From assembly GCA_021734475.1 (NCBI GenBank), contig JAIPIU010000001.1, positions 186,001 to 250,000 of the forward strand: DNA of 64,000 nt, written 5' to 3'. A program made the position numbers and the translations under genes. The notes under the pieces were generated by a model. It saw only the letters and a program-made list of their open reading frames with translations. It ran no database searches and was not told the origin of the DNA. This document shows, piece after piece, positions 1 to 64,000 of this stretch (position 1 is its first letter; every line of letters starts with the position of its first letter). The DNA is from Candidatus Altimarinota bacterium. GTDB taxonomy: Bacteria > Patescibacteriota > Gracilibacteria > Absconditabacterales > Absconditicoccaceae.

Positions 1-1
1 T

Positions 2-133
2 AAGAAATACCCACAATATTGATTTGATATTCATAAATGATATGGGACAAAACTTCATTACAATAATATCAAGAAATATTGAATATCCGACATTCACAGA
101 AAATTATTTTTAAGAAATTTAAAAGATAAATAA
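2..133 (+). CDS. rnhB: Ribonuclease HII, C-terminal part (5' end outside window)
   Basis: Only the last 43 codons are present, ending in TAA. Read with UGA as Gly, the tail contains HKGYGTKLHYNNIKKYG followed by DIHRKLF. This matches the conserved RNase HII C-terminus (HKGYGTxxHxxxLxxxGxxxxHRxxF). RNase HII nicks RNA-DNA hybrids and removes misincorporated ribonucleotides. Three glycines are UGA codons, two of them at invariant family positions. No catalytic residues are visible because the N-terminal part lies before base 1. Confidence 0.85.
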
Positions 134-196
134 TATATTTTTATACGTTAAAATTTTCTGATTCCAGATCTCAAATAAATCAATTCCTAGTTAATA

Positions 197-224
197 TTGA
201 CATTAATTACTAAATAAGTATAAG
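197..224 (+). promoter_or_regulatory. Sigma70-type promoter of the CoaD-CoaE-HD gene
   Basis: TTGACA at 197-202 and TATAAG at 219-224 are separated by exactly 16 bases, about 28 bases before the start codon. The same hexamers with the same spacing recur at many gene starts in this window. Confidence 0.7.
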
Positions 225-252
225 ATATTGATTTATCTTGTTATTTTTTTAT

Positions 253-2022
253 ATGAATTCAAAAGAATCTATAGCTCTATATGCTTTTTCTTGAGATCCA
301 ATAACCTATGGTCATGAAGATATCATAAAAAGAATAGCTCCTAAATATGATAAAGTAATAGTATGAATTTGAGTTAATCCAGATAAAAAGCATTTTTTTT
401 CTTTACAAGAAAGAAGAGAAATGGCAAAAGATGCTCTATTAGATATATTAAACGTAGAGGTAGTAGATTTCAAATGATTACTATCTACCTTTGCTACAGA
501 ACAAAATGTTGATCTAATAATTAGATGAATTAGAAATACAACAGATATGGAAGCAGAGAAACAACTTTTCCTTGCTCTCAAAACACAAAAAATGCCAATA
601 GATATAGCTTGTCTTTTCTGTAGTCCAGATAAAGAACATATCAGTTCTAGTACAGCAAAAGTAATACTAAAAGAAAATTGAAAAATACATGAATTTGTAA
701 GATTAAATGTAAAACAAGCAATGGAGGCTAAAATGAATTGATATTATAGTGTGGGTATAACATGAGAAATCTGATCATGAAAATCATATATAGCAAACCA
801 ACTTGTCCAGTTTTGAAATACCTTTGGCGTAGCTACAACAAATATAGAAATGGATAAAATATGACACGAAATATTATGAGAATTACAAGAACCAATATAT
901 GTGAGTACTAGAGAAAAGATAATAAAAGAGTTTTGAGAAGAAGTGAGATTATCTAATAATTTTATAAATAGAAAAGCCTTGTGAAAAATTATTTTTGAAG
1001 ATTCTTCTAAAAGAGAAAAATTAAACGAACTTATGCAGACTGCAATAGCGGTCAGATTTGAAAGATTATGATACAAATCCTCATGACTACATTTAATAAA
1101 TGCAGCATTACTTATAGAAGCAGATAGTACATATCGCACAAACAATAATACAATCATAGTTGAAACTGACGAAAAGACTCAAATACAAAGAATAAATCAA
1201 AGAGATAATTTAGACTCAGATCAGATAAAAAGAAGAATAGAAAGTCAATTTAGTACAGAAAAGAAAAAATCTTTACTCCAAGAAAGAATCAAAAAAGACA
1301 ATCGATGAACAATGATAAATTATCAAAATTATAATAATACAAATCCTGATCAGATTGCTGAACTATTTTTTCAGACTCTTATAGCATCAGATATAGACTG
1401 ATGATTACGTGTCAAATGACTACTAAAAAGGAATAACATCCAATGAGATTATGATAAAATATTTAAAGATATTCAGAGTCTTTATTTTCAAAATGAAAAC
1501 TTTTATCATCATCGATTACATATAATATCATGTTTAAATGATTTTTATGAAATCAGAAATATATCAGAAAATCCTGATGCTCTAGAGCTAGCAATTATTT
1601 TTCATGATATTGTTTATATACCATGAGCAAGTGATAATGAAGAAAAAAGCGCAGAATTAGCTGATAAATATCTAAGCAATTTATGATATGATGCTAATTT
1701 TATAGCCCAAGTAAAACATTTGATTATGATGACGAAACACGATAAAGTACCACAAACAATGGACGAAAAAATTATCATAGATATCGATCTTGCAATATTA
1801 TGAAAAGATAACAAATTCTATAAAAGATATATCTCCAATATAAGAGAGGAATATAAAAGGAATATTCCCTGATTAACAAATGTAAAATTTAATCAATGAA
1901 GACTAGCATTTCTTGAAGATTTTTCTAATAGAGAAAACATCTATCATACTCCTTATTTCCAAAATAAGTATTGAAATCAGGTAAAAGAAAATCTAGAATA
2001 TGAAAAACAAAATCTAAAATAG
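253..2022 (+). CDS. Trifunctional fusion: phosphopantetheine adenylyltransferase, dephospho-CoA kinase and HD domain
   Basis: This 589-aa protein joins three modules. Residues 1 to about 160 are CoaD-like: GDPITYGH corresponds to the nucleotidyltransferase HxGH-type motif, followed by RGIRNTTDMEAE and a SSSTAK motif. Residues about 165-380 are CoaE-like, with the P-loop GITGEIGSGKS and NAALLIEA. Residues about 400-589 form an HD phosphohydrolase-like domain, with HH near 418 and IIFHDIVY near 450, resembling the YpgQ/COG4339 group. CoaD and CoaE catalyse the last two steps of coenzyme A synthesis and are normally separate proteins in bacteria. The role of the HD part is unknown; housekeeping hydrolysis of a nucleotide or CoA intermediate is a guess. 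Many Gly are UGA, including P-loop positions. The start follows a clear promoter, and the stop is TAG. Confidence 0.85.
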
Positions 2023-2028
2023 AAAATT

Positions 2029-2385
2029 ATGATAAGTGTTGGAATAATATTTATTACGCTAGCTCTAGTACTTTATACTACAGCTGTATGGACAGAAAAG
2101 ATTAAAAAGAAACTTCAATTGTGGATTGTACTTACTTTTGCTTCAGGTTTTATTTGCGATTTGATAGGTACATCTATAATGTTCTCTGTAGCAGAACATA
2201 AGTTTTCTTTAGCTCTACATTCCATATGTGGTTATCTAGCATTGATAATCATGTTCTTGCATCTCATCTGGGCAATTCTTTCGATCAGAAAAATTGGAAG
2301 ATACGAAGAATATTTTACAAAATTTTCTGTATTTGCCTGGTGTATCTGGCTAATAGCCTTTATAAGTGGAATTCCACAACAGTAA
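2029..2385 (+). CDS. HsmA/TIGR03987-like small membrane protein (UGA-free)
   Basis: 118 aa with four hydrophobic segments and charged tips, lying 6 bases after the CoA fusion gene. Length and pattern (EKIKKKLQLW, FICDLIGT, LHSICGYLAL, WLIAFISG) agree with the HsmA family of small inner-membrane proteins known mainly from standard-code bacteria. Function is unknown. It contains no in-frame UGA: all Gly are GGN and Trp is UGG, whereas the gene just upstream uses UGA for most Gly. This points to recent acquisition. It is probably cotranscribed with its upstream neighbour. Confidence 0.6.
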   Translation: MISVGIIFITLALVLYTTAVWTEKIKKKLQLWIVLTFASGFICDLIGTSIMFSVAEHKFSLALHSICGYLALIIMFLHLIWAILSIRKIGRYEEYFTKFSVFAWCIWLIAFISGIPQQ

Positions 2386-2408
2386 AAACAAAATAAAAGG
2401 AAATTTTA

Positions 2409-2938
2409 TGACAAACAAAGAAAGAATTCAAGATTTGATGAACAATGGTTCATTAGAAGTTCTTCTAAAACTTTTCACTAAAATTATCGGTAAAGATGCT
2501 TTAGATGGAAAAAATGGAGGCTATTTCACTATTCAGTATCTTGACGAAAACAACACAGTTATTTCAAAAAAGCTAAATAGCATTTTAGCAGAAAAAAAAG
2601 AGAAATATCGTTGCCTTTCGACAGAAAAAGCCTCTCGATTAAAAAGAAATCTTACTACTGGTCATTTAACTAGTTATGAATCCAGAAACCCCGAATCAAC
2701 AGTGATTATAGAAAAAGGAAGAATCGAAAACTGGGGCCATTGGGGTGGAGCAGTATTAATTAACAAAAACTTCATATTTTCTTTCTCAGGATTTCCTGAG
2801 TTGGTAGATGAAGCATTTGTTTGTTTTCTTGGATTTAAATCAGGACTAATGTCCAAATGCCAATTAGGGATTATCAAAAAAAGAAGGATAGATAATCCTT
2901 ATCTTGATATTATTTATCAAGAGTTAACTAAGAAATAA
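2409..2938 (+). CDS. Hypothetical 176-aa protein (UGA-free)
   Basis: I do not recognise the family. The chosen ATG at 2409 follows a weak Shine-Dalgarno-like AAAGGAAA; an ATG at 2366 is in frame but overlaps the previous gene. The protein is soluble-looking, with a basic N-terminal half and a Gly/Trp-rich central stretch (ENWGHWGGAVL) followed by FSFSGFPELVDEAF. No UGA codons occur, and Gly is encoded by GGN only, as in the upstream small membrane protein. The two may form one imported pair, followed by a strong terminator. Confidence 0.55.
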
Positions 2939-2951
2939 TATTTCAAAAAAC

Positions 2952-2984
2952 AAAAATGGAGAGTTTTTATTCTCCATTTTTTTT
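2952..2984 (+). terminator. Rho-independent terminator
   Basis: A 10-bp stem (AAAATGGAGA / TCTCCATTTT) around a T-rich loop, followed by a T run. It ends the unit starting with the CoA fusion gene and separates it from convergent pheT. Confidence 0.8.
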
Positions 2985-2997
2985 ATATTGTATTATT

Positions 2998-5562
2998 TTA
3001 AGATCTTAAAGTAGCTCATACCTTTTCTACAGCTTTTATAGCTTTGTTCATTACTTCATTTATCTGTTCTGTAGTCATATTTTCTCCTAATATCTTCATC
3101 TTAAATGCTATGGATTTTTTTCATTCAGGGAGATTAGTTCATTTATATAGGTCAAAAACTTCTATATCTCATATTTCTTTTATAGCTTTGACAGCATCCA
3201 ATATTTCACCAAAGTCTTTATTTATATCAGTCACAAAACAAAGATCTCTATAAACTATCTGATCTTGCAAAGTTTCATAAGTATAATTTATTTCTCCTAT
3301 ATTTGATATTAATTCCAATAACATATCCAAACTCAAAGAAATATATACCAATCATGCATTTTCAGAAACTTTCTGTGATTTTAAAATCACTGGATGTAAA
3401 GCTCATACAAATCAGATTTTTTTCTTTTCTTTTCCTACTCGATAGAGTATATCAGATTGTTTATTTGGATGATAAGAACTATTGGAAGTTTTTTCATAAA
3501 CTAATTTTACATTTATTCAAAGTTCTTTTAATATAATATCAACAAAACTCTTTGCATCCAATATAGGATCATTACTTCGATCTTTAATATCTTTTTTAAA
3601 TATCATCATACCAATTTCTCCACTTTCTCATACAAATGACGATGCATATTTTTCATCATTGCTTGTCATTCCGGCGTTGTTGTTTGCAGCCGGAATCTTA
3701 TTTTTCTTTCGCACCCTTCCTATATCAAACATTCTAAATTCATCGAAAAACTTAGAATTTTTAGCTCCCAAAGATAATAAATTATAAACCAAACTATCTC
3801 TCATATATGGAGCATCAGGAACAACTGGATTTTGTAATGAATACAAATTATTTTTATCTATGTTAAATAATGATACAGTTTTATCAGATATCCATGGATA
3901 AGTTTCTACTTGATCAAAATTCAGATTTTTTACTGCTATATCTTCTAATTTTCTTTGAAGTCATACATATCAGCTATATTCTACATTATTTACCTCAGTC
4001 ATTAGAGGGGAATTTTCTATTGTTTCATAACCATATATTCTCGCTACTTCTTCATAAATATCTTCACTAATATTAATGTCATCAGGAGACCTCCAAATAG
4101 GAACTACAAGATTATCTTGATTTACTATAAATCCCAATCCTTCAAGTACTTTTTTTGCATCATTTTCAAAATTTTCTATTTCTTTACCAAAAATAAATTT
4201 TTCCATTTTTTTATAATCTATTTTTACTTCTTTGAGTTTTTTACTTTTTTCTTTTAGCTTATTACTAATATAATAATCCAATCATCACATATCAAAACTT
4301 CATAAATCTTTGGAATAATATTTCAATTCATCCAAAAACAGAATCAAACAATAAAGGCTAAATAATGGATTAATATTTTTTTCATATCTAAGCTCTGCAT
4401 CAGTTCTTAGACCGAGTCTCGTTCATGTTTTTCTAACAGATACTGGATCAAAATTAGCAATCTCTACAATAATATTTTTTGTATTTTCATTTACTCAACT
4501 ATCCAAACCTCAAACAACTCATGCAAGAGCTAATATTTTTTTCTTATCTGCTATTACAAGATCACTAGATTTCAATTCATGTTCTTTCTCAAATAGATCT
4601 ACAAATTTTTCACCATCATTAGCATTTCTAATTATTATATCACCATCTACCTTAGTAGCATCAAAAAAATGTATAGGTTGTCAGCTAATATTCATAAATA
4701 AATTAGAAAAATCTACTCGATTATTGATAGGATTAGATCATAAATCTATCATTTGTAATCTAGTAAAAAAATCTGATTTTTTTATTTGAATATTATTCAA
4801 TTCCAATAATATATATGTATTTAATGAATCAGATTCTCAAATTACTTTTCTTTCTGATTTTTTACTATTATCTAATATCTCAAAAATATTTTGATCTGTA
4901 AATTGCTTCATATAATCTTTAATTTTATTGAATGATATTTTCTCATTTCACATTTTTCATTTCACATTTCAAATTTCAGAATACATAGCATTCAATTCTA
5001 TGGCAGTTCCAAAATGTCATGTCAGATCAGGTCTATTAGTCAATCATTTATTATCTACATCAAAAGTATAACTTTCCAACCATGGATATTTTTTATTCAA
5101 AGCTATTCATAAATCTTTTTCATTTACATCATCAAAATCTTCAACTAAATCTCGTATAGAATGTAACTCTATATCCTCATTTATTCATAATTCTTGTTTT
5201 GAACATATCATTCCATTGGATTCTATTCATCTCATATTTCTTTTCTCTATAGTTATTCCAGCTTTTTCAAAAACAGTTCCAGGTAGAGCAGTAGGGACAA
5301 AAATTCATTCTCTTACATTGGATCATCCACAAATAATTTGATATTCTCATTCATCTCCACAATCCACTTCACATACATTAAGTTTATCTGCATCTGGATG
5401 TTTGTAACATTTGTTCACATATCATATTACAATAGAATCAGAAATTTTTCTATTTTCAATCTCTTCTATTTCACAAGTCTTTAATATCAATTTATCAGCA
5501 ATGTTTTCTGGACTATCATCTACAGAAATAAATTTTTTTAATAGAATTTCACTATATCTCAT
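2998..5562 (-). CDS. pheT: Phenylalanine-tRNA ligase beta subunit
   Basis: 854 aa read with UGA=Gly. The N-terminus has the tRNA-binding EMAP-like fold (VNKCYKHPDADKLNVCEVD, then IICGGSNVREG). The central B3/B4 and B5 regions follow, then the catalytic-like module (FDIGRVR), and the C-terminus is the anticodon-binding FDX-ACB-type domain. It works as an alpha2-beta2 complex with PheS, which is not in the window. ATG at 5562 is the only start before an in-frame stop. Oddity: about 12 residues near position 622-633 come from an in-frame copy of a dispersed palindromic repeat, located in a loop after the GRV motif. Confidence 0.93.
3664..3697. repeat. Palindromic repeat (CATTCCGGC family) inserted inside pheT
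   Basis: The element begins TGTCATTCCGGCG and ends GCCGGAATC. An inverted copy with the same ends lies at 53361-53399, and a diverged copy at 34524-34590. Here it lies inside pheT without breaking the frame and contributes the residues KIPAANNNAGMTS. Its GC content is far above the surrounding gene. Confidence 0.75.
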
Positions 5563-5590
5563 TTATCATAAAAAAATAATTTAAAATAAC

Positions 5591-5625
5591 TATTTACAGT
5601 ATTTACAGTTTTTACGGTTTTTACA
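5591..5625. repeat. TTTACAGT-type short tandem repeat
   Basis: Degenerate tandem units of TTTACAGTA / TTTACGGTT just upstream of the pheT start (pheT is on the minus strand). Related tracts occur at 23164-23200, 39166-39226 and 54636-54689. Confidence 0.6.
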
Positions 5626-5643
5626 AAAGATTTAAAGAGAAAT

Positions 5644-6693
5644 TTACAAAATAGGAGAAAATAGTTTCAAAAAAAATTTAAATATATTACTCCAAATCCC
5701 CAAATAATTTTTATCTGGTATACAAACTTCTGATTTTTTTATCCAATCATTAATTATAATCTCAATATTTTTTATAGCTTTTTTATCTTGAAAAAAAACT
5801 CAAATTTCTGCATTCATATCAAATGATAAAAAATCAATATTTTGAGATCAAACAATTGCTTCGTTTCAATCTATTATCATAAGCTTAGCGTGATTCATTT
5901 TTTTTGTAAAATAAAATTTAATTCAAAGATTTCGAAGTCTTTTAGCATAATAATAATTTATATGATTTATAATTTTTATATCAGTATCTTTGGGTATAAT
6001 AAAACTTATATTTACACCACGATATACAGCTGCATCCAACAAAGCTATCATCCAACGTGGGGGAACTAAATATGGAGTAACAACAGTTATAGTTTTTTTA
6101 GCATTAAAAATCTTATCTCTATAGTAGTTATTTAAATGATATATATTATCTTTTCTTCATCGATTCTCTACTATCCAAGATTTCATTTTTTTTATAAAAG
6201 ATTTTTGGTTTATATCTAATATCTTTTCGTTTTTTCAACCAGCCATCTTATATGTATAAGAAAATGATTTTAATAATGGGTTCAACAAAAATCATCAACT
6301 AAATTTTATTTGCAAATCATGCCAATCTTTGCTTCATCGTTTTACATTTACTCATCACAAAAAAGCAATTTTCTGATCTATTATCAATATTTTACGATGA
6401 GTACGACGCAAAAAATGACTAAAAAAACATATTTCTGCTCCCAAATCACGCAATTGTTGAATAGTATTTTTTTTTAAAAAAAAACTTCACACAATATCAA
6501 CAACAATAATTACTTCTAATCATTCTTTTAACTTATTTTTAATTTCTCATATAAAATCATGACTAGATCATGTATCATCCAAAAATATATACATTTCTAT
6601 ATATATAGACTTTTTAGCTTTTTTGATAGATTCAATCATTCAACTCCAAGCCTTTTGTGTCGTTGTATAAAAGCTATAAGACATATAATACAT
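5644..6693 (-). CDS. Phospholipase D family protein, cardiolipin synthase-like
   Basis: 349 aa with two HxKxxxxD motifs: HRKILIID in the first half and HAKLMIID in the second. These are the catalytic signatures of PLD-superfamily phosphatidyltransferases, so synthesis of cardiolipin or a related phospholipid at the membrane is likely. The chosen ATG at 6693 gives MYYMSYSFY, just after a hydrophobic stretch. Upstream of it a second frame encodes another hydrophobic segment (about 6700-6790) that ends in TAA, so the usual N-terminal membrane anchor may have been lost by frameshift. The C-terminus is intact. Confidence 0.8.
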
Positions 6694-6833
6694 TATAAAG
6701 TAAACAGCACACAAAAAACAAATATACAAACTAAAACAAAAAGCAATGCTTTTATTCTTGCATTTAAAACATCATTAACTAAAAACTAACCTGCACAAAT
6801 CTCTTTCAGATTTTAATGTTTTAATATTTATTA

Positions 6834-8345
6834 ATGCCAAGTCGCGTAATAAATAAAGTTATCAAATCATATCTAATATTACATTCTCATATACATCAAC
6901 AATCCATAAAAAATCAGGAGAAAATTATTTTCTGATTAATCAAAAGATGTAAGGATACAGTTTGGTGAAGAAAATATTGATATGAAAATATCAAAACTAT
7001 CAAGGACTATCAAAATCAAGTACCAATATCTCACTATAAAGATCTAGAACCACGAATAACATATATGCTCAAATGAGAAAAAGACATTACATATCCTGGA
7101 AAAATAGATTGGTTTGCTACTTCATCATGAACCACTTGATGAACAGCTAAGTATATTCCTATTACCAAAGATAATCTTAGAAAATCTCATTTCAAAGGAG
7201 GAATGGAAACTCTTAGTCTTTTTGTAAAAAACAACCCTAGAAGTCAGTTTTTTAAATGAAAATGATTAGTTATTGGAGGTAGCTTTGGTAAAAATCCATA
7301 CACATGAGAATCCAATGTTGGATTTATTTCAGCGATCTTACAAAAAGAAGCACCATGGATATGACAACATTTTAGAGAGCCTAGGCCAGAAATTTCTTAT
7401 ATGGAAAATCGAGAAGAAAAATCACAAATAATGATAGAGGAAGCAGTTAAAAAAAATATAACATTTCTAAACTGACAACCATCATGGTGATCAAATTTTC
7501 TTTATAAAGTTTTGGAATACACTGGCAAAAAGAACATATTAGAAGTTTGGCCAAAATTAGAATTATTCTATCGATGAGGTATGTCTATGGATTTATATCG
7601 ATCTCAATTTCATGATTTGATGCCATCCAAAAAAATGAAATATTATCAGGTATATAATGCCTCAGAATGATATTTTGCTGTTCAAGATCAAAACAAATCA
7701 GACGATATGCTATTACTTACATATCATTGAGTTTTTTATGAATTTATACCATTCGAAGAATATTGAAAAACCAATCCTACAGTACTAACTCTAGCTGAAA
7801 TAGAAGTAGATAGAAATTACGTAATAATGATAACAAATAATTCCTGACTACGAAGATATGTATTATGAGACACTATTGTATTTACTAGTATCAAACCACG
7901 AAGAATCAAAGTTTCATGAAGAACTAAATATTATATAGATGTAGTAGGTGAGTGTGTTACTTCCAACTATACCGACAAAGCTTTGATGGAAACATGTAAA
8001 CTTACAAATACAATAGCTACGGATTATACAGTAGCTCCACTGACTTATACATGATGAAGTGTCAGATGATGTTATGAATGGATTGTAGAATTCACCCAAA
8101 TGCCAACAAACATAAAAGAATTTGAATCTACATTAGATCAAGAATTATGTAATGTTAATTCATACTATTTTGATGAAAGACATGATACCAAAGTATTGTG
8201 AAAAAATATAGTACACGCTGTTCCGCAATGAACTTTCTATAATCGAATGAAATCAAAAAACAGACTCTGATGACAATTCAAAGTCCCTAAATTATCTAGT
8301 GACAGAAAACATGTCGATGAAATATTAGATCTTATATGAGATTAA
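6834..8345 (+). CDS. GH3-family acyl-adenylate / amido synthetase-like enzyme
   Basis: 503 aa. ATSSGTTGGTAKYIPIT (about residues 98-114) is the adenylate-forming P-loop of the GH3 family, and LEVWPKLELFYRGGMS and LGDTIVFT match its later motifs. GH3 proteins activate carboxylic acids with ATP and couple them to amino groups; the bacterial substrates are mostly unknown. The gene is intact and rich in UGA-Gly, including two of the P-loop glycines. It abuts the convergent zinc-peptidase-like gene with no spacing between the two stop codons. Confidence 0.8.
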
Positions 8346-9341
8346 TTATTTTCAAATAGCTATTTCTATTCATTTACTCGATCAATCTTTAGGTTCCAAC
8401 CATATAATAGTAGATTCTCTTCTATATTTAGTTATGTTTTTTCTGATCTCTTCTAATTTTTCCTCCAAAACCACTTGATCAGAAAAATCATCTTCTAAAT
8501 AAGTTATTATATTGAATTTAAATAATTCTCGATCAATATCAGTCTTTAGTTTCAAAAATTCTATGTATAAATTTTTATCTTCAGGATTTTTCAATAAATC
8601 TAATTTAATCTTAAGTACTTTTTCTACTTTTACCAATTCTGAGACTCTATCCAAATCATTAAAAACCCGCATCATTTCCCATTCAGTATCTTTTGTTTTA
8701 TTCATTATTTCTTCTAATTTCCACATATCTCTTGTTAAATTGAAATTTTTCTTAAATTTATGGTAATCTCTAGTTTCAATTTTTTTCATTATTTTTTGTG
8801 AATCTGTACTAGCATATTCCATAAATTTTCTATTTCAAAGATGCATATAATCTCATTGATTTCCATATGCTTCAAGTTCAGTTGGTATCATTGTAGTAGC
8901 TTCATAATTAATATATTTATGATTTCAATTTTCTTCTTTGTATTTTTTCATATCTTTCGCACATATCAAAAGCCGTTTAATAAATCAAATTAATTTAATA
9001 GGAGATAATTCTTGTTGCTGTTTTAAATGTGTTGATTCATGTGTAATTAATTCTCTATTAAAAAGATCGTCAGGATGACTCAAATATATAACATTTCCAA
9101 AAAAAGCTCATCATTTAAAACTATCTACTTTCAAAAGTTTGCGCAAAAAATTTATCATTCAGGGTCTTACACGAATTTTTATACCACCGTCTCAATTAAA
9201 ATCTGATTCTATTTCTTCAATCTGTTTCAATATTTCTTCCTTTTCTAAATCTGAAAGAGTATCAAAAATATCCTTACTTAATATCTTATCATACTCTTTA
9301 GGATAAAGATTTCCCTTTCTTTCTAGTTGATTAACAATCAT
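8346..9341 (-). CDS. Putative zinc metallopeptidase-like protein (HESTH)
   Basis: 331 aa. The only recognisable signature is ELITHESTHLKQQ near residue 120, an HExxH zinc-binding motif. A later stretch, ATTMIPTELEAYG, could supply the third ligand (Glu), as in gluzincin-like proteins. The C-terminal half is highly charged and helical, with coiled-coil character. There is no signal peptide. It probably forms an operon with the C39-like gene 15 bases upstream. Family assignment rests on the motif only. Confidence 0.5.
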
Positions 9342-9356
9342 TATAAAATATAAAAA

Positions 9357-9929
9357 CTAAATATTTCTCAATCTATTTTTGATATAGATATTTCACAACA
9401 ATCCCCATCATCCAAATCATCGACATTTTATCAAGTCATCATAAGCTATACTTAGATTACCAACAGGTACCCTTTGTTTTTCTACATGTCTTCCAGAGTC
9501 ATAAACATAAAAAACCCTCTTTTTATCATCATATCACCATACACTCAGATAATGTTGTAAAAACAAAGCCTTCCATAATGAAAACTTACTGGTATCTTTT
9601 CCATATGCATGTCATATTACTAATATTAGAGGATATCATTCTTTTATTTTGTTTTTTATAAATTCAATTTTTTTAGCATAAATTTTATATCTACAAAATC
9701 ATATTTGAGACATAAATCAATATTTTCTCAAAACCTTCACAACTCACCATGGCATTATAAATCAACATAATTTATTCCATCGTGATCCAGAATATGCTTG
9801 AAAATTTTTTCTAATATCTTCTTTATAAGTCTCTACGACAGCTTTTATTGTAAACATACCACAATAGTTAAGCCATTTTTGCTTTTTACAGACAGGTTTG
9901 TTCTTTATAATAAATTTTCAATCAAACAT
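9357..9929 (-). CDS. Peptidase C39-like cysteine peptidase family protein
   Basis: 190 aa. KWLNYCGMFTIKAV near the N-terminus would place the nucleophile Cys at a helix start; GHAYGKD and the later VYDSGRH resemble the His and Asp surroundings of papain-like C39 domains. There is no export signal. A strong TTGACT-N16-TATAAT promoter lies upstream, and the downstream HESTH gene is likely cotranscribed. The fold call is inferred from motif order and needs a profile search. Confidence 0.45.
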
Positions 9930-9961
9930 TTTATTTTAAACAAAACATTAAATACCATACG

Positions 9962-9989
9962 ATTATAAACACTATTAATTTAAAGTCAA
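9962..9989 (-). promoter_or_regulatory. Promoter of the C39-like / HESTH operon
   Basis: On the minus strand TTGACT (9984-9989) and TATAAT (9962-9967) are spaced by 16 bases. It is divergent from the glyA promoter. Confidence 0.7.
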
Positions 9990-10000
9990 ATTTTCTTCCC

Positions 10001-10028
10001 TTGATAGGAAGAATAAAATATCTATAAA
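10001..10028 (+). promoter_or_regulatory. glyA promoter
   Basis: TTGATA (10001-10006) and TATAAA (10023-10028) with a 16-base spacer, 33 bases before the glyA start. Confidence 0.65.
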
Positions 10029-10061
10029 GTATTCAAAATTTAGAACTTAAAATCAAAAATC

Positions 10062-11369
10062 ATGCAAAGTATCCAAAACACAGATCCTGAAATTTATGCA
10101 GCAATACTAGCTGAACAAAAGAGACAAAGTGAATGAATGGAACTTATAGCTAGTGAAAATTATCAATCACCAGCTGTCTTAGAGGTACAATCATCACATT
10201 TTGCAAATAAATATAGTGAATGATTCCCTGGAAGAAGATATTACTGATGACAAGAAAATACCGATATTATAGAGCAATTAGCTATCGATAGAGCAAAATC
10301 AATATTCAAATCTGATCATGCAAACGTACAAGCTCTATCTTGAGCAGCAGCTAATCTTTGTGTGTATTCAGCATTGATGAGTCCTTGAGATACTATTTTA
10401 TGAATGGATCTATCACATGGATGACACCTTACCCATGGAGCTCCAGTTACATTTTTTTCCAAGATATTTAATTTCCAGAGATACAAAACTAATTCTGATT
10501 GAACAATAGATTTTGATAAAATTCGCTCATTAGCACATGAATACAAACCCAAAATTATTCTTGCATGATTTTCGGCTTATCCTAGAGAACTCGATTATGC
10601 AAAATTTGTAGAAATAGCAAACGAGGTATGAGCAATATGTTTTGCTGATGTCTCACATATATGATGACTCATAGCATGATGAGTACTCAAAAATCCTTTT
10701 GATTATGGATTTCATGTAGCTATGACTACTACACATAAATCACTTAGATGACCTAGATGAGCACTTATACTTAGTAAATGAATAGTTTCCAATCCACTCA
10801 AAAAACCAGAAGATACTATAGAAAATATACCAACTAGAATCGATAGAGCAGTATTTCCTGGTATGCAAGGTGGCCCACATATGAATACAATCTGTGCAAT
10901 CGCAACAGCTCTGCATGAAGCATCTACAGATGAATTCAAATCTTATGCAAAACAGACTCTATCAAATGCCCAAATACTAGCCCAAGAATTATTATCCAAA
11001 TGATACAAGCTTGTAACATGATGAACTGATAATCATATGGTAGTAGTAGATTTTTCTTGAACTTGATTAGACTGAAGAATAGCAGAGGAAACTCTAGATA
11101 AAATCTGAATTTCAACATCTAAATCTACCATCCCTGACGATCCCAATCCACCATTTAAACCTTCTTGACTCAGAATTTGAATGCCAGCTATGACTACTAG
11201 ATGAATCAAAGAAGCTGAAACTAAACAAATAGTTCAATTTATGGATGAAGCATTAAAACTAGTCTCCCTTATGAATGGAGATCAAGAGGGTTTTGAAAAT
11301 AGACTCCAAGACATTAAGTCACAAGTAAAAGAATTTGCTTTACAATTCCCAGTTCCTGGAATTAGTTAA
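10062..11369 (+). CDS. glyA: Serine hydroxymethyltransferase
   Basis: 435 aa, full length. It converts serine and tetrahydrofolate to glycine and methylene-THF, and is a PLP enzyme of the cytosol. Seen: [40 protein letters not shown], the PLP-lysine motif [12 protein letters not shown] and FPGMQGGPH. Many of these conserved Gly are UGA codons. As the enzyme that makes glycine, it is notable in an organism that reassigned a stop codon to Gly. A candidate structured RNA follows directly. Confidence 0.96.
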
Positions 11370-11377
11370 AAATACTA

Positions 11378-11405
11378 TTGATTTATTAATTTAAATATGT
11401 ATTTT
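11378..11405 (+). promoter_or_regulatory. Weak promoter before structured RNA 1
   Basis: TTGATT (11378-11383) and TATTTT (11400-11405) with a 16-base spacer. It starts 9 bases after the glyA stop. Confidence 0.4.
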
Positions 11406-11712
11406 AATACCCCCATGAAAGAATGGGGTATGTTCTTTGCAGTACTGCAACCATATAAATTGAAATTTAGTATCTGTAAATTGTAATTCCCACTCGTTAT
11501 ACTAGCAAAAGGTACGCACCAAATTGAAAATTGGTACCGTGATAGGATTAGTTTACAGATCAAGACTAAAAGTCTTTTATTTCAATTTCTAAAAGCAGCT
11601 ATTGCTGCATCAATCCAACAGGCTCTGTGTGAGCCGTGGCTTATCAGTTAAATTAACTGTGACTTACAGCCAAAATTCAGGAGGTGGACCATTTCTAGTC
11701 CCCTCCTTTTTT
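11406..11712 (+). ncRNA. Candidate structured RNA 1, about 300 nt, unclassified
   Basis: No open frame of note. The region holds a series of hairpins: ACCCC/GGGGT at the 5' end, TTGCAG/CTGCAA, and a long rod closed by AATTGAAAT (11458-11466) with ATTTCAATT (11579-11587). Inside the rod, ATCTGTAAA (11472-11480) pairs with TTTACAGAT (11552-11560), with an internal bulge. Then GCAGC/GCTGC, GGCTC/GAGCC, CAGTTA/TAACTG and a strong terminal hairpin AGGAGG..CCTCCT with a T6 run (11679-11712). I find no tmRNA, RNase P or SRP signature motifs. The bulged rod recalls 6S RNA, but this is only a shape argument. Confidence 0.55.
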
Positions 11713-11738
11713 GTTATAAAATTTAATTTAAAAATCTA

Positions 11739-11766
11739 TTGACATTTAATAGTAAATAATTATAAG
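11739..11766 (+). promoter_or_regulatory. Strong promoter of structured RNA 2
   Basis: TTGACA (11739-11744), 16-base spacer, TATAAG (11761-11766). It is one of the best consensus promoters in the window and drives a transcript without a good ORF. Confidence 0.75.
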
Positions 11767-11772
11767 ATAGAT

Positions 11773-12040
11773 GTAAATAAAAGATTTTGTATTGTTTAAC
11801 TTTAAATTTTGCCAGAAAAGGAGGCCATCATGAGGTAAAGCACAGGTTATAAAAATTTATAAAATTTTATTCTATCTCCGCGACACAAATAAAAGCAGGA
11901 GCGTGGTTTGCGACCGTATCCGTGGATGTTAACGGAAATGGTTGGGCTAGAGAAGGGGGTTTCTCCAAGAAGTCTGCAAGGTCTTCAAAAAGATATTAAA
12001 AAACTAATTGTCTGTATGTAACTCATGCAGACAATTTTTT
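11773..12040 (+). ncRNA. Candidate structured RNA 2, about 265 nt, unclassified
   Basis: Bounded by a consensus promoter and a strong terminator hairpin (ATTGTCTG / CAGACAAT with T6, 12007-12040). The core 11870-11985 is clearly more GC-rich than the surrounding DNA, which is typical of structured RNA in AT-rich genomes. A Shine-Dalgarno-like GGAGG is followed by ATG AGG TAA, a two-codon frame. A longer frame ending in SKKSARSSKRY lacks a start codon. I could not match it to tmRNA, RNase P, SRP or a known riboswitch by eye. It may also act as a leader of gyrA. Confidence 0.55.
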
Positions 12041-12120
12041 ATTATTATCAATATTTATTGATATTTCTCGATGCTTAGTTTAAGTTTATATTGCATTCAG
12101 CTTTAAATTTTATATATTTA

Positions 12121-12149
12121 ATTAGTCGAGAGACTAACGTTTTTTTTTG
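12121..12149 (+). terminator. Hairpin-plus-T-run just before gyrA (possible attenuator)
   Basis: TTAGTC-GAGA-GACTAA followed by CG and a T9 run, ending about 23 bases before the gyrA start codon. It lies downstream of structured RNA 2 and a weak TTGATA-type promoter (about 12058), so it would terminate a short leader unless antiterminated. Confidence 0.6.
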
Positions 12150-12171
12150 ATTTAATTTATTAAAGAAATAT

Positions 12172-14748
12172 ATGTCTGAAAAGGAAAACTTATTTTCATG
12201 AACAGTAAATTTACATTCAATGGAAAAAGAAATAACTCAATCTTATATCGACTATGCGATGTCTGTAATAGTTTCACGTGCATTACCAGATACAAGAGAT
12301 TGATTCAAACCTGTACTTAGAAGAATCCTTTTTGCTATGTATCAGATGAATAATTTTCACAATCAAAAACATAAAAAATCAGCTAGAATAGTTTGAGAAG
12401 TAATGTGAAAATATCATCCTCACTGAGATAGTAGTATATATGAAGCCATGGTTCGTATGGCTCAACCACGATCATTTAGATATCCACTTGTTGATTGACA
12501 GGGTAATTTTTGATCGATAGACTGAGATTCTGCTGCTGCTATGAGGTATACAGAAGCAAGACTTACCGAAATAGCACAAGAAATGTTAGCAGATATAGAA
12601 CAAGATACCGTTGATCGAAGAGAAAATTTTGATTGATCTCTCAAAGAGCCAATAATGGTACCAACAAAATTCCCAAATCATCTATGTAATGGTACAATGG
12701 GTATTGCTGTAGGTATGGCTACTAATATGGCGCCTCACAATCTAAATGAAGTTTTGGATGCATGTTTATTATTACTTCAAAAAGAATGAGTAAAATTAGA
12801 AGACTGAACAATACAAGAAGTTTCAATAGATGAAATTATGGAAATAATTAAATGACCAGATTTTCCTACTTGATGAACTATTTATGATTCAGCTAATATA
12901 AAAGAAGTTTATAAAAAATGAAAATGATGAGTAGTTATGCGTGGTACAACTCATACTGAAGATCATCATGGAGCAGAAGCTATTATAATAGACGAAATAC
13001 CATATCTTGTAAACAAAGCTACATTAGTATCAAAAATATGAGAATTAGTAGTTGATAAAAAAATAGATTGAATAGTAGATATAAGAGATGAAAGTAATAA
13101 AAACATTATTAGAATAGCTATATATCTAAGAAAATGAATAGAACCACAAGATATTTTACTACAATTATATAAGTTCACAGATTTACAATGTAATTTCAAT
13201 TTCAATAATGTTTCTTTGATAGAATGATGAATTCAACCAAGATTGTTAAATATCAAAGATTTATTGATGGAATATGTAGTCTTTAGAAGACTAGTAGTAT
13301 ACCGCAGATCAGTTTTCCAATTAAATAAAGCTCAAAATAGATTACACATATTAGAATGACTAAAAAAAGCTATAGATATAATAGATGAAGTAATTGATAC
13401 AATCAAAAAATCTGATACAAAAGCAGACGCTAAACAAAATTTAATTGATAAATTTGAGTTTTCAGAAGCACAAGCTGAGTATATTCTATTAATGAGATTA
13501 CAATCTCTTGTTTGATTAGAAATACAAAAAATAGCAGAAGAAATAGAAGAAAAAAAGAAACTTATAGAATATTTACAATGAATAATAAATGATCCAATTA
13601 AATTAGATTGAGTAATAATAGAGGAGTTCAATTATATGAAAAAGAAATACTGAGATGAAAGAAAAACCAAAGTATCCAATGATCTAAGCGTCTACAATCT
13701 TAGTGGAAGTTTCAAGGCTCTACAAGATGCCGCTGATAAAGTAAAAGAAGATGTTATAGTTTGGATATGAAACGATCATTCTATTAGAGTCTTATATCAA
13801 TCAAGAATACAAATCATACCAGATGAAACATTAGAACTTATATATACTCACAATCAAGATAAATTAATAGTAATTACCGATATATGAGAACTAGTAGTTC
13901 AAAGATTAAAAGATCTATGACAATTTACTATGGCTAAAAATTCATTGAATATAAATGAACATTTTTGATTAAAATGAAAAATAGTATTTGCAAAAACATT
14001 ACATTTCGATTATGAAAATCTAGTATTATTTACAAATTCTAACAGTATCAAAAAGATTAAAAAAGAATTGGTATTATCATTCAGAAAATTTCCCACAAAA
14101 ATAATGAATCTAGCTGACAAAGAACGTATATTAAAAGTAGAAGCTACAAATCCTTGAGATAATATATGTATACTAACTGAACAATGACGAATGAACGTAT
14201 TCCCAAATGATGGTATTAGACCAATGTGAAAGACAGCATGATGAGTAAAAGCAATAGAATTACAAGAATGAGATAAAGTAGTAAATATGTTTTTACACAA
14301 AGATGAACCATTTATACTAATACATTCAAACAAGGATTGAAAATTATTAAATCTAGAAGATCTAAAAATATGGAAAAGAGCTAGAAAGTGACAAATAGTA
14401 ATGACTGGTAATTCAAAATTAGAAGGAGGAATATCTATAATAGAAGGAGCAATCAGAATTAGATTTTCCGATTGAGAAATTAAAACTTTACACTCAAATG
14501 ATATTCGTTTAGACGAACCTGAGACACCATTACATAAAATGGTTGATAAACAAATAGATATTATATACAGACCACGAGAAGAAAAAGATGAAAATATGAA
14601 ATATAAAGAAGAAAGAAAAAAAGCTCAAAAAGAAGAAGAAAGATTAAATCAAAAACAATTATTAGAAACAGATGAAAATTCAAACAATAAATCAGAAGAA
14701 ATTTCTGAAAAATCTGATCCGAAACCAGAAATAACAGAAGAAAAATAG
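12172..14748 (+). CDS. gyrA: DNA gyrase subunit A (type IIA topoisomerase A subunit)
   Basis: 858 aa. Seen: [40 protein letters not shown], and the catalytic tyrosine in [12 protein letters not shown] coiled-coil tower region and C-terminal beta-pinwheel repeats follow. With GyrB it introduces supercoils. The last about 60 residues form an unusual highly charged, Glu/Lys-rich tail without obvious fold. ParC is the alternative, but the pinwheel repeats and the single copy in the window favour GyrA. Most Gly in the DNA gate are UGA. Transcription may be controlled by the upstream leader hairpin. Confidence 0.93.
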
Positions 14749-14809
14749 AAAAAATTCAGATTTATAACATATTTATAACATATTTTATGCAATGTAAAGC
14801 TAATTTTTT

Positions 14810-14817
14810 GCTATAAT
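14810..14817 (+). promoter_or_regulatory. Extended -10 promoter of the TPR-ftsX pair
   Basis: TGCTATAAT is an extended -10 element without a good -35 box, about 70 bases before the TPR gene. Confidence 0.5.
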
Positions 14818-14890
14818 AAAACAAAATTTGTAATGTAAATTCCTTTTAAATAAGATTAGGAAAGCAAGTTTTTACAAATAAGTACGATTT

Positions 14891-15508
14891 ATGAATTATA
14901 CTCCACAATCATTGATAGATGAAATAGAAAAATTAAAGGAATTATGAAAATTTGACGATGCTATCAATAAGATAAATAGTATTCTATTTAGAGATCCAAA
15001 CAATGAAGAAGCACTACTACAAGTAGCAGACATTCAATATAGAAAAGGAGAAATTTCAAAAGCATGAAAAGCGATAGATTTTCTAAATGCAAAAAAAAAT
15101 AATGAAGATCCTTTGGGATTATATATAAAATGAATATTAGAAATGGAGAAAAATCATCGATTAGAAGCAAAAAAGTATTTACAAAAAGCTTTGGAATTAA
15201 CTAAAGCTGAAAATCATGAAATAATGAGATGTTATGGTTTATGTGAATATCGGTATTGAAATAGAGAAAAATGATTATGATTATTAAAAGATTCTTTTAC
15301 TTTAAACAACAAAGATGCTGAAGTGATTTACAATCTAATAGAATTATATATATTAGAACGTAAGTATTCAAAAGCCAAAAGCATGATAGAATACTATTAT
15401 AGAAATCATGGAAAATTACAAACAATAGATAAAGAGATAACTTATTATGATAAAAAAATTACTTTATTGGAAAGATTTATAAAAACACAAGCCATATTTA
15501 AAACATAA
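14891..15508 (+). CDS. Tetratricopeptide-repeat protein
   Basis: 205 aa, all helical, with degenerate 34-residue TPR units: KFDDAINKINSILFRDPNNEEAL-type, LEAKKYLQKALEL, and YSKAKSMIEYYYRN. TPR arrays bind partner proteins. No signal peptide. It ends 8 bases before ftsX, so it is likely translated from the same mRNA and may be part of a divisome-associated complex; this link is inferred from position only. Confidence 0.75.
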
Positions 15509-15516
15509 AAAACAAA

Positions 15517-16461
15517 ATGATTGGAAAAAAAATTTCTAAACTAACAAAACAAGAAGTAAAAACAATTTTTGACACATATTGAAAATGGTTATTTTGAATA
15601 TGATTTTTAATCTGATTTTTATTATTTCTTCTAAATATATTTCTATCTTTATCTATATATACATCTAATTTATCTGATGATCTAAGAGAAAAATTATGAA
15701 TATATTTCTATATCAAAGATACTCCAGGAGAAGAAAATATAACATATAAAAAAATAATAACACTAAAAGAAGAATTAGAATGACAATGATTAAAAGTAAT
15801 CTTTTCTTCCAAAGAAGATGCATTTCAATTTTTAGAAAAAAGAGTACCAGAACTAATCACAAATTTAAAAAAATTCGATATTGAAAACCCACTTCCTGCT
15901 ACATTATATGTAATGTTTAAAAATGATAAGCAATATAATATTCTCAGAGAGAATATATTAAAATACAAAGAATTGATACTAAATATAAAAGATATAGATC
16001 AATCAAGTACTGTAAAACAACAAGAGAATAGAGTATTGAATATAATAAACTTCTCCAATTTCATCAAGATATTATCTTATACTTTGATATGAATACTATG
16101 AATAGCTATTGTGTTATTTCTAATGTTTCTAACCAAAAATATATTCAATAATTTCTTAAATGATTTGTCTATCAAAAAAATATTATGAGCAACTACAAAC
16201 CAAATAAAAGAAAGTTTTCTATGGACACTCTTGATAGTAATAGGAATAGCATTTTTGATAAATATAATATTACTTATAATTAGTTTATATATTAGTTGAT
16301 ATTATTTACATAGTTTATTTGATTTTGATATATTCAACTTTTTATCACAAAATTTATTTAATATAATAATAATTTTGATTATAGAATTATCTATAATTAC
16401 CTTTATTAGTCTATCATCTTCATCAAAGCTTATAAAAACATTAAACGAAAGATTACATTAA
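15517..16461 (+). CDS. ftsX: Cell division protein FtsX
   Basis: 314 aa. One N-terminal membrane segment is followed by an extracytoplasmic domain with YFYIKD, LPATLYVMF and the permuted ferredoxin-like FtsX-ECD pattern. Three more membrane segments follow, with the FtsX/MacB motif LSIKKILGATTNQIKESFLW. It normally pairs with the ATPase FtsE to activate septal peptidoglycan hydrolases. FtsE is not in this window, where a TPR gene holds the position often occupied by it. A bidirectional terminator follows. Confidence 0.85.
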
Positions 16462-16480
16462 ATATAATTTTTTTTCAAAA

Positions 16481-16510
16481 AAAGACCCTAAAATTGAAGG
16501 GTCTTTTTTA
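16481..16510. terminator. Bidirectional terminator between ftsX and rplA
   Basis: AAAGACCCT / AGGGTCTTT hairpin with A and T runs on both sides. It serves convergent ftsX (plus) and rplA (minus). Confidence 0.8.
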
Positions 16511-16528
16511 TATTTATAATTTATACTA

Positions 16529-17209
16529 TTAACATTCAACTTGGATACCAGGACTCATACTTGTAGATACAACTACTTTCTTTACTAATTTTCATTTTAC
16601 TCATACTGGTTTATTATCTTCTACAGCTTTCAAAAAAGATTCTAAATTTTCTTCAAGTTTTTTATTACCAAAAGATAATTTTCCTATTCATGCATGTATA
16701 TTACCAGTTTTATCTAATCTAAACTCTATTTTTCCTTTTTTGATTTCTTCTACAGATTGTACTATATTAGTTGTAACAGTACCAGCTTTAGGTGTAGGCA
16801 TCAATCACTTAGGTCAAAGTTGTTTAGCAACTGAAACTAATCATTTTATACTCTCTGGGGTAGTCAATAAAACATCAAAATCAAATTTTCAATTTTTAAT
16901 ATCAGTCAACAAAGCCTCACTTCATACTACATCAGCTCAAGATTTTTTTACTTCTTCTAATTTATCATCTCATACATAAACAGCAACTCTTTTAGATTTT
17001 CATGTACCATTAGGTAAAATTGTAGTACTTCTAATCATTTGATCATTATATTTTGGATTAGCATTTGTTTTTACAGCAATTTCCACAGTAGGATCAAATT
17101 TAGTTAAATTAATAGTTTTTAATAACTCAATAGCTTCTGCATAAGAATAAATTTTGTCAGAATCAAACTTCTTTTTTGATTCATCGTACTTTTTTCAATG
17201 TTTTGGCAT
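16529..17209 (-). CDS. rplA: 50S ribosomal protein L1
   Basis: 226 aa, usual length. Seen: [53 protein letters not shown], and the C-terminal [13 protein letters not shown]. It binds 23S rRNA at the L1 stalk and represses its own operon in many bacteria. Gene order secE-nusG-X-rplK-rplA follows the classic bacterial cluster. L10 and L7/L12 do not follow; convergent ftsX lies there instead. Confidence 0.96.
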
Positions 17210-17296
17210 TTTTTATAAATATAATATATAAAAGTGGTCAACGAACAAAAAAAGTTCTCCCACATAAACGACTATTATAAAAGATTATAGTAGTAA

Positions 17297-17740
17297 TTAA
17301 AGTTCTACTTCTACTCACATATTTTTAGCTGTCCCTGATATTATTTTAATAGCAGCTTCAATATCATTAGCATTTAAATCATCTTTTTTTATCTCTATTA
17401 TTTCTTCTATATCTTTTTTAGTTAATTTTCAGATTTTAGTTTTATTTGGTTCTCCAGATCATGTTTTTTGAGCTATTTTTCGTAAGATAAGATTTGATGT
17501 TACTGGACTTCATATTTCCAAATCAAAAGTTCTATCAGCATATATAGTTAATTTTGCTTTTACTTTTACATCAAAACCACCAAACTGTTTCATATATTCA
17601 GAAGTTTTATCATTAAATTCTTTTATAAATTGTCAAATATTAACTCAATTTGCTCAAAGCATAGGTCATAATGGAGGAGCTGGTTGTGCTTTACCAGCAA
17701 CAACTTCCAAATTCAAAACATTCGTAATTTTTCAAGCCAT
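17297..17740 (-). CDS. rplK: 50S ribosomal protein L11
   Basis: 147 aa. Seen: [20 protein letters not shown] and [13 protein letters not shown] in the N-terminal domain, and [17 protein letters not shown] plus SGTAKNMGVEVE in the rRNA-binding C-terminal domain. It forms the GTPase-associated centre with 23S rRNA. Several invariant Gly are UGA. Confidence 0.97.
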
Positions 17741-17751
17741 TTTCTATTTTA

Positions 17752-18381
17752 TTAATCAATAAATAAACTTTTTAGATAAGATTTTGATTTATGATATATA
17801 TCATAATTTAGTTGCAATAACCAATTTTGATTATCAATATTTACAAGCATCAAAACCAATTTATTTTTATACTCAGGAATATTTATAAATGCTATCTTTT
17901 CACCAAATAATTGATTTTTCAATATCTCTTGTTCAGTATTCATAGCATATATATTTCATCAAAGTTTTCTAGTTATATCTACTAAATCATATTTATTATC
18001 TCATAGAAACACATAGTAAATATTCTTAGAATCTTTTAATATATATTTATACGATATTCATAATTTTTCTACAGATTCTAGTATTCAATAATACAATTGA
18101 GTTCATGATAAATAATTTATTTTCACTTCATTATCATTCAAATTTCAAGTATTATTTTTATTTATCAACGACTTATCCTGTATATTCAAAGCTGATATTT
18201 GCTCTTTTTTATCTCAATCTTTGACATATATTTTTACAATTTCATCTTTTTCTTGGTCAGTATTCAAATTATTAACTAAATTATTCCACTTAACTTGATA
18301 AAACAAAGCATAAACAACTAATATACACAGAACTAGAACAACAATAGATAGTCTTACAATTTTTCTATCTCAATGATGCAT
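17752..18381 (-). CDS. Membrane-anchored hypothetical protein inserted between nusG and rplK
   Basis: 209 aa. The N-terminus is short and positive (MHHGDRKIVR), followed by one hydrophobic segment (residues about 11-27), then an extracytoplasmic-looking, Asn/Lys/Tyr-rich domain. I do not recognise a family. It lies 11 bases before rplK and 28 bases after nusG, on the same strand, so it is probably cotranscribed with ribosomal genes. It contains UGA-Gly codons, so it is not one of the recently imported set. Confidence 0.7.
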
Positions 18382-18409
18382 AAATAAATAATTTTATTTA
18401 AAATATTAC

Positions 18410-18991
18410 TTAGCTCAATAACTCTATTTTATCTACATCAACAGCTACAGGAGTCAATCTTCATAGCATTTCTATATTTACGATTACAGTTCATTTTTCT
18501 GTATCTATATCTCTAATATTTCATTTCATTCACTTAAAATCTCAAGTTTTTAATAACACAACATCATTCTTTTTGTATGGTATTGTTAGTTCAGATCTTT
18601 CTTGAGATTTTGTAATTTGTTCCATCATTTTATCAAATTCGTTATCTGTTAGAGGAACAGGGCGAGTTTCAGCTCAAACTATCAATCTAACTCATGGTGT
18701 ATTTCTAACCACATATCGTATCTTGTCGTTCATTTTGGACTTTACAAATACATATCAAGGATACAATTTTTTTTGTTTAACTACTTTTTCTCATTTTTTC
18801 ATAGATGTTTCATTTACCATAGGACAAAGAAAATCTATAACTCCATCTGCTAATCATTGTTTAGTAACTCTTTCTTTGAGATTTTCTATTACCAATGATT
18901 CCTGTCATGAAACCACACTCAAAACATACCATTTAAATGAGTTATCTTCAATTTGTTTTTTAATTTCTACTATATTGGAATCTTTTTGCAT
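18410..18991 (-). CDS. nusG: Transcription termination/antitermination protein NusG
   Basis: 193 aa. NGN domain: FKWYVLSVVSGQESLVIENL, KKLYPGYVFVKSKM, RNTPGVRLIVG. C-terminal KOW domain: VLLKTGDFKGMKGNIRDID. It binds RNA polymerase and couples transcription to translation or Rho. Start chosen at ATG 18991, 28 bases after secE. Confidence 0.95.
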
Positions 18992-19019
18992 TTTTAAATA
19001 TTTAAATATAAACGATTAT

Positions 19020-19202
19020 TTAACCTACCATACTATTATAAAACAATTTATATACAGATGAAAAAACACTATCAGTAAGCACAAAATATAATCATGCTAC
19101 TATCACCAATCAAAAAATAGCAATAGTTAAAGTTATATAATCTTTTTTAGTAGGATGTTTCAACTTTTTAACAGTTTCCAAACTATCATAAACAAATTTC
19201 AT
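19020..19202 (-). CDS. secE: Preprotein translocase subunit SecE
   Basis: 60 aa, the short one-helix bacterial form. An amphipathic cytoplasmic helix (LETVKKLKHPTKKD) precedes one membrane span. It stabilises SecY. Its place before nusG is the usual one. Missed by standard-code calling because of in-frame UGA codons. Confidence 0.9.
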
Positions 19203-19274
19203 CATAACAAAAAAAAAGTTACCAAATAAAGTCTATTACTTTTACAAATTCTAATCATTTTTTCAAGTGAAAGT

Positions 19275-19985
19275 TTATTTTCAGACAACAGACAAATATC
19301 CTAATGAATCTTTTTTTATTCCACTTAGAGAATATAAGTCATTATAGCCCAAACTACAATATTTTAATCAATTTTTTTCTACAAAAGTCCAAAATAAATT
19401 TAATATATTATTTTCTTTTTTTGTTTTTAAAACAAAATCGGGGTTAATAAGTTTTTTTGCTAATAAAACTTTATCAGTATTATTTACAAATAAATCACTA
19501 CAAAACACTAAATTAAAATCAGATTTAATATCAAATTTTGAAATAAATTTAAAGAAGTCATTTTCATTAGATTCGTTTCCAACAAAAATAGGAATAATAG
19601 AATCTATATCAAATAATATTCTCAAAAAGCCCAATTGCGAATGAATAGATTCAAACCAAGAATTTTGATAATCTATAAAACTAACACTTTTATTTCCCTT
19701 TATGTTTTTATCAAACTTCCATATTTTTCACAAAAATGGTCAAATATTTTGATTAACAACATTTATTTTATCTCATTCACAAGCAAAAATTAATACAATT
19801 TTTTTTTTATTTTTTAGTAAAGAATAAGCGCTAGCTTGCAATATTCAGGTATAAAAATGATATCATAATGGTAAAAAAGCAATATCAAAATCTCTCTTAG
19901 TACTTTTTAGAGCAGTTCTAGCAGCTAAAATATAGGAAAGAGTTTGTTCTATTATTACTTCATGATCTACTACAATTTCTTTCAT
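19275..19985 (-). CDS. MEMO1-like family protein
   Basis: 236 aa. PLGYHFYTGILQASAYSLL resembles the MEMO signature PHAGYxYSGxxAAxAY, and the C-terminus GYLSVVGK resembles the family end. The His of the metal site in the first motif is replaced by Leu-Gly here, so metal binding is uncertain. MEMO proteins occur in the AmmeMemoRadiSam cluster, but no partner is seen. The gene ends 72 bases before the secE start, and the downstream winged-helix gene precedes it by 12 bases, so those two are likely cotranscribed. Confidence 0.5.
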
Positions 19986-19997
19986 AGAATACAGAAA

Positions 19998-20534
19998 TTA
20001 ATTTACTGGATAAAATCTAAGTATTTGCAAAACAAATCTATCAGCTAACCTATAACGTTTCTCTCGTTCTTCCATAGACATAAAAACCACAGAAACAGTA
20101 TCTATAAAATAAACTCTAAATATTTCACTAATAGCTTCTTTCATTACATCAATTTGTTGTTTTTCAAGATTTTTATATACCACAATCAAATCCATATCCA
20201 AAGCCACACCAAATCTTTTACCAAAAAAATATTTATGTATCATCACTTCGTATGTATCAAAAAGGTCAATCAAATCCTGTTTTAAACCAGAAAAGAAAAT
20301 ACTTTTTATATTATCATAAAATTGTGGTTTTAGAGATATACTTCGTCATTGTCATTCTTTATCTACATCTATTATTTTAGCTTCATTCAATGAGTCAATC
20401 TGTTTTTTTATAGCAGGAAATGTTCGCTCCAATTCAGTTTCCAAAGCTCTCATAGATATTCATTGTCTTCTAAAAAGAAGATATTTTAATATATCAACCT
20501 TTGTCTTACTCCCAAAAAGTTTCTCTAAATTCAT
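19998..20534 (-). CDS. Winged-helix transcriptional regulator-like protein
   Basis: 178 aa. The N-terminal about 75 residues form a winged helix-turn-helix (LFGSKTKVDILKYLLFRRQG, ISMRALETELERTFPAIKKQ). The C-terminal half is helical and ends in ADRFVLQILRFYPVN. It resembles ArsR/MarR-like domains; the ligand is unknown. It is upstream of the MEMO-like gene and may regulate it. Confidence 0.65.
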
Positions 20535-20753
20535 AAATAATAGCAACATATTTTAAAAAATATCAATAGTTTTCTATATCTATTTAAAAAACAAAAACAA
20601 GATTAAAGTTATCAAGATAGTGAAATATTATATAATAAATATTTAATATAAACAATAACTAATCAATTAATTAAAGCTAAAAATTTGACAAAATATCAGT
20701 TTTACGATAAAATATATAGGCTATAAAGCAATTTAATTATAAACTGTTTAATT

Positions 20754-22472
20754 ATGGCAGAAAACATCTTCATTGGTTTGAGTATTATAATATGAGCAGT
20801 ACTCTTATCTTTGCGAGTTATGAAAATTTTTAAACAACCAATGATTATTGGGTATATAATAGCTGGTACATTAATCAGTATTTTTTTGCCAAATTTATTA
20901 CATGACAATGCTTCCTTTGAAAGCTTCGCTAGTATATGAGTAAGTTTTCTTTTGTTTATGGTATGAATGGAATTAAACCCTGTCATAATAAAAGAAATGG
21001 GTAAATCTACATTGATAGCCTGATTTTTACAAGTTTTCATAACATCTGTTTTATGAGTATGAATAGCTCTTTTATTGTGATTTGATATAACGACATCTGT
21101 ATATATATGAGTATGATTTTCTTTTAGTAGTACCATCGTTGTACTCAAATTATTAACAGATAAAGATGAACATGAATGAACATTTGGAAGACTTTCTATA
21201 TGAATATTGATAGTACAAGATTTAATAGTAATGATTCTTTTGCTACTAATGACATCAATGCAAAGTTTTCAAACATGAGATTGATTAACAGTAGCATTAT
21301 TTCTTATATTAAAAATAATAGCTCTATGATGATGACTATATCTTATAAGTAAATACATCATACCAATAACAACTAGAAAAATAGCAGAATCTCAAGAATA
21401 TTTATTTTTATTTGCCATATGACGATGTTTGATATTATGAACTGTTTTTCATTTCTTGTGATTTAGTATAGAAATTTGAACATTAGTCGCATGAATGACA
21501 TTAGCAAATTCATCATATAGGTTTGAAATCACAAGTAAAATTAGACCTCTAAGAGATTTTTTTATAGTAATATATTTTGTATTATTGTGATCTCATGTAG
21601 GTTTTTGATGATCAAATATGATATTACCAATAATAATTTTTTCAATATTTGTACTGTTTGCTAAACCATATATAATAATGTTGATTTTGTGATTAATATG
21701 ACATACAAAAAAAATAAATTTTTTGGCATGAACATCTCTTTGACAGATAAGCGAATTTTCGTTCCTTATGATTACAATGTGAATGGCTACATGAGCTATC
21801 AAAGATCCAAATGTTTTATGAACTGTTACTATTATATGATTGATTAGTATTGCTTGATCAAGTTATTTTATATCATTCTGAGATAAAATATATCATTACT
21901 GTAAAACTTGGTTGAAAATAATACCATGAACATGGAAAAAAGAATACAAAAAAATTAACAAAGAAAATTTCGATATAGTTTTATTTGGTTATTGAAGATT
22001 TTGATGAAATCTTTATCCAATAATAAGTAAAAGATATAAAAAAATCTTAGTAATAGATGAACATCCATGAATAATAAGTTTACTTCAAAGCAAAAAAATA
22101 CCTTGTATATATTGAGATATGTCGGATATAGACTTTTTGGAAGAGCTTAATCTAAAAGAAACAAAAATGATAATAAGTACAATTAGAAATTTTGACGAAA
22201 ATATTATATTATTAAATACTCTAAAAAAAACTCATAAACACATAATAAAAGTGCTAGTATCAAATCATGTACAAGAAAGTCTTAAATTATATGAGCTATG
22301 AGCTGATTATGTTATATTGCCTCATTATATATGAGTAGATCATACATCTCTTATGATAGAGGAGTTTGGTTTTGATATACATAAATTTATGGAAAACAAA
22401 AAAAATCAAGTACATGAATTAAAATGAAAACATAGTGATATGATGATAGAAATGTTACAAAAATCTATCTAG
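20754..22472 (+). CDS. KefB/CPA2-type monovalent cation:proton antiporter with RCK domain
   Basis: 572 aa. About 12 membrane segments carry CPA2 motifs (PMIIGYIIAGTLI, FLLFMVGMELNP, GRLSIGILIVQDLIVM). A cytosolic TrkA-N/RCK domain (about residues 405-550) follows, with the Rossmann start IVLFGYGRFGGNLYP. This architecture exchanges K+ or Na+ for H+ and is gated by nucleotide binding. A TTGACA-type promoter is at about 20685. The last four bases overlap the convergent yggU stop. Confidence 0.88.
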
Positions 22473-22702
22473 TTTCTAATTTCTACTACCTTCAATCTAT
22501 TATTAGATCATTTCAAAATTATTACATCTTTTTTCGCTATTTTAAAATAATCAGATAAAATCTGAATTAGATTTTTATTTGCTTCTCCATCTATTGGCTT
22601 AGCTCTCAACCGTATTTTATATACCTCATTTCACATCAAATCTTTTTGTATATCTATTTTCTCTTGTTTAGCTCCAGGTACTACAGAAACATTTATTTTC
22701 AT
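22469..22702 (-). CDS. DUF167 / YggU family protein
   Basis: 77 aa. VSVVPGAKQEKI, YKIRLRAKPIDGEANK and KKDVIILKGSNNRLKVVEI match the DUF167 fold (small alpha/beta protein of unknown function). The 3' end overlaps the antiporter stop on the other strand. Confidence 0.8.
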
Positions 22703-22763
22703 CTTTTAATTTTTAATTAATTATTAATTTTTAATCTTTTAATCTTTTAATTAGTTAATTCAA

Positions 22764-22797
22764 ACAAAAAAAGGTATCGCCAACAAAAGCAATACCG
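22764..22797 (-). terminator. Terminator of the 78-aa membrane protein gene
   Basis: On the minus strand GGTATTGC / GGCGATACC with a TTTTGTT loop and a T7 run. Confidence 0.75.
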
Positions 22798-22806
22798 TTA
22801 GTAATT

Positions 22807-23043
22807 TTAGAATAGTTTAATTAATGCAGATATTCCTTGAATCAAAATCAATATCCAACAAATTTCCATTAAACCAAACCATCCCATTAAACATTTCTCA
22901 ACATAGCTAAGACTATTAAATATGCCTAAATCAATTCTTGAACTTATTCCATTATCATATCTAAGTCCAAAAACAGCGACCACAATAGTCATTACAAAAC
23001 TCAATGAGAAAAAAAACAAGATGAATGCAAAATAAGCTGACAT
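22807..23043 (-). CDS. Small two-helix membrane protein (UGA-free)
   Basis: 78 aa with an N-terminal membrane span (residues 3-24) and a C-terminal one (about 52-75), joined by a polar link. No family recognised. It has its own promoter and terminator, uses GGN for Gly and has no UGA. It is thus a monocistronic UGA-free unit like those at 24.5-27.9 kb. Confidence 0.6.
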   Translation of the reverse strand: MSAYFAFILFFFSLSFVMTIVVAVFGLRYDNGISSRIDLGIFNSLSYVEKCLMGWFGLMEICWILILIQGISALIKLF

Positions 23044-23084
23044 ATTTTCAATTTTTTATTGTTTACTTTTTTTATTTTTATTAC

Positions 23085-23112
23085 ATATAATGATTTATAT
23101 TATATTTGTCAA
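23085..23112 (-). promoter_or_regulatory. Promoter of the 78-aa membrane protein gene
   Basis: Minus strand TTGACA (23107-23112), 16-base spacer, TTATAT (23085-23090). Confidence 0.6.
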
Positions 23113-23163
23113 TCAATTTTTAGATTGATTTTTTTTTCTCAAATATTATACATATCAATAACA

Positions 23164-23200
23164 ATATTTACTGTTTTTACCATATTTACAGTGTTTACAA
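23164..23200. repeat. TTTACAGT-type tandem repeat before sufC
   Basis: Degenerate units TTTACTGT, TTTACCAT, TTTACAGTG, TTTACAAG end one base before the sufC start codon. Same motif family as at 39166-39226 and 54636-54689. Confidence 0.6.
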
Positions 23201-23201
23201 G

Positions 23202-23933
23202 ATGTTAAGTATCAAAAACCTTTCAGTCCAAATAGAAAATAAACATATACTCAAAAATATAAATCTGACTTTTGAACTATGAAAAAACTATTGCATATTG
23301 GGCAAAAATTGATCATGAAAATCATCACTAGCTATGACTATTATGTGACATCCTAAATATCAAATTAAAAAATGAGAATGTGAAATTCAGAATTGAAAAG
23401 AAAAAATCAATCTCTTAGATCTAGATCCAAATGAAAGAGCAAAATTAGGTATATTTTTAGCCTTTCAACATATCCCAGAAATCAAGTGAGTAAAAGTTTT
23501 TGAATTTCTTAGATCAATCTATGATGCACAAAACGATTCTCACACTTCTTTTATTCAATTCAAAAAAATAATTGAACCATTTTTACTAGAATTAAATATT
23601 GATAAAGAGTTTCTTCGAAGAGATCTCAATGTATGATTTAGTGGGGGAGAGAGAAGAAAACTCGAAATATTACAACTCAAATTACTCAAACCTAAATATA
23701 TCTTTTTAGATGAAATAGATTCCTGATTGGATGTAGATGCTTTCAAATCAGTAGCAAATATGATAAAAGAATTGAATAATAAAAATAATTGTTTCATTAT
23801 TATTACACACTATTTCACTATATTAGATTATATTCAAGTTGATCGAGTGTATGTATTGGATAAATGAGAACTAAAAAAAGAATGACTTGCTGAAATAGCC
23901 CATGAAATAAAAGAAAAATGATTTAATAAATAA
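23202..23933 (+). CDS. sufC: Fe-S cluster assembly ATPase SufC
   Basis: 243 aa. Walker A LGKNGSGKSS with both key glycines of GSG-type positions partly encoded by UGA; AFQHIPEIKG is the SufC Q-loop; FSGGERRKLEILQ is the ABC signature; Walker B YIFLDEIDSGLD; THY switch. It powers the SufB scaffold in Fe-S cluster assembly. Its partner sufB lies 4 kb downstream, beyond a deaminase and a UGA-free island. No sufD, sufS or sufU is visible. Confidence 0.94.
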
Positions 23934-23941
23934 TATTTTTT

Positions 23942-24427
23942 ATGAAATATGTAACTTGAGAAGAATTAGAGACAGTTAATCATTTTTTAAATTTAACAAA
24001 AGAAATAGCTAAACAAGCTACTTGTCTTCGTGATAAGTGCGGAAGTATAATAGTAAAAGATAATAAAATAATATGATCGGGATTTAATAGCCCACCAAAT
24101 AATCAAGAAAATCAAAGAAGATGTAATTGTGATAAATCCACTTATCATCCAAAGATAAAAGATACAACTTGTTGTATCCATGCAGAACAAAGAGCAATTA
24201 TGGATGCACTCAAAAACAATCCTAATAAAATAATTTGAAGTAGATTGTATTTTGTTAGACTTAATAGCTATTGAAATATAAAGCCATCAGGCAAACCATA
24301 TTGCACAATTTGTAGCAAAATGACTTTAGATTCATGAGTATCAGAATTTGTCTTATTACACCTAGAATGAGCATGTATATACGATACAGACGAATATAAT
24401 ACATTATCTTTTTCTTACAATAACTAA
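23942..24427 (+). CDS. Cytidine/deoxycytidylate deaminase-like zinc protein
   Basis: 161 aa. CIHAEQRAI supplies the zinc His and catalytic Glu, and PYCTICSKM supplies the two Cys ligands (PCxxC variant). KCGSIIVKDNKIIGSGFNSPP is the usual N-terminal strand-turn. The closest role would be dCMP or tRNA/nucleotide deamination. Extra Cys near CNCDKSTYHP recall the ComEB/dCMP-deaminase type. It starts 8 bases after sufC, so they are likely cotranscribed. Confidence 0.8.
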
Positions 24428-24448
24428 AAATCGCAAAAATATTTCCGA

Positions 24449-24477
24449 TAAAAAAAAGGTGCACGTAAAACGCACAC
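24449..24477 (-). terminator. Terminator of the 150-aa membrane protein gene
   Basis: Minus strand GGTGTGCG-TTTTA-CGTGCACC followed by T7. Confidence 0.75.
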
Positions 24478-24492
24478 CAATAATTTTTTCAT

Positions 24493-24945
24493 TTACTTGG
24501 TTTTGGCATATATTACCAACTTCAAAGCTTTGGCTAAAAAAGATATAGCAAATGCAATAAAGAAAGCAAAGATACCCCATCCAATATAAACAAATTTATT
24601 AATCATAATTTCAGAAACCAAATTTCTTGGAAGGAATAATTGTCCAAAGGAAAAAATAAATGATAATAAGGATATAAACAACAATACAAAGATACCCCAA
24701 AAAGACATTGAGCTTGATAATCGCTTATACTTAGCAATTACAATTTCCGGACCAATCTCTTTCATTATCCTTTCCATTTTTGAAAAGACAATCGCTGCAA
24801 GTATTAATGTTGTAATGGTCAAAACAATATATGGCCAAAACAGATTCATATAAACATTTACATCAAAGACAATAAATGTTATATGTACCAATAATAATGA
24901 GGCACAAACTGAAACCCAAAAGAAATTCTTCTGTAACTTTTCCAT
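24493..24945 (-). CDS. Four-helix membrane protein (UGA-free island gene 1)
   Basis: 150 aa with four clear membrane segments (about 10-28, 36-55, 78-98, 120-142) and a basic helix between the second pair (MERIMKEIG...KYKRLS). No family recognised. No UGA codons; Gly is GGN and Trp is UGG. It has its own promoter (24980-25007) and terminator. Confidence 0.65.
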   Translation of the reverse strand: MEKLQKNFFWVSVCASLLLVHITFIVFDVNVYMNLFWPYIVLTITTLILAAIVFSKMERIMKEIGPEIVIAKYKRLSSSMSFWGIFVLLFISLLSFIFSFGQLFLPRNLVSEIMINKFVYIGWGIFAFFIAFAISFLAKALKLVIYAKTK

Positions 24946-24979
24946 TTTCGTAAATTTTTGTTAATTTTTATTTTAAAAA

Positions 24980-25007
24980 CTTATAATTATTTAATACAAA
25001 AAGTCAA
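24980..25007 (-). promoter_or_regulatory. Promoter of island gene 1
   Basis: Minus strand TTGACT (25002-25007), 16-base spacer, TATAAG (24980-24985). It begins directly after the T run of the upstream unit's terminator. Confidence 0.75.
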
Positions 25008-25008
25008 T

Positions 25009-25040
25009 AAAAAAAGCCAGACCCAAATAAAGATCTGACT
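25009..25040 (-). terminator. Terminator of island gene 2
   Basis: Minus strand GTCAGATC..GGTCTGGC hairpin with T7, abutting the next promoter. Confidence 0.7.
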
Positions 25041-25061
25041 TCTATAATAATTTTTTTCTGC

Positions 25062-25646
25062 TTAATTTGTGATAGTGAGTATTACCGTAGGTTTCAAAGT
25101 ATTGTCTTCGAAATCGTATAACGGAGCACCACTAAATTTTAAATTCCATGCACCGGCAGATACTTTGTATCCAAATAATGGACCTACACCATATTGTCGC
25201 CTGGCCATTGCTCCTACTGATATTTTCGAATACTCGTAAGTAAACGAGTTCGTATACCAGTAGTTGTCATCACCTGATCCAATTTCCCACAATGAAAAGA
25301 AAACAATACTTTTGGTTGAATCATTTCCAATCTGTGGAGCAAATTTGATCCAAGGAGAGATACGAAATGACCATTTATCCAACTGCTCAACGCCAGGACC
25401 TATACCAAAGTACAGTGAACCTACATTGTAATTTAGATAAACAAAGCCTTCATTCCATCCAGTTGTAGTAGCGAAATAGGGCGCTACGCTAAAACCACCT
25501 TTTACAGTCTGTTCCCATGTAATTTGGGTAAACGGGATAGTTGTTTTCCCGACTGGAAAACGAAAGTCCTGCTCCAGCATTACAAATTGGCTGAAAGCCG
25601 GAATAGCCATAAGGCTTACAATCATAATAACAAAAAATTTCTTCAT
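25062..25646 (-). CDS. Secreted beta-barrel-like protein (UGA-free island gene 2)
   Basis: 194 aa. The N-terminus MKKFFVIMIVSLMAIPAFSQ is a clear signal peptide of the type common in Bacteroidota (cleavage after FS/Q). The rest alternates polar and aromatic residues (SLYFGIGPGVE, WSFRISPWIKFAP, YEYSKISVGAMARRQYG) and ends in a strand, like a small outer-membrane porin. Such a barrel is unexpected in this lineage. No UGA codons. It may be surface-located or derived from a diderm donor. Confidence 0.6.
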   Translation of the reverse strand: MKKFFVIMIVSLMAIPAFSQFVMLEQDFRFPVGKTTIPFTQITWEQTVKGGFSVAPYFATTTGWNEGFVYLNYNVGSLYFGIGPGVEQLDKWSFRISPWIKFAPQIGNDSTKSIVFFSLWEIGSGDDNYWYTNSFTYEYSKISVGAMARRQYGVGPLFGYKVSAGAWNLKFSGAPLYDFEDNTLKPTVILTITN

Positions 25647-25674
25647 AATACATTTATTTTTATTTATACAATAC

Positions 25675-25702
25675 TTTATAATTATTTACAATTAAATGTC
25701 AA
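25675..25702 (-). promoter_or_regulatory. Promoter of island gene 2
   Basis: Minus strand TTGACA (25697-25702), 16-base spacer, TATAAA (25675-25680). Confidence 0.75.
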
Positions 25703-25703
25703 T

Positions 25704-25730
25704 AAAAAAACAGCCTCAAAAAGAAACTGT
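25704..25730 (-). terminator. Terminator overlapping the end of island gene 3
   Basis: Minus strand ACAGTTTC-TTTTT-GAGGCTGT with T7. The UGA that ends island gene 3 (25716-25718) lies inside this hairpin. Confidence 0.75.
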
Positions 25731-26312
25731 CTTAAATTCTCTAAATTTTATAAGACTCAATACTATAGCCTGCAAAAACAATGACCGCAATGGTTGTATC
25801 AAAGACCAATAATCACTATAATGAGACAAAACCGTAATCAGATTAAATATAGTTGCTATTGATATTATCATCCATGGACCAAAAGGTTCTTTACCTTTCC
25901 CATCATACACACCCCATATCAAGGGAATATATACAATTGTATTTAATATTTGCATCGTTACATGCACTTCTTTTAAGTTTGTAAACAAAAGCAAAAGAAT
26001 AATAAATACAGATCCAGCAATTACGATCAATATATCTCTTTTTAGTAATATATAATTTTTATGAACTATAATCACTATCAAGACATATACATTTACAGCA
26101 GTTCCTATAAAGAGTAGAGATGACTTGAAATAATCCAAAACAAGCAAATGATAAGTCACAGTATTGATAATAGCAATCAATGTCCATAGACTTATTACAA
26201 CAAGATTTGGTTTAGAATTTTGTTTTTTAGTTTCTTTACTATACCACAGCATACCTACAACAATAAGTAATATTGATAGTAAAGCTGAAGAAACATAAAT
26301 AAAGTCTCTCAT
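25716..26312 (-). CDS. Multi-span membrane protein ending at UGA (UGA-free island gene 3)
   Basis: 198 aa with six or seven membrane segments. It is homologous in length and pattern to the gene at 51058-51636: both start with a span and a short polar turn, then KPNL/TPNL, then INTVTYH / INAFTFH. No known function. No internal UGA. Its first stop in the reading frame is UGA at 25716-25718, within its own terminator hairpin. Read as Gly, the frame would run seven more codons through the T run and the next -35 box to a TAA at 25692. The homologue ends at the equivalent point with TAA, so UGA is probably the ancestral stop. Confidence 0.65.
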   Translation of the reverse strand: MRDFIYVSSALLSILLIVVGMLWYSKETKKQNSKPNLVVISLWTLIAIINTVTYHLLVLDYFKSSLLFIGTAVNVYVLIVIIVHKNYILLKRDILIVIAGSVFIILLLLFTNLKEVHVTMQILNTIVYIPLIWGVYDGKGKEPFGPWMIISIATIFNLITVLSHYSDYWSLIQPLRSLFLQAIVLSLIKFREFKTVSF

Positions 26313-26331
26313 ATTTTTTGTTTTTTATCAC

Positions 26332-26357
26332 ATTATATATTTATCACAAAAAGTCAA
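26332..26357 (-). promoter_or_regulatory. Promoter of island gene 3
   Basis: Minus strand TTGACT (26352-26357) with TATAAT (26332-26337); the spacer is 14 here, shorter than the usual 16. Confidence 0.55.
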
Positions 26358-26358
26358 T

Positions 26359-26387
26359 AAAAAAACAGCTTTCAAAAAGAAAGCTGT
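26359..26387 (-). terminator. Terminator of island gene 4
   Basis: Perfect minus-strand hairpin ACAGCTTTC-TTTTT-GAAAGCTGT and a T7 run, immediately followed by the next promoter. Confidence 0.85.
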
Positions 26388-26408
26388 CTTATAAAATATC
26401 AAAACCTT

Positions 26409-26951
26409 TTAGTCAAATTCAAATACAAGATTTTCCAAATAATTACCAATCATTGGATCATGATAAAAATAATTATAATTACCCACAACCCCTTCAATCT
26501 TTATATTCAAATCATGACTATATGTTTTCAACATATAAGGAATCTTTTTTGATTCTGAAATCATAAATCCATGTTCAAAATACTCGCTATAGTATTTATC
26601 CTGCTTAAATTCTACCAAAGCTATCCTATCAATTATAGTATCAATACCTAATTTTAATAGAACAGAATTAAGGTAATTCTCAGGCAAATCAAATGGATCG
26701 GTATAAAAATTATTTTCTTTGAAATCATCGAGATCAAAAACCTCAAAAGAAATTTTTTCAACTTTCGCGACTTCTTTTTCTTCTTGATTTGTACAAGATG
26801 TAAGACAAATCCCACAAACCGCAATAATTGCAAATAAGCAGCCAAACCATGAAGTCAGAATATTGAAACGAAAAATAACTTTTTCCCATTTTTTTGTTTC
26901 AGTAGAAAAACCATTAGTAACCTCTACAAACCGATTGATTAAATATTTCAT
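26409..26951 (-). CDS. Membrane/lipobox-leader protein A (UGA-free island gene 4)
   Basis: 180 aa. Residues 1-55 are nearly identical to the leader of the neighbour at 27053-27826: a basic helix with STETKKWEK, one membrane span and a lipobox-like LTSC near residue 52. The rest is an acidic extracytoplasmic domain (FEVFDLDDFKENNFY, DPFDLPENYL) without recognised fold and unlike that of the neighbour. If the lipobox is used, the leader is far longer than a normal lipoprotein signal, so a membrane anchor is equally possible. No UGA codons. Confidence 0.6.
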   Translation of the reverse strand: MKYLINRFVEVTNGFSTETKKWEKVIFRFNILTSWFGCLFAIIAVCGICLTSCTNQEEKEVAKVEKISFEVFDLDDFKENNFYTDPFDLPENYLNSVLLKLGIDTIIDRIALVEFKQDKYYSEYFEHGFMISESKKIPYMLKTYSHDLNIKIEGVVGNYNYFYHDPMIGNYLENLVFEFD

Positions 26952-26974
26952 TTTATTAGATTTTTGTTTTATTA

Positions 26975-27002
26975 TTTATAACTATTTAATACAAAAAGTC
27001 AA
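26975..27002 (-). promoter_or_regulatory. Promoter of island gene 4
   Basis: Minus strand TTGACT (26997-27002), 16-base spacer, TATAAA (26975-26980). Confidence 0.75.
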
Positions 27003-27035
27003 TAAAAAAAAGACAATCCTGAAAACAGAATTGCC
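27003..27035 (-). terminator. Terminator of island gene 5
   Basis: Minus strand GGCAATTCTG-TTTT-CAGGATTGTC and a T8 run, abutting the promoter of island gene 4. Confidence 0.8.
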
Positions 27036-27052
27036 CTATAAAATTTTAAAAT

Positions 27053-27826
27053 TTACAATCGAAATAAATCAGCCAAATAAGGAATGTAAGATTTTTTCTT
27101 TAATCTTTTTGTATCATCATTTCCCTCATATTCATAGAGAATTAGTCTGCTGATATCACGAATCTTAATTTGACAAGTACTAGTTTCAACAAAGATAAGT
27201 TCATCATCAGTAACCGAATTACTATTTAGTTGAGTTTGTTCTGCATATGCAAATGGACTGCCTGATATATTTTTAATATATATCGTTATATATCCATCTT
27301 CGTCATACTTCAGCAGATTTAATTCAAACCCATCAACCTCAATAGGATAGTAATAACTTCCACAGACCTTTCTTACGTTCATTGTATGGAGCGGTGCACC
27401 AAGAGGAGTAGATATATTAATATTAACCAACAAATGCCAATCTTGGGCTTTATCATAATCCTGGTCAGTCAAAATATATACATCATCTTTTCTGTTCCAA
27501 ACATTATAATTCACCTCACCAAATTCCACAATTCCATTCTGATGATTCAATCTTTTGAAGAGATACCCATACTCCGATTTGATCAAACTAATTGATTGAC
27601 CACACTCAAGTTCATCAATTTTAGCATGAACTTTAAGCTCGGTATTTTTCATTGCTTCCTGATCTGTACAGGATGTAAGACAAAGTCCACAAACTGCAAT
27701 AATAGCAAACAAGTAGCCAAACCATGAAATCAGAACGTTGGAACGAAAAATAATTTTTTCCCATTTTTTTGTTTCAGTAGAAGAGTCTTTTGTAAACTCT
27801 ACAAACCATTTAACTAATTTTTTCAT
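27053..27826 (-). CDS. Membrane/lipobox-leader protein B (UGA-free island gene 5)
   Basis: 257 aa. Same leader as the 26409-26951 protein (STETKKWEKIIFR, a span ending IIAVCGLCLTSC), then a different, larger ectodomain of about 200 residues with beta-rich character (VEVDGFELNLL-like, GYITIYIKNISG). No family recognised. No UGA codons; stop TAA. Shared leader plus diverged exterior suggests a modular surface-protein family. Confidence 0.6.
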   Translation of the reverse strand: MKKLVKWFVEFTKDSSTETKKWEKIIFRSNVLISWFGYLFAIIAVCGLCLTSCTDQEAMKNTELKVHAKIDELECGQSISLIKSEYGYLFKRLNHQNGIVEFGEVNYNVWNRKDDVYILTDQDYDKAQDWHLLVNINISTPLGAPLHTMNVRKVCGSYYYPIEVDGFELNLLKYDEDGYITIYIKNISGSPFAYAEQTQLNSNSVTDDELIFVETSTCQIKIRDISRLILYEYEGNDDTKRLKKKSYIPYLADLFRL

Positions 27827-27851
27827 ATTTATTAGATTTTTTGTTTTTTAT

Positions 27852-27879
27852 TTTATAATTATTTTAAATTAAAAGTCAA
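27852..27879 (-). promoter_or_regulatory. Promoter of island gene 5
   Basis: Minus strand TTGACT (27874-27879), 16-base spacer, TATAAA (27852-27857). Confidence 0.75.
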
Positions 27880-27955
27880 TATTACTTTTTCAATTGAAAA
27901 TTCCAACTTTTTCCTTACTTTAATTTTTAATTCTTAATTCTTAATTTTTAATTTA

Positions 27956-29341
27956 ATGAATTTTAAATCAGTATTAGAATCTTCAGATAAAATCAAATAT
28001 GATCTCTATCTACAATGACTTACAGAAACGACTGTAAGAGCTATTTCACAAGATCAAAACGAACCAGAATGGATGCTAAAACATCGTCTAAAATCATTAG
28101 AAATATTCAATAATATGCCAATGCCAAATCGATGACCAAGTCTGGATTGATTAGATTTTGATGAAATAGTTTATTATGCCAAACCTTCTCAAGAAAGCGA
28201 ATGATATGCTACCGACCGAGAAGATGTAGATCCTGAAATTAAAAAAAAATTTGAAAGACTCTGAATACCAGAAGCTGAAAGAAAATATTTAGCCTGAGCG
28301 GGAGGGCAGTATGACTCTCTCAATGTTTATCATAAAATCAAACAGCAGCGATCAGATAAATGAATTATTTTTGAAGATATGCCACAGGCTTTACATACAC
28401 ATCCTCAGTTGGTTCAGAAATATTTCATGAAACTAGTTCCTGCTACAGATCATAAATTTGCAGCTCTTCATGGCGCAGTTCGAAGTGGATGAACATTTAT
28501 CTATGTCCCCAAATGAATTAAACTCGACGAACCATTGCAAGCATATTTTCGTATGAATACTTATGCAGGAGGGCAGTTTGAACATACACTGATTATTATA
28601 GATGATGATGCTCAGTGAAATTATATAGAATGATGTTCTGCACCCAAATATGACAAAGCATCTCTCCATGCAGGTCTGGTTGAGGTTTTTGTTTGAAAAA
28701 ATTCTCATATGAAATATTCATCAGTCGAGAATCGATCAACCAATACTTATAATCTCAATACCAAGAGAGCACTACTAGAAGAAAGTTCTTATATGGAACG
28801 AGTAAACGGTAATATGTGATCTTGTACTACTATGCTTTACCCTTGTTCTATACTCAAATGAGATAATTCCAAAACTGATTTACTTGGAATCGCTGTTGCT
28901 TGAAAATGACAAAATCAAGATACATGATCCAAAGTTATTCATATATGAAAAAATACATCTTCCACTATAGTTTCCAAATCAATATCCAAAGACTGATGAA
29001 TAGCTACATATCGTGGTTTAGTAAAAATAGCTCCACAGGCAGATAATTCTGTAAATTCAACAAATTGCGATGCTCTGCTTTTAGATAATATTTCAATAAG
29101 TAATACTATTCCTGATATTGTATCAGATAATGATAGTTCTATAGTAGCTCATGAAGCAAGCGCATGAAAAATAGATGAATCAGAAATGTTTTATCTCATG
29201 GCAAGGTGATTGGATCAAGAAAGAGCAATGTCTATGATAGTAAATTGATTCTTTTCTTCTGTAGTAAAAAAGTTACCATTGGAATATGCAGGTGAGCTAA
29301 ATAAATTGATAGAATTAGAAATGGAAGGATCTGTATGATAA
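27956..29341 (+). CDS. sufB: Fe-S cluster assembly scaffold SufB
   Basis: 461 aa, usual length. Seen: [109 protein letters not shown]. Together with SufC it assembles Fe-S clusters. No SufD paralogue is present, so a minimal SufBC system with a SufB homodimer is plausible. Separated from sufC by the UGA-free island. Confidence 0.96.
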
Positions 29342-29345
29342 AACT

Positions 29346-29379
29346 AAGCCCCCTTGAGAAAGGGGGGCGGGGGGATTTT
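29346..29379. repeat. CCCCC-pair dispersed repeat after sufB
   Basis: GCCCCC..GGGGGG palindrome with a GGGGGATTTT tail, five bases after the sufB stop. It belongs to a family at 46487, 48828, 50678 and 57091. Confidence 0.7.
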
Positions 29380-29405
29380 GTTTTAATATATTATAAATTT
29401 ATAAA

Positions 29406-30452
29406 ATGTCAGATTTTTTTTCTTATGTATTACTTAATAATAGTATATATGATTATACAATAGCATTATGAATTTTTGTAATAACTTATATTTTAGTCCG
29501 AATAATTAGAAAATATTTATTACAAAAAGCTAAAAAATTAGCAGAAAAAACTACTTCAAAACGAGATGATATAATAATTAGAAATATAGCATCCATATCA
29601 AAATTATTTTATATAGTTCTTTGTATTTATATCCCTCTACAATATATCAGCATAGGAAATAAAATAGATCGTACTATAGAAATAATATTTCTAATAATGA
29701 TAGTACGAGAAGTATCAAATATATTAATCAAATCAATAAAAATTATTTTAGAAGAAACTTTACACAAAGGCAAAACTGGTAAAAAAGACAAAACAAAAAT
29801 AAACTTATTTCACATTGTAGCAAAAATAATAATTTATGTAACGGGATGATTATTATTATTATCAAATCTATGAATTGAAATAACACCATTGATAGCAAGT
29901 GTATGAGTAATGTGAATAGCAATAGCTTTTGCTTTACAAAAGATATTATGAGATATATTTTCGTCATTTAGTATATTTTTGGATAAACCATTTGAAGTAG
30001 GTGATTTTATAATAATAGGAGAGGATAGTGGTCATGTAAAAGATGTTTGAATAAAATCAACACGCATACAGACATTACAATGACAAGAACTAATTATTCC
30101 CAATGCAGAAATGACATGAATTAGGATAAATAATTATGGAAAAATGAAAAAAAGAAGAGTGAATTTTACTATAGGTGTTGTTTATCAAACAGATCCATCA
30201 GTTTTAGAAAAAATTCCTTGAATGATACAAAAAATTATAGAAGATACAGAATATACTGAATTTACCAGAGCCCATTTTATAGAATTCTGAAAATCTGATT
30301 TAATATTTGAGATAGTATATTATATAAATACCAATGAATACTCAATATATAGAGACACACATCAAAGAGTAAGTTTAGATATAATGAAAAAATTCAAAAA
30401 AGAAAAAATTAGTTTCGCATACCCAACACAAAGTATCTATATAGAAAAATAA
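29406..30452 (+). CDS. MscS-family mechanosensitive ion channel
   Basis: 348 aa. Four N-terminal spans are followed by the pore-lining helix GIEITPLIASVGVMGIAIAF and then FALQKILGDIFSSFSIFLDKPFEVGDFI, the MscS hallmark. The beta domain (IIPNAEMTGIRINNYG) and C-terminal domain follow. It releases solutes on hypoosmotic shock. Confidence 0.9.
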
Positions 30453-30473
30453 TTTATCTATTAATAATACATT

Positions 30474-31388
30474 ATGTGAAAGAAAGATAAACCAAAATGA
30501 ATTCAAACTGGAGAAAACAATAACTTAATCACAGAAAGAATAGAATCACAACAACTAAATACAAATATAGAACTAATACAAACACTCATAACTCAAGATA
30601 ATTCTTTGCCATTAGAAAATTATACATTAGATCAATCATGAATAACTATATGTTCTAGTAGAGGGGGGACCATACCTTCACTAATTTTAGATTGAGTAGA
30701 AATATTTTACAATGATCCAGTAAAAAGAAATGATTTTAGTAAAAGCATCAGAGAATGATTTTGGATGTGACCACAAGCATGACCATTCACACAAGAACAA
30801 AACGAACAATATTGATATAATCTTAAACAACATTGATTTTTAAGGGATCTTAAGCGAGATAAAAAAGAAATTGAATGAAATAAAATATCTTATGAATTCA
30901 ACACAAATCAAGATACATTAAAAGCTTTTCCACACAATTTTACAACAACTCAAGAAATAAACTTGTGAAAAAAATGAGCATATATATGACTAATCATAGA
31001 AAACAAATCCGATGGAGTAATTAGATTTGCACCATGACATCATACATATTACAAAGTATCTCCAGATCAAAAAACAAATATTAAGCTAAGTGATAACATG
31101 TGAGTAAATGATGAAATGAAAACAAAACGAGTATCCTGACAAGAAACAATAAAAATAAAAAATCCATGATCTTGCCAAGTATTTATTCCATGAACAGGAT
31201 TATTACAATTAAACTTTGATGAAAAATTTAAAGATTTACGATTACGAACAGAAAAAGAAAAATGATTTGTCTGTATCGAACCAGTTGTTTGTCATCCTAA
31301 TGAACGAAACAACTCATCAATTATCATAACTCCTAAAGAACAAATAAAAATCTGATTTACTATAACATTATTATCAAAGGATAAATAA
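30474..31388 (+). CDS. Aldose 1-epimerase-like protein
   Basis: 304 aa. A beta-rich enzyme with FAPGHHTYYKVSPDQ resembling the catalytic His region of aldose epimerases, and GGTIPSLILDGVEIFY and GFLRD at the N-terminal strands. Likely sugar mutarotation or hexose-6-phosphate epimerisation. The usual catalytic Glu is not clearly assigned here. About 22 bases after mscS. Confidence 0.6.
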
Positions 31389-31426
31389 TTCTTAATTCTT
31401 AATTTTTAACCATTAATTCCCCAAGA

Positions 31427-31822
31427 ATGGATACTTCTCAAATCTACCAAACAATGATCAAACCATCTTGGTCTCCACCAGGACGATTATTTGGTCCAGT
31501 ACGAACTGTTCTTTATCTAATGATAATTATATCTTACTGACATGTGGTTATTCAAGTAATTCAAAAAAAACTACCACGAACAATTCTGATTCCATTTGTA
31601 ATAAATATTATTGCTAACGCTTTGTTTACATATCTTCGATTCAAAAAAAGTAATTTATTATTATGATTGATAGATATTATAATCGTTCTAATTACAATAA
31701 TAATAACCATAATAGTTATTCGACCTCACTACAAACGAGTAGCTTATATGCAAATACCATATCTTCTACGAGTATGTTTTGCTACAGTTTTGGCTACAAG
31801 CATATTTATCATGAATAAATAA
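31427..31822 (+). CDS. TspO/MBR family membrane protein
   Basis: 131 aa. [19 protein letters not shown] is the TspO N-terminal signature, followed by four more spans. The usual Trp of GPVWT is Arg here. TspO binds porphyrins or sterols; the role in this organism is unknown. Confidence 0.8.
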
Positions 31823-31843
31823 TTTTAATTAAATATCTAAATC

Positions 31844-32389
31844 ATGTTAAAACAACAAATAGATCGAGAATCATTTAAGATAGAAACATCAAAATCGATT
31901 CTTTCTCCTATAACGACACAATACGCACAAGATATTTTTAAAGAATTTGATGAAGAAATTACAAAATATATGTTTCCCATACCAGCAAAAAATATAAGTG
32001 AAACAATTGATTTTATAAATCATTCAATTAAAAAAAATTTAGCCTGAAAAAATATCCAACTTGTAATATTAGACAAAAGCACCAAAGAATTCCTTGGTTG
32101 TGTCTGACTTCATGAACCAGAAACTTCTACTCCAGAATTATGAATTTGGATAAAAAAACCCGTTCATTGAAAAAAATATTGATTTGAAGCAGTTCAACAA
32201 TTAAAATTACGAGCAGATGAAAATATAATATTTGATTATTTAATATACCCTGTAGATCATCGCAATATATCCAGTTGCAAAATCCCCGAAAGATTATGAT
32301 GAACAACAGATTGAAAGATAGAATTAAAAAAAACTCCTGATCCTAAAAAAATACTAGAATCGATTACATACAAAATTTATTCAAAATAA
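31844..32389 (+). CDS. GNAT-family N-acetyltransferase (RimJ/RimL type)
   Basis: 181 aa. TYKxM-like start, LVILDKSTKEFLGCVGLHEP, ELGIWIKKPVHGKKYGFEAV (acetyl-CoA loop RxxGxG replaced by HGKKYG) and NISSCKIPERLG near the C-terminus match the Acetyltransf_3 pattern. Substrate unknown. Confidence 0.75.
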
Positions 32390-32395
32390 AAAACA

Positions 32396-32923
32396 ATGGA
32401 AACAATATTAATAATTCTCTGAACAATACTTTCTATAGTATGAATTCTATGATCAATTCTACCAGTTTTACCATGACCACAATTGGTTTATGTAGCATTG
32501 ATATTACTTCAATTTACACCAGCACATCCATTTTCAACTCAATTTTTGATAATATTATGATTGATAAATGTCTTTGTTCTTGTGCTAGATTATATCATCC
32601 CTATACGATGAACCAAAAAATTCTGATGAACAAAACACTGAACTAGATGAAGTACTGTTTGACTTATTGTCTGAGTTATTATCTTACCAATATTGTGAAT
32701 AACTATATGACCATTTGGATTGATATCACTTATATGATGACCATTTTTGTGAGCATATATTTGAGAAAAAATCTGATGAAAAGATCATAAAAAAGCTCTA
32801 AAATCAGCAACAGGATCTTTTATTTGATTCCTTACTTGAACAGTTTTGAAATTGGTTTTATCTCTTATAACTTCGTTTTATTTTTTCAAAGAAGCTATCC
32901 AAATTATAAAAGACATTTTATAA
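32396..32923 (+). CDS. DUF456 family membrane protein
   Basis: 175 aa. LPVLPGPQLVYVALILLQF, RGTKKFGGTKHGTRGSTVG and GPFLGAYIGEKIGG match the DUF456 glycine-rich repeat topology. Extremely rich in UGA-Gly in membrane segments. Function unknown. It follows the GNAT gene by 6 bases. Confidence 0.75.
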
Positions 32924-32998
32924 TAATTTTAACATATTGAATTTATCTATCATATTATTATAAACAAAACATATCTTTTATATCTTATCATACAAAAA

Positions 32999-33154
32999 AT
33001 GTGTGAAAATAATAATAATGAAGTACAAGAACAATTAAAAATGTTCCCTGAAAGTGAATTAAAAGCTATAGAAAAGAATACATGAACAGAAATTATAGAT
33101 ACATTTGAAGAAAAAACTGATTGAGTTCAATTAAAAATAGAATTTGCCAATTAA
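32999..33154 (+). CDS. Hypothetical 51-aa acidic protein
   Basis: Short acidic protein starting MCENNNNEVQEQ, with two UGA codons. No family recognised. A terminator follows, which supports a real transcript. Confidence 0.45.
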
Positions 33155-33197
33155 AAGCATCAGATAAACCTTGAATTAAATAGATAATTATATAAAG

Positions 33198-33237
33198 ATT
33201 AGACAAAGTAAGATTTATCTTATGTCTAATTTTTTTT
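33198..33237 (+). terminator. Terminator whose T run touches the GH26 start codon
   Basis: ATTAGACA..TGTCTAAT stem containing TAAGAT/ATCTTA, followed by a T run that ends at the ATG of the next gene. It could be an attenuator for that gene. Confidence 0.7.
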
Positions 33238-34515
33238 ATGAAATCTAAATTATTAATCACTATTTTTCTTATATCTTGCATCTTCAATCTCGCGTCCAAC
33301 ACAAAAGCTTATATTTTTTGACTAAAATCATCAGACAACACTATAGAAAATATTCAAGAAATAGAAAATAAATACCAAATCAGACTTCCTGTTGTTTGAT
33401 TTATTTTTGATCCACGATGAAATCATATTCTAGATACTATAAATAACTTATGATCATGATTAGGTTATGATAGAGTATACCACATTACAGTATCTCCAAA
33501 TAATTTTAGTGCACAAGAAGTTATCGAATGAATTTTTGATAAAGAATATCAATCAGTTTTCAAAGCTATCAAAAACAATGATATCAAAGTAATATTCAGA
33601 ACTATGCATGAAATGAATTGATGACGATATCCTCGAGCATCTAATCCAGAATTATTCAAACAAGCCTGGATACATGTTTGGAAATTATCAAGAAAGGAAT
33701 GACTTAATCAATTTAATATATTATTTGATTTTTCAATCAATCATCGAGATATGCCTACCAATCAAACTCCATCTCAATCAGCAAAACTTATTCAATGCTC
33801 ACCATCACAAAAAGAAAAATTAAATTGTTATACTTTTGAAGATTATTATCCATGAGATAATTATGTTGACATAGTTTGAGTAAGTTTTTATAATCGATGA
33901 AAAGCCACCAGTAATAGATTACGAATAGCTCCAGAAGAAATAATAAATGATACTTCACGAAATACATTATCTAGAATGGAGAAATTATGAAAACCATTAT
34001 TTATAGACGAAGTAGCTACTACATCAGTTTATTATACTTCAGCTTATGATGCTCAAAAATCAAAAGAAATTTATAATACACAGACAGAAAGAAAAAATCA
34101 ACGATTGAAACAATTAAAAGATTTTATGTTAAAACATCATCAAATATACTGAGCTTTGTATTTCAATACAGATTATACAGATTGACTTCATTTCCCTCAA
34201 TTATGAGAAGCAGATCGATCAATTATAAATCTATATAGAGATAAATTTTATCAATGATTTTGGGATATTTACAATATTTCTAATAATAATTTTTACAAAT
34301 CCAATACTCCAAGACTATTCAATACATATGTATTCACAAAAGATTCAAAAACTATTTTAGTCCCATATACCTACAAAGATAGCTTCAAAAAAATACTAGA
34401 ATTTACAGAAAAAAGCCAAGACTTAAAATTCAAACTACTGAAAATAAATCCTGACTTATTCAAAGATAAAAAACTTAAAACTATAATATCCAAAATTCAA
34501 GAATTCTATAACTAA
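33238..34515 (+). CDS. Secreted glycoside hydrolase family 26-like protein
   Basis: 425 aa. N-terminal signal peptide (MKSKLLITIFLISCIF...). FRTMHEMNGGRYPR matches the GH26 acid/base region (HEMNG), and KPLFIDEVATTS offers the nucleophile Glu. GH26 enzymes are mostly beta-mannanases, suggesting attack on external polysaccharide. Length is normal. Substrate is inferred from the family only. Confidence 0.7.
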
Positions 34516-34523
34516 TTCAACAA

Positions 34524-34590
34524 GTCATTCCGGTCTTAATGACAAAGTCTGCAAGCAGAATCCGAACGAAGTGAGTCCCGCTTCAGCGGG
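34524..34590. repeat. CATTCCGG-type composite repeat
   Basis: GTCATTCCGGTCTTAATGAC, then GCAAGCAGAATCCGAACG and CCCGCTTCAGCGGG. Two known dispersed-repeat modules joined. It lies between convergent GH26-like and ybaB genes. Confidence 0.65.
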
Positions 34591-34606
34591 ATTATATCAT
34601 TAACTC

Positions 34607-34972
34607 TTAACTTAACCCCGGCATTCCTCATCATCACATCATATTAGCCATATCAGATGGATCAAATCCAAGTATTTCTTTGGTTTTTTCTCCAACCACC
34701 TGTTGTGCTTTATCTTGAGCTTTTTGCATACATTTCACTATTAACCCTTCTAGTTCTTTTTTCTTGGATGGATCCAACAAAGATAGATCTTCTACATGTA
34801 ATTCTCTAAGTTTCATTTCACCACTTATATCAACTATTATAGAATCACTTTCTTCTCCATTAACATTAGTAAATTTTCATTCTTTGGCTCTTATCACAAG
34901 ATTTTTCAAAGCTTTTTGTAAAGTTTTGTACTTATCATACATTTTTTTCATTTCTCACAATTTTCCAAACAT
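34607..34972 (-). CDS. YbaB/EbfC-family nucleoid-associated protein
   Basis: 121 aa. MFGKLGEMKKMYDKYKTLQK, then VNGEESDSIIVDISGEMKLRELHVED and a helical end with Gly-Gly-Gly-Gly-Met encoded by consecutive UGA codons. EbfC binds DNA as a dimer. In many bacteria it neighbours recR or dnaX, which is not so here. Confidence 0.85.
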
Positions 34973-35053
34973 AATAATATATTAAATTATAAAATAATTT
35001 TTAATCAATGTTTATCGATATTTATCTTTTTCCTTTCTACTTTCAACTTTAAA

Positions 35054-35986
35054 CTAACTCTTAATTATATTATTTATTTTTTTAACCAAAGCAGAACTAT
35101 CCAATCACGCTTGTTCAAATTTATAATCTTCCAAAACAGTATTCAGTTTATCATATTCAGGATAAATAAATTTTATTCTAACTCATCCCATTCAAATTTT
35201 CTTAAATTTATCTTTCAAAAATTCTGAATAAGAACTAGGAAAAATCTGATCAAAAATCATTACAACAAGTTCATTTCTTCTTACACTTTCCCATAATTCT
35301 CACTCTATTTTAAAATCCAAATTAGATACAGCAAAATAATCCAGAGTACATCCATTAGCTTGTAATATTTGTAAGGCTTGTAAAACATTTAGCACCAATC
35401 ATCAGCTAGAAATAACCGTTCATTGTAATCCAGAAAACCCATTATTAACAAAAGATAAAATATCTTTTGATCAGACTAAATCTTTATCGATTATAGCAAA
35501 ATCCTCTAAATACATAATATCCTGAGCTAAATTATTATGATTCAATCTTATATACTTATTATTTTCTTTTGATAATATTCATAAAAGATTTTGTAAATCT
35601 CGAGGATCATATACTTCAAATCATAAGCTTAAAAAATTATGAATATCATCTATATCCATTTTTGATTTATTACCCAGTCATGCTACTCAGGTATTTAGGT
35701 TGACTATAGAAATATTTCATTTTTTTATTTGCATTAATTCATGTATCTCTCATGAATAAGACTCATCTAAGATCAAAAGAACATTCTCATATTGATCCAT
35801 ATAGCTACTAATTTGCTTTACAAAATTTTCGCTCGAATCAGTTAAAAATTTTACATCAAAAGACAAAGCATCTGGTATAAGATCAATCTTTTTTTCAAAA
35901 ATAATTAATTTATAAAAATTATCATTTCTTATGTCTTGTAAAAACAATCAATTTTTTATATAAGATGACAAATTATAAAACCCCAT
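35054..35986 (-). CDS. Transketolase-like C-terminal/E1-beta-like protein
   Basis: 310 aa. The middle part (FEVYDPRDLQNLLGILSK, YIRLN) resembles the transketolase pyrimidine-binding region, and VISSGGLVLNVLQALQILQ with a following beta-alpha pattern resembles transketolase C-terminal domains. No thiamine-diphosphate GDG motif is present, and no partner gene is adjacent. It could be a degenerate or regulatory half-enzyme. Low certainty on role. Confidence 0.5.
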
Positions 35987-36024
35987 AATAAATTCTAAAA
36001 AAATTAAAAATCAATAACTAAATA

Positions 36025-38448
36025 TTATTTTTCAACTAGATTATAACTAATAATAAATCTAGCAACATCTCTAAAGACTCTTCAAGCTGTCACTCATCAC
36101 CATATACTTTTTCTAGGACGACGAATTTGTATCACTACTATATATTTTACATTTTCTTTTGTAATCAATCAAACAAAAGACGCATTTGTCCATCATATTC
36201 AGTTTTGATATTTTCATTTAAAAGATATTTGAGATGTTCAACTTTTTCATCCCAAAGTAAATCATTCTATTTTTACATTCTTTTTAAAATCAGGATTTTC
36301 TTCCATCACTTCAAAAAGAGAATCTTTCATAAGTTCAGATGTTTCTGGTTTAATTATTTGCCTAACAACCTTTCTTGTTTTGGGATGATATATATCTGTC
36401 TCTTTATCATATATTCCAGCTACTATAGTTGGTTGTACATAATATCATCAATTAACCAAAGCTGAATATCATGCAGCTATTTGAATTGGAGTTACAAGCA
36501 ATCATTGACCAAAAGCATTATTAAAATATTTAGCCAATGATACCGTAGTTACTCATTCCATACTTCATTCTTCTTCACCACCAAGTTCTATATTAGTCAG
36601 TTTACCAAATCAAAATTTATCTAGATAATTATAAAAAGTTTCTTTTCATATCTTTTGAGATATTCTAACCATTCCTACATTACAGGAATAGACTAATGCA
36701 TGTAAAAAAGAATTATCTCAAGCACACAATTCCTCTACATTTTTGATAGTATATGGTCATACTTTTACAAAGCCAGGATCATTATAAAAATCATAAGGAC
36801 GTATTTCATCTATATCATATCATATTCCCACAGTAAATGCCTTGAAAATACTTCATGGTTCATATGGTAGAGAAATATTTCTATCTTTCAGAATCCATGG
36901 TCAGTAAACATTTTTTGCAATATATTTTTCAAGAGTATAATCTTGTCTCTCATATGATTTTGCTAAAACTATTTCTCATGAACTTTTTATATAAATGGGG
37001 ACATCTAAATAATCCAAATTATCAACAATATATCAATATTCTGGAGACAACGGCTGTAAATTATATACATCATCATAATTATTTGGATCAAATGATGGTT
37101 CATTCACAGACGCTATTATCTGTCCACTAAATGGATCAAAAACTAAAACACTAATAGAATCTGATCTAAAATTTTCATTATAGTTTTTCACTATACTTTC
37201 TATTTCTCTTTGCATTCATATATCGACTGTCAAATATACATCATCTCAATGTTTTACTTCTTCAATTTCAAATTCATTTGCTCATACAGGACCAAGCCAA
37301 GCAGAAGAACGTCATATTATTTTTCAATCTTTACCACGTAATATAGAATCAAAATACTGTTCTATTCAATATATTGGAGCTCAACTTTTATGAACAAAAC
37401 CCAAAATGTTAGACATAAAAGACCCATAAGGATAATATCTAGTGCTATATGATTCCAATCATAGTCAATGTAATATCGGAATATTATTGGATGTACGTTC
37501 CAAATAATATTTTATTTTTAAATCTTTTATCAATTGAGCTATAATAGGATTAGCATCAGATAATATTTTTACATATCTATTTTCTTGAGGATAAAGATTT
37601 TTATCAAAATCTCCATATGATACCAAATATCAATATTTATCAAGCAACTTTTTCAAGGGCAGAGCATCTCTATCTTTATTTACAACATTATTAGGAATAA
37701 TATAAATATAATTATCATATTGTATATCTATATAATTAAGATTAAGTTTCTTTAATTCTTCCAAAAAATCTTCATTAGAAAAAAATCAAATATAATTTCT
37801 TGTTTTTATTCAGATTTGTATTTTTTGATCTAATCTTGATTTTATCAATGATATAGCAATATCTTTTGTAAATCAGCTCAAAATCTGACTATATTGATTA
37901 TAATATCAAGTTCGATCATATGTAAAATATCAAGTAGATATTATACCACTACCATAGTAAAAAAATTCAGGTTTAATTGGAAATAATTCTTTATTTGTAA
38001 ATGTTTCTATATTTTCAACACATCCAGTTAGATCAACTTGATTCATTCAATTTACTTCACACAAATGTTTGTATACTGCAGGAGTTATAATATCGATAAA
38101 TTTTTTCTTTTCTCATATAAATTTAGGATCAACAAAAATATTATATAATGTAATATTTTCAGTAAGTTTAACAGGACTATTAGATTTATCATAAGCATAT
38201 ATATTTCATCTATCAGCTGCCAAAAGAGATTTACTTATATGTTGTTTATTCAATACATCATCATAATAACTATGATTAACTACTTGTAAAATAAAAAGTC
38301 TCAAAATTATGATAAAAAAAAGAAAAGAAAAAAATAACAACAGATAAAAATCTTTTCAAACTTTTATATTTTTTAAAAAATGATATTTCTTAAAAAAAGA
38401 CTTTAAGCGTTCATCAAAAGATAATCTTGAACTAGTATATTTTATCAT
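36025..38448 (-). CDS. Class B penicillin-binding protein (peptidoglycan transpeptidase)
   Basis: 807 aa. One N-terminal span (about 35-55), dimerisation domain, then transpeptidase domain with the SxxK motif GSIFKAFT, the SxN motif YSCNVG, and KSGTSQIS as KTG box (Thr to Ser variant). It crosslinks peptidoglycan, equivalent to PBP2 or FtsI. UGA-Gly is used throughout. A pseudo-operon with the transketolase-like gene is possible (38-base gap). Confidence 0.88.
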
Positions 38449-38605
38449 AATTATTCAATCTTAATTTATCATAAACATGAACACAAAGTTAACTATATAA
38501 GTTTTTTTTTCAATCCAAAAAAATAATTATTTTTTTAAAAAAAACAATTAAATATATCAGTTCATATCTAATTTATCAAAAACTCTAAAAAAAATGAAAA
38601 TAAAT

Positions 38606-38633
38606 TTGCAAATTCTTTTTTTTTATTTATAAT
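38606..38633 (+). promoter_or_regulatory. Promoter of the VirB2-like gene
   Basis: TTGCAA (38606-38611), 16-base spacer, TATAAT (38628-38633). Confidence 0.65.
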
Positions 38634-38671
38634 GCCATCAAATCAGTTTTAATTCCTTTTTAAAAACAAAG

Positions 38672-39073
38672 ATGAAAAAAATTCTTAATAGCTTATTTGG
38701 TTTAAGTGTATTGTGATTATTATGACTATCTACTTTTTGACTTGTAAATGCTCAAAACACTTACGGTACAACATTCTGAGATTCATCAGCCGCTTGAAAT
38801 ATATGAGTTGCATGAGCTTGAGTAGATCAATGAGATAAATTAGTAACAAGTGTAAAAACATTTATCAATCGAGTACTATGAATATTAGCTCTTATCACAT
38901 TAGTTATACTTCTTCGAGGATGATTCCAAATGGTTACTGCTGCATGAGACGACACTAAATACAAATCATGATTCAAAATTCTTAAACAAGCTTGATTTGG
39001 ATTGGCTTTCATATGATTAGCATGGTTAATTGTAAGTATGATATTTCGAGTCATATGATTAGTGACTGCTTAA
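38672..39073 (+). CDS. VirB2/TrbC-like pilin
   Basis: 133 aa. Signal peptide (about residues 1-30, ending VNA-Q), then a mature two-span protein with a basic loop between the spans: FINRVLGILALITLVILL, RGGFQMVTAAGDDTKYKSG, LIVSMIFRVIG. This matches type IV secretion major pilins that are common in candidate-phyla bacteria and may serve adhesion or DNA uptake. Monocistronic, with own promoter and terminator. Confidence 0.7.
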
Positions 39074-39100
39074 ATTAAAATTTACTTTCCAAATAAAAAA

Positions 39101-39121
39101 ACTCGCTTAGGCGGGTTTTTT
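39101..39121 (+). terminator. Terminator of the VirB2-like gene
   Basis: ACTCGC-TTAG-GCGGGT with a T6 run. Confidence 0.75.
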
Positions 39122-39165
39122 CTTATTGAAAAATAATATATAATAACTAAAAACTAACTAACAAG

Positions 39166-39226
39166 TATTTACAGTATTTACACATTTTACAGTATTTACA
39201 CCTTTTACACCTTTTACAGTATTTAC
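39166..39226. repeat. TTTAC-type tandem repeat before dnaE
   Basis: Units TTTACAGTA, TTTACACA, TTTTACACC repeat about six times in the dnaE leader, ending about 13 bases before the start codon. Confidence 0.65.
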
Positions 39227-39238
39227 TAAAATCCACAT

Positions 39239-42079
39239 ATGGATATACATGAATTTGAGCTACGCTACCGTGCATATAAATGATTAAAATACAAACTTAA
39301 TCTAGATCGAGACAACGATACTATTTTGAACTTAACGAAAATATCCAAAAAAGGAATTCCTCAAAAAACATTACAAGATCTTACTCCTGATGAGTTACAT
39401 GAAATCACATTGGAAACATATACAGATTTCAAAAAAGAATTTATAGAAAAATATAAAGACTCAAAATTTGACGAATTTACTATAAAAACATATATAGAAC
39501 GTCTAGAATACGAACTCAAAGTAATCAAAGAAATGTGATTTAATTCATACTTTTTGATAGTATCAGATTTTGTTCGTCGAGCAAAAAAAAGCAATATAGT
39601 AGTATGACCTTGAAGATGATCTGGAGCATGATCATTATTAGCTCGGGTAATTAGAATTACAGATATAGACCCTTTACCATATTGACTACTTTTCGAAAGA
39701 TTTCTAAATCCTGCTCGTATATCTATGCCTGATTTTGATATCGATTTTGAAGATACCCAAAGATACAAAGTAATAGAATATGTAAAACAAAAATATTGAG
39801 AAGATAAAGTTTGTTCAATATGAACTTTTATGCAAATGGCTAGCAAAGCTGCTTTCAAAGACGCAGCCAGAGCAATATGAATACCATTCGATAGATCAAA
39901 TCAAATATCAGCACTGATTCCAGATAAGACATCTTTGATTGATATAATCAAAAATACAGATGAAAATGAAGAACTTAGAAATATATATAATTCTGATGAC
40001 AAGATTAAGCAAGCAATGGATTTCGGAGCAAAATTAGAATGAAATATGAGACAATTGTGAGTTCATGCATGTGGAATCATAATATCACCAGAAAAAGTAA
40101 TAACATATACACCTACTCAATATAGTAAAGAAGATGATAGTACTATAATAAGCCAATACGATTGACCAACACTAGAGACAATATGACTTTTGAAAATGGA
40201 TTTTTTATGACTTAGAAATCTTTCTGTAATCAAAAATTGTATCAAAATACTAAAAAAGAAACAAGAAAAAGAATGAAAAGAATTGGAAGATATGTTTAAA
40301 GATTTTTTTGAAAACACATCTTTCCAACCACCAATCGATGATAAATATACATATGATAAAGTTTTCAAAGAAGGAGATACAACATGAATATTTCAGTTTG
40401 AATGAAGTTGAATGAGAAGATTTCTTATCAAACTTGAGCCTAATTCAATAAATGATTTAGTTGCTATGAATGCTCTATATCGTCCATGACCTATGGAATT
40501 TATTCCTACATATATAGATAGAAAACACTGAAGAGAAAAAGTAAATTATATGCATCCAGAATTAAAAGAAATTTTGGAAAAGGAATATTGAGATGAAACA
40601 GTTATAGATGAATGAAGAAAACTAGAAGAAGACCTCAAACCTATAATGAATCTAACATATTGAATAGCTGTATATCAAGAACAGTTAATTTTCCTTGTTC
40701 AAGCAATGGCATGATTTTCTCTAGCAGAAGCCGATATGCTTAGAAGATGAGTTTGAAAAAAGAAAAAAGATGTAATAGAAAAATTAAAAAAAGAGTTTAT
40801 CAAAAGATGTAAAGAATATAAAAAATACAAAAAAGAAACAGCTAAATTTATCTATGAAAAAATGATAGAACCCGCTGCTTTCTATTCTTTCAATAAATCT
40901 CATTCTGTATGTTATGCTATGATAGCGTATCAGACTGCTTATCTAAAAGCTCATTATCCAGTAGAGTTTTATGCAGCACTTATTAGATCAGTAGAAGAAG
41001 ATACAGATGAACTTAGTAATTATATCTATGAAACTCAACAACATTGAATTAATGTATTATCTCCAGATATAAACCAATCATTTAACCATGTAGCAGCAAT
41101 CTGAGAAGAGATTAGGTTGTGATTTGTATGTATCAAATGATTATGATTTGATATATGAGAATTTATACAAGAAGAAAGAAAAAATAATTGAACATTTAAA
41201 GATTTAGAAGATTTCTTGAAAAGGTGCCAAAATGTAGTTAATAAAAAATCATTAGAATGATTAATTAAATCCTGAGCATTAGATCAATTTCAAGATCGCT
41301 GAACATTATTAGACAATTCTGAAATGATATTAAACCGATCAAAATCTTCACAAAGCACAGATCAATGATTGTTTGGAATGGAGGACATAGCTTCTCAAAT
41401 TCAATTTAAAGAAATTAGAGAAACTCCAATGATGGAAAGACTTATGATGGAACAGGATGTATTTAAATCTTTTGTATCTGCCAATCCACTTGATTGATTA
41501 TATACACACCTAAAAAAATTCTCTTTTATATCACAAGTTAATAGTACAGAAAATTTTTGACCATTTATAATTACTTGATATATTAGCAATACTCAAAGAG
41601 CAAAAAAGAAATGATTTTTTATTCAAATTGAAGATATATCATCCAAATTTGAAATATTTGTAAAAGATTTATTAGATTTCAAAAAGTTCGATATTCTTAT
41701 AATCCATTGATACAAAGGTAGGTCACTTAGTATAGATAAAATAATCAGAACATCTCGTGACAATCTAATAAAAAAAGCTTGAACAAGATATGATCCTGAA
41801 ATGACAGTAATCAAAGCTAAATGACTTAGATTTGGAGAAATCAAAAAACAATTTGAACAAGCTGAGAAAGAACTTATTCCAAAAGAAGAAATACCCAAAC
41901 CAAAACCAGAACCAGAAAATTTATCATTTAGATTACCAGACAATATAGAAAAAATAAATAAAATGGTCGAAATTATAAAATCAAATCCATGAGATATACA
42001 AACACAAATATGAAACAAAGATATATCTCTAAATGAAGAATGATTACGTCAAATCAAAGCATTATTATTTACAACATAG
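39239..42079 (+). CDS. dnaE: DNA polymerase III alpha subunit lacking the PHP domain
   Basis: 946 aa, about 200 residues shorter than usual. Palm motifs are intact: [42 protein letters not shown], and catalytic PDFDIDFED at about residues 162-170 (about 400 in E. coli). Later: [71 protein letters not shown]; HhH and OB domains follow. The N-terminal PHP metallo-domain (about 1-270 in E. coli) is absent. Upstream is an intergenic region with a terminator and tandem repeats, so it is not merely a late start. The PHP part is either lost or encoded elsewhere. Stop TAG. Confidence 0.9.
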
Positions 42080-42139
42080 AATCTTTCAAAAAACAAACTT
42101 AAATTATTAATTTTTAATTCTTAATTCTTAATTGAATAA

Positions 42140-42967
42140 ATGTTATCTCAAACTTTAAAAGAATTCTGACTATCAGAAAAAGAAGCTAATGTTTACTTAG
42201 CATGTCTAGAACTTGGTCATGCACCAGTAAGTTCTATAGCCAGAAATATAAATGAAAATAGAGTTACTACTTATTCTATTCTAAAAAATCTTGTAAAAGT
42301 CTGAATAGCTCAAACTCTTATAAAAAACAAATCTACTTATTATAGTGTAATATCTCCTGATAAATTACTAAAAACACGAGAAATGAAGTGTGAAAATTTC
42401 AAATCTAAATTACCAGAGTTTATGGCTATTTCACATAAATTTGACAATAAACCACAAGTTCAATTTTTTGAAGGTATTCAGTGAGTTAAACAAGCATATG
42501 AAGATATATTGAGTTCACAGACAAAAAACATTTCATCATTTCTTTGAGTATGATCAGTTTCAAAGAACTTATTAGAATACTTAAATTTGCAATTTTTGCC
42601 TCAAAGGATTAAAATATGAATACATGCAAAAGTATTATTATGTAGTAATGACCAAAAAGCTGATTATTTGGTATACAATAAAAAATCCAAACAAGCATTA
42701 ACACAGTACAAAGTTTTGGATTTTGATTTCATAAACTTATACAATGAAATCAATATTTATTGAGACAACAAAGTCTTGTTTGTACTATTCTGAGAGGATG
42801 AAATGTCAGCTCTCATAATACAAAGTAAAAAATTGCATGATAGTTTACAATCCATTTTTGATTTAAATTGGTTTATAGCAGACAAATGCTTAGCCCAAGA
42901 GAAGAAAGCAAAAACGATATCTTCTCTTCAAAAGAAAAAGAAGAAATCATCCAAAAAATCTTCGTAA
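42140..42967 (+). CDS. TrmB-family transcriptional regulator
   Basis: 275 aa. N-terminal winged helix (LKEFGLSEKEANVYLACLEL, ARNINENRVTTYSILKNLVK) as in TrmB, then an effector domain (VQFFEGIQGVKQAYEDILSS) with the typical PLD-like TrmB fold, and a Lys-rich tail. TrmB regulators sense sugars or redox. The 3' end overlaps the next gene by 82 bases in another frame. Confidence 0.8.
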
Positions 42968-45192
42968 ACCACGATATAGATTCAGCTTTTTTGTATAAAT
43001 GAAATTGATGAGAATTTTATGACAAAATAATACAATCTCCAGAATATGAAAAATATCAAAAAGAAATACAACTAATACAAGAAAATAGTTCAGAATTAAA
43101 TCAATATATTACCAAACACCTAACAGATATTTGATGTGGTAATTGAGAAAAAGTAGTATATTTATTAAAAAGCCATCCTAATATAAAAAATTTAAATTAT
43201 ATTGCATCAGACTATAGTGCAAATATTTTGGAGTTAGCTGAAAATAATATCAATACACAGCTGCCAGATCTCAAAATGGGTAATCATCAAATTATGAGAT
43301 CATGAAACGAATTATTTACAAATAATTTAGATGAAAATACATATTTACGACTGGGATGTACAATATGAAATTTTTATAAAGAACAAATAGTATCTCATCT
43401 TAAAAATATGAATAATAGATGAACACTCAAATGAAATATGATTATTTTCTCTTATTTTGACAAACCACAAAACAAAGAAGAAATCCAAAATATAATTGAT
43501 TTATACCAAAATACTGATGCAAATAATTTTTTATTCAATGGACTAAAAAATCTATGACTAGATACAAATCACTTTAATTTTATAGTCGAATATTCCATAA
43601 AAGATAATTGTTTATACGTATGAGTACAAGTAAAAGAAGATTATCAAATAAGATTAGAAAGTTGAAAAGAAATAAATCTAAAAAAATGAGAAAAGTTTTT
43701 TATCCATCAATCCAAAAGATTTTGAAAACAAGAAATTGAAGAAATACTCAAAGAGGCTTGAGCAAAAATAGAAAAACACATCTCCAAAGATGGCATATCT
43801 ATCATAGTGGCCAAAAAAGACCCTAAATATTACAAAAAAACCTTACAAATAATCTGATTTACATCTTTGCTTTTATTAGCAACTTTAGGATGAGCTATAT
43901 GATACAAAGCTATAGATAATCACAAGAAAAAAGAAAAATCCGAAGAAATAGCAAAAGAAAAAATAAAAGAATATGATATTAATTTTAGATTTGATGGAGC
44001 TAAAACACTCAGAATAACAAGTATAGATGAAAAAGAAAGATATCTACACAATATTACTGATGCTTTTGTATCAGCTTATTGAAAATGAGAAATGGACGAA
44101 GAAGATATTTATTATATGATTGTAGATCGTTTTTGACCAAATTCATTTAAATATCAAACTTATTGAAAAGATAGATTTCAAAAACTCAATTTTATAAATA
44201 GAGAAGTCATACTTGATAACAAAGTAAAACTACAAAACAATTGAATAGATTTACAGCCATATAGTCATTTATCTGAATATGAAGATGCTTTTATAAATTC
44301 ACGATTAGATACTACCAACACAAATCCTCAACATTCACAGACAGAGATACATCGATGATGATGAATCGCAGATCCAACAGAAATTAATAAAATATGAGAA
44401 TATACTTCTATACATGGTACTCAATATGAAATATGATATATCACTAGAAATCGTGAACCATGAAAAAATAAAAATCATTATAGTTGAGATTTCTCTATGT
44501 GAAAATCTAAAAGATATTTAGTAGCCAAATTCAAAGACGATAAAAAATACTGATTTTCAGAAAAATATTCAGTACAAAGAGCAAAAGATCTCTGTGAAGA
44601 TTATTTTATCTGGACCAGACCACAGATACAGACTAGTTATGATATCATCATGATGTCTTGCAAAAGTGATAATAAAACATGATATATCAATGATAATCAA
44701 AGAGATAATATCCAAGAAATAATAATAGAATATTTTATAAAAAATAAAATACCAAGAGATACCGCATCCAAATATATGGATAAAGTTTATCCACCAGATT
44801 TATTAGATTTAGTATACAATAAATTATTAAAAGATGAAACAAATAAATTTAAAGAAATATGAATAGATCCTGTTCCATACAACATTTTTCATGAATTTAT
44901 AGATGCATTTCAAAATTCACAAGAGTATCGAGATCTATGAAATAAAGCTAGATGAGCAAATGATTTTCTTGCGCCAGATTACAAAGAATTAGCAAAATAT
45001 AATCAAAACTATATCTCAGATTATATAGATCAAGATGGTAATTCTTTTTCTGTATACTACATTACAGTAGAATGAAAAAGATATATAATAGCCAATGAAA
45101 CAAATAATAAATATTCTTCTGATTCTCCATCTATTCTTTATTGAACACAAGTTCGAAAAGACTTTCAAAAAAACCATTTAAATAAAAAGTAA
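42886..45192 (+). CDS. EgtD-like methyltransferase fused to a membrane-anchored C-terminal domain
   Basis: 768 aa. Residues about 30-310: SAM-dependent methyltransferase resembling histidine-specific EgtD/DUF2260 enzymes (TDIGCGNGEKVVYLLKSHP, ASDYSANILELAENN, LGCTIGNFYKEQ). One membrane span lies at about residues 324-345 (TSLLLLATLGGAIGYKAI). Then about 420 residues of unknown, charged, probably extracytoplasmic domain. An intracellular SAM enzyme joined to an exported domain is unusual. The start codon lies inside trmB, so the two are cotranslated; a stop and clear terminator follow. Confidence 0.7.
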
Positions 45193-45229
45193 TATACGTA
45201 GAAAAATTTCTACTACACTTTATAAAACA

Positions 45230-45258
45230 ATAGCATTGAAAAAAAGATGCTATTTTTT
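45230..45258 (+). terminator. Terminator after the methyltransferase fusion
   Basis: ATAGCAT / ATGCTAT hairpin with a T6 run. A second hairpin GTAGAAA/TTTCTAC at 45198-45213 precedes it. Confidence 0.75.
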
Positions 45259-45317
45259 AGTATACAATCATTCAAGAAAATGTCAATAATATTTTATTAG
45301 CTTAAAATCTATTAAAA

Positions 45318-46478
45318 ATGAAAAAAACAATCTGAATTTTATTAAGTGCTACAATAACATTATTTGCACTTAGTGGATGTACAAATACATCTACACAAAC
45401 AAAAACACAAACAAAACCAACAGTAAAAGTATGAGTAATAGCTCCCTTATCATGACCATGAGCAGCATACTGAGAAGATGTTGTCAATACATATAAATAT
45501 ACTCTAGAAAAAATGAAACAAGAATGAAAGATGAAAGATTACGACCTTGAATTTATATATGAAGATGGAAAATGTAATTGAAAAGATGCTACATCTGCAG
45601 CTCAAAAATTAGTTACAGTAGATAAGGTAGATATGGTACTTGGATGAATTTGTTCTGCTGAAACATTAGCAGCTGCCAAAGTAGCCCAAGCTTATCAAGT
45701 TCCTATTTTATCACCAGCATCTAGCTCTCCAGAAATCAGTAAATTTGGAGAATGAGTATGGAGATTTTATTCAGATATCAATCAAGCCAATTTAGTAGCA
45801 TGATATCTAAATGATAAAGATTCACAAAATATAGCATTATTATATGAAAACACAGATTACGCAGTAGATTATATCAAAACATTCAAAACTCTCTACAAAT
45901 GAAATGTATTGATAGATGAAAAAATAAATGGAGATGAAAGAGATTTCTGAATAATTGCAAAAAAAATTGCAAAAGAAATTCAGACTTTAGATGCCGTTAT
46001 TATGATCAATTGAGGAACAGATTCTCTAATTATATGAATAATAAATAAATTTGATCAAGAATGAGTTCTACAAAATTTCAAATGAGAATTTATGTGATCA
46101 GATACATTATTTTCATCAAGTATATTAGATGCAGTATGATCAAAAATGGAATGATTTCTATGAGCAACTTTACCAGATGATCGAAGTACATATGGATCCA
46201 AGGTAGAATCTATGATGAGTGAGTTCAAAACACAATACGGTATCAAATGAGTAGATTTCTATATCATATTATATCAAGAAGCTATCAATCTTTTAACAGA
46301 TATGTTTGATGCTGGTAATCTTGATTCACAGTCTATTTGAGCTTATTTAAAATTGATTGATCAAGAAAATCCTAGAGAATGATATTTTTGAAACTATTAC
46401 TTTCAATGAACAGATGCACAATGACTAAACTTTGTATTCAAAAAAATAGTTAATGGTAAACCAGAATTTATAAAATAA
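45318..46478 (+). CDS. Branched-chain amino-acid ABC transporter substrate-binding lipoprotein 1
   Basis: 386 aa. Lipoprotein signal with lipobox LSGC (about residue 21), then a Thr/Gln-rich linker and a type I periplasmic-binding fold (VKVGVIAPLSGPGAAYGEDV, YEDGKCNGKDATSAAQKL, GGICSAETLAAAKVA, LSPASSSPEI). LivK/Peripla_BP_6 family. Ligand unknown. Upstream of a second copy and of livH, livM, livG. Confidence 0.88.
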
Positions 46479-46486
46479 ATCTAATG

Positions 46487-46561
46487 TACCCCTTTGTAAA
46501 AGTGAAGTGAAGCGAAATTCCGTAAAGCGGGAGAATGGAGGTACAAAGTACCAGAGGATTT
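46487..46561. repeat. Composite dispersed repeat after the first livK
   Basis: ACCCCTTTG..arm, interrupted by a GAAGTGAAGCGAAATTCCG module, then the GGAGGTACAAAGTACC and AGAGGATTT tail. It looks like one family member with a second element inserted. Confidence 0.65.
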
Positions 46562-46595
46562 ATACATCATATTTTTTAATTCTTAATTCAAAAAA

Positions 46596-46787
46596 ATGCC
46601 TTGATTTAAAATAATAGAAGATTCAATCAAACCAGAATACTTAGAAAAAATCAAAAAGAATATATCAGAAATAAAAAAATGAACTAATAAATTCAAAGAT
46701 GAAATTTCACAAACTTTAGAACAACAATTCTGAATCAAACCAAATCTAGAAGATCCTAGATTGTCTGAGTCAGCTAAACAAATTTAA
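46596..46787 (+). CDS. Hypothetical 63-aa helical protein in the liv locus
   Basis: Single predicted amphipathic helix (EYLEKIKKNISEIKKG, DEISQTLEQQFGIKP), three UGA-Gly codons. No family recognised. It lies between two binding-protein genes on the same strand and may be cotranscribed. Confidence 0.5.
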
Positions 46788-46812
46788 TTTATTATTTAAT
46801 TTAAAATTACAA

Positions 46813-47958
46813 ATGATTTATACTAAAAGTAAAAAAACACTAACTTTAATACTTGGTTTATTTGTATTGTCTACACTTACTGCATGTACAATAGATAGTC
46901 AAACTTCAGAGATTAAAACAATTAAAATTTGAGTAATTGCTCCTATGTCTTGACCATGAGCTAGTTACTGAGAAGATGCTGTTAATCTATACAAATATAC
47001 AATAGATAATTTTAACAACAATCAAAAAAAAGTTAAGATTGATCTAATAATAGAGGATTGAAAGTGTTCCTGAAAAGACGCCACATCTGCAGCTCAAAAA
47101 CTAATCACAATAGATCAAGTAGATCTAATACTATGATGAATGTGTTCTTCTGAAACATTAGCAGCTGGTAAATTAGCTCAAGATAACAAAACATTACTAT
47201 TATCTGCTATATCTAGTGCTCCAGAGATTTCATATATGTGAGACTATATATTTAGATTCTATAGTGACAATCAAACAGCTGAAGTATTGGCAAACAATCT
47301 ACGACCAGAAATCAAAACAATAGCATTACTTACTGAAAATACAGATTATGCTATAGCTTTAAATAAAAAATTCAAAGAAGTTTATCCTTGAGAAATAATA
47401 GTAGAAGAAAAATTCAATTCTGACGAAAAAGACTTTGATCTAATGATAAATAAATTGATATGAAAAGATTTCGAAGCTTTGGTCTTGATAAATCAAAGTG
47501 AAAGTACAGCTATCAGTATACTCAAATCACTAGATAATAAATGATTATTAGAATCTCTAAGATGAAAAATTTATGGACAATTTCTTTGTTCTTCACAAGC
47601 ATTCTTGGATTGAGCATGAGATTTAGCAGAAGATATGATATGTACTGATGTACCATTATTAGAAACCTTAGATCAAAAATCTACTGACTATATCAATGAA
47701 TTCAAAAAAATTCACACAATCAATGCTTTTGATAGTCGAATAGCTTATCAACAAGAAGCCGCTGATATGGTTTTTGAAGCAATATTAGACTGAAATTATG
47801 ACAGTACATCTATCAGAGATTACCTAGTAAAAATAGACAAAAACCACCCAAGAAAATGATATTTATGAGAAGTATATTTCGATGAAAATTGAGATATAGT
47901 TTGACTAAATGCTATCATGGAAAGGGTAGTAAACTGAAAAGTACAAATCATCAAATAA
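46813..47958 (+). CDS. Branched-chain amino-acid ABC transporter substrate-binding lipoprotein 2
   Basis: 381 aa, paralogous to the protein at 45318: lipobox LTAC, IGVIAPMSGPGASYGEDAV, EDGKCSGKDATSAAQKL, GGMCSSETLAAGKLAQ. The two diverge in the second half, so they may bind different ligands and feed the same permease. Confidence 0.88.
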
Positions 47959-47997
47959 TTATTAATTTTTAATTCTACATTATTAATTCAAAAAAAA

Positions 47998-48819
47998 ATG
48001 GATATCCAATACATTCTACTAAATACAGTTATATATTGAATTGTAGCTCTAGTAATAGCAAACTTTTTCTCATTCGGAAAAATGTTAAATATGAGTATTG
48101 GATGATTCATGGTAATGTGATGATATGTCATTTATAATCTAATAGCTCACTGAATATCAGTCCAAACTATAATAATCTTAATCTGATTTATATGATTATT
48201 TATTTTAATCAATCGAGCAATATTCAAATACTTTCCACATGATAAACAAAAATATCATGTAGGTGTAATAGCAACATTATGAATCAGCATAATCATAGAA
48301 AATCTCACAAACTATATTTATGGTCCCAATTCAATTAATTTAAATATAGTCAACTTCAATCGGCAAATAATGCTAATAATATTCATTACAATGTTTGGAT
48401 TATTTTATTATGTATTCAAACATACATTGCTATGAGCGACACTTAGAGGAATAGAAGAAAATACCAAAACAGTCAAAAGTTTGGGTATCAAAACAAATAA
48501 AATATTGCAAATTCTATTCCTCATTATGCTCATATTACTAATCGTAGTAGCATTTATTATCCTAAATGAAGCCAATATTAGGGCCTCTGACGGAATATTC
48601 TATCTAATTAAATGAATCTGAATTATGATTTTAGTCGGTATATCCAAAAAAGAATATATGCTATTTGGAGCTTTACTCTACGTATTGATGGAATACTTAT
48701 TATTTATCCAAATATGATTACCTATTTCTTACAAAGAAACTTTAATTCTAATCGTAATTCTTTGAGTCCTACTATTCAAACCAGAATGATTATTTACCTT
48801 TTCTAAAAGAAAAATCTAA
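47998..48819 (+). CDS. Branched-chain amino-acid ABC permease LivH-like
   Basis: 273 aa, about eight spans. NTVIYGIVALVIANFFSFGKMLNMSIGGFMVMGGY is the LivH N-terminal pattern (in parts below), and LRGIEENTKTVKSLGI is the EAA-type cytoplasmic loop that docks the ATPase. Works with LivM. Confidence 0.85.
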
Positions 48820-48827
48820 ACTAAAAT

Positions 48828-48872
48828 TGTCTCCCTTTTGCAAAGGGAGATGTCCAAAGGACAGAGGGATTT
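48828..48872. repeat. CTCCC-pair dispersed repeat after livH
   Basis: GTCTCCCTTTTGCAAAGGGAG palindrome, then TGTCC/GGACA and a GAGGGATTT tail. Same family as at 29346. Confidence 0.7.
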
Positions 48873-48924
48873 ATTAGTTATTGTTTTCAGCAATTATCAG
48901 CTTTATTCTCAGCAATTATCAGCC

Positions 48925-49794
48925 ATGCAATTCGCTATCCATATTCTAATATCAGCAATCATCTTTGCAATCCTAACTAGTGGATTTAGATTTTTCATCA
49001 AACTTAGATGAACTATAGATTTTTCTTATTTAGCTATAATTATATTCGCTAGTTACGCTTCAGCATTATTAAATATTCATCTATGATTTGGTATAATCGC
49101 GTCTATTCTAATATCTTTTGCATTATCAATATTATTTACATTCTTGGTATTGTTTCTTTCATCCAAACTCAACGATGTATACTTTTCCATATGAACATTA
49201 GCGCTCTATATACTAGCATATCAGTTAGCATACAACATGGAAAGCATCACATGATGAGCTCTTGGATTATCATGAATATCTAGAAATTTAATCTGATCTA
49301 TAATAGTTAGTAGTTTATCATCATATCTGATACTATCACTCATAATTCTGATTCTACTTTTCACTTTTTTATTTCTATTCAAGAAATCATACTTTTACAA
49401 AGTACTTACTTGACGATGAGAAAATGAAATAGTAGTCAAATCATTATGAACCAATATTACCAAATATAAATTCGCAATGATACTTATAACAACCTTTCTT
49501 GCGACAGTATGATGATGACTTTATACATTTTATTATCTATATATAGATCCATCTAGTTTCCGGTTAAGTATGTTAATACTATTGGTAGTTATCTGATTTA
49601 TTTCATACAAATATAATGATCGATGAATTCTTGGTACTTCCATAATAGTAATGTTTGCCTACGAATATCTCAGATTCTTCAAAGTAGTAGATCCTAGCAA
49701 AATAGGTTATTTTAGAGAAATTATATTCTGACTTATAGTAGTCATAGTAGCATTCATTGTCTTTAGAAAAACTAACTTCGGTAGAGAAAATTAA
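48925..49794 (+). CDS. Branched-chain amino-acid ABC permease LivM-like
   Basis: 289 aa, about eight spans. SITGGALGLSGISRNL is the LivM signature loop (TGGxxGL), and VVKSLGTNITKYKFAM is the ATPase-docking loop. Second half of the permease with LivH. Confidence 0.85.
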
Positions 49795-49798
49795 TTAT

Positions 49799-49834
49799 CC
49801 GTCATTGCGAGAAGCAAAGCGACGAAGCAATCTT
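49799..49834. repeat. CGTCATTGCGAG-type dispersed repeat after livM
   Basis: CCGTCATTGCGAGAAGC..GCGACGAAGCAATCTT, starting four bases after the livM stop. This GTCATTGCGAGxxAAGC type is a well-known dispersed repeat in bacterial genomes. Confidence 0.7.
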
Positions 49835-49878
49835 AAAAATAATATCAATTCAATATTTATCATTTCACACTTATAAAA

Positions 49879-50670
49879 ATGCTAACACTTCACAACATCC
49901 AACGATCAATTTGAGGTAATCATATCCTAAATTGAATTGACCTCACAGCCAAAGAAGGTCAGGCAATTTGACTCGTATGACCAAACTGATGTGGTAAAAC
50001 ATCATTAATCAATGTAATCAACGGTTTTTATCAAGCTAGTCATGGTAGTATAGTTTTTGACGATAAACACATCACTCGTTCATCAGTAGAAAAAAGAGGT
50101 CAAATGTGAATCGGTAGGGTTTTCCAATCTTTTGGAATATTCAAAAATCTGACCTTATTTGAAAACCTAGCCTTAGCATTCGTAAATAATCTCCATCGAA
50201 AATACAAATTTCTACCCACAAGTTTTTTGCCACAAGAAAAAAAAGATCAGATTAATTCTGTTTTACATGAATTAGATTTATATTCCAAAAGAAATGAATT
50301 AGCTTGAAATCTATCATGATGACAGATGAGATTGCTTGAAATAGCTAGACTCTATATCCAAGATACAAAGCTTTTTCTACTCGATGAACCTACAGCTTGA
50401 GTCTCTCCTAAATTAAAATGAAAAGTAATCCAATTACTAAATAAAATAATTCAGACCTGAAAAACAGTTATCATAGTAGAACATGATTTTGAATTTCTAT
50501 GACAGTTTGTAGATCAAATTATGGTTATGGATGAATGAAAAATAGTTCTAGAATGATCTTATCAAGACATCAAGAATAGCGATACAATCAAAGAAATATA
50601 TTTTGGTAGACTAAGCGATAAGCACCCAACTACAAGTCTTATTAAAAGATCAAATTTAATTAAAGTCTAA
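49879..50670 (+). CDS. Branched-chain amino-acid ABC ATPase LivG
   Basis: 263 aa. Walker A VGPNGCGKTS (two Gly as UGA, one GGT), LivG-typical GRVFQSFGIFKNLTLFENL, signature NLSGGQMRLLEIAR (the pair GG as UGA UGA), Walker B KLFLLDEPTAGVSP, H-loop VEHDFEFL. Energises LivHM. LivF is not in the window; a single ATPase may form a homodimer. Confidence 0.9.
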
Positions 50671-50677
50671 AAAACTA

Positions 50678-50710
50678 AGTCCCCCTAATAAGGGGGATAA
50701 AGGGGGTTAA
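50678..50710. repeat. CCCCC-pair dispersed repeat after livG
   Basis: AGTCCCCCTAATAAGGGGG and AAAGGGGGTTAA, eight bases after the livG stop. Same family as at 29346. Confidence 0.7.
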
Positions 50711-50734
50711 TGTTTTATTACATAATTTCATAAA

Positions 50735-50992
50735 ATGAACGAAAAAATATCTCAATCACATATAGACTATTTACTAAGTGAAGATGGTAAAAAATTTTTA
50801 ATACTTAAAGTATCTAAAGAAAAAAGACTGGAATTAATAACTGTATTAAAAGAGATTAACAAAAATAACGTTTCTATAAAAAACAAACAAAGAAATATTT
50901 ACACAAAACCTGAATGAAATTGGACTGAAAGATTAAATTCATGATCAGATAATCCATTTACATGAGGTGCTTGATTTGGATGAAACGATTAA
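50735..50992 (+). CDS. Hypothetical 85-aa protein with Gly-rich tail
   Basis: A charged helical N-terminal half (LITVLKEINKNN) and a short Gly-rich tail (SGSDNPFTGGAGFGG) made of mixed UGA and GGN codons. No family recognised. Confidence 0.5.
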
Positions 50993-51057
50993 AAATATAT
51001 TAAAATCAACCAGACAAACAAAAAAATCATAAATAATAAAAATGGAGGATCATTAAC

Positions 51058-51636
51058 ATGTCAGAAATATTAGGAATTTTAGCCAGCATTTTGTTATTAT
51101 TTGCTGGAATATTTATTCTAATCCAAGTAAAAAGTGGATTATCTACGCCCAATTTAACTACTTGGTTTGTAAATCTATGCGTAGGTACGATCAACGCATT
51201 TACATTTCACCAAGTTGTTAATTCCAATATATATCAAAGTCTGATTATGTTCATGAGTTTACTCACTCTCTTGCTAATATTTTTTTATACTATGAGCAAG
51301 GGTAAATTCGCAAAACTAGATCGACTTGATATAATACTATTTGTACTCGCAATATTTGTGGGTATAGTATGGAAACTCACAGATGATAGATTGGCTAATT
51401 TTTTGGTACAGATAGTCATCTTTATAGCAAACTCTGCTACCATCATAGGCCTATGGCAAAAGAAACTACGAGAATATTATATTCCATGGCTCTTTGCTGT
51501 ATCTGCTTATCTTGTAGCTATCACAGGTCTTATGCTTAGTTCCAATACAGATTACTTAGCTTACTTTGGCCCAATTCTAAATGGAATCATAGCCAATGGC
51601 TTAATCTTAATTATTTCATCAAAAACAAAAAACTAA
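51058..51636 (+). CDS. Multi-span membrane protein (UGA-free operon gene 1)
   Basis: 192 aa, about six spans. Homologous to island gene 3 at 25716-26312 (TPNL after the first span, TINAFTFH, similar length). Strong Shine-Dalgarno GGAGG eight bases before the ATG, unlike the native genes here. No UGA codons; stop TAA. First of four tandem UGA-free genes. Function unknown. Confidence 0.65.
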   Translation: MSEILGILASILLLFAGIFILIQVKSGLSTPNLTTWFVNLCVGTINAFTFHQVVNSNIYQSLIMFMSLLTLLLIFFYTMSKGKFAKLDRLDIILFVLAIFVGIVWKLTDDRLANFLVQIVIFIANSATIIGLWQKKLREYYIPWLFAVSAYLVAITGLMLSSNTDYLAYFGPILNGIIANGLILIISSKTKN

Positions 51637-51642
51637 AACAAA

Positions 51643-52461
51643 ATGGAAAATTTAACTAAAACTATGCTACTGACTTCTAGTATAAAAATAGATACCGAAG
51701 AAGTCATTACCAAGCTCGAAAAAAATGCTTTGGAAGCGATCAATATCCAAGCATTTAAAAATAATTGGCAAAAATACAAAAAAACCCGAGTCACAAAAAG
51801 ATGGATTGTTTTTGGAATTCTCGTTGTATTGATGATAATTACAGATCTAATAGTATGGAAAGAATATTTAGCTCCAGATCAAGTCATGCCACAGCTAAAT
51901 AAAATACTTTTCATAGTATTTATACCAACCATTATATTTGGTCTCATTCACATACTTATTTACGGTCTATTCTTAGAAAAAGAACCAAGAGAACTAAAAA
52001 ATTTTCAAGATATAAATTCAGCTTTCAAAGAAGAAACTCAAAATTTAATAACAGAAACTCAAATAAAAATCTATGCAAAGGTTCTAAAATCAATATTTTC
52101 TGATCTCGATATAAATTTTGAAGAAAAGCTAAAATATAATATCGAATCTTGTTCAGAAAAAAGGGAGATTAAAGATAATGAATATTCATATCTATCTAGA
52201 TTTATTGAAAATGATCTTCCCAGTTATTTCGATTCTTTCTTTAGATATAAATGGGAATGGATTTTTTCAGAAAGAACAATACTTATTGTAGAACCAAAAT
52301 CTATTATCGATCATAAATCAATTTATATTCAAAAAATATTTCTCAACGAAGATAACTTGGTTTGTATATTACTAGAGGGAGAATTAATCGATAGTCAATT
52401 TGCTGGATTTGATTCAGAAAAAATTTTGTCAAAAGAATATATCAAAATTTGGAAAGGATAA
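51643..52461 (+). CDS. Two-span membrane protein with large cytosolic-like domain (UGA-free operon gene 2)
   Basis: 272 aa. A basic N-terminal helix (LEKNALEAINIQAF), two spans (about 55-72 and 88-108), then a mixed alpha/beta domain ending SKEYIKIWKG. No family recognised. Six bases after gene 1, no UGA codons. Confidence 0.6.
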   Translation: MENLTKTMLLTSSIKIDTEEVITKLEKNALEAINIQAFKNNWQKYKKTRVTKRWIVFGILVVLMIITDLIVWKEYLAPDQVMPQLNKILFIVFIPTIIFGLIHILIYGLFLEKEPRELKNFQDINSAFKEETQNLITETQIKIYAKVLKSIFSDLDINFEEKLKYNIESCSEKREIKDNEYSYLSRFIENDLPSYFDSFFRYKWEWIFSERTILIVEPKSIIDHKSIYIQKIFLNEDNLVCILLEGELIDSQFAGFDSEKILSKEYIKIWKG

Positions 52462-52473
52462 GGAGGAAAAATC

Positions 52474-52791
52474 ATGACACACTTAGAATACAGCGAAATA
52501 AAGCACAAATTGAATTCAAGAAGATTACAACATTACTTCATTGGATTTTTGATTTCATTCATTTTATCTCCACTCACAGGACTTCTATTGGGATTCCTAA
52601 TAAGTGAAAATTTACATTCTATAGGTCAGTATCTCATATCAGTTTATACTGCTTTTCTCTTAGGATTAATGATAACTTACTTCTTCGATTTTTGGAGTCC
52701 TGAAAGACTTGATGAAATGTTCAAAGAAAATCGTTCTTACGAAGAGGCTTTAAAATCACTAAAATTGGATTATAAACCACCAAAAAATTAA
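52474..52791 (+). CDS. Small two-span membrane protein (UGA-free operon gene 3)
   Basis: 105 aa. Two spans (about 20-42 and 52-72), then an acidic C-terminus with WSPERLDEMFKENRSYEEAL. Shine-Dalgarno GGAGG eight bases upstream. No UGA codons. No family recognised. Confidence 0.6.
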   Translation: MTHLEYSEIKHKLNSRRLQHYFIGFLISFILSPLTGLLLGFLISENLHSIGQYLISVYTAFLLGLMITYFFDFWSPERLDEMFKENRSYEEALKSLKLDYKPPKN

Positions 52792-52810
52792 AATTAAAGG
52801 AGGGAAAAAT

Positions 52811-53050
52811 ATGAAAAAAAAAGAAGAAAAACAAAGAAAAAAAGATGTATCTTTTTCAGATACTGTTTCTGAAACAAAACCAGTAGTCTGGGGTGTTTCA
52901 GCGGGAAACGTTTCCATTAATCAGAATACTTTTCCGTCAGGGCATGGAAATATTCATGTAGATTCTCCTAATGGAGGATACACACTTTCTATTAATGGTT
53001 TTGATCATGATGGATATCCAAGAACATCCAGATGGTATGATGATGATTAA
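52811..53050 (+). CDS. Small Gly/Asn-rich soluble protein (UGA-free operon gene 4)
   Basis: 79 aa. A highly charged start (MKKKEEKQRKKDV) then a beta-rich, Gly/Asn-rich part (WGVSAGNVSINQNTFPSGHG, SPNGGYTLSINGFDHDGYP) ending in Asp3. Strong Shine-Dalgarno GGAGGG. Eleven or so Gly, all GGN. Last gene before a perfect terminator. Confidence 0.6.
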   Translation: MKKKEEKQRKKDVSFSDTVSETKPVVWGVSAGNVSINQNTFPSGHGNIHVDSPNGGYTLSINGFDHDGYPRTSRWYDDD

Positions 53051-53093
53051 AAAACTAAAAACAAAAGTTTCTAAAAATCAACAAGCCTGGACT

Positions 53094-53118
53094 CGTTTTC
53101 GAGCTCCAGGTTTTTTTT
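53094..53118 (+). terminator. Terminator of the four-gene UGA-free operon
   Basis: CCTGGA-CTCG-TTTT-CGAG-C-TCCAGG with a T8 run. Confidence 0.85.
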
Positions 53119-53189
53119 AATTAAACTAATCCTATAAATAAGATAGCAAATTTTACACATATAGTTACAGCTAAAAAAATCACATAGAC

Positions 53190-53490
53190 TAAGCAAACCA
53201 AGGCCGAACAAAATGGTCTGAACCCCGAACAGTCGGGGCGAGGTTGTGAGGCCTAATCTTTCTGAACTTGTCCTAAGCAAAGTCTTAGGGTACTTTTGGG
53301 ATAATGCCAAAAGTATTTCGTCGTCTGGGGGCGAAACCCCAGTAAACAATAGATTATTAAGATTCCGGCTGCAACTTCGTAATAACGCCGGAATGACAGT
53401 ATAAAAAGAGGTCAATGAAAAAAAGCGAAACGAAGTGAAGTCCCGCAAAGCTGGATAACTCATAGGGTTTGGGGCACGAAAAGCCCCATA
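53190..53490. repeat. Mosaic of GC-rich dispersed repeat modules (about 300 bases, no gene)
   Basis: The stretch 53119-53529 has no credible gene. It chains palindromic modules: CCCCGAACAGTCGGGG; CTTGTCCTAAGCAAAGTCTTAGG; TACTTTTGGG..CAAAAGTA; CTGGGGGCGAAACCCCAG; GATTCCGGC..GCCGGAATGAC (inverted copy of the pheT insert); GGGGCACGAAAAGCCCC. GC content is far above the flanks. Confidence 0.7.
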
Positions 53491-53529
53491 AAAAACGTTA
53501 GTATATTTAATATTTTAGTTTCAAAATCC

Positions 53530-54486
53530 CTAAATAACTCCAACCACCAACAAACTAACATAAATAATATAAATTACCAACATTATAATTCATTCATACT
53601 TATCTATAACAGACTCTTTTTTTCATATCAAAATAAATAAGAAAAGTAAGAATGTCGCTATTATAGTCATTATAATATCTCTATCCCATCACATTTGAAA
53701 AGGTAGAGGATTGATAGTCGCACTCAAACCCAATATCCAAAATATATTAAAAATATTTGATCAAACTACATTTCATATAGCTATATCAGATTTCTTTTTC
53801 ATAGCAGCTACTACACAAGTAGCAAGTTCTGGTAAAGAGGTTCATACAGCAACTATCGTAAGTCATATCACAGTTTCACTCATACCCAATATTGTTGCTA
53901 TATGTATAGCTCCATCTACTATCCATTTTCATCCCAAAGTCAGTCAAACCAATCATAAAGCTATAAATAGGATCGACTTCCACATAGACATCTTTTTTAC
54001 ATCTACTTCCGGACTTTCTTCGCTTTTAGAAGTACTAAATACATAATACAAAAATATTGCAAAAAATCACAATAATACCAATCAATCTATCCTAGTAATT
54101 CCATTCAATATAGCTCCATCTATCAATACATCATTAGCCACAATACCCAAAATTATTACAGCTAATAAACTAAATGGAATTTCTTTGAAAGTAGTAGTTT
54201 TTTTTACAGACAGAGGATAAACAATCGCTGAAACTCATAAAATCAAAAGTATATTAGATATATTACTTCACAAAATATTTCATATAGCTATTCATGCACT
54301 TCATTTTAAACTAGCCATTATATTTACGACTAATTCCGGTGCTGAAGTACCAAAAGCTACTATTGTCAATCAAATTACCAAATCAGAAACTTTAAATTTC
54401 TTTGCTATACTAGATGCTCATTCTACCAATACGTCAGCTCATTTTATAAGAAAAACAAATCCAATAATAAATAATACATAAACCAT
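53530..54486 (-). CDS. Calcium/sodium antiporter of the CaCA family (YrbG-like)
   Basis: 318 aa, about ten spans. The two alpha repeats are clear: VIGLTIVAFGTSAPELVVN with GNILGSNISNILLILG, and VIGLTIVAVGTSLPELATC with GNVVGSNIFNIFWILG. These carry the ion-binding acidic residues. It exchanges cations across the membrane. The start at 54486 is preferred; a GTG further upstream is in frame. Confidence 0.9.
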
Positions 54487-54635
54487 TCAAATAAAAACAA
54501 AAAATAAAATTCTGATTTTTTTATAATAATATTTTTTCACATTACAATAAATTGTGTTTATTACCAATAAACCAATTCCAAATAAACCAATAACTAGTTC
54601 CCAATTTCCTTGTTTTATAAACCAAAATTATTATA

Positions 54636-54689
54636 CAGTATTTACACTATTTACAGTATTTACACTATTTACAGTATTTACACTATTTA
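54636..54689. repeat. Perfect 18-bp tandem repeat x3 before the DHH gene
   Basis: CAGTATTTACACTATTTA is present three times head to tail and ends three bases before the start codon. Same motif family as in front of sufC, dnaE and pheT. Confidence 0.85.
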
Positions 54690-54692
54690 TAA

Positions 54693-55661
54693 ATGAATAA
54701 GATAAAAAAGCTACTAGAATCTTCAAATAAAATAGCAATATTTGGACATGAAAATATAGATTGAGATTGTATATGAGCTATGCTTTGATTGGGTAAATTA
54801 TTAGAAAAACAATGAAAAAAAATTTGATATTTTACACCATCAGCTCCAAGTAAAATATTTAATTTTCTACCTGATATAAAAAAAATAAAAACAAATTTTG
54901 ATTACAAAAAATACGATTTACTTGTATTTACAGACTTTACTTGATATTCACGTATCCCTAAATTCACAAAAGATCAAGAAAAATATTTCGATCAAAATAA
55001 ACTTTTGATTATAGATCATCATCCAGAAAAAAAAGTAGCAAATCATGCAACAATAAAAAAAGATATCATGTCTATCAGTACTTGTGATATTATTTTTGAA
55101 ATTACATACAAACGACGAAAAAAATATTATGACAAAAACATAGCTACATATTTATATTTAGGATTAACTACAGATTCCTGAAATTTCCGTTTCGATAAGT
55201 GAGATCAGACACCAAGATTATTAAAAAACGCATTAGCTTTGATAAATTTATGAGCAGACAAAAAATCTATAATAGAAAACATCTTTCGCAGCAAAACATT
55301 TGAATCAATAAAATTTATGCAAAAAGTATTAGATAGAATGACTCAAGATTGAAATATTGTATATTCATACTATCAAGATACAGAATTATCTAAATATAAA
55401 CTAGATGAAGAAGAAGCTGTTTATTGACAATTTGTAATGCAAGATATTCAAGGACCAGATATAGTAGTTCTTTTCAAAAAAATGTGAAATTATATCAAAT
55501 GATCTCTTAGATCAAAAAAAACAGATGTTTCCAATATAGCACAAAAACTATGATGATGATGACATCGTAATGCCTCATGATTTAAAGTAGAATTTAAATC
55601 AGATTTCAATAAACAAATTAAAGAAATAATTAAACAAATAAAAATATTAAGTAAAAAATAA
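54693..55661 (+). CDS. DHH/DHHA1 phosphoesterase (NrnA-like)
   Basis: 322 aa. IAIFGHENIDGDCIGAM, VFTDFTG, IIDHHPE (DHH motif), GLTTDSGNFRF and the DHHA1 signature GGGGHRNASGF. NrnA-type enzymes degrade nanoRNA or pAp. The DHHA1 glycine run is four consecutive UGA codons. Confidence 0.87.
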
Positions 55662-55697
55662 TTTTTGAATCAGCTTTTTATTTTATAATAGGTATAA

Positions 55698-57080
55698 ATG
55701 AAGTGATATAACGTCTCAATCCGCCTGATTAGACCACTTATTCACATCAGTATAATAATATGAATTTTTTATCTTACATACAGAATTCGTCTTGTTACAG
55801 ATCTTATACCATTTGTTCAACTTACAATACCAGCTATAAATTACTATGAAATGATGATTTTTTCAGTCATATCATGATTATGTTTTGCTTTCATATGAAT
55901 ATTCAAAAATCTTTATGAATTACACAAACCCATACAAAAATATTTTCAAACATTCACAACAGTTTGGGGATATCGATTTATAGCTATCACATTTATATCC
56001 TATTTTTGACGAGGATTTATATTTAATTATTGAATTTCAAGATTTATCATAGTAATCACATGATGACTATCGTTTCTTGCTATTTTTATTTTTGATCAAT
56101 TGCGAAATCACATAGAATCACGTAAACACAAAAAATCATGAAACAAAATATTGATAATATGAAGTGATACAATGAATAGTTATGTAGCTATAGAAAAAAT
56201 TAAAAAATGATTTTCATTTCAAACTGAATTTGTATCAATAAATGAAACCCAAGATATAAATCTCACAAATTATTTTATAGTAGTAGCAGCAGGTACATTT
56301 GAAAACACTAAATTACAAGAAATTTTTGAAAAAGTCAGATTTGCAAGTACTAGATTTTATCATATTTGAGAATGATTTTTTCTTGAAGATGTAGTCTATA
56401 CGCCAGAAAATATAGATAATATAATAGCTCTAGAATACAAACATTCCAAACTAGATTGACGATCAATAATCCTTAAAAGAGTTTTTGATATAGTTAGTTC
56501 AATAATTCTAATAATACTCACATCATGGATTATGATAATACTTTCTATCTTAATAAAAATTGAAAGCAGATGACCAATAATATACAAATCCAAAAGAGTT
56601 GGTCAAAAATGAAAACTATTCACATTCCTCAAATTCCGTAGTATGTATACACATCTAAGTGTTTGATATTGATGAGAAAAAGCCGAAAAATTATATCAAG
56701 ATTTAATTAATTCTGATCAAAATATCAGAGAATGAATACTCCCAAAGATCAAAAACGATCCTAGAATAACCAAAATTTGAAGATTCATTAGAAAAACATC
56801 TCTAGATGAATTACCACAATTATTTTGTGTTTTAGTCTGAACAATGTCTTTGGTTTGACCTAGACCACATCTAGAAAACGAAGTAAATAACTATGAATCT
56901 CGACAAAAAAGACTATTTAGTATCAAACCTTGAATCAGCGGATATGCCCAGGTTTTTGGTAGAGCTTTAGATTTCCAAGAAGAATCAAAACTAGATTTAT
57001 ATTATATTCAACATCGATCAATATTTCTTGATATATATATTTTACTAGCAACATTTTGAGTTGTATTCAAAGGCAAATAA
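55698..57080 (+). CDS. Polyprenyl glycosylphosphotransferase (sugar-1-phosphate transferase)
   Basis: 460 aa. Four N-terminal spans, a central CoA-binding-like domain, then the catalytic PglC-like region: KRVFDIVSSIILIILTSW, SRGPIIYKSKRVGQKGK, FLKFRSMYTHL, KIGRFIRKTSLDELPQLF, MSLVGPRPHLENEV, KPGISGYAQVFGRA. It transfers a sugar phosphate to undecaprenyl phosphate to start a surface polysaccharide. No glycosyltransferases follow. Confidence 0.9.
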
Positions 57081-57090
57081 ATACTTATTT

Positions 57091-57137
57091 TGTCCTCCTT
57101 TTACAAAGGAGGGGTGGTGCAAAGCACAGGAGGATTT
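57091..57137. repeat. CCTCC-pair dispersed repeat after the glycosylphosphotransferase
   Basis: TGTCCTCCTTTTACAAAGGAGG, GTGCAAAGCAC and an AGGAGGATTT tail. Same family as at 29346. Confidence 0.7.
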
Positions 57138-57146
57138 AGAATATAT

Positions 57147-57175
57147 AAGAAAAGCTCTCTTAAATAAAGAGAGCT
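57147..57175 (-). terminator. Hairpin downstream of the tRNA
   Basis: AGCTCTCTT / AAGAGAGCT hairpin; on the minus strand it ends the tRNA transcript. The T run is short. Confidence 0.55.
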
Positions 57176-57181
57176 AATATG

Positions 57182-57253
57182 AGCGCCCAAAAGGACTCGA
57201 ACCTCTGACGACCTCCCCGGAAGGAAATGCTCTACCAACTGAGCTATAGGCGC
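57182..57253 (-). tRNA. tRNA-Gly(UCC), most likely
   Basis: 72 nt cloverleaf: acceptor GCGCCTA/TGGGCGC, D arm GCTC..GAGC, T arm AGAGG-TTCGAGT-CCTTT, no encoded CCA. The discriminator U73, pairs G1-C72, C2-G71 and C35-C36 match bacterial tRNA-Gly identity. The anticodon arm is irregular: ATTTC-CTTCCGG-GGAGG gives a 7-nt loop with UCC but a mismatched first pair, while TTTCC/GGAGG gives five pairs and a 6-nt loop; Arg(CCG) is the alternative. It would read GGA/GGG, not UGA. Confidence 0.75.
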
Positions 57254-57327
57254 AAAATAACAGAATCTATACTATATATTCCACACCTCAAAATCAAGAC
57301 ATTTTATAAAAATACATCAAAATAATA

Positions 57328-59568
57328 ATGACATTGTGAGAAGATACACAAAAATTACAAAATTATATAAAAAATAATTTAAATATAGAAAATAAATCTG
57401 AAAAAGAAATTTCAGATATTTATCAAAAATCAATAGATTGTATTACAGATCACAATCATCTTTATTACATAGAAAACAATCCAATAGTTTCAGATAAAGA
57501 GTATGATGAACTTTTTGATTATCTAAAAAAAATAGAGGAGTACTTCCCTCATTTAATTTCTTGAAATTCTCCAACTCAAACATTGATTGGCCAAATTGCA
57601 GAATGATTTAGACAAGCTTCACATACTTCAAAATTACTATCTCTTGAAAATACTTATAATTCACAAGATCTAATTGATCGAGACGAAAGAATCAGAAAAA
57701 ATTTAAATAAACCCGTCATTCTGAGCGAAACGAAGAATCCAGTAAATATAGAAGAAAAAAAAATCACCTATTCCATAGAACCTAAATTTGACTGAATCAG
57801 CGTAGAACTTATTTATAAAAATTGAAAACTCCATCAAGCAATCACTCGCTGAGATTGACTAGTTTGAGAAGATATTACAAATAATGTAAAAACTATCAAA
57901 AATATTCCATCCAAACTTTCAGAAAATATCGATATTTCTGTAAGATGAGAAATAATGATGCCAAAATCTGTTTGGAAAAAATTAAATCAAGAAAAAGAAA
58001 CTAATTGAGAGCAAGCTTTTGCCAACACTAGAAACGCAGCAGCTGGAAGTATAAAATTATTAGACTCTTGAGAAGTATCCAAAAGATGATTAGTTTGTTT
58101 CATTTACGATATCTTAGACATAAAAACTTGATGACTTTCGACTTTCGATACGAAAACTTGATGACTTTTGACTAAATTAGGACTACCAACTTTTGATCGA
58201 AAAAAAACAACAGATAATATCCAAAACGTAATAAATATTTGTCTTGATACTGAAACTAAATCATATTTAGATAATCAAGATTGTGATTTTGATTGATTAG
58301 TTATCAAAATAGAGGATAATAAGCAACGTGAGATTATATGAGCCACAGAACATCATCCAAGACGAGCAGTAGCATATAAATTCCCTGCTCAACAAGTTTC
58401 CACTCAAATTTTATCAATAGATTTTCAAATAGGTAGAACATGAATTATCACACCAGTAGCCAATCTATCTCCTACACAACTAAGTTGAGCAACTATATCC
58501 AGGACAACTCTTCACAACTTTGATTTTGTAAACACCAAAGATATCAAAGTAGGGGATTATGTACGACTCCAAAGAAGTGGTGAAGTTATACCATACATAG
58601 TATGAGTAATCAAAGATAAAAGAAACTGATCTGAAACTACAGTCAATCCACCAACAAAATGTCCAATTTGTAATTCCAAAGTTATCAATGAAGATATACA
58701 CTATTATTGTTCAAACAATAATTGTCCTGCACAAATCAAAGCAAAACTAGAACATTTTGTTTCCAAAAATTGTATGGATATATCAGGGATAGGTGACAGT
58801 ATTATTGATATATTAGTAGACCAAAAAATTATATCAAATATAGCTGATTTATTTTTACTTACAAATTCCAATTACCAAATCACATTACAAAAACTGCCAT
58901 GATTTGCTAACAAAAAAGTAAGCGAAATATCAAACCAACTCATACAAGCAAAAGAGAAACCTTTACGAAGACTAGTAAATTGACTATGAATCTGACATGT
59001 TGGAAAAAAGACCGCTATCGTAATCGTTGATAATCTAATTAAGTATTATAGCCTAAAAAATGATGAATTAAGTTCATTGGATAATTTAATAAAACATCTA
59101 ACAGATGGAGACTTTATAAATAATATCTTTTGAATATGAGAAAAAACAGTTGAAACAATAGTTAATTTTTTCAAAGACAAACAAAATATTTTATTATTAA
59201 AACAATTAGAAGAATTCTGATTAAATTTTGATCCTATCAAATACTACAAAGATAAAGAAAATATTTGAATTTTTGAATGATTAACTAATTGATCTTTTTC
59301 TATTACATGATCTTTCCCTATGTCTAGAGATATAATAGTTCAAGAGATGCAAAAAAACTGACGAAGATTTGATGAAAATCCCAAAAAAGATACTGAAATA
59401 ATGCTAATATGAGAGAAACCTTGATTAAAAAAATCCAAAGCTCAAGAATTTGAAACCAAAATTATAGAAGGTCGAGATAAAATAATCAAAGAATTTCCTT
59501 TTCTATCTAATATAGTAATTGAAAAAAAATCAGCTACCAATACTCCTTTTTCTCAAAGTTTATTTTAA
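57328..59568 (+). CDS. ligA: NAD-dependent DNA ligase
   Basis: 746 aa. Domain Ia with SDKEYDELF; adenylation motif SIEPKFDGISVEL (nucleophile Lys at about 152); OB fold [16 protein letters not shown]; zinc finger [15 protein letters not shown]; helix-hairpin-helix repeats; BRCT domain near the C-terminus (FSITGSFPMSRD). Seals nicks in replication and repair. Residues about 128-140 derive from an in-frame GTCATTCTGAGCGAAACGAA repeat, a surface insertion before the adenylation motif. Confidence 0.94.
57716..57741. repeat. GTCATTCTGAGCGAA-type repeat inside ligA
   Basis: The sequence GTCATTCTGAGCGAAACGAA followed by GAATCC is a classic dispersed bacterial repeat. Here it sits in frame in ligA and encodes VILSETKNP. 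Its base composition differs from the gene around it. Confidence 0.75.
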
Positions 59569-59591
59569 AAAAAGCCGCTAATATAGCGGCT
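59567..59591 (-). terminator. Terminator of the UGA-free secreted protein gene
   Basis: Minus strand AGCCGC-TATATTA-GCGGCT with T7, overlapping the end of ligA. Confidence 0.8.
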
Positions 59592-59596
59592 GGAGA

Positions 59597-59959
59597 TTAT
59601 AGAAATCTAATTTCTTTTAACTTGTTTTCATGTCCATTGCAAACCCAAACTTCATTATCTTTGACTGCAAACTGACATTTTGAACCATAAATGATAAGAT
59701 ATTTAATTTTCTGATCGCAACAAGCTTCTATAAAAAATTCTTTTACCTTATCATTTTCAAATATCAGTTCAACTTTTTTGGATCCTTGAAACTTAAACGT
59801 ATCCAAATAAATAATTAATCCAGGAGATCCCTGTGCTTCAAAGGCAGCATCAATAGCGTCCAATTCAATAGAAATCGAAATATCATCACTAGATATAAGG
59901 ATTTGAGCACTACCAGTACTTGCATAAATAATAAACAAAATAGCCAACAACTTTTTCAT
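59597..59959 (-). CDS. Small secreted protein (UGA-free)
   Basis: 120 aa. Signal peptide MKKLLAILFIIYASTGSAQ, then a small alpha/beta domain with two vicinal Cys (EACCDQK) and two further Cys. No family recognised. Own promoter and terminator, no UGA codons, TAA stop. Same style as the 24.5-27.9 kb island although 32 kb away. Confidence 0.6.
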   Translation of the reverse strand: MKKLLAILFIIYASTGSAQILISSDDISISIELDAIDAAFEAQGSPGLIIYLDTFKFQGSKKVELIFENDKVKEFFIEACCDQKIKYLIIYGSKCQFAVKDNEVWVCNGHENKLKEIRFL

Positions 59960-60000
59960 ATCGAAAATATTTATTTTATTTGAGAAACATTAACATATAT

Positions 60001-60028
60001 CTTATAAATATTTAAGATAAAAAGTCAA
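60001..60028 (-). promoter_or_regulatory. Promoter of the UGA-free secreted protein gene
   Basis: Minus strand TTGACT (60023-60028), 16-base spacer, TATAAG (60001-60006). Confidence 0.75.
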
Positions 60029-60071
60029 TAGATTTATAATGTGTCTAATATAATAAAAGTAATACATCTAC

Positions 60072-60099
60072 TTGATTTATTTTTATAAAAAACTATATC
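60072..60099 (+). promoter_or_regulatory. Promoter of the PIN-PhoH gene
   Basis: TTGATT (60072-60077), 16-base spacer, TATATC (60094-60099). Confidence 0.55.
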
Positions 60100-60129
60100 T
60101 AATTTACAAAAACAAAAAAATCCATAAAT

Positions 60130-61455
60130 ATGAAGAAAAATAAAAAATTATTTGTATTGGATACCAACGTTATCCTATACGATTCATCATGCATTTACAA
60201 TTTCAATGAGCACGATATTGTTATACCTCTATGTGTAATAGAAGAACTCGATTCCTTCAAAAAAGGAAATAATTTAAATTCCTTCCATGCTCGTGAATTT
60301 ATTCGAAAAATAGATGGATTAGATGACAAATTATTTAATGGAGGAGCCTCAATTAGAGAAGGTAATGGAAAAATATCTCTAGCTACAGATGTATCTCTAC
60401 ATGAAACAGTCAAAAAAAGTTTCTCAGTAGATATTATTGATCATAGAATATTATCTATTACTTTAAGACTCACAGAAGAAAGACAAAAATCAAAAGAAGA
60501 AGTAATTTTAGTTAGTAAAGATACAGATCTAAGATTAAAAGCTAAATCTCTTGGTATAAATGCTGAAGATTATCAACACGACCAAGTTGATTTAGCTCAT
60601 CTCTATTCAGGAATATTTGATTTTAGAGAAGTTTCTGACGAAGAAGTTCATAATCTTTATAGCAAACCAGAGAGAGAAATTGAATGGAATCCTTCAAATC
60701 ACGGACTAACTCTTTATCCAAATCAATGTGGTATAATAGGTAGTTCAAACACTAATTCAACTGCACTAGTAATATACAAAGATAATATATTAACTAGAGT
60801 AGAGAAATGGGCTAAAGTTAAAGGACTAAAACCTAGAAATGCCGAACAAACTTTCGCTCTCCATCTACTATTAGATAGAAATATCTCATTAGTAACTCTA
60901 AATGGTATTGCTGGAACAGGCAAAACACTAATGGCCTTAATCGCTGCTATAGATCAGATTAAACATTATTCCCATATCTATGTAGCCAGACCAGTAGTAG
61001 CTTTGGAAAACAAAGATATCGGATTTTTACCAGGTGATATTGATCATAAATTAGGACCATTTATGCAACCTATTTATGATAATCTATCTGTGATAAAAGC
61101 AAAAGATGCAAAATGGAGAGAGACAATTTTAAGATTGGAAAAAGAAAAACAAATTTCCATTGAAGCTTTAAGTTTTATCCGTGGCAGAAGTATTCCAAAC
61201 TCTATTATCATAATAGATGAAGCTCAAAATCTCACTCCACATGAAGTCAAAACAATTATTACTCGTGCTGGAGAGGGTAGTAAAGTTATTTTTACTGGAG
61301 ATATCCATCAGGTAGATACACCATATCTTGATTCCAAATCAAATGGATTATCTTGTCTGATCGAAAAAGCCAAAGGAGCTGCTCATTATGGTCATGTGAC
61401 TATGGTAAAAGGGGAAAGAAGTCCATTATCAGAATGGGCTGCTAATACTTTATAA
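60130..61455 (+). CDS. PIN-PhoH ATPase fusion (UGA-free)
   Basis: 441 aa. Residues 1-150: PIN RNase domain (FVLDTNVILYD, VIEELDSFKKG, LVSKDTDLRLKA). Residues about 230-441: PhoH P-loop ATPase with Walker A LNGIAGTGKTL, YVARPVV, LPGDIDHKLGP, Walker B SIIIIDEAQNLTP and TGDIHQVDTP. PhoH2-type proteins couple helicase and RNase activity. The whole long gene has no UGA and uses GGN only, in sharp contrast to ligA and infB on either side. Own promoter and terminator. Confidence 0.93.
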   Translation: MKKNKKLFVLDTNVILYDSSCIYNFNEHDIVIPLCVIEELDSFKKGNNLNSFHAREFIRKIDGLDDKLFNGGASIREGNGKISLATDVSLHETVKKSFSVDIIDHRILSITLRLTEERQKSKEEVILVSKDTDLRLKAKSLGINAEDYQHDQVDLAHLYSGIFDFREVSDEEVHNLYSKPEREIEWNPSNHGLTLYPNQCGIIGSSNTNSTALVIYKDNILTRVEKWAKVKGLKPRNAEQTFALHLLLDRNISLVTLNGIAGTGKTLMALIAAIDQIKHYSHIYVARPVVALENKDIGFLPGDIDHKLGPFMQPIYDNLSVIKAKDAKWRETILRLEKEKQISIEALSFIRGRSIPNSIIIIDEAQNLTPHEVKTIITRAGEGSKVIFTGDIHQVDTPYLDSKSNGLSCLIEKAKGAAHYGHVTMVKGERSPLSEWAANTL

Positions 61456-61465
61456 AATATTTATT

Positions 61466-61492
61466 AGGATCGTTTTTTACGGTCCTTTTTTT
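61466..61492 (+). terminator. Terminator of PIN-PhoH
   Basis: AGGATCG-TTTTTTA-CGGTCCT with T7, overlapping the convergent pth stop. Confidence 0.75.
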
Positions 61493-62033
61493 ATTTTTTT
61501 AGAAAATCTTCTATGATTTTTTCTATATCATCAAATTTTGATTCTATATTTTCTATCTCTTCTTTTTTAAAAGGACTCAAAACATATTCTGCCACATAGT
61601 CTGAATTTTCTGGTCTATCTACTCATATTCTAATTCTAGCAAAATCTCCATTTCAAAGTTTTTCTATTATGTCTTTAAGTCAATTATGTCACGCAGATCA
61701 TCATCATGACTTCAATTTTATAGTTCATACTCACAAATCTATATCATCATGCATCACCAATATATCTTTTGAATCTATTTTATAAAAATTAGAAATCTGA
61801 CTCACAGCTCATCACGAACGATTCATAAATTCCATTGGTTTTACAAAAATTACTTTTTGATCACCAAACATAGTCTGTACTACTTCTCAGCCAAATTTAT
61901 TATCATAAACAAACAAATCGTCTAAATATTTTCAGTCAGCATTTTGTAATTTATCTATCATCAAAAATCATACATTATGTCTAGTGTTTTTATATTGTCA
62001 TCCTGGATTACCAAGTCCAACAATTAACTTCAT
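61491..62033 (-). CDS. pth: Peptidyl-tRNA hydrolase
   Basis: 180 aa. [22 protein letters not shown] (in parts), FVKPMEFMNRSGGAV, MHDDIDLGVGTIKLKSGGG, SAGHNGLKDI match Pth1. It frees tRNA from stalled peptidyl-tRNA. Directly downstream of infB on the same strand (44-base gap). Confidence 0.93.
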
Positions 62034-62077
62034 TACAAAAAACTAAAAACTAAAAGTTAAGTGCTAATAGCTAAATG

Positions 62078-64000
62078 CTATTTCATTTCAATAATAAAAA
62101 ATTCTAATTTATCTCACATTTCAATTCTCTTGGATATCTTTACTTTTAGACCACATTCTTCTCCTTCTAATATTTCTTTTACTTGATCTTTATTTTTATG
62201 TAAAGAAATTATTTCTCCACTTGTAATTATTTCATCTCACCTAAACAGCCTAAATTTAGCTTTTCAAGTGATTTTTCATTCCAATACTTTTCATCATATA
62301 GTCATTTCTCTTCATTTTGTATAGAATATTCACAAAATTTCCAAAGATCATATTATTACTTCATGTTCTTCTAGTTGTATCATTCATTTAGTCAAATCTG
62401 TCAAATAATCCGTAAGTTCATATATAATATCAAAATTTTTCATTGCTATTTTCATATTATCAGCCTTTTTTTTCAATAATGCATTCATAGATAGATTAAA
62501 TCACAAGAGTAATGATTTAGAAGCTTGAGCTAAAGCCAAATCTGAATCACCAAAATGCCCTATATCAGAATGTACAATTTTTATAACAACTTTTTCTGGT
62601 AATTGAATTCAATTAACAGCTTGTTTCAACGCTTCCAAACTAGACGATCAATCAGATTTTAATATCAGTCTAAGTTCAGATATCTTATCATCAGTAGCTT
62701 GCAATCAAGATAAAAATTCTTGTACAGCTGATTCTGCTGTCTTTTTATTTTCACTATCTTGGATAATTCAAACTTTTTGATTAGCTTCTTTTTCTGTTTT
62801 TACAACCTCTACCATACGACCAGGCTCAGGCATCTCAGTAAATCAAAGAATCTGAATAGGATCTCATCAAACAGCTTTGGATATAGTTTGTCCTTTCCAA
62901 TTTTGCATTCTTTTAATCTTTCAATATGTATTGTATGCTACCAATATATCTCAAACTTTTAAACTACCAGTCAATATTATAACACTAGCAACCACACCTT
63001 GTTTAGGATCTTTATTAGCATCCAAGACAACTCATACTGCACTTCTATTGGGATTGAATTTCAAATCCAACATTTCAGCTTGTAAAACAATATTATCCAA
63101 AAGATCTGGTATTCATTGTCATGTTTTAGAAGATATTCAAACTACAGGTACATCTCATCATCGATCTTCAGGAGTTAATCCATGTTTAGCTATATCAGAT
63201 TTAATTTGTTCAAAATTATTTCATGGTTTATCTATTTTTGTGATAGCTATTATAATAGGTACTCCAGCATCTTTAGCATGATTTATAGATTCAACTGTCT
63301 GAGGCATCACACTATCATCAGCAGCTATTACAATTACAGCAATATTAGTCAATTTTGCTCATCTAGCTCTTAGACTAGTAAACAACTCATGTCATGGAGT
63401 ATCTATAAAAGTTATTTTTTTTCAATTATGTTCTGCTACAGAAGCTCATATAGACTGAGTAATTCAACCTGCTTCTCCTTCAGCAACAATAGTTTTTCTC
63501 AGATAATCCAAAAGAGATGTTTTTCCATGATCTACATGTCCCATTACAGTAACTACAGGAGCTCTTTCCTCCAATGTTTCAGCTCATTTATCCAAATCCA
63601 ATATAGATTGAAGATCTCATGACATAAAACTTTCTACATCTAGATTTATTTCTTTTTTCTTCAAAATTACTCACAAATCAGCAGCTATCAAACTAGCTGT
63701 ATCAAAATCTAATGATGAAGTAACAGATGTCATTATCTTATTTTCAATAAGTTTCTTCAATATTTGTGGTAATGGTACACCAATTTTTTCAGAAAATTCC
63801 TTTACTGTAATTTTTTCATCCACTTCTACTTCCAATTTTTTCACCAAATTAGCTGAAGTAGTTGCAATTTTCTCTTTTTTTTCAACTACAGGCTTCTTTG
63901 GTTCCACTTTATCATCTTTTTTTAGAAATGGCTTATTATATGGTTTATTATATGGTCTATTATAAACTGGCTTTTTACCAGGTTGAAAATTTGGACGGTC
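62078..64000 (-). CDS. infB: Translation initiation factor IF-2 (5' end outside window)
   Basis: 641 codons present, open to the window edge. The N-terminal part is Lys/Pro-rich ([19 protein letters not shown]), then an IF2_N domain ([17 protein letters not shown]). The GTPase has [18 protein letters not shown] (G1), [18 protein letters not shown] (G3) and ITKIDKP (G4). Domains II, III and IV follow to the TAG stop. It places initiator tRNA on the ribosome. Confidence 0.96.

Follow-up and report, generated by a model that had tools for sequence, protein, structure and literature searches.

A cluster of UGA-free genes inserted in the suf locus of a UGA-glycine genome belongs to a resident gene class kept in the standard code

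Five genes without in-frame UGA were found between sufC and sufB in a genome (G000) whose genetic code is code 25 (UGA=Gly, Gracilibacteria type). They lie in a stretch of 64,000 nucleotides, the window, to which all coordinates refer. The data are well explained if this array forms one cluster within a distinct resident gene class that the bacterial family keeps strictly in the standard code. The class is older than the split between G000 and another species of the same genus (G001), is under purifying selection, excludes UGA-Gly and is organized as single self-contained units.

In the 363 kb of the genome that were counted, UGA represents about 71% of the Gly codons. A tRNA with a UCA anticodon is present, and a search for RF2 in six genomes gave only RF1-level matches. 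The distribution of UGA use is bimodal and empty between 0 and 10%, and the UGA-free genes form a set scattered in the genome. Their codon usage is non-native and the avoidance extends past UGA, the fraction of Ile codons that are ATA being.26 in G000 and.30 in G001 against.57 and.55 in native genes. High expression was rejected as the cause of the missing UGA, since the native ribosomal protein genes use this codon freely.

The array is encoded on the minus strand. As described in the initial annotation, its five genes are free of in-frame UGA up to their standard stops, while the native genes beside them, all on the plus strand, use this codon: sufC (23202-23933, 12 UGA), a dCMP/cytidine deaminase family protein (23942-24427, 6 UGA) and sufB (27956-29341, 24 UGA), the last having homologs rich in UGA across most of the family. 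The product of g1 (27053-27826, stop TAA) is a membrane-anchored or lipoprotein-like protein of 257 aa with an LTSC motif near residue 53 and distant lipoprotein relatives in other genera, and g2 (26409-26951, 180 aa) is a paralog of its N-terminal part. The g3 gene (25716-26312) encodes a multi-helix membrane protein of 198 aa, g4 (25062-25646) a beta-rich exported protein of 194 aa with a Bacteroidota-style signal peptide (AFSQ), and g5 (24493-24945) a membrane protein of 150 aa. The fold predicted for g4 is all-beta but unreliable (pLDDT 31), and a GTDB-wide scan resting on two short patterns gave two relatives only, both inside the family. No known family was detected for the five proteins and none has a Por_Secre_tail C-terminus above cut-off, a domain that is found in other members of the class. 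The standard stop of g3 is itself a UGA (25716-25718), located within the terminator hairpin of the gene, so that code 25 adds eight residues, gives the ending GGCFFIDI and reads on to 25692. This UGA at the terminator is kept in four genomes of two genera (G000, G001, G043 and G032).

Comparison of the sufC-sufB interval in relatives revealed the array genes without UGA in some genomes and the two suf genes side by side in others, so that neither finding named beforehand as contrary to the proposal was made. sufC directly adjoins sufB in G043 and G013 and the two overlap slightly in G015 and G047, which identifies the array as an insertion splitting the suf locus, as had been proposed. UGA-free genes adjoin sufB in the same-genus genomes G001 and G002, and other UGA-free genes occupy this position in G027, G035 and G031. 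The suggested stepwise build-up is compatible with the direct repeat of 204 nt (80%) shared by g1 and g2, with the absence of g2 from G001, and with the replacement of g5 in G001 by a protein only 29% identical. In the repeat search (22.7-29.5 kb), terminators and promoters were the only repeats between array genes, and the flanking genes include no evident integrase; an integron-like array was tentatively set aside. Contamination or chimeric assembly was rejected, as the same gene order between native UGA-rich genes occurs in independent genomes. On the far side of sufC, a small UGA-free membrane protein (22807-23043, minus strand) corresponds to a UGA-free protein of 83 aa at the same position in G001, with 30% identity.

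Each array gene possesses its own promoter and terminator, all on the minus strand. The promoters are TTGACTTTTAATTTAAAATAATTATAAA for g1 (27852-27879), TTGACTTTTTGTATTAAATAGTTATAAA for g2 (26975-27002), TTGACTTTTTGTGATAAATATATAATG for g3 (26331-26357; read from the sequence, of the same class and one base shorter), TTGACATTTAATTGTAAATAATTATAAA for g4 (25675-25702) and TTGACTTTTTGTATTAAATAATTATAAG for g5 (24980-25007). Seven terminator-like sites were counted against 0.9 +/- 0.9 in shuffles, with hairpin folding z = -4.9 to -6.8. The T runs of the terminators of g1 (27010-27037, z -5.9), g2 (26362-26390, z -6.3), g3 (25707-25733, z -5.2, overlapping the end of the coding sequence and the UGA stop) and g4 (25012-25043, z -6.8) enter the -35 box of the next promoter, whereas the terminator of g5 (24458-24478, z -4.9) closes the row. 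The terminator-promoter junctions reported earlier were thus recovered: at four consecutive junctions TTGAC starts 1-3 bases after the hairpin T run. The 1.17 Mb genome contains TTTTTTTATTGACNTTT five times, four of these copies being located in the array, and the reversed control gave 0. The layout of the array had been regarded as unlike that of the native operons. Own terminators are rarer in native genes (62 of 367) than in UGA-free genes (18 of 24), but the layout is not unique to the array and is usual for the UGA-free genes of the genome. The promoter class is common to these genes and specific to the family; it was not found in four Bacteroidota plasmid stretches, does not match the known Bacteroidota consensus and also stands upstream of UGA-using genes in G015, so that the symbiont probably transcribes the UGA-free genes itself. 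The Bacteroidota promoter type TAnnTTTG was not enriched, and UGA-free and native genes did not differ in Shine-Dalgarno sequences, both classes being without them.

The in-depth comparison concerned two genomes, G000 and G001, with half to two thirds of each covered. The island is also present in G001, at the same position, with g1, g3, g4 and a g5-like gene that are still UGA-free. The g1 orthologs share 69% aa identity (dN/dS 0.25), and g4 is 81% identical to its G001 ortholog (dN/dS 0.074) and 58% to that of G043. All ten UGA-free ortholog pairs (10/10) are syntenic, and none of their 160 shared Gly sites is UGA before the standard stop, the sole UGA pair lying beyond the standard stop of g3. 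The p-values of the comparison treat the sites as independent. In 193 native ortholog pairs, the shared Gly sites are UGA in both genomes 2043 times, UGA in G000 and GGN in G001 582 times, the reverse 389 times and GGN in both 509 times. In native genes both gains and losses of UGA occur and gains are frequent, the probability of UGA in G001 given GGN in G000 being 0.43. The UGA-free pairs have pS values of.42-.73 (native median.57) and dN/dS values of.07-.32 (native.195), in agreement with purifying selection. Between the two genomes, GC4 rises from.186 to.232 in the shared UGA-free genes and from.121 to.192 in native genes; this movement with the genome argues for residence. Among the promoter-driven genes of G001, 4 of 16 have UGA as their stop when read in the standard code.

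These results do not sustain the earlier interpretation that UGA is missing because the genes arrived recently, as the island predates the G000/G001 split and has diverged like native genes. Plain recent horizontal transfer from a standard-code donor, with too little time to gain UGA, would account for the foreign codon usage and the export tags, and may apply to some UGA-free G000 genes for which no counterpart was found in G001. It is nevertheless very unlikely as an explanation of the class. The genes g1, g3 and g4, like seven other shared genes, lack UGA although their synonymous sites are close to saturation, and they stay at zero despite the fast GGN/UGA turnover of native genes, so that lack of time is not the cause. 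For shared genes this reading is already contradicted, barring independent acquisition at identical sites by both species; the shared array genes are neither a recent insertion nor absent from close relatives. They resemble un-ameliorated acquired genes by their foreign codon usage, the export signals of another phylum and their own promoters and terminators, but differ from them by the absence of any intermediate state after such divergence.

Other members of the class were found in the window. A PIN-PhoH protein (60130-61455, plus strand) has no UGA among its 26 Gly codons; the PhoH proteins of G000 and G001 are encoded at the same location but are only 46% identical and do not group as sisters in the tree. 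Two overlapping genes (2029-2385 and 2366-2938, together 2029-2938, plus strand) are syntenic and UGA-free in G001. A gene at 59597-59959 (minus strand) encodes a signal peptide (TGSAQ), has its own terminator and is preceded by the best match to the promoter class in the sequence scanned. Bacteroidota export tags are frequent in UGA-free genes. Of the 49 family genomes, 30 have the type IX sorting tail (PF18962), compared with 12 outside the family in a class sample, and nearly all the genes with this tail are without UGA. One of them, for a protein of 705 aa, is syntenic in G000 and G001, 69% identical and devoid of UGA (0/64 and 0/69 Gly codons), and it keeps the YPNP and G-Y hallmark residues, as in the type IX cargo (Por_Secre_tail) of Bacteroidota. 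Here, however, the tail is found in genes of small recoded genomes, where SprA went undetected (SprA_N 0/49 family genomes, in a search without a working positive control). To judge from the export tags, the class probably originated from a standard-code source, Bacteroidota or a related type-IX-secreting group. In the literature searched, neither a Bacteroidota host for this family nor a paper linking Gracilibacteria, or 'Candidate Phyla Radiation' with T9SS, to type IX secretion was found.

The tags would also be expected from recurrent capture, in which the home of the genes is a standard-code pool (host bacteria) and the symbiont copies are repeatedly re-acquired, or replaced in situ by a homologous or xenologous copy, before gaining UGA. 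The patchy content (g2 absent and g5 swapped in G001), the presence of other UGA-free genes in this suf interval in other genera and the discordant PhoH proteins are in favour of this explanation. We consider it somewhat doubtful, as the pS of the shared genes matches that of native genes, all ten pairs are syntenic, GC4 follows the resident genome, intermediate UGA levels are absent and g4 has no relatives outside the family in the two-pattern scan. Furthermore, no phage, plasmid or viral-contig relatives were found, the phage and viral-contig searches covering g1, g3, g4 and the type IX gene, and a phage or plasmid origin was rejected.

The same searches weigh against mobile or phage-like units that shuttle between standard-code hosts and recoded symbionts and are readable in both, although units made of a gene, a promoter and a terminator resemble phage cargo genes. 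Code-11-compatible phages are published for Gracilibacteria and Absconditabacteria, in which integrated prophages are UGA-rich (PMC10746230). The UGA-free genes share with these phages the lack of in-frame UGA, but the former are resident syntenic chromosomal genes, some of them ending in UGA, and the latter are phage genomes. With vertical and syntenic inheritance, no integrase seen, no repeats beyond the junctions and a terminal UGA that is not bilingual, such shuttling is highly improbable. Immunity-gene arrays of Bacteroidetes are acquired interbacterial defence islands. They too consist of short membrane or lipoprotein genes in a row, and their intergenic sequence is likewise repeated; here no recombinase was seen and no known family detected, and the exclusion of UGA is genome-wide, enzymes included.

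Selection inside the symbiont is another candidate: the genes would be translated only there, in a state or at a level with poor decoding of UGA and of other codons such as AUA, and UGA would be purged from a regulon that has a promoter type of its own. The common promoter class, the codon avoidance beyond UGA and the self-contained units are compatible with this proposal. It is judged unlikely, because ribosomal protein genes use UGA, the UGA stop of g3 would read through in the symbiont and is yet kept across two genera, UGA use is all-or-none rather than graded, and the type IX tails are unexplained where the SprA_N search, run without positive control, detected no type IX machinery.

We tentatively favour, as a possibility well short of being probable, that the class is held in the standard code since it is read by standard-code ribosomes, presumably those of a Bacteroidota host. 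In the simplest case these would be the ribosomes of the partner cell on which the bacterium lives; they would translate the products at least part-time, and UGA would be excluded for this reason. The partner cell would receive genes or transcripts as self-contained promoter-gene-terminator units and would route the lipoproteins, membrane proteins, exported proteins and type IX-tailed proteins to its own envelope. That the symbiont keeps vertically inherited host-code genes because host ribosomes make the proteins and host pathways place them in the host envelope is conceivable, but should be regarded as rather uncertain. Against host reading, the PF10412 model of the conjugative coupling protein, a candidate nucleic-acid transfer route, gave no match in G000, the family-specific promoter class points to transcription by the symbiont, and some members of the class are cytoplasmic enzymes (PhoH and a PurB-like protein).

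A resident gene class that strictly excludes the main Gly codon of its genome appears to be undescribed, and this would hold even if the genes were captured repeatedly or translated in a special state. A codon reassigned genome-wide is a built-in marker of the ribosome for which a gene is written, and genes that avoid it in the long term would indicate the site at which their products are synthesized. Host manipulation by uncultured symbionts would thereby become testable from sequence alone, and for a little-known group there would be molecular evidence hinting at its partner, Bacteroidota.

UGA is decoded as glycine in the genome under study (G000; 1.17 Mb, 97% complete), since in-frame UGA is dense in the native, UGA-using genes of the window, RF2 was absent from the matches in six genomes of the family, where only RF1-level hits were obtained, and C4:42737 encodes a UCA-anticodon tRNA. 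UGA represents 71% of the Gly codons in 363 kb of G000. The code and the kinship suggest a Gracilibacteria-type family. At 57181-57253 (minus strand), both ARAGORN and Rfam detected another tRNA gene, whose anticodon call (cc) is unusual, and the UGA-rich genes include two similar tandem branched-chain amino-acid type ABC binding proteins (45318-47958), followed by a full transporter operon. The five genes located between sufC and sufB, g1 (27053-27826), g2 (26409-26951), g3 (25716-26312), g4 (25062-25646) and g5 (24493-24945), are arranged on the minus strand from 27826 down to 24493 and reach standard stops without in-frame UGA. Each is preceded by a promoter matching TTGAC[TA]TTT..(T)AAATA.TTATAA and followed by a terminator hairpin, and at the four junctions the terminator T run is followed within 1-3 bases by the TTGAC of the next promoter. 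The TTTTTTTATTGACNTTT motif is present in five copies in the genome, four of them in the array, and in none in the reversed control. The initial annotation was thus right in describing a UGA-free row with its own promoters and terminators and T runs leading into the next -35 box at four junctions. None of the five products gave a Pfam match. Judged from sequence, g1 and g2, which duplicate each other in part (80% over 204 nt), resemble anchored lipoproteins, g3 and g5 are membrane proteins and g4 carries an N-terminal Bacteroidota-style signal peptide; the structure model of g4 was not usable.

The array is an insertion between sufC and sufB. The two genes are directly adjacent in G043 and G013 and touch with slight overlap in G015 and G047, which bears out the earlier claim of a split suf locus. 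They are separated by the array and a deaminase gene in G000 and in G001, a second species of the same genus, where the order sufB-[g1, g3, g4, g5-like]-deaminase-sufC and the orientation are those of G000. Present in 42 of the 49 family genomes, sufB is rich in UGA for most family members. UGA-free genes adjoin it in G002 (same genus), and other, different ones lie beside it in G027, G035 and G031. In the genera labelled g19 and g4, UGA-free genes next to sufB are found at L195 470-1383 and 2926-3696, L205 699-1439 and 3000-3293, and L211 3002-3499. UGA-free genes seem to have a hot spot at the suf locus. In the G001 suf locus (L020), terminators at 4503-4545 and 5188-5262 carry CCTGCCTGCCGGCAAAGGCAGG, a repeat-like palindrome.

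The array is not recent. Between G000 and G001, dS was 0.89 for g1 and 0.82 for g3, compared with 0.81 for sufB, 0.79 for the deaminase and 1.04 for sufC; that of g4 (1.61) was above g1, g3 and the native flank genes. The dN/dS values were 0.25, 0.18 and 0.07 for g1, g3 and g4, respectively. With the same island in G001 and dS values of g1 and g3 equal to those of the native flanks, recent acquisition of the array does not hold. Every shared Gly site of g1, g3 and g4 is GGN in both species; native genes of equal divergence swap UGA and GGN constantly.

The array is one case of a wider UGA-free gene class. Orthologs were compared between 600 kb of G000 and 721 kb of G001, two partial genomes, with simple ORF calling. 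In 193 native pairs, 2043 Gly sites were UGA/UGA, 971 mixed and 509 GGN/GGN, and 43% of the GGN sites of G000 native genes were UGA in G001. According to outgroups, native genes both gain and lose UGA; with G002, a small sample gave 23 sites that were putatively GGN in the ancestor, 7 of which had gained UGA. Ten pairs, all syntenic, were UGA-free in both species, with 160 shared Gly sites and no UGA before the standard stop, g3 and g4 being counted only up to that stop. The naive probability of this result is below 1e-30, and about 1e-11 even at 15% gain per site, the sites not being independent. In these pairs pS and dN/dS were native-like, and Ile AUA use was 26-30% vs 55-57% in native pairs. 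UGA use is bimodal: 14 genes of G000 and 20 of G001 have no UGA, and the range from 0 to 10% is empty in both. If genes were gradually ameliorated after transfer, this gap should be filled. Recent transfer is very unlikely. The PIN-PhoH gene (60130-61455) contains no UGA; PhoH, 46% identical between the two species, may have been replaced in place, and 142 shared Gly sites are left without it. Its homologs in 11 other family genomes hold one UGA in total, though just 27-84% identical. A UGA-free gene pair lies at 51058-52461, its first protein g3-like by eye (KPN/TPN...W motif, similar length, helices); no shared copy was found in the searched part of G001.

UGA-free genes are self-contained: a terminator lies within 80 nt of the stop in 18/24 of them vs 62/367 native genes. 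With a promoter matrix built for the most part from array promoters and ones like them, so that training and test sets partly overlapped, matches of at least 20 bits in G000 preceded a UGA-free gene in every scored case, some outside the training set. Independent matrix matches in G001 preceded UGA-free genes in about 10 of 12 cases. The link is weaker in G015, G022, G036 and G037, where native genes share the promoter and 19 of 37 genes behind selected matches were UGA-free. G036 has its own promoter variant, TTGACTTTTTGTAAAAAATGAGTATAA, with many repeats (L166-L177). The motif is abundant in the family and almost missing elsewhere in the class. Shine-Dalgarno sequences are missing from UGA-free and native genes alike. 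A special translation state within the symbiont would be an unlikely explanation. Repeated capture of UGA-free genes from a standard-code pool is somewhat less doubtful. The fourfold-site GC of shared UGA-free genes shifts with the genome between G000 and G001, which argues for residence in these genomes and against refreshing from outside. Shuttling mobile units are the least probable of the explanations weighed.

UGA appears to be kept as a stop. In G000, G001, G043 and G032, the UGA stop of g3 lies inside its own terminator hairpin, and the tails read with code 25 (UGA as Gly) would be unrelated terminator pieces. Under the standard code, 4 of 16 promoter-driven G001 genes stop at UGA, some with a terminator immediately after. 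Export tags accompany the class. In G043, g3, g4 and g5 homologs adjoin a UGA-free protein of 653 aa in which PKD-like and type IX sorting domains occur. The Bacteroidota sorting tail Por_Secre_tail (PF18962) exceeded the cut-off in 30 of the 49 genomes of the family, single-contig genomes included, nearly always in UGA-free genes, compared with 12 non-family genomes in a sample taken across the class. A UGA-free 705-aa Ig-domain protein with such a tail is syntenic in two species (G000:C4:143386-145500; L086:11968-14088); the type IX tail gene syntenic in G000 and G001 shows 69% identity and UGA at 0/64 and 0/69 Gly codons, and its tail is less conserved (51%) with typical residues kept. After the 705-aa gene in G000, C4:145679-148708 encodes a UGA-free 1009-aa membrane protein (0/57 Gly as UGA). 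SprA had no match in the 49 genomes, in a search without positive control, and a literature search turned up no publication that describes type IX tails for these bacteria.

The UGA-free genes constitute a resident, selected gene class staying in the standard code. Tentatively, their translation would fall to ribosomes that use the standard code, presumably those of a Bacteroidota partner; this is the simplest cause that would also account for both the stops at UGA and the export tags. As for a route into such a partner, G000 gave no coupling-protein match, and the shared promoter seems to belong to the symbiont itself; a small UGA-rich protein at 38672-39073, type IV secretion pilin-like by eye (TrbC/VirB2-like), could bear on any such route. 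The nearest published idea concerns Gracilibacteria phages compatible with code 11, for which both recoded and standard hosts have been proposed; the same study reports UGA-rich prophages in these bacteria (PMC10746230). The same standard-code readability is found here, but in vertically inherited chromosomal genes.
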